From Planctomycetaceae bacterium (GTDB lineage Bacteria > Planctomycetota > Planctomycetia > Planctomycetales > Planctomycetaceae), in assembly GCA_021732415.1 (NCBI GenBank), contig JAKFVC010000033.1, positions 1 to 33,175 of the forward strand: DNA of 33,175 nucleotides. The letters are read 5' to 3'. The notes beneath the pieces were generated by a model that made no database searches, had not been told where the DNA came from, and saw nothing but the letters and a program-made list of their open reading frames with translations. The position numbers were made by a program, and so were the translations under genes. This document shows, one piece after another, positions 1 to 33,175 of this stretch (position 1 is the stretch's first letter; the number at the start of each line of letters is the position of its first letter).

Positions 1-7
1 CCCCCGG

Positions 8-40
8 CCCCTCTCCCCGGAGTACCAGGGCGAGGGGAGC
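8..40. repeat. Left copy of window-terminal inverted repeat
   Basis: These 33 bases are the exact reverse complement of 33141-33173, at the other end of the window. The core includes CCCCGGAGTACCAGGGCGAG. The GC-rich, self-similar sequence looks like an interspersed intergenic repeat. Its presence at both ends suggests the assembly stopped in a multi-copy repeat. A biological element bounded by it is possible but less likely. Confidence 0.8.
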
Positions 41-229
41 TAAGAATTCTTGAGCCCCGATCCCTCTAACAACGACAAATCCCTATTGATTAAGCCCGGT
101 GACTCAATCGATCGGCTCTTCCCGATTGTCTTTCCAAAATTGACAAAACATCAATTTCCGGAGCCCGATCGATCCGCTATCATTTCGCCAAAGGCAGCTC
201 ATACCCACAATGTCTGAAGGATTGGTTTT

Positions 230-775
230 ATGGCGAGGATGCCACATCTGCCCTGCATGCTTCTGTTGCTGGTGATCTCGGTCGGCACGGCCAGTTGCTC
301 GAAACCTCCCCTGAGTACCGTGGCGACCGATGGCAAGGTCGAGGTCCGCTACATCACGGGGCGGACCGGCAAGGTTCTATTTGCCTCCGGAAAAAGTCAG
401 CAGCGATCCGACAAGAATTTGTTGCAGATTCAAATCTGGATTGAGAATCTGTCCGATTCCAAGAAACTGGAATATAAGGGCTGGGGCGACGACAACCTGT
501 CAGGGTCGAAAAAAGCGACCTTGAAAGATGACTTGGGAAACGTCTACAAGCAAGTCACGTTCGGGCTCATGCACCGACCGGTCGGGCAGAAGTCCAAAGA
601 GTCACTGTATCCCGGCAGCTCGATCCAGGATATCCTCGTGTTTGAACTGCCCGTTGAGAAAGCCCAGATGATGCATCTGATCCTGCCGAAAAGCAACTAC
701 TCCGAGCAGCCCGAGGATCCCCCCACGCTGGAATTGGTGATCCCCGTTGCGAGCTTCAATGGCGGGGGACTTTAG
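230..775 (+). CDS. Predicted lipoprotein of unknown function
   Basis: A 181-residue protein. The N-terminus has a hydrophobic core (MLLLLVIS) ending in GTASC, which reads as a lipobox with Cys23 as the lipidated residue; Ser24 gives no retention signal, so outer-membrane attachment is likely. The mature part is hydrophilic and beta-rich in appearance, with the segment LLQIQIWIENLSDSKKLEY and a late proline-rich patch. The general pattern of strands resembles DUF4352-like immunoglobulin-fold lipoproteins, but I do not recognise the family with confidence. The start is supported by AAGGA at about 216-220, nine bases upstream of ATG. It appears to be a single-gene unit: a strong hairpin follows at 797-859. 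Confidence 0.75.
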   Translation: MARMPHLPCMLLLLVISVGTASCSKPPLSTVATDGKVEVRYITGRTGKVLFASGKSQQRSDKNLLQIQIWIENLSDSKKLEYKGWGDDNLSGSKKATLKDDLGNVYKQVTFGLMHRPVGQKSKESLYPGSSIQDILVFELPVEKAQMMHLILPKSNYSEQPEDPPTLELVIPVASFNGGGL

Positions 776-796
776 AGCAGATCCAGAATGTTTGTA

Positions 797-859
797 GCGG
801 AATCTCGTAAGAGTTCCGCTGAGTTACACTAGATCGGCGGAACTCTTACGAGATTCCGC
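797..859. repeat. Perfect inverted repeat / hairpin after the lipoprotein gene
   Basis: Two 23-base arms, 797-819 and 837-859, are exact reverse complements around a 17-base loop. The arm begins GCGGAATCTCGTAAGAG. No clear T-run follows, so it is not a classical intrinsic terminator, though it could end transcription or protect the mRNA 3' end. The motif has a degenerate relative in the compound palindrome at 27847-28010, which suggests a dispersed repeat family. Confidence 0.85.
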
Positions 860-904
860 GACACCAACGATGCGAAGGCTTAAAAACGCTGGAGGCAGCG
901 GGAC

Positions 905-1849
905 ATGAGCACATCGACGAGCCGCGTGATATTCGTGTTGGTTATGCTGATCGTGAGTGCGACGTTGCTGCTCGTCGGGGCCGATCCCGCCCGAGCTCAA
1001 CGCCCCGCTGCCAACCGTGAGCTCCCAGTCTGGCTCGATCCCAATCGCGAGACCCCTTTCGGTTCAAAGTACCACATCTTCCACAGTTCCACCGTCAACA
1101 AAAAGGTGAGTTGCCTCGTCTGGATGCCCCCGGCGTACGCCCGCAATCCCGACCAGCGATTCCCGGTGATTTATTGGCTGCACGGAGCCAACGGCAACCA
1201 GCGGTCATGTAGCGAGCAATTCCTGCCGACCTACATCAACTTGCTCAAGCAGGGTGCCGCCCCGCGCGCCATCGTCGTCGCGGTGAACGGAATTCCGGGC
1301 AGCCTGTATGCCAACTCCACAGACAAAAAATGTCCGGTCGAAGACGTCATCATCAAGGACCTGATCCCCAGCATCGACAAGGACTATCGAACCATCGCCA
1401 ACCGCGAGGGGCGCCTGGTCGAAGGCTTTTCGATGGGCGGTCTCGGCGCGGCCCGGCTGGGTTTCAAATACCCGGACCTCTTCGGAGCCATCGTCATCAA
1501 TTCCGCCGGCCCCCTGGGCAATCGCGGAGTCACCCCGCGACTCTATCAACAAGTGTACGGTGACGCCGAAAAATCCCGCTCCGAAACTCCCACCGCACTC
1601 GCCACGAAGAATGTCGAGGCCATCCGCAACAAGATGTTCATCCGCGTCTCCTGCGGAGCCGACGACGATCTCCTCGGCGACAACCAGCGACTCGACGAGA
1701 CGCTCAAGGAGCTCGAGATTCGCCACACGTTCGTGGAACTTCCGGGAGTGGGGCACAATGCCCTCAAGTTCTACGAAGCCCTGGGCATGCGAGCCTTCCG
1801 GGTCCATCAACGAGCGTTTGGGAATCGGGACGAGGCGGCTGCGCCCTGA
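905..1849 (+). CDS. Secreted esterase, alpha/beta hydrolase (esterase D / PF00756-like)
   Basis: A 314-residue protein. The first 31 residues form a signal peptide (hydrophobic VIFVLVMLIVSATLLLVGA, then ARA before Q32), so it acts outside the cytoplasm. The enzyme part has PVIYWLHGANG near residue 95 (oxyanion region) and the nucleophile elbow GFSMGG with Ser176. Asp253-255 (GADDDL) and His284 (GVGHNALKFYE) complete a plausible catalytic triad. The family includes feruloyl esterases, S-formylglutathione hydrolase and mycolyltransferases; a secreted planctomycete member is most likely a carbohydrate or phenolic ester hydrolase, but the substrate cannot be told from sequence. GGAGG at 891-895 lies nine bases before the ATG. 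It stands alone. Confidence 0.88.
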   Translation: MSTSTSRVIFVLVMLIVSATLLLVGADPARAQRPAANRELPVWLDPNRETPFGSKYHIFHSSTVNKKVSCLVWMPPAYARNPDQRFPVIYWLHGANGNQRSCSEQFLPTYINLLKQGAAPRAIVVAVNGIPGSLYANSTDKKCPVEDVIIKDLIPSIDKDYRTIANREGRLVEGFSMGGLGAARLGFKYPDLFGAIVINSAGPLGNRGVTPRLYQQVYGDAEKSRSETPTALATKNVEAIRNKMFIRVSCGADDDLLGDNQRLDETLKELEIRHTFVELPGVGHNALKFYEALGMRAFRVHQRAFGNRDEAAAP

Positions 1850-1905
1850 CATCGCAACTCAGATTACGGCGAACGCAGGTTGTTCAATCCATCACGGAGT
1901 CGTTG

Positions 1906-2127
1906 ATGTCCTCCCTCTTTCAAAAACTCGGGATCGACCGCCTCAGCCGTGAGGAACGATTGAAACTCATCAGCGAAATCTGGGATAGCCTCACCCCTGT
2001 CGACCAACTGCCAATTCCCGACAGTCGCGTTGAGGAACTCGACCGTCGAATCGCAGACGCCGATGCGAACCCGGCAGCCGGCAGATCATGGGATGAAGTA
2101 CGGGCGCGGCTGCGAGGGAAGAGCTGA
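1906..2127 (+). CDS. Addiction-module antitoxin-like protein (PF09720-like), orphan
   Basis: A 73-residue acidic and helical protein. The pattern LSREERLKLISEIWDSL followed by PIPDSRVEELDRRIADADANPAAGRSWDEVRARL matches the short 'addiction module protein' family, whose members usually pair with a RelE/ParE toxin gene just downstream. I chose ATG 1906 because GGAG at 1896-1899 is six bases upstream; a TTG three bases earlier is also open. No toxin-like frame is visible in 2128-2579, which instead holds the 286-bp palindromic element. It is therefore either a solitary antitoxin or the survivor of a broken pair. The family call comes from pattern only. Confidence 0.75.
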   Translation: MSSLFQKLGIDRLSREERLKLISEIWDSLTPVDQLPIPDSRVEELDRRIADADANPAAGRSWDEVRARLRGKS

Positions 2128-2250
2128 CCAGGGTTCCATTTTCTCAACGACCATCTTTTTGGCCAACGATTCTGGACAAATGGACTCGTCGAGGCGTATG
2201 CTGGCGTTTCCTGTTAACTGCGCAGACAAAAGGCTCGATGGACATCTTAG

Positions 2251-2536
2251 AACGCCTAACAATACCGATTAGGAATCGCCCCCGTCGGGCTTGCCCCGAC
2301 GGAGCGCTGACTGGCCAGCTACCCACCCGAGAGTTTTGCCGAATTCTCAACCTTTATGTCTCCGATGCCCCCTGCCGCCTTCCAGTCGCTGCTTTGACAA
2401 TGTTCACTCACGGCGGCAGGGGGCATCGGAGACTACGCGTTGAGGGGCCAGCGCGTTTCGCTCTGGTAGCTGACCAGTCACGGCTCCGCCGGGACAAGCC
2501 CGACGGGGGCCTGATCGGCCGGTTTTGATAGCGGTT
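2251..2536 (+). repeat. 286-bp palindromic MITE-like element, copy A
   Basis: It matches 20189-20474 in the opposite orientation over exactly 286 bases, with about 19 mismatches and no gaps by hand alignment (roughly 93 percent). The ends are imperfect inverted repeats (AACGCCTAACAATACCG at the left, complement of CGGTTTTGATAGCGGTT at the right). Inner arms also pair: the CCCCCGTCGGGCTTG... block near 2278 with the CAAGCCCGACGGGGG block near 2497, and the GATGCCCCCTGCCGCC block near 2364 with GGCGGCAGGGGGCATC near 2414. CTTAG occurs directly on both sides (2246-2250 and 2537-2541), like a 5-bp target duplication. No protein is encoded, so mobility would need an enzyme from elsewhere. Confidence 0.88.
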
Positions 2537-2579
2537 CTTAGTAAGCTGCCCTTGCTGATCACTCATTATCGAGGCATTG

Positions 2580-3503
2580 ATGAACGCCCTCTTCGAATCC
2601 CTCGGGAGTTTTCTCTTCCTGATCATGCTGGCGGCTGGGGCACGATTGGGTGGCAAGCGGTCCTCGACGCTGGTCTTGCAAAAGTTTTACATCTCCCAGA
2701 AGCCCACCTTGGATCACGCTCCCAGCGTGGAAATTGTCGGCCGCAAGCAAGGCCTCGTGGCCTTCGTATTGACCCTGCTGGGTTTTAGTCCCATCACACG
2801 ACTGACCATCGCTCGCGGCGAGGTTCGATACGAATCATCCAGCCTGTTCGGACAGCAATCGCAGTTCGTACCGTTGAGATGCATCACGGGAATTTCGGCT
2901 GGAATCTACAAGCCGGTATCCGCTCTCATTAACGCAGCAGTTGTTCTCTTCTTCGGCATTTTTATGAGCAACACGCTGGGCAGTCTCATACCGCTCGTGT
3001 TCGGATTGCTGGTCTTCTTTGGCCTGTGTGCCTTCTATTTCATCGCCAAGAAATTCTTCATCGATCTGCACGCACCCGGCGCTCCGGCAATTTCGTTGCT
3101 GGTCAAACCAAACGTGATCGAAGGGCTCCCCATTGATGTGGCAGAGGCCCTCGCCGTCGTGGGCGTCATCCGGGACCTGACCATGCAATCCACCTCTTCC
3201 AGCCAGGCCAACAGCGTTTTCCAGCCTGCACCATTGCTTCGAGATCCCGCCGACGGAACCGATTCTGTCGCCGACCGCGAAGACTCGTACTACGAGGAAG
3301 AGGCCCACGAGTCCGAGGAGGCCACGGAAGATGCAGGCGAAGAAGAAGCGAGAGAGCTGTTCGCCCGAGCCCGGCACTATGTCCAGGCGGGTCAACGCGA
3401 ACAGGCGGTCTCGGTCCTGCAGGCCGTCATTCGCCGCTTCCCCAACACCACATCAGCCGAACAGGCCCGGCGAAGTCTCGAGAAAATCGGCATTCGCGGC
3501 TGA
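2580..3503 (+). CDS. Membrane protein with C-terminal TPR-like segment, unknown function
   Basis: A 307-residue protein. A hydrophobic N-terminal stretch (residues 8-22) is followed by a soluble part of about 85 residues with a strand pattern (LTIARGEVRYESSSLF). Two membrane segments follow at about 113-130 and 134-156. A very acidic linker (YYEEEAHESEEATEDAGEEEA, near 240-260) leads to a C-terminal helical pair, ELFARARHYVQAGQREQAV and VIRRFPNTTSAEQARRSLEKIG, that looks like one TPR/YbgF-type repeat. The start is ATG 2580 with GAGG at 2571-2574. It converges on the DUF1501 gene across the 3588-3780 hairpin. I do not recognise a named family. Confidence 0.72.
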   Translation: MNALFESLGSFLFLIMLAAGARLGGKRSSTLVLQKFYISQKPTLDHAPSVEIVGRKQGLVAFVLTLLGFSPITRLTIARGEVRYESSSLFGQQSQFVPLRCITGISAGIYKPVSALINAAVVLFFGIFMSNTLGSLIPLVFGLLVFFGLCAFYFIAKKFFIDLHAPGAPAISLLVKPNVIEGLPIDVAEALAVVGVIRDLTMQSTSSSQANSVFQPAPLLRDPADGTDSVADREDSYYEEEAHESEEATEDAGEEEARELFARARHYVQAGQREQAVSVLQAVIRRFPNTTSAEQARRSLEKIGIRG

Positions 3504-3587
3504 GTTCGGCCACGGGAGACAGTCCACTAAACAACCTGGCTCAATTCTGGAGCGGGCAGTAATCCGTCATAGCTGCCAATCAAATCA

Positions 3588-3780
3588 TTGCACCATGGAG
3601 ACACGAAAAACCCACCGCGGGAATTTGTCCGCAACCCAAGAAGAGTGCTTCGCAGCCACAGAAGGACACAGAAGAAACACAGAATCAGAGAATAGTTTGT
3701 GTCTGATTTTCTGTGTTTCTTCTGTGTCCTTCTGTGGCTAAAAAACTCCTTCCAATCCTCTCCGAGTCTCCGTGGTGCAA
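3588..3780. repeat. Long imperfect palindrome between convergent genes, possible bidirectional terminator
   Basis: Outer arms 3588-3602 (TTGCACCATGGAGAC) and 3766-3780 are complementary except for one base. The inner arms, about 3654-3688 and 3705-3739 (AGCCACAGAAGGACACAGAA...), pair almost perfectly around a short loop. The right arm is followed by AAAAAA and preceded by T-rich sequence. The element fills the gap between the 2580 gene (+) and the DUF1501 gene (-), where a two-way terminator would be expected. Its 'cacagaaggacacagaag' text is a type of palindrome seen repeatedly in environmental bacterial genomes, so it may be a dispersed element rather than a purpose-built terminator. Confidence 0.85.
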
Positions 3781-3796
3781 AATTCTGCGCATCGCT

Positions 3797-5140
3797 TTAC
3801 ACAAGTTCCCGAATCGGCTCGCGCGTCTCCGACACATACTGCGGCCGGCCATTCAGGTCAGCAATCGTCGTCTGAGCCGTATCAAAACCCAGGTTGTGAT
3901 ACAAAGTCGCAAACACATCCTGGTAATCAATCGGCCGCGACACCGGTTCCTCGGCGAGGCGATTGGTCTCACCGATCACTTGCCCGGTCGTCATCCCACC
4001 ACCCGCCAGCATTGCAAACGTCACCCGCGGCCAGTGATCTCGCCCGGCATTCGCGTTGATCTTCGGAGTCCGCCCGAACTCACCCCACACGACGACCGAC
4101 ACATCCTTATCAAGCCCTCGATCATGCAGATCTCCGACAAGACCCGCCAGACCTTGATCCAGTAATGGAATAACTCGGCGACCAAACTTGAAGTTCGACC
4201 CGTGCCAGTCAAAATCCGCAAACGCCACGGTCACGCACCGCGCCCCCGCTTCGACCAGCCGCCGAGCCATCAGAAACTTCGACATCTGAGCCTGATACCC
4301 CGCCGCCGAATACGGCAAACATTCGGTATCATCCCTCCCATAACGCTCACGAGTCCGCGGATCTTCGCGCGACAAATCCAACGCCTCAACCAGCCGGCTG
4401 GAGCTGAGAATCCCCAACGCGCGTTGAGTGAAATCATCACCGTTCGCGCCTTGAGCGGCCGTCTGATCAGCCTGCCGCCGGAATCGATCGAGACTCGTCA
4501 GCAACGTCCCGCGATCACCCAACCGATCAACGTTGACGCCCCGCAGCACCATGTCCTCCATCGCATCACCCGACGGCTTGAACGGCGCATGAGCCATCCC
4601 CAGGAAACCGGGCCCCGGCAGGTTGTAAGGCTGATGCTGCATCGACAGCGACAAGTCAATCGCCGGCGGCACCGCAGGATCCACAGGCCCCCGCAACTTC
4701 GACAGCACCGAACCGATCTCCGGCCAACCTCCCTGAGGCTGTGCCCGAAACGGCCGACCGGTCGCACATTGGAACGACGAGTGCCGGCTATCGGACCCCA
4801 CCAGCGAGCGAATGATGGCGAACTTATCCATCATCCCGGCCACGCGCGGCATCAGTTCCGAGATCTGAATCCCCGGCACATTGGTCGCGATCGGGTCAAA
4901 TTCCCCGCGCACCTCAGCCGGAGCCTCGGGCTTCAAATCGACCATATCCTGATGCGGCGGCCCGCCGGTGAGGTAGATCATAATGATCGACTTGTGAGAC
5001 GACCGCACCCCTGCCGCAGCCTCAGCCCGCAGCATCCCGGGCAGAGTCAAACCGCCGACAGCCAGCGAACCAATCGTCAAGAAATCTCGCCGCGGCAGGC
5101 GGTCACACAGTCGTATCGAATCGCCCAAAATGGTCAGCAT
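3797..5140 (-). CDS. DUF1501 family protein, putative Tat-exported
   Basis: A 447-residue protein. It opens with a twin-arginine-like signal (LPRRDFLTIGSLAVGGLTLPGML, from about residue 15). The DUF1501 (sulfatase-superfamily-like) signatures are all present: IYLTGGPPHQDMVDLKPEAP, EVRGEFDPIATNVPG, the conserved WGEFGRTPKIN block near residue 355, GRDHWPRVTFAMLAGGG and a C-terminal DYQDVFATLYHNLGF. Planctomycetes carry many DUF1501 genes, usually beside a DUF1549/DUF1553 cytochrome-like partner; none is seen here. The biochemical role of the family is not established, although the fold suggests a metal-dependent hydrolase. AAGGA lies about ten bases before ATG 5140, separated by a run of C. 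Confidence 0.93.
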   Translation of the reverse strand: MLTILGDSIRLCDRLPRRDFLTIGSLAVGGLTLPGMLRAEAAAGVRSSHKSIIMIYLTGGPPHQDMVDLKPEAPAEVRGEFDPIATNVPGIQISELMPRVAGMMDKFAIIRSLVGSDSRHSSFQCATGRPFRAQPQGGWPEIGSVLSKLRGPVDPAVPPAIDLSLSMQHQPYNLPGPGFLGMAHAPFKPSGDAMEDMVLRGVNVDRLGDRGTLLTSLDRFRRQADQTAAQGANGDDFTQRALGILSSSRLVEALDLSREDPRTRERYGRDDTECLPYSAAGYQAQMSKFLMARRLVEAGARCVTVAFADFDWHGSNFKFGRRVIPLLDQGLAGLVGDLHDRGLDKDVSVVVWGEFGRTPKINANAGRDHWPRVTFAMLAGGGMTTGQVIGETNRLAEEPVSRPIDYQDVFATLYHNLGFDTAQTTIADLNGRPQYVSETREPIRELV

Positions 5141-5255
5141 GGGGGGGAATCCTTAGCGTCAGCCATACGGCCCAAAGTTCGCGGAAACGAGCACGCTACG
5201 AGGATACCATTTTCGACCGAACACGGAAACACAAAAACATGCGTTAATGCAAGTG

Positions 5256-5378
5256 GGATGGGTCTCCAGGCCCGTCCGAGCCCGTAACAACCGACGTAAT
5301 AGAAGATCGACCATTGGGAGCTTCGCGCAGCGCAGGGCATGCTTGCCATATTCACGATGCAAAAACTCGTTTCCTGCA
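5256..5378 (+). repeat. ~120-bp interspersed repeat, copy 1
   Basis: It begins GGATGGGTCTCCAGGCCCGT and ends around CACGATGCAAAAACTCGT, and is closely similar in the same orientation to 6088-6210. Only the left half of the palindrome seen in copy 2 is present. It ends about 18 bases before the stop of the nucleotidyltransferase gene on the other strand. Read on the minus strand it is open (REYGKHALRCAKL...RARTGLETHPT), which is a repeat-derived pseudo-reading frame and not a gene. Confidence 0.8.
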
Positions 5379-5396
5379 CATACCAGCAAAGCTGAA

Positions 5397-5996
5397 TCAA
5401 CCGTTCGGGTTATCCAGCAATTCCTGCAGCCGCGCCGCAAGTTCTGCCGGAAGACGGCCGCACCATGACGGATCGATCAACTCCACATCAATCATGTCGA
5501 GCAAATGCATGCGATCCTTGGTGCGAAACGCATTCAACTTCATCCTGACCAGGGCCTCGAGCGTCAGAATCTGATGATTCTGGATGGGCTCGGAATCGGT
5601 AACGTCCGGCGCCGGCAATAGATGCTCGGGGAGCACCTTCTCATTCGCAAACAAGACATGCACAGCGTCGCGAGCCTTGGCATCCGGTCCGTCGAGAAAC
5701 ATTTCAATGCCCGCTGCGGGACGATACACAAACCCCGCGGCTTCCATCGCCGCTTTGGCTGCCGGAAGATCGGCCCGCCGCAGCAAGATGTCGACATCGC
5801 GCGTCGTCCGGACGGCCGCTTCATCCGCCTGAGCCACCCAGGCTCGCACGGCGTTCCCACCGATGATGGCGTACGGGATGCCAGCTTGCTCCAGCGTGCG
5901 GGTGGTGAGTTCCAATCGTTGCTGGATTTTTTCCACAGCTCGGTCCATGCGGTGCCAGAGAGCGTCGCCAGTCAGATGAAACGGAATCGATGCCAT
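5397..5996 (-). CDS. Nucleotidyltransferase-fold protein (AbiEii/MNT-like)
   Basis: A 199-residue protein with the polymerase-beta nucleotidyltransferase pattern: the helix-start GG of YAIIGGNAVRAW (Gly46-47) and the metal-binding DxD in TTRDVDILLRR (Asp67, Asp69), followed by an AAMEAAGF helix. The later part (LTLEALVRMKLNAFRTKDRMHLLDM) matches the region seen in AbiEii-like and other stand-alone nucleotidyltransferases. Relatives act as toxins (AbiE, MenT, MNT) or transfer nucleotides to small substrates. No HEPN or AbiEi-type partner is next to it, so a role in defence is only inference. It is flanked on both sides by the same ~120-bp repeat. The start ATG 5996 has a weak ribosome site. 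Confidence 0.8.
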   Translation of the reverse strand: MASIPFHLTGDALWHRMDRAVEKIQQRLELTTRTLEQAGIPYAIIGGNAVRAWVAQADEAAVRTTRDVDILLRRADLPAAKAAMEAAGFVYRPAAGIEMFLDGPDAKARDAVHVLFANEKVLPEHLLPAPDVTDSEPIQNHQILTLEALVRMKLNAFRTKDRMHLLDMIDVELIDPSWCGRLPAELAARLQELLDNPNG

Positions 5997-6087
5997 AACG
6001 TTGCTTCATACAATCAGAAAACGGGTGACAGTCACATATTCTACGTGAGTCATACGCCTGCATTCAAAGCAATTCCAGATTTCCGTA

Positions 6088-6306
6088 GGATGGGTCTCCA
6101 GTCCCGTCCGAGCCCGTAACAACCGACGTAAAACAAATTCAACCCTCGCGAGCTTCGCGCAGCGCAGGGCTTGCGTGCCATATTCACGATGCCAAAAACT
6201 CGGTCCCCACAACGTTAAGCAACCCGTGCGCTGCGCGAAATTCGCGTGGGCCAAATGTCTTTGAAGTCAAATCTGAGGGCACTCGGACGGGCCCGGAGAC
6301 CCATCC
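6088..6306 (+). repeat. Interspersed repeat, copy 2, full palindromic form
   Basis: 6088-6210 repeats 5256-5378. Here the element continues so that 6088-6112 pairs with 6282-6306 (25 bases, two mismatches). An inner pair TTCGCGCAGCGCA near 6154 matches TGCGCTGCGCGAA near 6227. The same GGGTCTCC...CCCGTCC motif forms the outer arms of the palindrome at 27847-28010. Confidence 0.8.
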
Positions 6307-6421
6307 CACGGACAGAGCTTGCCCCCCGATCCGGCAGCCGTCATCATGAACACGTTCCATTTCCCGATTTCATTGCGTCTTGTTTGCAATCGTGTCTCGT
6401 CGTTCTGACGGAGTTTCGCCC

Positions 6422-7921
6422 ATGAAAGCCTCGTCTGTGTTGAGTATGGTTGGTGCGTTGTTGGTCGTTTGGTTTATGGAGAATGCCTCTCCCGTCTGCG
6501 CCGCGGATGAACCCAAATGGCAATCCTTGTTGCCGGCCGTCGACGTGAAAACTCAATCGGTCGCCGGTCAATGGACCAAGACCGAGACCGGCCTGTCGGT
6601 CGCCGCAGGGCAGGGGGCCCGATTGTGGCTGCCGTTTGCTCCCACCGGTGAGTACGACGTGCGAATTCGCTTCACCCGCCAAAGTGGCATCCATTCGGTC
6701 GCCCTCTTTTTTCCACACGGTCCCGGCCAGGCCGCGTTCGAAGCCGATGCCTGGGGACAACATCTCGGCGGCATCCAGAACATCGGCGGCCAGTCGATCC
6801 GCGAGAACCCCACCCGACGCGCTAACGTGGCCCTGAAGAATGGCACGGAATACTCGATGACCGTCGAAGTCCGCCAGGGACAGATCCGTTCGTTGTTGGA
6901 CGATGAAGTCATCGCAACCTACAAAACAGATGGCCGAGACCTATCGGTCCCCGACCTCTGGTCACTGCCCAACAAGAAATCGCTGGGCATCGGAGCCTGG
7001 GAAAGCCAGACGACCTTCCACAGCATCGAAGCCCGCATGCTCAACGGCAAGCCAGTCCCGGGACTCGGCACGGAACCTCCGGCGGTCGCCTCCACAACCA
7101 CGCCCCCCACGACCACACCACAGACGACCAAGTCCACGAAGTCCGCACCACCCGCGACGACTAAACCATCGCCGCCAACAACCACCAAATCGTCCCCGAA
7201 GTCGTCCTCTAAAACATCCACTAAGACAGCAACAAAATCCGCAGACGGCAAACGAGTTCTCATCGTCATCGCCAATCAAGATTTCTTCTATCGAGAATAC
7301 GCCGACCCGCGAGCCGAACTCGAACGCGCCGGCTTCCAGGTCACAGTCGCCGCCGGCCGCCGAGGCCCCTGCCGCCCGCACCCGAACTCCGGCCAAACCG
7401 GAGGCGACGGCACCGTCATGTCCGACCTGGCACTGGCCGACGTGAACGCCAAAGATTACGAGACGATGCTCTTCTCCGGAGGCTGGGGTTCCTCGGCCTA
7501 TCAGTTCGCCTTCAACGGCCGCTACAACAACCCCAACTACAACGGCGAGCAACCCGTCAAAGCGCGAGTGAACCAACTGATCAACGATTTCCTCAAGCAA
7601 GGCAAATTCGTCTGCGCCTTATGCAACGCCGTCTCAGTCCTGGCCTGGGCCCGAGTCGACGGCCAAAGCCCCCTCAAAGGCAAAACCGTCTGCGCCCCAA
7701 CGCGCCAGGCCGCAGCCGGCATCTACAACGGCCAACCCGCCCAACCCTCCTGCCGCTGGCACCCCGAAGCCAACGGAGCCATCCTCTCCCCCGCGGGCGC
7801 TATCGGCCGTCCAGGCACCGCCGAGGACGACGTGACCGTCGACGGCCAGATTGTGACTGGCGAGGATGATATCTCCGCCCGCGCGATGGGTCGGAAGATT
7901 GTGGAGTTGTTGTCAAAATGA
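6422..7921 (+). CDS. Secreted protein: LamG/DUF1080-like domain, Ser/Thr/Pro/Lys linker, DJ-1/PfpI domain
   Basis: A 499-residue protein. A signal peptide (about 1-28, ending VCAA) is followed by a beta-sandwich-like domain (about 35-210; ARLWLPFAPTGEYDVRIRF, LGIGAWESQTTFHSIEARML) that resembles the sugar-binding/DUF1080 domains common in planctomycetes. A low-complexity linker of Thr, Pro, Ser and Lys spans about 218-275. The C-terminal domain (about 277-499) has the DJ-1/PfpI layout: GKRVLIVIANQDFFYREY, MLFSGGWGS and a candidate nucleophile Cys401 in VCALCNAVSVLAWA, with GRKIVELL at the end. Family members include glyoxalases, deglycases and proteases. ATG 6422 is preferred over the upstream TTG because GGAG at 6410-6413 precedes it and it begins a clean signal peptide. 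Confidence 0.85.
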   Translation: MKASSVLSMVGALLVVWFMENASPVCAADEPKWQSLLPAVDVKTQSVAGQWTKTETGLSVAAGQGARLWLPFAPTGEYDVRIRFTRQSGIHSVALFFPHGPGQAAFEADAWGQHLGGIQNIGGQSIRENPTRRANVALKNGTEYSMTVEVRQGQIRSLLDDEVIATYKTDGRDLSVPDLWSLPNKKSLGIGAWESQTTFHSIEARMLNGKPVPGLGTEPPAVASTTTPPTTTPQTTKSTKSAPPATTKPSPPTTTKSSPKSSSKTSTKTATKSADGKRVLIVIANQDFFYREYADPRAELERAGFQVTVAAGRRGPCRPHPNSGQTGGDGTVMSDLALADVNAKDYETMLFSGGWGSSAYQFAFNGRYNNPNYNGEQPVKARVNQLINDFLKQGKFVCALCNAVSVLAWARVDGQSPLKGKTVCAPTRQAAAGIYNGQPAQPSCRWHPEANGAILSPAGAIGRPGTAEDDVTVDGQIVTGEDDISARAMGRKIVELLSK

Positions 7922-8042
7922 CTGAGAGTGGTGCAGATTCAAAACATGAGGAAAGTAGTTCGTTGAAGTGATATCACGTAAACACGTAAAAGCGGCACGC
8001 AACTATTTGCCAAAGTCGTGCATTCCAGAGGTGCCCCCCAAT

Positions 8043-8071
8043 TTGACAGAACGTTGGGGATCGCGTATGCT
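8043..8071 (+). promoter_or_regulatory. Sigma-70-type promoter reading rightward into the small-peptide locus
   Basis: TTGACA at 8043-8048, a 17-base spacer, then TATGCT at 8066-8071. Transcription would begin near 8078. No + strand gene follows before the terminator at 8343-8384, so the product would be a non-coding RNA antisense to the 8195-8272 ORF. Confidence 0.6.
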
Positions 8072-8118
8072 AGCTAGTTAGTGTGGTTAGTGGCCCACGT
8101 TTACACTCGGGGCTCATG

Positions 8119-8165
8119 AAAATTAAAATGGTGACAGGAAAGGTGTAGTCCTAACCTGCCACCAT
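8119..8165 (-). terminator. Intrinsic terminator of the small-peptide gene
   Basis: Read on the minus strand, 8165-8155 (ATGGTGGCAGG) pairs with 8138-8128 (CCTGTCACCAT) over 11 base pairs including one G-U, with a 16-base loop, and is followed by TTTTAATTTT. It lies about 30 bases after the stop of the 8195-8272 ORF. Confidence 0.7.
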
Positions 8166-8194
8166 CGTTGAACATTGTTTCTTCTCAATGGCGA

Positions 8195-8272
8195 TTACCT
8201 GAATGCATGGATTATCGCCAGCACGAAGTACGCGGTTCCGATTAGCGTATAAACGATGGCTAGTGAATTCAT
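8195..8272 (-). CDS. Small single-span membrane peptide, 25 residues
   Basis: The reading frame starts MNSLAIVYTLIG and ends IIHAFR; everything between is hydrophobic, so it forms one membrane helix with a basic C-terminus (His-Ala-Phe-Arg). It is preceded by a textbook ribosome site (AAAGGAGGT at 8285-8277, four bases from ATG), among the strongest in this window, and followed by its own terminator. That combination makes a chance ORF unlikely. In size and character it resembles type I toxins (Ibs, Fst, TxpA) as well as small subunits such as KdpF or CydX, but no partner operon is adjacent and I do not recognise the sequence. A promoter-terminator pair on the opposite strand would make an RNA covering the whole gene. 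Confidence 0.65.
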   Translation of the reverse strand: MNSLAIVYTLIGTAYFVLAIIHAFR

Positions 8273-8276
8273 GGTG

Positions 8277-8285
8277 ACCTCCTTT
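8277..8285 (-). promoter_or_regulatory. Perfect Shine-Dalgarno site for the small peptide
   Basis: AAAGGAGGT on the minus strand is a nine-base match to the 16S anti-SD region, four bases (CACC) before ATG 8272. It is much stronger than most sites in this window and is the main reason for calling the short gene real. Confidence 0.75.
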
Positions 8286-8342
8286 CTACGTGACTAGGGT
8301 TGATAGCACTTCCGAAACGTGGAACTGAGCTTCACTTTGATG

Positions 8343-8384
8343 GCCGGCAGCGAATGCAACTCGCTGACCGGCTTTTTGTGTTTT
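8343..8384 (+). terminator. Strong intrinsic terminator, + strand
   Basis: GCCGGCAGCGA (8343-8353) pairs with TCGCTGACCGGC (8361-8372) with one bulged A and a 7-base loop, followed by TTTTTGTGTTTT. No + strand gene ends nearby, which points to a non-coding transcript from the 8043 promoter. If the minus strand is transcribed from further right, the same sequence forms a hairpin in the small-peptide mRNA leader. Confidence 0.75.
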
Positions 8385-8722
8385 GAAGCCCCCGATTAAC
8401 GACGCATAAGTATGTATTGTTAGTGGCAATTCCGATTATCTCGATTAAGGCCAATAAGCAGGCCGGAAGCTTTCGGCGATTGTAAGACATCGCTTCGCAC
8501 ATTGTCCACAACCGAGCGGCACAATCTCACACCATTTATTGAAGTAACTTCTAGCCGGCAAGCAGGATGCGTCGATAGAGAACCAGATGCTCCGCTCGCT
8601 GGCAAACGGGACCGCGACTCAAACAGCGAGCCTACGAGCCGCAGTGTTTGTTCGACAGCGCATTCACGCAATTGATGAAGAGTTCACCGGCGGGCCAACT
8701 TGCTAGCCAACTAGCTAGTCAA

Positions 8723-8748
8723 TTAATAACTAGCTAGCTAGTTATTAA
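8723..8748. repeat. Perfect 26-bp palindrome containing CTAGCTAGCTAG
   Basis: TTAATAA, then three overlapping CTAG units, then TTATTAA; the whole is its own reverse complement. A related CTAGCTAG lies just to the left (8711-8719), and GCTAGCTAG also occurs at 8069-8077. It is a candidate protein-binding site, for example an operator or recombination site. Confidence 0.75.
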
Positions 8749-8928
8749 GACCGCTCTACTAAATTCGCTGCCAACAATAACTTCGAGAATCTGACGTATG
8801 GCACTGTCGCCAATAGTGTTAGCAGTATCCATACTGATCGGAATAGTAAGTGCTCGCGTGGAATTTCTCGACTGCTACCAAGTTGGATGGCTAATCAGTC
8901 GGCGCAGCCCCCTACAAGACGCCAAAGC

Positions 8929-8944
8929 AGCGAGCTAGCTCGCT
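8929..8944. repeat. Perfect 16-bp palindrome AGCGAGCTAGCTCGCT
   Basis: The sequence is its own reverse complement and again has CTAG at its centre. It sits about 48 bases upstream of the -35 box of the promoter for the 9119 gene, which is a reasonable place for a regulator-binding site. Confidence 0.7.
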
Positions 8945-8949
8945 CGCTT

Positions 8950-8992
8950 GAATGCCAACGCTTTGACTCCCCAGAATGCCAGCGCATTGACT
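8950..8992 (+). repeat. Two 19-bp direct repeats next to a promoter
   Basis: GAATGCCAACGCTTTGACT (8950-8968) and GAATGCCAGCGCATTGACT (8974-8992) differ at two positions and are 24 bases apart, start to start. The second ends at the first base of the -35 box. Tandem sites at a promoter suggest operator binding, possibly by the product of the 9119 gene. Confidence 0.65.
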
Positions 8993-9021
8993 TGACAAAT
9001 TACCAGCATCGTTTTTATATT
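8992..9021 (+). promoter_or_regulatory. Sigma-70-type promoter for the 9119 gene
   Basis: TTGACA at 8992-8997 and TATATT at 9016-9021 (18-base spacer; TTATAT gives 17). Transcription would start near 9028, leaving a leader of about 90 bases before ATG 9119. Confidence 0.6.
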
Positions 9022-9118
9022 TTTAATCCGACACACGATCGTTGAATTCTATGTGTTCTTAATTTCACTCCGTCTTCGGGTGGCGATCTTCGGATTTCGA
9101 GAGTTAGGGTCTAGCGCT

Positions 9119-9571
9119 ATGCCTGCCAAGCCAATCAAACCAAACGAAGATGGAAATGACGCCCTCGGCACCAAGCTTCACAAGGCTTTGGACAAAGCCT
9201 TGAAGGAAGCCAAGAAGATCCGCATGAGAGACGAGGAACTCGTCGATGGCGAACCCCGGACGAAGAAAGACATTGTCATCTCGGCCCTGAGAAATTGGCT
9301 GGAGACCCACGCAGGGAAGACTGATGATGATGGCTTTCATCCGCGCCCAATGAGGGGAGGCCGAGAGGCGCAGGGCAAGGAAGACCTGAATATTTCAATG
9401 CCAAAGGAATTGCTGGATACTGTCAAGGCGGAGGCCGGGCGGCGGAAAGACGATGAAATCAAGCCGGAGTCTGTGCGATCGCTGGTTGAGTCAGCTCTCA
9501 CGGAGTGGCTGCTGCAGAATGATTTCAAAGATTTGCTGACATGGATCGAACCGGGGAAAAAAGCCAAGTAG
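9119..9571 (+). CDS. Ribbon-helix-helix-like DNA-binding protein, possibly two RHH units
   Basis: A 150-residue, strongly charged protein. The C-terminal part has the Arc/MetJ pattern: a strand with alternating residues (EDLNISMPKELLDTVKAEA, from about residue 88) then a helix ending in VRSLVESALTEWLLQ. The N-terminal part has a similar outline (ALDKALKEAKKIRMRDEEL, then KKDIVISALRNWLETH), so it may be a tandem RHH. Such proteins are transcription repressors or antitoxins. ATG 9119 is preferred; the frame is also open to a GTG at 9053, which would add a poorly charged N-terminus. No toxin gene follows: the next gene is the convergent kinase. It may regulate itself through the repeats at 8929-8992. 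Confidence 0.6.
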   Translation: MPAKPIKPNEDGNDALGTKLHKALDKALKEAKKIRMRDEELVDGEPRTKKDIVISALRNWLETHAGKTDDDGFHPRPMRGGREAQGKEDLNISMPKELLDTVKAEAGRRKDDEIKPESVRSLVESALTEWLLQNDFKDLLTWIEPGKKAK

Positions 9572-9685
9572 TGGTTCCTCGATCGAAGGATAACAGAGCG
9601 TGAATACAAGGCCGTGGCAGTGTTTGGACGTCTCTGATCTCTTGTGCGAACCTCATCGATCGCCTCACAAAAATGGGCCTGCGCG

Positions 9686-11500
9686 TCAACCGGTCCAACC
9701 CGTCACCTGGCTGACCAGACCCTCGGCCCAGCCGGTAATTGCCGTCCACTGGCTTTTTATCACTAACAGCAATATCACTGCGCCAGCAAACGCCCCCAGG
9801 ATGATTTGTCTCTCGTGGCTGACGAGATTTGTCTTACGACGATCGGTATTTCGGTTTCTGATCGAATTCAACAAGATGCTCAACGCCGCAATTGTCCCGC
9901 CGATTCCTGCTCCAATGACAATGATACGAAAGCTCAAGTCGGCGGCAACTCGTAATGATTCCCCAGTATCAAGTGGCAAGAACAGTCGGACCGCGTTGAT
10001 CAGTCCGTAGCGTGTACCGAGCAACGCAGCCACCGCGATCAGGCCGATCCGGGCGGGGTTCTTCCGATACTCGCGTTTCAATTTACCGAGCATGCGGTCG
10101 GGAAGAGCCGACGTCGGTTCGTCTGCCAGCCAGCGTTCCAGATCGTCGGCCAGAACGCGGGCTGATTTGTATCTGTCCATCGGCTGGAGGGCCATCGCCT
10201 TCAAACAGATGGCTTCCAAGTCGGGCGCGATGCCGCGGGTGACTTCACTGGGCCTGGGAAACTGGCCCTTCTCGACACGTTTCAGGACTTCCAGAATCGG
10301 TCCTTCGAACGGTGGTCTGCCGGTCAAGATGTGATAGAGAGTCGCCCCCAAGCTGTAGATATCGGTTGCCGGCCCCAGTTCGGCCAGGCGCCCCGTCGCC
10401 TGTTCCGGACTCATGTAGGCTGGTGTCCCGAGGGCTTGACCCGGCATTGTTTGACCGGAACTGCTGAGGGACGTCTTGGGGCGCAGCGTCACTTCACCGG
10501 ATTCGAGTTCCTTCTTGCCCGCAGCCTTGGCCAGACCCCAATCGACGACCAGCGTCTCACCATACTTTCCGATCATCACATTCGCCGGCTTCAAATCCCG
10601 ATGGAGGACTCCGCGACTGTGGGCGTACTCGATCGCATTACAAATGTCGATAAACCGGCCGAGCAGTTGCCGCAACGCAATTTGCCGCAGACCGGGATCG
10701 TGCCCCACCGCATTCGCCTGGTGATGGTACTCGTCAATCGCCTGCTTGAGGCTGTCGCCCTTAATGAACCGCATGGCATAGTAAGGACGTCCGTCCGAGT
10801 CTTGCCCCAGGGCATACACTGGTACGATCCCAGGATGTTCCAGGCCACCGGTAATCTCGGCTTCCAGTACGAATCGCTCGCGGCCCACCAGATCGTCCGC
10901 GTGCTGCGGCAGGATCTCTTTGAGTGCCACCTCGCGATGGAGTTCCTGGTCGAGAGCCACAAAAACTTGCCCCAGACCTCCCTTGGCATGTGCTCGCAGA
11001 ATTCGGAACCGGCCGCGCGAGGCGTTTCCCAGCACGATTGTGGAGAACGGATCGGCGTCAATTTCCACGCTGGCGGCAACGTGCCCCAGGCTGCGTTGAA
11101 GTTCGGGGTCCGGCAGGTGATCCAACCCCGGGTTCGCGCTGGAGACCCGCCCGACCGCTGCCAGACTCTGCTCGATGTCGCCACCGTGCCGCGCCACCAA
11201 CTTGGTCACGAGCCGCTCCAGGACCGCCCGATCATCCGCGTCAATGGCCCGCTGCTGTTCGAGAAGCTCTGCCAAATTGCGACACTTGTTTTGAATCCAC
11301 GCATCGAACCCAGCGACCAACTGTTCTCGCGAGATGAAATTGTTTTTGAGGGCCACGATCCCGAACAGCAATTGCTCGCTGGTCAGGAACGGCGCCCGGC
11401 GGGGTTCTTGTGAGGTATCGCCTGCGAAATGCGGAGTCGCACCGACATCCGGCGGCCGATCCACATTCTGAGGATTCTCATCGCCAGTGTTCGCAACCAT
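9686..11500 (-). CDS. Membrane-anchored Ser/Thr protein kinase (PknB-type)
   Basis: A 604-residue protein. The N-terminal part (1-150) is helical (LTSEQLLFGIVALKNNFISREQLVAGF), a module often found ahead of planctomycete kinases. The kinase domain has the glycine loop KGGLGQVF (near 173), Lys194 in VALKEI, the catalytic HRDLKPANV (Asp302), DWG at 320-322 in place of DFG, and GTPAYMSPEQA. Three hydrophobic segments follow the kinase at about 483-508, 524-545 and 564-582, so the kinase is cytoplasmic and tethered by its C-terminus. DWG is common in planctomycete kinases. The start is ATG 11500; the frame is open to a TTG 66 bases upstream. The substrate is unknown. Confidence 0.92.
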   Translation of the reverse strand: MVANTGDENPQNVDRPPDVGATPHFAGDTSQEPRRAPFLTSEQLLFGIVALKNNFISREQLVAGFDAWIQNKCRNLAELLEQQRAIDADDRAVLERLVTKLVARHGGDIEQSLAAVGRVSSANPGLDHLPDPELQRSLGHVAASVEIDADPFSTIVLGNASRGRFRILRAHAKGGLGQVFVALDQELHREVALKEILPQHADDLVGRERFVLEAEITGGLEHPGIVPVYALGQDSDGRPYYAMRFIKGDSLKQAIDEYHHQANAVGHDPGLRQIALRQLLGRFIDICNAIEYAHSRGVLHRDLKPANVMIGKYGETLVVDWGLAKAAGKKELESGEVTLRPKTSLSSSGQTMPGQALGTPAYMSPEQATGRLAELGPATDIYSLGATLYHILTGRPPFEGPILEVLKRVEKGQFPRPSEVTRGIAPDLEAICLKAMALQPMDRYKSARVLADDLERWLADEPTSALPDRMLGKLKREYRKNPARIGLIAVAALLGTRYGLINAVRLFLPLDTGESLRVAADLSFRIIVIGAGIGGTIAALSILLNSIRNRNTDRRKTNLVSHERQIILGAFAGAVILLLVIKSQWTAITGWAEGLVSQVTGWTG

Positions 11501-11899
11501 GGCCTGCGCCTTTTGTTTCTCGTCGGGAGACCGGCGAATTTCGAGGCTTGTCGCAACATTCCTCAATTCATTCCCAGCCGAGAATGACAGAACCTCGCCA
11601 AATTGACAAGCGTTCTGCCGCGAACGCCGACCTCACCGGAACCGGCCCTCGTTGCTGTCCGAGGATGGCGTCAGGTCGCTTCGGCGATCGCTCCAGCTCG
11701 GCTTTCTTCACGCGGAGCGATGAAGGCTACCTTCTTTGGCTCACGCTCAAATCTGCGCTCGGTTCGAGGGCGCACATCACTTTGCGGGAGGTGGAATTTC
11801 TTAGGTTTCACGCTCTTGTGCGGGGAAAACGGCGGTTTTCAATGCGCTTCGGGATTTGGGGAGTTGCGATGGGCATGCGACAAACTCTGTACCGGACTT
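11501..11899. other. Intergenic region, no gene seen
   Basis: About 400 bases upstream of the divergently placed kinase and ATPase genes. A 164-codon + strand frame (11410-11904) overlaps the kinase start and has no recognisable content, so I do not call it. No hairpin or clear promoter was found. Confidence 0.4.
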
Positions 11900-12024
11900 G
11901 GTGAGCCCCGTCCCGTGAGGGCGGGGGGAGAGTAGAGAGTTCCGCTGCGCAACGGGCATTGAGCGACGTCTATCGGCAATCAGAGTCGCAACTCTACCCC
12001 CGCCCTTACGGGACGGGGCTCACC
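11900..12024 (+). repeat. 125-bp palindromic repeat, copy 1
   Basis: Outer arms GGTGAGCCCCGTCCCGTGAG... and ...GGGACGGGGCTCACC pair over about 38 bases with few mismatches, with GGCGGGGG and CCCCCGCC inside. 18596-18720 is the same element in reverse orientation and exactly the same length; the centre (GACGTCTATCG ... CAGAGTCGCAAC) is also shared. It lies between the kinase and the ATPase gene. Confidence 0.85.
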
Positions 12025-12111
12025 TGATTTCTGGTTGATCGATTTCAGGTTGTTTGAGGGCTGTTCGTTTGCCTGATTGTTGTTGCGACTACCTTTAGAA
12101 AGGGACTCACC

Positions 12112-13467
12112 ATGGACACCACGTATGAACCATCTCCCGCCGCCATCCGTGAACTCGGACCCGATGGCGCCGTATTCGAGCAGCCGCCGGAGTTGCAGAT
12201 TGTTTCGCTGGCGGACGTGCCGGCGGAACCCGTGCAGTGGTTGTGGGAGGAAATGATTCCAATCGGCAAGGTGACTGTGGTGCATGGGGATGCCTGCGTC
12301 GGGAAGACTTGTTGGGCGCTCGATCTGGCGGCTCGGGTGTCGGCGGGGATTATGTGGCCGACGTTCTTGCGGATCCCGGGGCCGGCTCCGGTCGCGGGGA
12401 AGGTGCTCATCCTGAATGGTGAGGATCATCTGTCGAATAAGATGGTGCCGCGGTTGATGAAGAGTGGGGCCAACATGCGGAATGTCGCCGCCGTTCCGGG
12501 GTTGAAGTCGAATTCCGCGGACGGGGGGCGGGCGTTTGATCTGGAGCAGGTCATTCCGAATTTGAAGAAACAGATTGAGACGCTGGGGAATGTTCGCTTA
12601 GTGATCATCGATCCTCTGGAAGTGTATTGTGCGGCGGGGCCGAAGACTCAGCGGATGCGGACGGTGATGGCGGCGCTGGGGAAACTGGCGGAGGACTGTG
12701 GCATTGCGCTGGTCGTGATCTCGGCTCGCAAGAAGTGTGAGTTGCCCGGGCAGCATATGTGGCGGATCGATTGTGAGATGTGCGATCCGGGGCAGCGCTG
12801 GTTCGTTCCGATCCGGTGCGGGTGTGCTCGGCTGCCGCTGGCGATGGCCTTTCAGATTACTGATCAGGGGTTTAATTGGGACGGGCGGAATGTCAAACTG
12901 GACCTGGATCAAGTGCGGGGGAGTTCGGCGCAGGAGCACCGGATCGCTCTGCTGAGGGCAGTGGCGGCGTTCCTCACAAATTTTCTTAGCAATGGGGCGC
13001 GGTCGGCTCGGGAAGTGTTTCGCGAAGGTCAGCGGGCGGGCTGGTCTAAGGCGCAGTTGTACCGTGCGAAAACGGCAATGCGCGTGGTGAGCTATAAGGT
13101 CGGGGAGTTCAAGGGACGGTGGATGTGGGAGCTGAGCGATTTGACGTTTGTGGGAGGGTTGCCTGATTGCTTCAAGGCGAAGCCTCCGGCTCGTCCCCCT
13201 GTGCCGCCACCGCCCGTTTCGGCTGCGCCTCCGGTTCCGCCTGCTGCGCCCGTGCTGGGAGGTCCGGAACCCCACGACCAGTTTCTCGAGCGTTTGTTGA
13301 AAATGTCTGCTGGCCAATCGCCCGTGACCGCGGCGCCCGGCCCGGACGAGTCGGAGCTGGCCTCGCCGTTTCCCACGGAGTTACTTGAGCGAATGATCCG
13401 GTGGGACCAGGAGCTGGAGCGGCGGATGGGGCAAGCAAAACCCAAAGATGTCAAAGATTGCGCGTGA
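12112..13467 (+). CDS. RepA-like AAA ATPase (AAA_25-type), unknown role
   Basis: A 451-residue protein. The Walker A is GDACVGKT (about 59-66) and the Walker B is RLVIIDPLE (about 161-169), in the RecA-fold arrangement of RepA/AAA_25 helicases that are common in plasmids, phages and integrated elements. NGEDHLSNKMVPRL and ALVVISARKK fit the same fold. A C-terminal helix-turn-helix-like part (SAREVFREGQRAGWSKAQLYRAKTAM) resembles the winged helix of such proteins, then a proline-rich linker (PPARPPVPPPPVSAAPPVPP) and a charged tail. It is alone, with no primase, integrase or phage gene beside it, so it may be a remnant or a domesticated gene. GAAAGGGA about 10 bases before the ATG supports the start. 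Confidence 0.78.
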   Translation: MDTTYEPSPAAIRELGPDGAVFEQPPELQIVSLADVPAEPVQWLWEEMIPIGKVTVVHGDACVGKTCWALDLAARVSAGIMWPTFLRIPGPAPVAGKVLILNGEDHLSNKMVPRLMKSGANMRNVAAVPGLKSNSADGGRAFDLEQVIPNLKKQIETLGNVRLVIIDPLEVYCAAGPKTQRMRTVMAALGKLAEDCGIALVVISARKKCELPGQHMWRIDCEMCDPGQRWFVPIRCGCARLPLAMAFQITDQGFNWDGRNVKLDLDQVRGSSAQEHRIALLRAVAAFLTNFLSNGARSAREVFREGQRAGWSKAQLYRAKTAMRVVSYKVGEFKGRWMWELSDLTFVGGLPDCFKAKPPARPPVPPPPVSAAPPVPPAAPVLGGPEPHDQFLERLLKMSAGQSPVTAAPGPDESELASPFPTELLERMIRWDQELERRMGQAKPKDVKDCA

Positions 13468-13544
13468 CGTTTGTGTGTGGTCCTAGGCGAGCGTGACATG
13501 AAACGGGAATTGGTCACGCGGATCAAAGATTTCAAAGATGGCGC
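13443..13544 (+). repeat. Pair of 22-bp imperfect direct repeats
   Basis: CAAAGATGTCAAAGATTGCG (from 13443, overlapping the end of the ATPase gene) and CAAAGATTTCAAAGATGGCG (from 13523) lie 80 bases apart. Their function is unknown; they may be a trace of a local duplication. Confidence 0.5.
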
Positions 13545-13674
13545 GCGAATTCGCGGGGGGCAGTGGATGGCAAAAGGAGAGTAGCCCGGGGAGCAATTGT
13601 GTGGGTATAATCGCGGTGTCTCATCACTTCGCTGCACACCGCACGTCTCGCTGCCAATCGCCGGAGGCCGACTC

Positions 13675-14895
13675 ATGCTCAAGCATCTCACGTTCTTGTC
13701 TGGAACTTCGCGCTGGGTTCGTGGCTGGATCGCGGTCTGGGTCGTACTGGCGTTGCCGGTCACAGTCTTCGCCTGCATGTGGGACTACGACACCCTGAAG
13801 CAGGAACGCAGCCGGTTCCCCTCGACGCTCGAGCTGATCACGGGCAAGTTCTGGCGGCACTCGCCCGAGTTCTATGAGTGGCGGATCAAAGATCGGCTGG
13901 AGCGCTTGAAGTCCGATCCAAAGAATCTGGATCTGCTGGATGATCTGGGGGTCGCCTACCAGAAGACGGGTAAGCACGACCGGGCGATCGAGGTGATGCT
14001 CGAAAAGGAAAAGATTAAGCCGGGCGAATATAAGACGTACTCGAACCTGGGGACGTTCTATATTCTGGCCGGGGATTTTGAGCAGGGATTGCCTTATATC
14101 GACAAGGCGCTGGCCATCAATCCGAATGCGCATTTCGGTCGCGAGAAGTATCAGAAGTGGCTGGTGGAGTATGCTCAGTCGCGGATGAAGGATGGCAAGC
14201 TGAAGTTGCCCCTGAGAGTCGTGGATGATCCCGAACTCGATTTTGACTTGACCTTCAGCGGATTTGGGGCTTATGTCAGGAAATGCGAGGGCCTTGGGGA
14301 GAACGATGTATTGAGTGACGAACAACTGCAGTCTGCCATCAGAGGAGTGCAGGGCATGATGCGGTTCGCTGACTATAACAATCCGCTGCTATTGGAAGCT
14401 CTCGGCGACCTGTTGCTGGAAGGTTGGGGACCCGACAGCTCCAAGCAACTGGCGGCGAGAAGTTACTTGCAGGCATCGTATGTCGCGCAGGACAAGGAAT
14501 CGTCTCAAGCTTACCGCAAGGCTGCGGAGGGAGCATTGTACTTACAAGTGGGCAAACACGGCAAAGAAACGACCGTACCGAAAGAAGTGCTTGTCGAACT
14601 CGAACCGGAGTTCCAAGCCGAGTTGGCTCAAGCGGATAAGTGGTACGCGGCGGCCAAGGCGAAAGAGCTGGCGCTAATCAAAGACGGCCACAAGGTTGAA
14701 TCCGAATTTGATCGGCTTTCGGCCCAGGAACCATCCGTCGCCGAGATTGACCCAGTCTGGTTTACTCGCGATATGCGCATTATGACGGTCTTTGTCATCG
14801 TGGTTACCGGGATGCTGCTAGTGTTGGGTGGGGGGATTGCCGGATTAGTGTGGTTGTGGAAGAGATCTCGTCGCACCGCAACGCCCGTTGCTTGA
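13675..14895 (+). CDS. TPR-repeat membrane protein, two membrane segments
   Basis: A 406-residue protein. An N-terminal membrane segment (about 17-34, GWIAVWVVLALPVTVFACMW) is followed by TPR repeats (about 75-150; LDLLDDLGVAYQKTGKHDRAIEVMLEKEKI, YSNLGTFYILAGDFEQGLPYIDKAL). A central helical region follows (LLLEALGDLLLEGWG, ARSYLQASYVAQDKESSQAY), then a C-terminal membrane segment (about 375-396) and a basic tail (KRSRRT). TPR domains bind partner proteins, so it probably scaffolds an envelope complex, but the partner is unknown. ATG 13675 is chosen over the upstream frame opening at 13597 because GGAGG at 13663-13667 precedes it. Confidence 0.82.
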   Translation: MLKHLTFLSGTSRWVRGWIAVWVVLALPVTVFACMWDYDTLKQERSRFPSTLELITGKFWRHSPEFYEWRIKDRLERLKSDPKNLDLLDDLGVAYQKTGKHDRAIEVMLEKEKIKPGEYKTYSNLGTFYILAGDFEQGLPYIDKALAINPNAHFGREKYQKWLVEYAQSRMKDGKLKLPLRVVDDPELDFDLTFSGFGAYVRKCEGLGENDVLSDEQLQSAIRGVQGMMRFADYNNPLLLEALGDLLLEGWGPDSSKQLAARSYLQASYVAQDKESSQAYRKAAEGALYLQVGKHGKETTVPKEVLVELEPEFQAELAQADKWYAAAKAKELALIKDGHKVESEFDRLSAQEPSVAEIDPVWFTRDMRIMTVFVIVVTGMLLVLGGGIAGLVWLWKRSRRTATPVA

Positions 14896-15057
14896 TGTTC
14901 GAGTAATCGGTCTGGCACGCCGTTCCGCTCACGAGAGCAAGCGGACCGCAGCATTTGCGAAAGCCGGTGGTTGCAGTCAGCGCAAACCAAGTAGTATCGA
15001 GTACAATCGGGCGAGTAGACTTTTGTGATTTCGTGCACGATTTGTTGATTTCTATTA

Positions 15058-15253
15058 GCCCCGGAAGGGGCGACCGAATATAGCCTGGGGCGGAAGCACC
15101 AGGTTGTGGCGTGTAAGACAATCCAAGCCCCGGAGGGGCGACCGACGATCTGTCCGGCAAGGTGTCGGTCGCCCCTCCGGGGCTTGGGTATTGTGTTGTT
15201 GTCGAGTCCTGGGGCTTCCGCCCCAGGCTATATTCGGACGTCCCTGCCGGGAC
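15058..15253. repeat. Nested long palindrome between TPR and DUF1501 genes
   Basis: The inner arms 15123-15146 and 15164-15187 are perfect 24-base complements (CCAAGCCCCGGAGGGGCGAC...). The outer arms 15058-15103 and 15208-15253 pair with a few mismatches (GCCTGGGGCGGAAGC with GCTTCCGCCCCAGGC). The GC-rich inner arms could form a very stable hairpin. It is likely another dispersed palindrome family; here it occurs once. Confidence 0.85.
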
Positions 15254-15353
15254 TACATGCATAACATTTTCGTTGCCGTTTTGTTAGGACGTTCGTTTAA
15301 CTAATCGCCACTTTGCGTTTGCATCAAGTGACGTCCACGACATTAGGAATACC

Positions 15354-16748
15354 ATGCATCTGGACCAACCTCTGAGGCGACGGGACATCGTGCAGGCCGG
15401 GGCGATCGGCTTGATGGGGATGTCGTTGCCGGGGTTGATGGCGGGCCGGCAGGCGGCTCTGGCGGCCGAGGCTGCGGCGTTGCCGGTACGTGCGAAGTCG
15501 ACCATTCTCCTCTTCATGTGGGGCGGGCCGGCTCAACAGGATACCTGGGATTTGAAGATCCATGCTCCCGCGGAGATTCGTGGTGAGTTTAAGCCGATCT
15601 CGACGAATGTGCCTGGGATTGAGATCTGTGAGCACTTCCCCTTGCTGGCGCAACGGTGCGATCGGCTGGCGCTCATTCGGTCGATGACGCATACCGATGT
15701 CGATCACTTGACGGCCTCGCATTACTTGCTCACCGGTCAACCGCCGCCTGTGGGGGGTGATCTCCGCAAGGACTGGCCCAATATCGGGGCTGTGCTGGCG
15801 AAGCTGGGACGCGGCAAGGATCCGCTGCCGCCGTTCGTGCAGATGCGGCCCAAGATGCCGGGTGATGTGCCGCGATTCGTCGAAGAGAGTCACGGGCAGT
15901 TTGCGGGATGGCTGGGGTCAACGTGGGATCCGCTGACGATTGATGCTCGGCCAGATCTGCCGGACTATCGCGTGGGTGACTTCCTGCTGCAGGAGGGGCT
16001 CAATGATCAGCGGATGCGCGACCGGCAGTCGTTGCTGGGGAACATCGAACAACGCTTGGAGCGGCTGGATCAAACCGGGTCGCTCGGCGCGATGAGCCGC
16101 CATTACTCGCGGGCGTTCGATCTGTTGTCCTCGGCGGTGGGCAAGTCGGCGTTCGATTTGACTCAGGAGCCGGACGCCATCCGAGATCGCTATGGCCGCA
16201 ATCCGCACGGGCAATCGGTGCTGCAGGCGCGGCGACTGGTCGAGCGGGGCGTGCCCCTGGTGACCATCTTCTGGCCGAATGACGGGATTAAGAATGTGAG
16301 TGTCTATTGGGACACTCATAGCCGGAACTTCATCGATCACCGTGAGCGTCTGATGCCGCCGGCCGACCAGGCATTCTCGACGTTGCTGGACGATCTGTCC
16401 GAACGCGGTTTATTAGATGAGACATTAGTCGTGTGGACCGGCGAATTCGGGCGGACTCCGAAGATCGGCCAGCGTAACAGCGATGCCGGGGCGGGAGCTG
16501 ATGGCCGCGATCACTGGCCGAATTGCTTCACGTCGGTGCTGGCAGGGGGTGGGATTCGAGGCGGTCAGGTGTATGGTTCCTCGGATCGACATGCGGCCTA
16601 TCCGAATTCCAATCCGGTCAAGCCGGTGGATCTGGTCGCGACGATATATCACCAGATGGGAGTCCCCGCCGGGTTGGAACTCCACGACAACCAGAACCGT
16701 CCGGTCGTGATCTGTCCCGGGACGCCGATTGGGGATCTGATTATTTAG
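15354..16748 (+). CDS. DUF1501 family protein (second copy)
   Basis: A 464-residue protein. It starts with a twin-arginine-like signal (LRRRDIVQAGAIGLMGMSLPG). Family landmarks are LLFMWGGPAQQDTWDLK, EIRGEFKPISTNVPGIEICEHFP, SMTHTDVDHLTASHYLLTG, WTGEFGRTPKIGQ near residue 363, and GRDHWPNCFTSVLAGGG. It is only distantly similar to the DUF1501 protein at 3797-5140: this one has the longer HTDVDHLTASHYLLTG version found in most members. The usual DUF1549/DUF1553 partner is absent here too. Export through the Tat system and an envelope role are inferred. ATG 15354 has TTAGGA about eight bases upstream. Confidence 0.93.
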   Translation: MHLDQPLRRRDIVQAGAIGLMGMSLPGLMAGRQAALAAEAAALPVRAKSTILLFMWGGPAQQDTWDLKIHAPAEIRGEFKPISTNVPGIEICEHFPLLAQRCDRLALIRSMTHTDVDHLTASHYLLTGQPPPVGGDLRKDWPNIGAVLAKLGRGKDPLPPFVQMRPKMPGDVPRFVEESHGQFAGWLGSTWDPLTIDARPDLPDYRVGDFLLQEGLNDQRMRDRQSLLGNIEQRLERLDQTGSLGAMSRHYSRAFDLLSSAVGKSAFDLTQEPDAIRDRYGRNPHGQSVLQARRLVERGVPLVTIFWPNDGIKNVSVYWDTHSRNFIDHRERLMPPADQAFSTLLDDLSERGLLDETLVVWTGEFGRTPKIGQRNSDAGAGADGRDHWPNCFTSVLAGGGIRGGQVYGSSDRHAAYPNSNPVKPVDLVATIYHQMGVPAGLELHDNQNRPVVICPGTPIGDLII

Positions 16749-16785
16749 GGCTATTCACAGACTACGTCAATCGATTGCAGAAGAA

Positions 16786-16998
16786 CTATGCATTATCTGG
16801 ATTGACCTCCACTTTCACGATTCCTCTTTTATCAATGTGCCCCTTGAACATCCGATTGAAGACAATTGCGACGATGGCAACAATCGACACCATTGCAACA
16901 GCGCAGACCAAACCTAAGACGGTCACAAGGCTCACAACATCCCCCCCGATTGAAACAGCACTTAATACAGCATGGTTATCTGGCAAGATGTCTGTCAT
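16786..16998 (-). CDS. Small membrane protein, unknown function
   Basis: A 70-residue frame with one strongly hydrophobic segment (about 22-46, VSLVTVLGLVCAVAMVSIVAI) after a short acidic start (MTDILPDNHAVLS) and before a basic, polar tail (NRMFKGHIDKRGIVKVEVN). The charge layout fits a membrane protein with a cytoplasmic C-terminus. GGAGGG lies 11 bases before ATG 16998, a rather long spacing. It overlaps the end of the upstream 16976-17194 frame by 23 bases, so the two may be translationally coupled. It converges on the DUF1501 gene. I do not recognise it. Confidence 0.5.
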   Translation of the reverse strand: MTDILPDNHAVLSAVSIGGDVVSLVTVLGLVCAVAMVSIVAIVAIVFNRMFKGHIDKRGIVKVEVNPDNA

Positions 16999-17194
16999 GG
17001 CAGATCATTCCCTCCAACATGATGATTTTTCGGACGACTCTCACAGGTCCTACAGTCGCCGAAACTGACTCAGCAGTCGAAACAGTCGTCCCAATTGACA
17101 TACGCTGCACAATGGTTATGTTCACGACTGTAAACATGAGGTAAATGGGCATCAACGCAAAAGTAAACAGACCTTGTCGAATAAACACTTTCAC
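16976..17194 (-). CDS. Possible small membrane protein preceding the 16998 ORF
   Basis: A 72-residue frame from a GTG at 17194. It has one hydrophobic segment (FTFALMPIYLMFTVVNITIV) followed by a Ser/Thr/Val-rich part. It lacks a good ribosome site and could be non-coding leader. Its 3' end contains the GGAGGG ribosome site of the 16998 gene, as in coupled pairs. A weak promoter-like pair (TTGTTC, 17 bases, TCATAT on the minus strand) lies just upstream. Confidence 0.28.
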   Translation of the reverse strand: MKVFIRQGLFTFALMPIYLMFTVVNITIVQRMSIGTTVSTAESVSATVGPVRVVRKIIMLEGMICHDRHLAR

Positions 17195-17408
17195 TCGACA
17201 GCATATGATTTCTTTAGGACATTCGGAACAATCGCTACAAACGACCTAATCGTCATTATCGTCCGAGTTTTCCACAAACCTAGTTCTCAACGGGCTCAAT
17301 GTAAAACTGGGCAATCTATGCGGTCGCCAAAGGACGTCGAGACCTCGTTGAGCAGACTTGGCCCTGGCGAGTTGGGGACATGCAAATCCCTTGAACAGGA
17401 GATAATCA

Positions 17409-18554
17409 ATGCCGATTCGCAGGCTGCTGCTGTTGGCGATTACATTGCAATTATCTATTTCGCCAGCCAGGGGCGACGAGCCACCGGTTCCGCGGCCCAA
17501 TGTGGAACGTCTATTCGTTTCGGGAGAAGCGGGCTACGGGCGATATCGCATCCCGGCGATCTACGTCACTCCCAAGCAGACGGTGTTGGCCTTCTGCGAA
17601 GGTCGAGTGAAAGCCTCGGGATTGACGGGCGATATTGATCTCGTGCTGCGACGCAGTACTGATGGCGGGAAGACTTGGGCTCCGCTGCAGGTTGTGGCGG
17701 ATGATGGGCCGAATACGTTGGGCAATCCGTGTGCGGTGGTTGATCGTTCCACCAGGACTGTCTGGCTGCTCTTCTCTCGTAGTTTGGGGCAGGATACTGA
17801 GGACCAAATTGTTAAAGGGACGAGTACCGAGCGGACTCAGGTTTGGATCACGAAGAGTTCTGATGAGGGGCTGACGTGGTCTAAGCCCGTCAACATTTCT
17901 GCTCAGGCGACCCGTCCGGAGTGGACGTGGTACGGGCCGGGGCCGGGGATTGGGTTGCAGCTCCCGAGCGGCCGATTGTTCATTCCCGCTTATCATGCTG
18001 TGGAGAAGACCGGGATCTATCAGGTGCATTCGCTCTCCAGCGATGATCACGGGCAGACGTGGCAGATTGGCGGTACGGTGGCCGATGAAACCACCGAGGC
18101 CCAGGCGGCTCTGCGAGCTGATGGGACGCTGGTGATTAATACTCGCAATATCTCGCCGCGGGATGAGAAGGTGCTTCGCAACCGGGTGATTGCGGTGAGC
18201 CGTGACGAAGGGAAGACTTGGACCGATGTGGGTCGCGATGCAGCTTTGACCGAAAGCAGTTGCCAGGGAAGTTTGCTGGTGTATTCGGGGCTGGGAGAGG
18301 GAGCCAAGTCCCGCTGGTTGTTTACGAATCCACCCGGTCCAGGACGCCGACAATTGACGTTGCGACTGAGTTACGATGAGGGGCGAACCTGGGCTAAGTC
18401 GCTGGTGATCGAGCCGGGTAGCTCGGAGTATTCGGGACTCGCGAGATTGCCGGAGGGTGAGATTGGGGTCTTGTATGAACGTAATACACAGAAGAAGTAT
18501 AGTCCGGAGATTGTGTTTACGAAGTTGCGATTGTCGGAGATTGAGGGGCCGTGA
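17409..18554 (+). CDS. Secreted exo-alpha-sialidase / BNR-repeat glycosidase
   Basis: A 381-residue protein. A signal peptide (about 1-22, LLLLAITLQLSISPARG) precedes a six-bladed beta-propeller. The sialidase Arg motif is YRIP (in GYGRYRIPAIYV, near residue 45). Asp-box repeats (S/T-x-D-x-G-x-T-W) occur five times: STDGGKTW, SSDEGLTW, SDDHGQTW, SRDEGKTW and SYDEGRTW. The nearby EGR and late YERNTQKKY fit catalytic positions of the GH33 type. The role is release of terminal sialic acid or a related sugar outside the cell. AGGAG at about 17397-17401 supports ATG 17409. Substrate choice cannot be read from sequence. Confidence 0.9.
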   Translation: MPIRRLLLLAITLQLSISPARGDEPPVPRPNVERLFVSGEAGYGRYRIPAIYVTPKQTVLAFCEGRVKASGLTGDIDLVLRRSTDGGKTWAPLQVVADDGPNTLGNPCAVVDRSTRTVWLLFSRSLGQDTEDQIVKGTSTERTQVWITKSSDEGLTWSKPVNISAQATRPEWTWYGPGPGIGLQLPSGRLFIPAYHAVEKTGIYQVHSLSSDDHGQTWQIGGTVADETTEAQAALRADGTLVINTRNISPRDEKVLRNRVIAVSRDEGKTWTDVGRDAALTESSCQGSLLVYSGLGEGAKSRWLFTNPPGPGRRQLTLRLSYDEGRTWAKSLVIEPGSSEYSGLARLPEGEIGVLYERNTQKKYSPEIVFTKLRLSEIEGP

Positions 18555-18595
18555 GGCTGACGAAAATGCGAACGTGCAACCCCCACAGATTTTTA

Positions 18596-18720
18596 GGCGA
18601 GCCCCGTCCCGAAAGGGCGGGGATAGGGTTGCGACTCTGAGTGGCGATAGACGTCATAGGATGTCGGATTTATAGCGAAAGTCGCTACTCTACCCCCGCC
18701 CTTACGGGACGGGGCTCGCC
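18596..18720 (-). repeat. 125-bp palindromic repeat, copy 2
   Basis: Reverse-oriented copy of 11900-12024 with the same length and shared arms and centre. TTA occurs directly on both sides (18593-18595 and 18721-18723), perhaps a 3-bp target duplication; copy 1 shows no such match. It lies just downstream of the sialidase gene and upstream of the cysteine hydrolase gene. Confidence 0.85.
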
Positions 18721-18746
18721 TTAATCTACAAGGAAAGACCTACAAT

Positions 18747-20174
18747 ATGATTCGCGTTCCCTCACTTTGTACCGCCGCTTGCGTCATCGTTGGAGCGATC
18801 TTGGGCACGCCGGAACTCGCCATGTCCGACACGATCAAATTGAAGCTGCGCTCCAGCAAACCGACAAAAACGGCCGGCGATCTGCCCGAACGAATCTTCA
18901 AGGAAGAAGCTTGGGAAGCCGCTCAGACGGCGGTCATCGTGTGTGATGTCTGGGACTATCACCATTGTCTGAATGCGGTCCGGCGGTTGGAGGAATTCGC
19001 ACCGCGACTGGATCAGGTACTGAAGGCTGCACGCGAACGTGGGGCGATCGTGATTCATGCTCCGAGTGACTGCATGCCGGCCTATATCGATCATCCGGCC
19101 CGACTCCGTACACTGCAGACTGCGCCAGCGAAGCCCCCGCCGCCTGATATTCAATATTGGTGCTCGCGGCTGGATCAGGAAACCGGACGTTATCCCATCG
19201 ACCAGTCTGACGGCGGGGAAGATGATGATCCTCAGGAACATGCCGAGTGGGCGGCGAAGCTGAAGGCGATGGGGCGTAATCCGGGGACGCCGTGGCAGAA
19301 GCAATCGGCACTCATCACGATCGACGGCGAACGCGACTATATTAGTGATCGCGGCGACGAAGTGTGGAGCATCCTGGAGAAGCACGGCATTCGCAACGTG
19401 ATCCTGACCGGAGTGCATTGCAACATGTGCGTGATCGGGCGGCCGTTTGGATTGCGTCAGATGAAACGGAACGGGAAGAACGTCGTCTTGATGCGTGATA
19501 TGACCGACAGCATGTATTCTCCCAAGAGCTGGCCTTACGTGGATCACTTCACTGGTCATGATCTGGTAGTTGATTATGTCGAACAACAGATCTGCCCGAC
19601 GATCACCAGTGACCAGTTACTGGGGGGCGAACCGTTTTGCTGGAAGGCAGATCAACGTAAAGGTCCTGCAGCCATTCCAGCGAAATCATTGTCGGGTGAA
19701 TCGAGTATCAAGCAGCACTGGACGACCTTCAAGACTCAGGGCGATGCATTTCAATTCCTGTTAGAGAGTACGGACTGCCCCGTGTGGTACCGCGGTGCAC
19801 TGCGAGTTCCTGAGGAATGGTACGCTAAAGGTCCAGTGAGTATTGGTTTTCCAGACGGCCGGATTCGGTTGTGGCTGAATGGTGTCGAAATTAAGCCTAG
19901 TCCTCCCACAGCCTACCAGCGAATTCGGTTCACTTTGCCGAAGGAAAACGTTGCGATCAACGATTACAACCTGATCGTCGTCAGGGCCGACCATACTGTC
20001 GAAACGGTCAAAAGCAAATGGGAGGTCGATCTGATCGCCGGCACTCAGCGGTGGGAAGTTGAACCGCACTGGCAAATCCGTGCGGGCGAGAGCGATCGCT
20101 TCTCAAACATTCCGTTGCCAGCCAAATTTGGCATGGGACCGGATGCCATGTTGCGTCTAAAGGCGGCGAAGTGA
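18747..20174 (+). CDS. Secreted isochorismatase-like cysteine hydrolase with C-terminal beta domain
   Basis: A 475-residue protein. A signal peptide (about 1-26, ending in LAMS) precedes an isochorismatase-fold domain (about 45-290). Asp in VIVCDVWDYHH near residue 66 and Cys228 in TGVHCNMCVIGRPFG are the expected catalytic residues. The C-terminal part (about 315-475; FQFLLESTDCPVWYRGALRVPEEW, GRIRLWLNGVEIKPSP) is a jelly-roll-like domain of the kind seen in glycoside hydrolases. Cytoplasmic isochorismatases lack such an extension, so this looks like a planctomycete extracellular amidase-type enzyme; the substrate is unknown. AAGGAAAG lies before the ATG. Confidence 0.86.
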   Translation: MIRVPSLCTAACVIVGAILGTPELAMSDTIKLKLRSSKPTKTAGDLPERIFKEEAWEAAQTAVIVCDVWDYHHCLNAVRRLEEFAPRLDQVLKAARERGAIVIHAPSDCMPAYIDHPARLRTLQTAPAKPPPPDIQYWCSRLDQETGRYPIDQSDGGEDDDPQEHAEWAAKLKAMGRNPGTPWQKQSALITIDGERDYISDRGDEVWSILEKHGIRNVILTGVHCNMCVIGRPFGLRQMKRNGKNVVLMRDMTDSMYSPKSWPYVDHFTGHDLVVDYVEQQICPTITSDQLLGGEPFCWKADQRKGPAAIPAKSLSGESSIKQHWTTFKTQGDAFQFLLESTDCPVWYRGALRVPEEWYAKGPVSIGFPDGRIRLWLNGVEIKPSPPTAYQRIRFTLPKENVAINDYNLIVVRADHTVETVKSKWEVDLIAGTQRWEVEPHWQIRAGESDRFSNIPLPAKFGMGPDAMLRLKAAK

Positions 20175-20188
20175 GGTTATCGACTTGG

Positions 20189-20474
20189 AACCGCTAACAA
20201 AACGGTTCGATCAGGCCCCCGTCGGGCTTGTCCCGGCGGAGCCCTGACTGGCCAGCTACCAATGCGAAACGTGCTTACCTCTCAACGTGTAGTCTCCGAT
20301 GCCCCCTGCCGCCGTGAGTGAACGTTGTCAAAGCAGCGACTGGAAGGCGGCAAGGGGCATCGGAGACGTAAAGGTTGAGAATTCGGCACAACTTTCGGGT
20401 GGGTAGCTGGCCAGTCAACGCTCCGTCGGGGCAAGCCCGACGGGGGCGATTCCTAATCGGTATTGTTAGGCGTT
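20189..20474 (-). repeat. 286-bp palindromic MITE-like element, copy B
   Basis: Reverse-orientation copy of 2251-2536, the same length without gaps. It is flanked by CTTGG (20184-20188) and CTTAG (20475-20479), a four-of-five match that suggests the same CTTAG-type target on the + strand as copy A. It lies 15 bases after the cysteine hydrolase stop codon and about 90 bases before the next gene. Confidence 0.88.
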
Positions 20475-20565
20475 CTTAGGAACTGTTACGCCGATTTCCG
20501 GTTAATCATCGCCGTAGCGGGCGGTTAGCACTCCATACATGTCACTTATGTGTGGAGGTCGAATC

Positions 20566-21159
20566 ATGCTGCGAGAGCAAGTGCGGTCTGGGGTCGCTCA
20601 AGTGGGGATGGCGCTGCGCGAGCCCGAGTTATTTGCCGTTCGCTGGAACCGGGGCGAGGTTGAATATCGCTGGTGGGTATGGGTTTCACTGGTCGCCACG
20701 GCCGTGATGGGGACGATGTTCTATGGCATGACCATGGGACTGCACGGTCGGCTGGAGGATGTCCTCTTCAAGGGGATCGCCTGCACGAGTGCCGCCGGCT
20801 TGGCATGGGCCATTCCTCTGCCGGCGCTGTACATCTTGAATAGCTTGTCAGGGTCCCGTCTCCCCGCGAGCAGCACACTGCTGGCCGCACTGGTCACGAC
20901 CAGCTGGGGCGGCCTGGCGATGCTGGCATCGATTCCGATCAACTGGTTCTTCTCGGTCGCCATTCCTTCGCCGAGCTTCATCTTATTAGTGAACTTGATC
21001 GTCTTCACCGGTGTCGGGATCTCGATGAGCGACGTCTTCCGGCGAGTGATGCAGCACCTGGAACCCAAACGCGGGGTCACGCCCGACTGGTGGCTGGTGC
21101 TGGTCGGAGTGACGGGGGCCGAACTGTTCTACTTCTTCGGCTTATTTCGGTTTGTTTAG
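20566..21159 (+). CDS. Integral membrane protein, five predicted segments, unknown function
   Basis: A 197-residue protein with hydrophobic segments at about 37-58, 70-92, 104-127, 136-154 and 175-195. ATG 20566 is chosen because TGGAGG is just upstream; the frame is open to 20539. The layout (charged LREPELFAVRWNRG start, five segments) parallels the next gene at 21327, and the two look like distant paralogues (for example the GLAWAIPLPALYILN and GICLPSLYFYSLL blocks). A Yip1-like fold is possible but not certain. Confidence 0.7.
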   Translation: MLREQVRSGVAQVGMALREPELFAVRWNRGEVEYRWWVWVSLVATAVMGTMFYGMTMGLHGRLEDVLFKGIACTSAAGLAWAIPLPALYILNSLSGSRLPASSTLLAALVTTSWGGLAMLASIPINWFFSVAIPSPSFILLVNLIVFTGVGISMSDVFRRVMQHLEPKRGVTPDWWLVLVGVTGAELFYFFGLFRFV

Positions 21160-21184
21160 TCGCCACGGATAGATCACCGACCAA

Positions 21185-21272
21185 ATCAGCCGGCACGCGC
21201 TAGCGTCCGGTTCGGAGGTACTACTGACGCTAAATGTTATTCCGAACCGTGGGCTAACGCCCTCCGGCTGAT
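21185..21272 (+). repeat. 88-bp palindromic repeat (CAGCCGGCACGCG family), copy 1
   Basis: Ends ATCAGCCGGCACGCGCTAGC and GGGCTAACGCCCTCCGGCTGAT pair, with GTCCGGTTC and GAACCGTGG inside. 33020-33105 is a second copy in the same orientation. I recall this motif as frequent in planctomycete genomes. Confidence 0.85.
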
Positions 21273-21326
21273 GAGCCAATAGTCACACCAAGCCACGATG
21301 CAATCATCGCAACCATACAGAACCGA

Positions 21327-22229
21327 ATGAGACATGCCATGAATGTCGAAACATTACAACGAATACACGAAACCAATCACGAACCGACAGAGACTTCCTC
21401 TGATGACGGCACACCGCCGATACCGCCCGACTTCGAGCTAGTCAACCGCTTAGAGCACGCGCAACCAGATATGATTCAACCGGCGGAAAGCGGCTCGTTG
21501 GGGTTGCTCGAACTGATCTTGAAAGCGCCCGAGCAACTGGACCGGCTGATTCGGGATCCGGCTCGGCAGGCGGAATTACTGCCGCGATTTCTGGGGATTT
21601 CGCTGGTTGGGTTTACGTTCTTCGGGGTGGCCATGTCGCTGGTGCTCAGCACGAGTACCGTCTGGCCGCAGCTCTTTCCGATGGAGGCGGTCGTCGCCGG
21701 TCGCGAGGCGACTCCCATGCGATTCGCCGCATCGAGCGGGAACTCACTGCTGACACATTGGCTGAACGGAGATGCGTGGCGGCTGATCGCGGCTTATGCT
21801 GTCGGCCTCATCGCAGCGACGGGGATCTGCCTGCCCAGCCTCTACTTTTACTCGTTGCTGGCGGGAGTGCGCATGACGATGATGGATGTCGTCCTGCAAT
21901 CGCTCAAGTCCAAGGCGGTGGCCGCCGTGACGTTAGTGGGCGTGCTGCCGATCTATGCGACGGGGGGATTGGCCATCGCGATCTTTCCGATGCCTGATTA
22001 CTGGCGGGATGCTGTCCTATTGCTGGGACTCATCCTGCCCTTCATTGCGGGAACGGCTGGGACCTATTCACTCTTTCGAGGGCTGTCGGGCTTCGCGGAC
22101 ACGATGCCCGAAGAACGGCGTGAGCGGCGAAGTTGCTTTCTGCAGCAGCTCGTGCTGTCGTGGGCGGCTTGTTATACGGCTGTGACTCCCGTGTTGATCT
22201 TTACGCTGTGGCAGAAGATGCAGGGATGA
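21327..22229 (+). CDS. Integral membrane protein, paralogue-like of the 20566 gene
   Basis: A 300-residue protein. A hydrophilic N-terminal region (about 1-80) is rich in Glu, Pro and Thr. Five membrane segments follow at about 84-110, 149-178, 197-219, 225-250 and 272-296. The start could be ATG 21327 or ATG 21339; neither has a strong ribosome site. It lies in line with 20566 and 22469 on the same strand, with palindromes in both gaps, so the three may or may not be one operon. Function unknown. Confidence 0.7.
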   Translation: MRHAMNVETLQRIHETNHEPTETSSDDGTPPIPPDFELVNRLEHAQPDMIQPAESGSLGLLELILKAPEQLDRLIRDPARQAELLPRFLGISLVGFTFFGVAMSLVLSTSTVWPQLFPMEAVVAGREATPMRFAASSGNSLLTHWLNGDAWRLIAAYAVGLIAATGICLPSLYFYSLLAGVRMTMMDVVLQSLKSKAVAAVTLVGVLPIYATGGLAIAIFPMPDYWRDAVLLLGLILPFIAGTAGTYSLFRGLSGFADTMPEERRERRSCFLQQLVLSWAACYTAVTPVLIFTLWQKMQG

Positions 22230-22276
22230 TGTCGGAGGACGGACTTCGGTGAGATCGAATCGCGCCAACGCGTGCG

Positions 22277-22432
22277 AGGCGAGCGTCCGGCGTAAGCCGG
22301 ATGGTTGTCTTGCCGGTTACGACGACCTGGAACGTTGATTTAGGCAAGGAATTGAGTAAGCCGCACGACAAATTGAGTCTGGGGTTTAAGAAAGTCGCTA
22401 ACAACCATCCGGCTTACGCCGGACGCTCGCCT
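22277..22432. repeat. Palindrome with perfect 32-bp arms
   Basis: 22277-22308 (AGGCGAGCGTCCGGCGTAAG...) is the exact reverse complement of 22401-22432, around a 92-base loop. The 22469 reading frame runs through it when opened from 22301, which argues for the downstream ATG as the true start of that gene. Confidence 0.9.
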
Positions 22433-22468
22433 TCGTCACCTTTGGTGACTCCTATCGGGAACCACATC

Positions 22469-23188
22469 ATGAGTGGAGAAGTCACCCTCTGTTTTTATCT
22501 GGTGATCGGCGTCTGCGTGGCCGTGGCGATCTGGATCAGCGACGCCAACTCAATCCAAGTCGGCCGCACATTTCGAGCCTGTACGGCGCTGCTGTTCTGG
22601 CCGCTCTATCTGCCGTTGTTGCTGGTCTCGAAGGGGATACCATCCACGCCTGATCAACTGCCGCCGAATGTCGCAAACCAGCCACTCGACGAAATGGCGA
22701 CAGCGATTGCTCAGGTCGAAGTTGAGCTCGATACGGCTTTGTGCAGCTTAAACGGCTGGGCTGAAGAAGCGTTGTGTGCTGAGGCCGATCGTTTTGCGGA
22801 GCTTCGCTCGGCGTGGCGGCAACAGGCGGAACGGGTTCGTGAACTCGACCGGCTGCTGTTATCCAATGCCAGCGATGCTTCTCAATCTGAATCCCTGCCG
22901 AGGGACACATCAACGTTTGACGCGTCGACGACAACGGACTCGTCAGCCGCAAATCGAATCACGACGAGCGAGCAATCTCGACGGGAGAATCTGGCAAAAC
23001 TAAAAACTGTCCGCGAGCAATGGCATGGCGATCTGCTGGCGACGCTCGCGTGGGTCAGACAATTAGTGACGATGATTCATCTGGCACGCTACACGGGAGA
23101 GCCGGCGTCGCGGGCAGCGGAACTCGTGCAACAGATTGCCAAGGCAGTCGAGGGATTATCGAAGGGAAACGCCGCGAGTCTTACGTAA
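22469..23188 (+). CDS. Membrane protein with cytoplasmic helical domain, unknown function
   Basis: A 239-residue protein. Two membrane segments (about 6-24 and 34-52) are followed by a soluble, mostly helical region (LDEMATAIAQVEVELDTALCSLNGWAEEAL; RRENLAKLKTVREQWHGDLLATLAWVRQLV) likely to form coiled coils, with a Ser/Thr-rich low-complexity stretch between them. ATG 22469 avoids the palindrome upstream. It is the last gene of the three membrane proteins and converges on the AAA ATPase gene. I do not recognise it. Confidence 0.66.
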   Translation: MSGEVTLCFYLVIGVCVAVAIWISDANSIQVGRTFRACTALLFWPLYLPLLLVSKGIPSTPDQLPPNVANQPLDEMATAIAQVEVELDTALCSLNGWAEEALCAEADRFAELRSAWRQQAERVRELDRLLLSNASDASQSESLPRDTSTFDASTTTDSSAANRITTSEQSRRENLAKLKTVREQWHGDLLATLAWVRQLVTMIHLARYTGEPASRAAELVQQIAKAVEGLSKGNAASLT

Positions 23189-23310
23189 CCCTTCCGTTCT
23201 GATGGTCAATTATTAATAGACCGGCAGCTGACATCAAACCGGCCGATGCCGAGAGACATGGATTCCCAATTCGTGCTGGCATTGTTCGCTATGAACTTGA
23301 AATCTCTGGT

Positions 23311-24768
23311 TCAATCTGAGTTCGCTGGTTCCGAACTGAATCCCGTGATGCGGCGAGTCAGTGATCCGTCTCCGGAGGTCATTTCTCGGAGTGCTTCGCT
23401 TAAGTTGTCTTCGGTTAATATGAGAGAGTCCTGGTCCACTGCCTCTGTTTCGACGGCAATCATGGCGGCCTTGCGAACCAGTTCTTTGATGAACGCGGGA
23501 CTCGCACCGGCGGTCTTTCGCAGAAGGTGTGTCCAATCGTTGATCACGAGCGTCGAGCCGCCGGAGTAGAGTTCCATCAGCCGGCGCCGGCAGGCTTCGT
23601 CCGGTAGCGGAAAACCAATCGCCTGGTCGATCCGGCCGGGTCGATTGGAGAGGGCCGACTCGATTTGATCAGGTTGATTAGTGGTCAGGAGAAAGAGGAT
23701 CTCAACATCGGAATCCAACCCATCCATCTCGTTCATGAGCTGATGCAGAGTCGTCGTCTGGAAGCTTTGATCCCGGCGCGTCGCGATCAAGTCGACGTCT
23801 TCCAGGATCAGCATGGCCGGCGTGAGTTCTCGGGCCATGCGACAGCATTCCTTGATATTCCAGAGTTGCTCGCCGGTGACGAGCAATACGGTCACGCCCG
23901 GCAGCGAATGTGTCAGCCAGCAGGCCGTGCGTGTCTTGCCGGTTCCGGGAGGTCCGTGAAACAGCAGGCCGCGCTTGGCCGAGAAGCCTCGTTGCTTGAG
24001 CCGTTTTACGTTCTTAAAGAAGCCGACCGTGTTACGTTGAATGCGGCGCATCGTGTCGTGGGGCAGGATAATCGCATCGCCGGAGACCGAGGGCAAACGG
24101 TGAAATTTCACTTGAGACTGGCCGTGACCAGGCTGCTGGTCATAGTCGTTCAAACCGGAAGCCTGGCCATCGAGCGAGATGACCTTGCCGCGGTAGATAC
24201 TGTGTATTCGCATGAGTTTTCGCAGGGATTCGATGCACGCGCTCGAGTCGTCCCGGGTGTCGGACATCACCTCCATGGACGGCTCGGAATGGCCATAACT
24301 CGAGATGCCCGCGATCACGACGGCCCAGCGTTTGGTTCCATTCGTGATGAGATACAACGGGTTCGTCAGACAGTCCTCACGCTCATCGACATCGATATCC
24401 ATCTGACGAAAAACAGGCGCCGCGGGTCCCAGCTTATCGGACTGCAGCCCCACTCCGGACAATACCGTCAAGCATTCCAGCGTGGCCTGCTGCTCGGCCA
24501 CAAACGCTTCCACCGCGCGTCGGACATTGGGGACGTCAAACATCGAGAAGGAACGTGCCACGACTGGCCGCTCGCGGTATCGCAGCCCGAAGAATTTTCG
24601 CAATCGCCGGCGTACCGCTTCGACACGCCTGGCGTGCCAGACAATGAACGGCAACACCAAGACTACAGCGACGCCGAATATGATTCCAACTACACTGTCG
24701 GCCGCCTCATTTCTGGCCAACGCGATGGTGGACAGGACGTATAATTGCACGATTGTCACGACTGACAC
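23311..24768 (-). CDS. Membrane-anchored AAA+ ATPase
   Basis: A 485-residue protein. One or two N-terminal membrane segments (about 4-18 and 25-45) are followed by a middle domain without clear similarity (50-230) and one AAA+ module. The Walker A is GPPGTGKT (272-279), the Walker B is LILEDVD (320-326), sensor 1 is Asn364 (LLTTNQPD), and the arginine region is SNRPGRID (374-380). The C-terminal lid (LRKTAGASPAFIKELVRKAAM) is classical. There is no HExxH, so it is not an FtsH protease. The layout is like membrane AAA+ unfoldases (BCS1/FtsH-like head). It begins 30 bases after higA on the same strand and is probably cotranscribed. The start is a GTG, without a clear ribosome site. Confidence 0.85.
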   Translation of the reverse strand: MSVVTIVQLYVLSTIALARNEAADSVVGIIFGVAVVLVLPFIVWHARRVEAVRRRLRKFFGLRYRERPVVARSFSMFDVPNVRRAVEAFVAEQQATLECLTVLSGVGLQSDKLGPAAPVFRQMDIDVDEREDCLTNPLYLITNGTKRWAVVIAGISSYGHSEPSMEVMSDTRDDSSACIESLRKLMRIHSIYRGKVISLDGQASGLNDYDQQPGHGQSQVKFHRLPSVSGDAIILPHDTMRRIQRNTVGFFKNVKRLKQRGFSAKRGLLFHGPPGTGKTRTACWLTHSLPGVTVLLVTGEQLWNIKECCRMARELTPAMLILEDVDLIATRRDQSFQTTTLHQLMNEMDGLDSDVEILFLLTTNQPDQIESALSNRPGRIDQAIGFPLPDEACRRRLMELYSGGSTLVINDWTHLLRKTAGASPAFIKELVRKAAMIAVETEAVDQDSLILTEDNLSEALREMTSGDGSLTRRITGFSSEPANSD

Positions 24769-24798
24769 CCGATCGTTGGTAGTTAGTGCCGCGGGGGG

Positions 24799-25296
24799 TC
24801 AACCCAAAAACAGTCCAGGAGCAACTCCGAAATAAGCAGCCAGATTTGTGATGTGATTCCGATTCAACTGCCGCTTGCCACTCATGACAGACGAAAGGGT
24901 TGAGACGGCAATTCCGGTCCCGATCGCAACTTCCGACAATGTTGCCTCTCGAGCGTCAATCAAGTGACGAAGCAGTGCGACACCAGAGACAGCCGGCATG
25001 GGGATATTGGCTTCCTCATAAAAGCGGATCTCATGACCTAAGCTGTCCAAGTAACCCTGTTCCTGTTCATCGAGTGGCTTTTTTCGGCTCAGGAGGTAAT
25101 CCAGCATCTGGATGGCTTCGCTAAGCTCGACTTCGGTACGAAGCGGACGAAGGGGAAATACGGCAACTAATTTCAGATAACTAATACTGGCCCTCGAACC
25201 TGATTGCTTCGCAAACTGCTTAAGACCAGTTTCAGCGGAACGGAGCTGCTGGGCATTTTTGGTCTGCAGAGAACGATTCGTATTTTTATCGACCAT
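24799..25296 (-). CDS. higA: HigA-type antitoxin, XRE family
   Basis: A 165-residue protein. The C-terminal part is an XRE helix-turn-helix (LSEVAIGTGIAVSTLSSVMSGKRQLNRNHITNLAAYFGV). The middle (VFPLRPLRTEVELSEAIQMLDYLL, LDEQEQGYLDSLGHEIRFYEE) is the domain typical of HigA partners of the HigB toxin of this type. About 38 extra residues (MVDKNTNRSLQTKNAQQL...) precede it, which most family members lack as I recall them. It neutralises HigB and should repress its own promoter at the operators 25666-25682 and 25696-25712. The gene starts 18 bases after the higB stop, the usual toxin-first order. Confidence 0.88.
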   Translation of the reverse strand: MVDKNTNRSLQTKNAQQLRSAETGLKQFAKQSGSRASISYLKLVAVFPLRPLRTEVELSEAIQMLDYLLSRKKPLDEQEQGYLDSLGHEIRFYEEANIPMPAVSGVALLRHLIDAREATLSEVAIGTGIAVSTLSSVMSGKRQLNRNHITNLAAYFGVAPGLFLG

Positions 25297-25314
25297 TTTT
25301 TCGTCCAGTTCACT

Positions 25315-25617
25315 TCAGCGGCATTCGCAGAACTGCTTCCAGGCATCCCGATCGTACTCAGCATGAGTCATTACGTTGACAACGAAGAGCGTTTTCCAGT
25401 TCAGAGACCGTCTTACAACGAGCCTATAGTTGCCGCCGCCGATGTTAAAAATCAGGCAACAGCGATAATAGCTCGCCTTGGGATAAGTCGCCTGCACATC
25501 GGCCCACTGCGTCCAATCCGCGGACTCCATGACCTTGAACCAGGCAGCCAGCGCTTCTTCCGCGTCAGCGTGCAGCGTCCAGAACTCCACCAGCTTTCGG
25601 CGAGAAATCACGTGCAT
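25315..25617 (-). CDS. higB: HigB-type mRNA interferase toxin
   Basis: A 100-residue protein. It carries the HigB (RelE-superfamily) landmarks: MHVISRRKLVEFWTLHADAEEALAAWF, DVQATYPKAS, LIFNIGGGNYRLVVRR and VVNVMTHAEYDRDAW. Length and order fit the family well. The known role is ribosome-dependent mRNA cleavage when free of HigA. Its promoter and operators lie directly upstream (25660-25712). Start ATG 25617 has only a weak ribosome site. Confidence 0.9.
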   Translation of the reverse strand: MHVISRRKLVEFWTLHADAEEALAAWFKVMESADWTQWADVQATYPKASYYRCCLIFNIGGGNYRLVVRRSLNWKTLFVVNVMTHAEYDRDAWKQFCECR

Positions 25618-25659
25618 AGATCAGAATTCTCAAGATATAAGGACCTTGAGTCTCCACTT

Positions 25660-25712
25660 ATAGTATTTCGCATATTGCGAAACAGTCAAGTCCTCTTTCG
25701 CAATATGCGAAA
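25660..25712 (-). promoter_or_regulatory. higBA promoter with two palindromic operators
   Basis: On the minus strand, TTGACT (25689-25684) and TACTAT (25665-25660) are 18 bases apart. The spacer holds the 17-base operator TTTCGCAATATGCGAAA (25682-25666). The same 17 bases in the opposite reading occur upstream of the -35 box (25712-25696). Both have arms TTTCGCA/TGCGAAA, and the centres are 30 bases apart, close to three helical turns. A repressor on the first operator would block polymerase binding. A further half-site (GCGAAA) lies at about 25715. Confidence 0.8.
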
Positions 25713-25797
25713 ACGCGAAATTCGTCGGCAAGACTCGCCAGCATTAACAGCTAGTTCAATCCGAATGCCACCTCATACGAGTTACCAATACTGCAGG

Positions 25798-27285
25798 CTA
25801 ATGCCCCATCGCGGGTCCACGTTTCTTCGCAATTTCAGCGGCATCGGGCTGCGTGTGCTTGATCCAGTTGGGCATGCTCGAACCGATAAACATTCCGGCG
25901 AAGGAGGCGGCCAGACCATACAGTTGAGCGGGGACGTTGCGCCACAGTTCGGGGCTCTCTTCTGAGCAGAGGAACTCGGCACCGATCCAGATGGGGACTG
26001 CGAGGAGAATGGAGAAGATGGCACCCTGGGTGGTCGCTTTGGGCCAGTAGATGCCGCAGAGCAGGGGGACGAAGGCGACGACCAGCGTTACCTTGTAGCC
26101 GCTCTCGACCATTTCGTACATCGTGCTTTCGGAGTTGATGGAAATCGTTGTGGAAACGATCGCGACCAGGATCAAGATTGTGCGCAGCAACAGCAGCATC
26201 GTCTTGTCACTGAAATGCTTGGTGAACTGTTGCAGGACGTTCTCGGTGAGCACGCTGGCAGGGGCGAGCAGGGTGCCGCTAGCTGTCGAGAGGATCGCTG
26301 AGAGGACGGCTCCGAAGAACAGGATCTGGCACCAGATGGGGGTCCGTTGCAGAATGAGGTGCGGGAGGATTTGTTGGATTTTGCGAGCATCATCGTCGGC
26401 CGAGAACATGGCGATGTAGGCGGGGTCGATGACGGTGGCTGAGTAGGCGATGAACATTGGCACGAAGGCGAAGGCGAAGTAGAACAGGCCGCCGCACAAT
26501 GTGCCGATGAAGGCGGTGCGTTCGTTCTTGGCACTGGTGACTCGCTGGAAGACGTCCTGTTGAGGGATCGACCCCAGTGCCATGGTGATGAATTCGCCGA
26601 TGAACGCCAACCACGCCGCGGCGGTGAGGTGCGGGAACAGATTGAGCTTGCCCTCTTTTTGAGCGGCCGCGATGACGACATCAAATCCACCGGCCTGATA
26701 GCCGAGCAGAATGGCCACGATGATCAGTCCAAACACAATGGCCGCGGTCTGCACGACGTCGGTCAGCGCGACCGACCACATCCCGCCGAACAACGTATAA
26801 ACGGTAACGACCGAGGCCCCGATGATGATGGCCGTATTGAGTGAGATCTGAGGGAAGAGGACATTGATCACCAGACCGAGTGCTGACAATTGAGCACTAG
26901 TCCAACCGAGGTACGAACTGGCGATTCCGAGTGATGTGATCACTTCGACGAACTTGCCGTACCTCAAGTGGTAATAGTCGCCGATCGTCAGCAGTTCCAG
27001 GCGATAGAACGTCCGCGCGAAGAAGAAGGCGACCAGGACCAGGCACACTGAAGCACCGAAAGGATCACCAGAGACGAACCCCATGCCCTTGTGGGCGAAT
27101 CTCGCCGACACCGACAGGACCGTTTCGGCTCCGAACCATGTGGCGAAGACGCAGGCGAAGTTCATGTAAAGCGGGAGCGAGCGTCCCGCGACCATGAAGT
27201 CCTTCGAGTCCTTCACGCGGCTCGAGGCATAGATTCCCACCGCCACCGTGGCGGCCATATAGATCAGAACGCAGGCAATTAGCAT
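25798..27285 (-). CDS. Sodium/solute symporter (SSS family)
   Basis: A 495-residue polytopic protein with about 12-13 hydrophobic segments. SSS-family landmarks are FMVAGRSLPLYMNFACVFATWFGAETVLS, RFAHKGMGFVSGDPFGA, SAQLSALGLVINVLFP, TVYTLFGGMWSVALTDVVQ, and GSIPQQDVFQRVTSAKNERTA. It imports an organic solute, such as a sugar, amino acid or organic acid, with Na+. The substrate cannot be assigned; no catabolic partner gene is adjacent. The start is ATG 27285 with GGGAG upstream. It ends about 85 bases before the higBA operators. Confidence 0.9.
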   Translation of the reverse strand: MLIACVLIYMAATVAVGIYASSRVKDSKDFMVAGRSLPLYMNFACVFATWFGAETVLSVSARFAHKGMGFVSGDPFGASVCLVLVAFFFARTFYRLELLTIGDYYHLRYGKFVEVITSLGIASSYLGWTSAQLSALGLVINVLFPQISLNTAIIIGASVVTVYTLFGGMWSVALTDVVQTAAIVFGLIIVAILLGYQAGGFDVVIAAAQKEGKLNLFPHLTAAAWLAFIGEFITMALGSIPQQDVFQRVTSAKNERTAFIGTLCGGLFYFAFAFVPMFIAYSATVIDPAYIAMFSADDDARKIQQILPHLILQRTPIWCQILFFGAVLSAILSTASGTLLAPASVLTENVLQQFTKHFSDKTMLLLLRTILILVAIVSTTISINSESTMYEMVESGYKVTLVVAFVPLLCGIYWPKATTQGAIFSILLAVPIWIGAEFLCSEESPELWRNVPAQLYGLAASFAGMFIGSSMPNWIKHTQPDAAEIAKKRGPAMGH

Positions 27286-27739
27286 GGATCGCTCCCGATG
27301 AACTTCAATTCGTGGCTGGAGTCCGTGGGGAATATGCTAGCAGGCGGGTCGATGAAGCTGAAGCGGTCCAGACAGATCGTTTTGGTGGGGAGATTGGCCG
27401 TAGGATCGGCTTCCCGCCCGTCATTTTTGTCCAGGAGTGACAGGTTGGAAGCCTATCCTGCGGGATCTGCCGGTTGTGCGACTTCGGCAGACTCTGCGGT
27501 TGATCAGTCGTCTACTGTGAGTTTGTATGGAGATTGGTCGATGGGAGGTTATTCGGTGCTTTCGCTCTCATGGTACATCCAGAGTTGGGCGCGCCGCCGC
27601 ACTGAGACTTGTTGGTCCCCGGTTTTGTCCTCCGATTGTTGCCTGACACGGCCCGCTCCCCGTGCTGGATTTTCAGTCCGTCCGTTGTTGAACGGTCGAC
27701 ACGATCACTCACCCCGCCTGTTCCGCGGAGCATCAGTCT

Positions 27740-27835
27740 ATGAGACACATTTGCCGAATTCTGGCCGGGACTGCGGGGGTCTGGATCCTGCCCGTGCATT
27801 CACACGTCTGGTGCTGGTTGCGCAACTTTGCGTGA
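27740..27835 (+). CDS. Possible 31-residue peptide
   Basis: A short frame starting MRHICRILAGTAGVW with GGAG nine bases upstream of the ATG. It is hydrophobic and has His-Ser-His and Trp-Cys-Trp near its C-terminus. It ends 11 bases before the compound palindrome at 27847. It could be a peptide, or the remaining signal peptide of a lost gene such as an outer-membrane factor. The evidence is weak. Confidence 0.22.
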   Translation: MRHICRILAGTAGVWILPVHSHVWCWLRNFA

Positions 27836-27846
27836 GTCGTGGAGGA

Positions 27847-28010
27847 ACGGGTCTCCTGGTCCGTCCGCATTGTGTAGCGGAACGTCGTCAGACTTCCGCC
27901 GAGCTACCGCAGACATTCGGTCTTCGTCGATCCCATCGACCGCTAGAGACGATTGCAAGAATTCTTACGAATTCTTCTACGCTGAGGGACGGACGGGCCA
28001 GGAGACCCGT
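27847..28010. repeat. Compound palindrome with GGGTCTCC arms
   Basis: 27847-27866 (ACGGGTCTCCTGGTCCGTCC) pairs with 27991-28010 with one mismatch. An inner GTAGCGGAA...TTCCGC segment is a degenerate version of the hairpin at 797-859. The outer arms share GGGTCTCC...CCCGTCC with the repeats at 5256 and 6088. Confidence 0.75.
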
Positions 28011-28434
28011 CCCACGATACGCGGCTGAATCTCTGCCCGGGAGGCAGCGGATTTGCCTCATAAATGATCACTCTCTCAGGTTCTTTACACCGCGGATTCC
28101 CTGTTTTCCAGACGGCAAGATGATTCTCGCCAGCCAGATGTCGGTGGGGCGTAGACATCTGTGTTAATCTCGCGAGTAGTACTCGATAACGAAATTGTAA
28201 TCTGGCGCAGAAATTGCTATCGTCTTTTGTGCCTGCAACTTGGGATTTCTGAAGTCGAGCTTATTTCCCGTTCACGCTCAGTTCAGGGAAATCGGCGACT
28301 CTTCCCATAGTTCGCAGCGCCAATTGTCAGTGGTTTGCCCTGATTTCCTCTGAAGAGCGCTTCGGCGGAGGGAATCGTTCGGCTGCGCACGTTCACGATT
28401 GTGGACGCAGCCTGTGATCTGAATCGAGGAGTTT

Positions 28435-29877
28435 ATGACTTCCGAGGCTAAGTCCGTAGTCGCAACCCTATCAAGCTGGGGTGTCAAGTTAGGGATTTTG
28501 TCCATTCTGGCAGCGATTGGCTGGTGGGGACATTCCACCCATTGGACACTGCCTGGATTTAACCATGCCGATGCCGCAGTCCAAGCCCACGAGGCGCCAG
28601 CGAAAACGGCCTCGGTCGCCTCGCAAGTCGCCGCGTTTCCGGGGCGATTGCCCACCATTGAATTCGATTCGGCAGAGGCTGCCCGGAATTGTGGGATCGA
28701 TACTGCGGTCGCTGAAGAACGCTCGATGGGCGATATGATTTCTGCCACGGGTGTGGTGGATTTCGACCAGACCCGTTACGCCCAGTTGGCGACCCGGGTT
28801 CCGGGTATCGTCTGGCGCGTCGAGCGTCGCGTCGGTGAGGCCGTTAAGGCGGGCGACATTCTGGTCATTGTCGATTCGACCGAAGTCGGCCAGGCGAAGG
28901 CGGCATTGCTGGAAGCGGCCGTGGTCTACGAGCTGAAATCGCAAACCCTGAAGCGATTGGAAAAAATCCCCGACTCGATCGCTCGTCGTGAGCTGCATGA
29001 AGCCGACGCGGCCTTCAAACTGGCCGACGTGCAGCGCTTCAATGCCATCCAGAAACTCGTCAACTTTGGGTTTCCCATTCGCCTGGAAGAAATCGCCAAA
29101 CTGTCCACGGACGAGCTCGCGACCCGCCTGCAATTCCTGGGGCTTCCCGAGCAACTCAAAACCGAAACGGCCTCCGCGAACCTGATTCCGCTGATCGCGC
29201 CGTTCTCGGGGGTCGTCATCAAGTGCGACGTTGTCAAAGGCGAGGTCGTCGAGACGGCAGAGACCCAATATGTCGTGGCCGACATGCGCCGCATGTGGAT
29301 CAATCTCGACGTGCGACAAGAAGATGCTTCCCGCCTGAAATTGGGAGCCAAAGCCTTGATCCGCAGCGAAGGGGACACCGACGCCTTGCCGTGCGTCATC
29401 ACCTGGATCGGTGCCGAGGTCGATCCCAAGACGCGTACCATTCGGGCGCGGGCCGAGGCCGAGAATCCCGCCCAGGATGAGACTCAACCGGGTCGGGATC
29501 CTCGCCGCAAGTTGCGGGTGAATTCTTACTGCTCGGCCATGATTCAAGTCGGGGCTGAGCCCAAGACCGAAGTGGTGGTCCCCAATGACGCCTTGCATTG
29601 GCAGTGGGAGATTGGGAAGCAGATCGTGTTTGTGTCGTTGCCGGACCGCAAACGATTTGAACCGCGGATTGTGACCAAGGGCCTGGCCCATGATGAATAT
29701 GTGCAAATCATTGATGGGATCAGCGTCGGCGAGCAAGTGGTGACGGCCGGCAGCCGGATCCTCTCGTCGGAACTGTCCGACAAGCTGCAACCGCATGTGG
29801 GCGAAAACGCCGCAGCCATCCGCAAGTTTGACGACGTGCAAGCTCCTCAGACTGCCGCCGCAACTCTCGCCCATTGA
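28435..29877 (+). CDS. czcB: RND efflux periplasmic adaptor (CzcB/CusB-type)
   Basis: A 480-residue protein. An N-terminal membrane anchor (about 16-31) is followed by a His/Ala-rich stretch, then a membrane-fusion protein core: biotinyl-lipoyl half-motif VPGIVWRVERRVGEAVKAGDILVIVDS, a helical hairpin (about 160-230), the second half-motif APFSGVVIKCDVVKGEVVE, and beta-barrel/membrane-proximal domains (MRRMWINLDVRQEDASRLKLGAKALI; HDEYVQIIDGISVGEQVVTAGS). It links the inner-membrane pump CzcA to an outer-membrane channel in metal-cation export. AGGAG five bases before ATG 28435 supports the start. It is followed after 33 bases by czcA. Which metal it handles cannot be told. Confidence 0.88.
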   Translation: MTSEAKSVVATLSSWGVKLGILSILAAIGWWGHSTHWTLPGFNHADAAVQAHEAPAKTASVASQVAAFPGRLPTIEFDSAEAARNCGIDTAVAEERSMGDMISATGVVDFDQTRYAQLATRVPGIVWRVERRVGEAVKAGDILVIVDSTEVGQAKAALLEAAVVYELKSQTLKRLEKIPDSIARRELHEADAAFKLADVQRFNAIQKLVNFGFPIRLEEIAKLSTDELATRLQFLGLPEQLKTETASANLIPLIAPFSGVVIKCDVVKGEVVETAETQYVVADMRRMWINLDVRQEDASRLKLGAKALIRSEGDTDALPCVITWIGAEVDPKTRTIRARAEAENPAQDETQPGRDPRRKLRVNSYCSAMIQVGAEPKTEVVVPNDALHWQWEIGKQIVFVSLPDRKRFEPRIVTKGLAHDEYVQIIDGISVGEQVVTAGSRILSSELSDKLQPHVGENAAAIRKFDDVQAPQTAAATLAH

Positions 29878-29910
29878 TTGCCAGCCGCCGCCTGCTCGGA
29901 GCGCTCTCGC

Positions 29911-32900
29911 ATGTTGACGAAAATCATTACCTGGTCGTTGGACCATAGGATCACTGTCGGTATTGCCACGGTCATACTGGCGATTGCCGGGGTTCTGTCG
30001 TTGAACGTCCTGACGATCGATGCCTTTCCGGATTCGACTCCGGTTCAAGTGCAGATCAACACGGATGTCCCGGGACTGGTCGCCACCGAAGTCGAGCGTC
30101 TGGTCACGTTTCCTATCGAGCTCTTGATGGGTGGTCTGCCCGGATTGGTTGAAGTCCGCTCGACCTCGCAATTTGGATTGTCGCAAGTCACGGTGACCTT
30201 CGAGGACAATTCCGACATCTATCTAGCACGACAACTCATCTCGCAACGCCTGACGACGATTGAGATGCCGGCGGGCGCGACCAAACCCGATTTGGGCCCG
30301 GTCGCGACGGGGCTGGGCGAAGTGTTGCATTACATGTTGAAGCCGAGCGGTGGAGAGAAAAGCCTAGACTTGACCGCCATTCGTACGCTGCAGGACTGGG
30401 AAATCCGCCCGGAATTGCGGACGGTTTCGGGGGCCGCCGAGATCAACACCTGGGGTGGCTTGAAGAAGCAATATCAGGTCAAGATCAACCCCGATCTGTT
30501 GTTCAAATACGACCTGACGTTTCAAAACATCGTCGAGGCCCTGCAAACCAACAATCTCAACATCGGCGGGGGTTACATCGACCGCAAGGGTGACATGCTG
30601 CTGGTACACGGCATCGCCCGCATCGGCTCACCCACGCAGATCGGCGAGATTCAAGTCGCCGCAGTCAACGGCATTCCCATCTATGTGAAGGACGTCGCGG
30701 AGATCGTCATCGGTCATGAGCTGCGTCGCGGCCTGGTCACGGCCGACGGCAAGGGTGAGATCCTGCTCGGCCTGGGTTTCATGCGGATCGGCGAGAACAG
30801 TTCTGCGGTCACTCAGGCACTCTCGGACAAGTTCCAGGAGGTCCGCAATAACTTGCCGGAAGGGGTCGAGGCCGACGTACTCTATGAGCGGACGGACTTG
30901 GTGAAGGAAGTCATCGGGACCGTTCGCAACAACTTGTGCGAAGGTGCGCTGCTGGTGGTCGCGATCCTTTATCTTTTCCTCGGTAATCTGCGGGCTGGAC
31001 TGATCGCGGCTGCGGGCATTCCGTTGTGCATGCTCTTCGCCTTTACTGGCATGTATCAAATGGAGATTGCCGGCACGTTGTTGAGCCTGGGGGCGATCGA
31101 CTTCGGCATCGTCGTCGACAGTTCGGTGGTGGTCATCGAGAACATCGTCCACCGCCTGGCCCATCGCTCTGAAGATGATTCTCGAACGCGATTACAAATT
31201 ATCCGGGACGCGGTCGTCGAAGTCCGCCAGCCGGCGGTGTTCGGCCAGTTGATCATCATGATCGTCTACATTCCCATCCTCAGCCTGGAGGGTGTCGAAG
31301 GGAAGATGTTCCGTCCGATGGCCCTGACGGTCATCCTCGTGCTGGTGGGATCGCTAATTCTCTCGTTGACGCTCACCCCGGTACTCGCCAGCGTGGCCTT
31401 GCCGCGACGGATTACTGACGGTGAGGGCTTTTTTCTCCGCCTTCTGAAAGCGGCTTACGCGACATCTCTCGGCATCATCATGCGGATTAAGACCGCAGTC
31501 TGGTTTTTGGCGATCTCATGCGTGCTGTTGGCGGGGTACATCGCTTTGAATCTCGGCACGGAATTCATTCCGCAACTGGCCGAGGGATCGATCGTCATCG
31601 GGGTGCGCTATCCACCAGGCACGAGCTATCTGGAGTCGGCCAAGAACAACACGCTCGTTGAGAAAATGCTGCTGAAATCGTTTCCGGACGAGATCTCACA
31701 CGTCTGGAGTCGCGTGGGTGAGCCCGATATCAACACGGATGCAGGGACCCCGGAAACCACCGACATGTTTTGCACGTTGAAGCCACGCCACGACTGGAAG
31801 CGTGCCAAGACTCAAGCGGAACTGGTCAAGATCCTCGAGCAGGAAATGAAGCAATATCGGGGGCGGACCATCTGGTTTACGCAGCCGATCGAAATGCGCA
31901 TCAATGAGATGCTGACGGGCGTCCGCGCGGACCTTGCCCTGAAACTGTTTGGTGATGATCTGGATACACTGATTAAATCGGCCAATGAAATTGCCGCGGT
32001 GCTGCGTGACATCCCGGGTTGTGCCGACCTGGCGGTGGATGATGTCGCCGGGCAACCGATTCTGCAGATCCAGTTGGACCGGGACCAGATTGCCCGGTAC
32101 GGCATCACGGCGGAAACCGTAATGGACGTTGTCGAAGCGGTCTCTGGTAAGACCGTCGGTGAGGTCATCGAAGGGCAGGTGCGAATCCCCGTCGCGGTCC
32201 TGCTGCCATCAGTCTATCGCAACAGCCCGGCCGATCTGGCCCAACTGATGCTGGCGACTCCCTCCGGAAACCGCATCCCGCTGACTCGTGTCGCAGATGT
32301 CCGGGAAGTTCGTGGGCCGAAATACATCACGCGGGAATGGAGTAAGCGACGGATCACAATCCAGTGCAATGTTCGGGGTCGGGATATCGGAAGTTTTGTT
32401 TCGGAAGCGCAATCCAAGATTGGACAGCGCGTCCCATTGGCTCGCGGCTATCGGCTCGAATGGGGTGGTCAATTCGAGAACATGCGCCGCGCCCAGATGC
32501 GTCTGGCGCTGGTTGTTCCGCTCGCCTTGAGCATGATCATCCTGCTGTTGTACTTCTCCTTTCGTAACGTGATCGACACGGTGTTCGTGTTTGCCAGCGT
32601 GCCGTTCGCCTGCGTGGGTGGCATACTGGCACTGGTCCTGCGAGAAATGCCCATCTCCATTTCTGCGGCGGTGGGATTCATTACTCTGTCAGGTGTCTCG
32701 GTCCTCAGCAGCATGGTGCTGGTCACCGCAATTCGCAATCGGGTCGGGGACGGGGCATCGATGTCTGAAGCCGTGATCGATGCGTCCCTGAGTTGCCTGA
32801 GAACGATTCTGATGACATCCGCTGTGGCCAGCGTCGGCTTTTTCCCGATGGCGTTCAGTTCGAGTGTCGGAGCCGAAGTTCAGCGGCCGTTGGCGACCGT

Positions 32901-33003
32901 CGTGATTGGAGGCGTCCTCGCGAGCATGCTGATGACTCTCTTCATCTTACCGGTGATGTTCGGCTCATTGGCGGCGCGGCAGAAGGGCGAGTCAGCCGCG
33001 TGA
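29911..33003 (+). CDS. czcA: Heavy-metal efflux RND transporter (CzcA-type)
   Basis: A 1030-residue protein of normal family length. It starts with the first membrane segment (LDHRITVGIATVILAIAGVLSL) and the loop VLTIDAFPDSTPVQVQINTDVPGL, has two large periplasmic loops and twelve expected membrane segments, and ends after LASMLMTLFILPVMFG. The TM4 segment reads AIDFGIVVDSSVVVIENIVHRL (near 396-416): the DFG...VD pattern is typical of divalent-cation (Co/Zn/Cd/Ni) pumps, while Cu/Ag pumps usually carry AIGAMVDAA. Ser-Ser replaces the usual Gly-Ala after VD. GGAG at 29898-29901 precedes ATG 29911. Its own outer-membrane factor is not in the window. Confidence 0.9.
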   Translation: MLTKIITWSLDHRITVGIATVILAIAGVLSLNVLTIDAFPDSTPVQVQINTDVPGLVATEVERLVTFPIELLMGGLPGLVEVRSTSQFGLSQVTVTFEDNSDIYLARQLISQRLTTIEMPAGATKPDLGPVATGLGEVLHYMLKPSGGEKSLDLTAIRTLQDWEIRPELRTVSGAAEINTWGGLKKQYQVKINPDLLFKYDLTFQNIVEALQTNNLNIGGGYIDRKGDMLLVHGIARIGSPTQIGEIQVAAVNGIPIYVKDVAEIVIGHELRRGLVTADGKGEILLGLGFMRIGENSSAVTQALSDKFQEVRNNLPEGVEADVLYERTDLVKEVIGTVRNNLCEGALLVVAILYLFLGNLRAGLIAAAGIPLCMLFAFTGMYQMEIAGTLLSLGAIDFGIVVDSSVVVIENIVHRLAHRSEDDSRTRLQIIRDAVVEVRQPAVFGQLIIMIVYIPILSLEGVEGKMFRPMALTVILVLVGSLILSLTLTPVLASVALPRRITDGEGFFLRLLKAAYATSLGIIMRIKTAVWFLAISCVLLAGYIALNLGTEFIPQLAEGSIVIGVRYPPGTSYLESAKNNTLVEKMLLKSFPDEISHVWSRVGEPDINTDAGTPETTDMFCTLKPRHDWKRAKTQAELVKILEQEMKQYRGRTIWFTQPIEMRINEMLTGVRADLALKLFGDDLDTLIKSANEIAAVLRDIPGCADLAVDDVAGQPILQIQLDRDQIARYGITAETVMDVVEAVSGKTVGEVIEGQVRIPVAVLLPSVYRNSPADLAQLMLATPSGNRIPLTRVADVREVRGPKYITREWSKRRITIQCNVRGRDIGSFVSEAQSKIGQRVPLARGYRLEWGGQFENMRRAQMRLALVVPLALSMIILLLYFSFRNVIDTVFVFASVPFACVGGILALVLREMPISISAAVGFITLSGVSVLSSMVLVTAIRNRVGDGASMSEAVIDASLSCLRTILMTSAVASVGFFPMAFSSSVGAEVQRPLATVVIGGVLASMLMTLFILPVMFGSLAARQKGESAA

Positions 33004-33019
33004 GATCGATTGGGCCCCA

Positions 33020-33105
33020 ATCAGCCGGCACGCGTTAGCGTCCGGTTCCTTTGGAAATTCGAGCCGATTGTTGCCCGAACCGTGGGCTAACGCCCAACGG
33101 CTGAT
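33020..33105 (+). repeat. 86-bp palindromic repeat (CAGCCGGCACGCG family), copy 2
   Basis: Same family and orientation as 21185-21272, with a diverged centre. It lies just after czcA and could serve as its terminator, although no T-run is present. Confidence 0.85.
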
Positions 33106-33140
33106 TTGTCGAATGTGAGGAAGACCTCCGAAAAACTCCT

Positions 33141-33173
33141 GCTCCCCTCGCCCTGGTACTCCGGGGAGAGGGG
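33141..33173. repeat. Right copy of window-terminal inverted repeat
   Basis: Exact reverse complement of 8-40 over 33 bases. See that entry for interpretation. Confidence 0.8.
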
Positions 33174-33175
33174 TT

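What the first reader, a model, noticed from the sequence alone, without database searches (positions are those of the whole stretch)
8043..8384. Small hydrophobic peptide gene with a perfectly opposed transcription unit: candidate type I-like toxin-antitoxin locus
Minus strand: AAAGGAGGT, ATG, 25 codons of an almost wholly hydrophobic peptide ending His-Ala-Phe-Arg, stop, then an 11-bp hairpin with a T-tract. Plus strand: TTGACA-17-TATGCT promoter (8043-8071) and an 11-bp hairpin with TTTTTGTGTTTT (8343-8384), with no + strand ORF between. The + RNA would cover the whole peptide mRNA. Known type I systems (Ibs/Sib, Fst, TxpA/RatA) have the same logic. To my knowledge no such system is well described in planctomycetes. 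The peptide gene is strongly supported; the antisense RNA and toxicity are inference. No clear minus-strand promoter was found.
Basis: partly seen in the sequence, partly recalled or inferred. Interest (0 to 1): 0.75.

Follow-up and report, generated by a model that had tools for sequence, protein, structure and literature searches.

The report
Candidate peptide toxin with antisense RNA
A bacterium, probably a planctomycete, carries a 25-residue hydrophobic peptide gene lying face to face with an apparent antisense RNA gene, laid out like bacterial toxin pairs that an RNA keeps silent; the layout is well supported by sequence, but toxicity and expression are untested and no relative of the peptide was found.

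Summary
The plus strand has a promoter-like site and a strong terminator-like hairpin with no convincing ORF between. So two opposed units cover one another. In 2.36 Mb of the same genome, promoter-to-terminator units occurred at 6 other places, each over a long frame, none antisense to a hydrophobic mini-ORF. In 1500 shuffles of the region an opposed pair never arose. AAAGGAGGT is absent from those 2.36 Mb (14 expected). The locus lies in a 1.75-kb segment absent at that site in the nearest relative. A weak likeness to the C-terminus of ParE toxins leaves open a relic or ParE-derived peptide. Best reading: an antisense-controlled small membrane peptide working like a type I toxin-antitoxin pair (about 0.5). 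Paper searches showed no type I system in planctomycetes.

The parts
8195..8272 (-). 25-codon ORF with stop, MNSLAIVYTLIGTAYFVLAIIHAFR; candidate membrane peptide
   Evidence: hydropathy 1.44, best 17-residue window 2.22
8277..8285 (-). Shine-Dalgarno AAAGGAGGT, 4 nt before ATG
   Evidence: 9 of 9, and 0 copies in 2.36 Mb of the same genome, both strands
   Evidence: consensus match only, 10 of 12
8117..8163 (-). terminator-like hairpin (stem 8163-8130) and T-rich tail after the peptide
8118..8472 (-). inferred peptide mRNA, about 355 nt
   Evidence: Inferred from promoter and terminator; folded (and to 8108)
8043..8071 (+). promoter-like TTGACA-17-TATGCT for the antisense RNA
   Evidence: 10 of 12
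8100..8129 (+). second promoter-like site TTTACA-18-TAAAAT
   Evidence: 10 of 12
8343..8384 (+). terminator-like hairpin (stem 8343-8372) and T tract of the antisense RNA
8078..8384 (+). inferred antisense RNA, about 307 nt, complementary to the whole ORF and its Shine-Dalgarno sequence
   Evidence: Inferred from promoter and terminator; fold z -3.0, but -0.7 for the 150 nt between the terminators
7922..9676 (.). accessory segment between a DJ-1/PfpI-domain gene and a protein kinase gene; 2.76 kb of unrelated DNA stands there in the nearest relative
9119..9571 (+). orphan 150-aa gene in the same segment; link to the peptide unknown

Best explanation
A small accessory cassette working like a type I toxin-antitoxin pair. 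From the promoter at 8508-8479 a roughly 355-nt mRNA is made, and ribosomes recruited by an unusually strong Shine-Dalgarno sequence make a 25-residue peptide that inserts in the membrane and, in excess, depolarises it. From the promoter at 8043-8071 a roughly 307-nt RNA is made on the other strand. It is complementary to the entire ORF, its start and its Shine-Dalgarno sequence, so duplex formation blocks translation and/or exposes the mRNA to double-strand-specific RNase. Loss or decay of the antisense RNA would release the peptide. Shown: the sequence signals on both strands, their improbability, and the accessory position. Inferred: both transcripts, translation, membrane insertion, toxicity and neutralisation.
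For: Signals on both strands. Opposed units in 0 of 1500 shuffles. Of 10 promoter-to-terminator rows found in 2.36 Mb plus the window, the 3 rows at this locus are the only ones not mostly covered by a frame of 100 codons or more, and only here does an antisense hydrophobic mini-ORF exist. 9/9 Shine-Dalgarno against 0 in 2.36 Mb; of 290 frames of 300 or more codons in 30 stretches, 12 had a match of 6 or more at an ATG in their first 120 codons. Accessory segment, no second copy found in the genome. Size, hydrophobicity and a C-terminal basic residue fit the common features of membrane-acting type I toxins (PMC8309996, passages). A candidate type I locus in another phylum was nominated by the same kind of anatomy, and its peptide impaired E. 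coli growth (PMC12390103, abstract).
Against: No relative of the peptide recognised: 0 of 58 other genomes (E<=1); 10 of 396 others (E<=10); 4 of 169 (E<=1); 2 of 391 (E<=0.5); the samples overlap, and none of the 13 distinct weak loci is equivalent. No conservation, so no covariation or codon-constraint test. Promoters are consensus matches only, each missing 2 of 12 positions, and matches of 9 or more of 12 number 4 against a shuffle mean of 1.5. Shine-Dalgarno sequestration is not clearly beyond chance (21 of 300, 57 of 300, 13 of 60 flank shuffles as low or lower). The fold z-scores of about -3 vanish between the terminators. The peptide has a weak ParE C-terminus likeness. No expression data.
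Confidence: 0.5

Rival explanations
1. A non-toxic small membrane peptide (for example a regulator of a membrane protein) whose synthesis is tuned by a cis-antisense RNA; same anatomy, no killing.
For: Same signals on both strands; sequence alone cannot tell toxic from harmless membrane peptides.
Against: Small regulatory peptides tend to be conserved with their partner (general knowledge); this one is in an accessory segment without recognised relatives. No partner gene lies in the unit.
Confidence: 0.2
2. The peptide gene is real but the plus signals are not an antitoxin gene: the plus hairpin merely terminates read-through from the DJ-1/PfpI-domain gene that ends at 7921, and the plus promoter match is chance.
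For: The upstream gene ends at 7921 on the same strand, and the fold-based scan found no other plus terminator in 7900-9200; promoter matches of 9 or more of 12 occur by chance (mean 1.5 in shuffles of 1.2 kb).
Against: Promoter and terminator in order at the set distance: 3 of 1500 shuffles on the plus strand. A read-through mRNA would still be antisense to the peptide mRNA.
Confidence: 0.15
3. The ORF is a relic of, or derived from, the C-terminus of a ParE/RelE-type type II toxin: its hydrophobic run is two beta strands ending in the ParE pattern IxY...LAxxHxxR, not a membrane helix.
For: 3 of the 13 weak tblastn loci are ParE C-termini aligned in the same register (36.2 and 32.9 bits over the Pfam cut-off of 23, and 20.0 just under it). 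A ParE profile built without the two loci found by the peptide scores it 7.4 bits, 1 of 5000 shuffles as high, and the 32-residue stop-to-stop frame 9.3 bits, rank 2 of 64,364 six-frame fragments after one true ParE. Without one member that holds a stop: 7.1 and 9.0 bits, again 1 of 5000 and rank 2.
Against: The family was chosen after seeing the hits, and the profile's plasmid members were found with those same loci as queries. E = 4.7 or 5.8 is not significant on its own. Pfam gives no match for the peptide or its frame at E<=10. No trace of the rest of a ParE gene in any frame of 7900-9200. A relic would not be expected to carry a 9/9 Shine-Dalgarno sequence and complete units on both strands.
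Confidence: 0.1
4. Chance: an intergenic stretch in which ORF, Shine-Dalgarno sequence, promoters and hairpins coincide without function.
For: No conservation; the finding was picked by a reader out of a long text.
Against: Each signal is rare, and an opposed pair was not reached in 1500 shuffles or elsewhere in 2.36 Mb of the genome.
Confidence: 0.05

Closest known systems
Ibs/Sib (E. coli), type I
   Same: Very short hydrophobic peptide; antisense RNA made from the opposite strand over the whole ORF (recalled).
   Different: Ibs/Sib come in several repeated copies (recalled), here one copy found; no Pfam or NCBIfam match and no Rfam match of 7900-9200.
Fst/Ldr family, type I
   Same: Short membrane peptide under antisense RNA control (PMC8309996, abstract and passages).
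   Different: The PXXXGC motif given for Fst/Ldr in PMC8309996 (passage) is absent: the peptide has no proline and no cysteine.
TxpA/RatA (Bacillus), type I
   Same: Antisense RNA pairs with the toxin mRNA; duplex degraded by RNase III (PMC12390103, passage).
   Different: There the overlap is at the 3' ends (recalled); here it covers the whole ORF and its start.
MsoT1/MsoA1 (Microcystis), 2025
   Same: Nominated from the same kind of anatomy: small membrane ORF, antisense promoter and terminator, overlap with toxin mRNA (PMC12390103, section 5.1.1).
   Different: Another phylum; toxicity tested there, not here. No sequence comparison was made.
ParE/RelE type II toxins
   Same: The peptide's IxY...LAxxHxxR pattern lines up with the ParE C-terminus.
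   Different: The ParE frames seen are about 90-100 residues and ParE has a protein antitoxin (recalled); only about 30 residues match, weakly, and no ParE remainder was found beside it.

Membership tests
Type I toxin-antitoxin systems | Toxin under about 60 residues, hydrophobic, one predicted membrane helix | tested here: met
   25 residues, hydropathy 1.44, best 17-window 2.22; hydropathy only, no topology program, and a ParE-like beta reading is not excluded
Type I toxin-antitoxin systems | Antisense RNA gene with its own promoter and terminator, overlapping the toxin mRNA | tested here: inconclusive
   Sequence signals present; transcription not shown
Type I toxin-antitoxin systems | Toxin not part of an operon with unrelated genes | tested here: met
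   Own promoter- and terminator-like sites; the nearest frame of 80 or more aa upstream on that strand is an 83-codon TTG frame at 8671-8420, not identified, which overlaps the promoter match
Type I toxin-antitoxin systems | Toxin mRNA folded so that the Shine-Dalgarno sequence is sequestered (many members; recalled) | tested here: inconclusive
   Mean unpaired 0.20-0.27, not clearly below flank shuffles
Type I toxin-antitoxin systems | Ectopic expression of the peptide stops growth | not testable with these tools
   needs an experiment
Type I toxin-antitoxin systems | The RNA neutralises the peptide by pairing with its mRNA | not testable with these tools
   needs an experiment
Known type I toxin protein families | Match to a curated family model | tested here: not met
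   0 families in Pfam, NCBIfam, PHROGs, PADLOC; no PDB chain. That these libraries hold the type I families is recalled
Fst/Ldr | PXXXGC motif | tested here: not met
   No P and no C in the peptide; motif from PMC8309996 passage
ParE/RelE type II toxins | Full ParE domain of about 90 residues | tested here: not met
   Only the C-terminal third resembles it; no Pfam match at E<=10

The most novel reading that the evidence does not exclude
A type I toxin that arose from a type II one: the last two strands of a ParE-like toxin, cut free, given its own start site and placed under an antisense RNA in place of a protein antitoxin, carried on a small accessory cassette in a planctomycete.
Probability: 0.07. 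Interest if true: 0.8.

Novelty: new member of a known kind. Interest (0 to 1): 0.5.

Why it matters
A 2025 paper states that type I systems had been found only in Proteobacteria, Firmicutes and Tenericutes before its own cyanobacterial candidate, and says this narrowness is thought to reflect search bias (PMC12390103, abstract and introduction passages). A planctomycete case with an unrelated peptide would support that and give a cheap, direct test. My searches for the two subjects together showed no type I system in planctomycetes: 1 paper, PMC2875224; passages read: the term occurs only in its reference list; 1 paper, PMC12654330; passages read: the planctomycete pairs named there, such as HicA/HicB and RelE/RelB, are not antisense-RNA types as I know them; it also counts orphan toxins in Planctomycetota whose types I did not see; 71 papers, 15 listed, none opened. 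The survey by Fozo et al. 2010 is not held, and the library holds only open-licence papers, so absence from print is not shown.

Tried and rejected
Homologues: protein searches of the own genome, relatives, class, family and phylum, a DNA search in 170 family genomes (one other match, 40 nt, E 0.0099, outside the ORF), phages and plasmids. My first reading of the weak loci used wrong strands or offsets for some of them; redid those and the later ones, 13 in all. L117 and L118 (29- and 32-residue frames) looked like mini-ORFs but have no ATG, and long frames cross them on the other strand. L016 has an ATG but no Shine-Dalgarno sequence.

Paralogues: one search gave short DNA matches inside the ORF region in G002 (L004) and the own genome (L008); both lie in other, longer open frames.

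Known RNA: no Rfam match at E<=5. Special RNA structure: not supported, since the z-scores of about -3 come from the terminators. Shine-Dalgarno sequestration: not clearly beyond chance.

The neighbour at 9119 as a partner: no relatives in 35 other genomes, plasmids or viral contigs; in genome contigs 29 stretches matched a pattern and 1 gave a 33-residue match, not followed up. Structure prediction was poor (pLDDT 51), so no fold search. Calling it ribbon-helix-helix-like was by eye only.

ParE relic: tested; kept as a rival. H20 and H21 were fetched but not used in the profile. Of 5 plasmid records, 4 were fetched and used; of 14. One of these, L161, holds a stop codon that the script dropped (found); one search repeats the test without L161.

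16S rRNA was not found in the assembly, so pairing with this organism's own anti-Shine-Dalgarno sequence is assumed.

Full report
Observation. The minus strand holds AAAGGAGGT, CACC, ATG and the 25-codon ORF MNSLAIVYTLIGTAYFVLAIIHAFR. The plus strand holds TTGACA-17-TATGCT at 8043-8071, a second promoter-like site at 8100-8129, and a hairpin with T tract at 8343-8384. The nine plus-strand frames listed between them run to 25 residues at most, and by inspection none has a Shine-Dalgarno sequence of note.

Is it more than chance? Promoter matches alone only modestly exceed shuffles (4 against a mean of 1.5, sd 1.1). I used two further controls. First, 1500 dinucleotide shuffles of 7924-9118: a promoter-to-terminator unit arose 3 times on the plus strand, once on the minus strand, and never as an opposed overlapping pair. 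Second, the rest of the genome: 118 stretches of 20 kb (2.36 of 9.87 Mb). With the same rules, stretches plus window gave 97 promoter-like and 217 terminator-like sites and 10 unit rows. Three rows are this locus. The other seven (six places) are each more than half covered by a frame of 100 codons or more, and none has a hydrophobic mini-ORF opposite. AAAGGAGGT does not occur in the 2.36 Mb on either strand, while 14.1 are expected from base composition. In 1.56 Mb, ATG mini-ORFs of 15-50 codons with at least 8 Shine-Dalgarno matches numbered one, and it was not hydrophobic. The finding was picked by a reader, so these numbers are not corrected for the choice.

Setting. Upstream is a gene with a DJ-1/PfpI domain (6380-7921) and downstream, facing it, a protein kinase gene (11566-9686). 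In G003, the nearest relative by the first gene, the same two genes lie in the same order, 83 and 87% identical at the DNA level, but 7922-9676 has no counterpart: 2.76 kb of other DNA stands there, and 7900-9100 had no match anywhere in that incomplete assembly. In G002 what follows the DJ-1/PfpI gene is different again. The peptide locus is therefore accessory. It shares the segment with an orphan gene (9119-9571) that has an 11-of-12 promoter match before it.

Conservation. Translated searches for the peptide found itself and nothing equivalent: 0 of 58 other genomes among relatives at E<=1, 10 of 396 others in the class at E<=10, 4 of 169 in the family at E<=1, 2 of 391 in the phylum at E<=0.5. 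These samples overlap. The 13 distinct loci were all read: seven lie in frames of 135 codons or more, three are ParE-type C-termini, L117 and L118 have no ATG, and L016 has no Shine-Dalgarno sequence. No phage or plasmid match, no family in Pfam, NCBIfam, PHROGs or PADLOC, no PDB chain, no Rfam family. A first-look filter stands in front of the genome search, so distant relatives can have been missed.

ParE lead. Three of the 13 weak loci are C-termini of ParE/RelE toxins in the same register. A small ParE profile made without the two loci found by the peptide gives the peptide 7.4 bits (1 of 5000 shuffles as high) and its stop-to-stop frame 9.3 bits, second of 64,364 six-frame fragments after one real ParE, yet with E = 4.7. 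Leaving out one member with a stop gives 7.1 and 9.0 bits, again 1 of 5000 and second, E = 5.8. The plasmid members were found with those two loci as queries, so the profile is not fully independent. No other ParE remnant was seen in 7900-9200. Since the family was chosen after the fact, this is a lead, not a result. It matters because ParE's matching part is, as I recall its fold, beta structure, so hydrophobicity alone does not prove a membrane helix.

RNA structure. Both predicted RNAs fold better than shuffles (z -3.0 and -3.4), but the 150 nt between the terminators do not (z -0.7 and +0.7). The Shine-Dalgarno sequence is largely paired in prediction, but not clearly beyond flank shuffles. 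There is no evidence here for a metastable or sequestered toxin mRNA.

Mechanism. Two overlapping opposed units, with the antisense RNA covering start, Shine-Dalgarno sequence and ORF, most simply mean that the plus RNA controls synthesis of the peptide by duplex formation. A strong ribosome site on a short hydrophobic peptide, covered by an antisense RNA, in an accessory segment, is the pattern of type I toxin-antitoxin pairs. I put 0.5 on that, 0.2 on a harmless antisense-controlled membrane peptide, 0.15 on a peptide gene facing mere read-through, 0.1 on ParE origin or relic, 0.05 on chance.

Known and new. [quoted passage not shown] A study nominated cyanobacterial type I loci by the same kind of anatomy and found a toxic peptide whose effect its RNA delays (PMC12390103: abstract, passages, section 5.1.1); it says type I systems were known before only in three phyla. 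The one planctomycete species in a comparative study is among those with a small fraction of Shine-Dalgarno genes (PMC5397173, passages), which fits my survey and makes the 9/9 site here stand out; it may point to acquired DNA. Paper searches showed no report of a type I system in planctomycetes, within the limits told under Why it matters. The peptide matched no described family, so I file the locus as a candidate new member of a known kind.

Noticed in passing
window 8723-8748: Perfect 26-bp palindrome TTAATAACTAGCTAGCTAGTTATTAA amid CTAG-rich repeats (8697-8746); a CTAGCTAG string also lies at the plus -10 site.
   Followed up: partly
window 9119-9571, +: Orphan 150-aa protein whose two halves look alike by eye, with an 11-of-12 promoter match at 8992-9021; no relatives found, one 33-residue match.
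   Followed up: partly
window 8160-8189 and 9034-9063: 30-nt direct repeat, 73% identical: one copy in the 3' part of the peptide mRNA region, one just after the promoter match of the orphan gene; possibly chance.
   Followed up: no
window 11900-12029, 15056-15257, 18595-18721: Stretches matching many contigs of G003 and G002: dispersed repeat families of this genus. The first and third match the same contigs on opposite strands, so they look like inverted copies of one element.
   Followed up: no
own genome, 2.36 Mb surveyed: AAAGGAGGT is absent, and AAGGAGGT and AAGGAGG are about five and three times rarer than base composition predicts (14 against 66, 102 against 310): avoidance of strong Shine-Dalgarno strings.
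   Followed up: partly
L093 about 2767-3111, -: The one clear ParE-type toxin frame that the small profile found in the 2.36 Mb survey.
   Followed up: no
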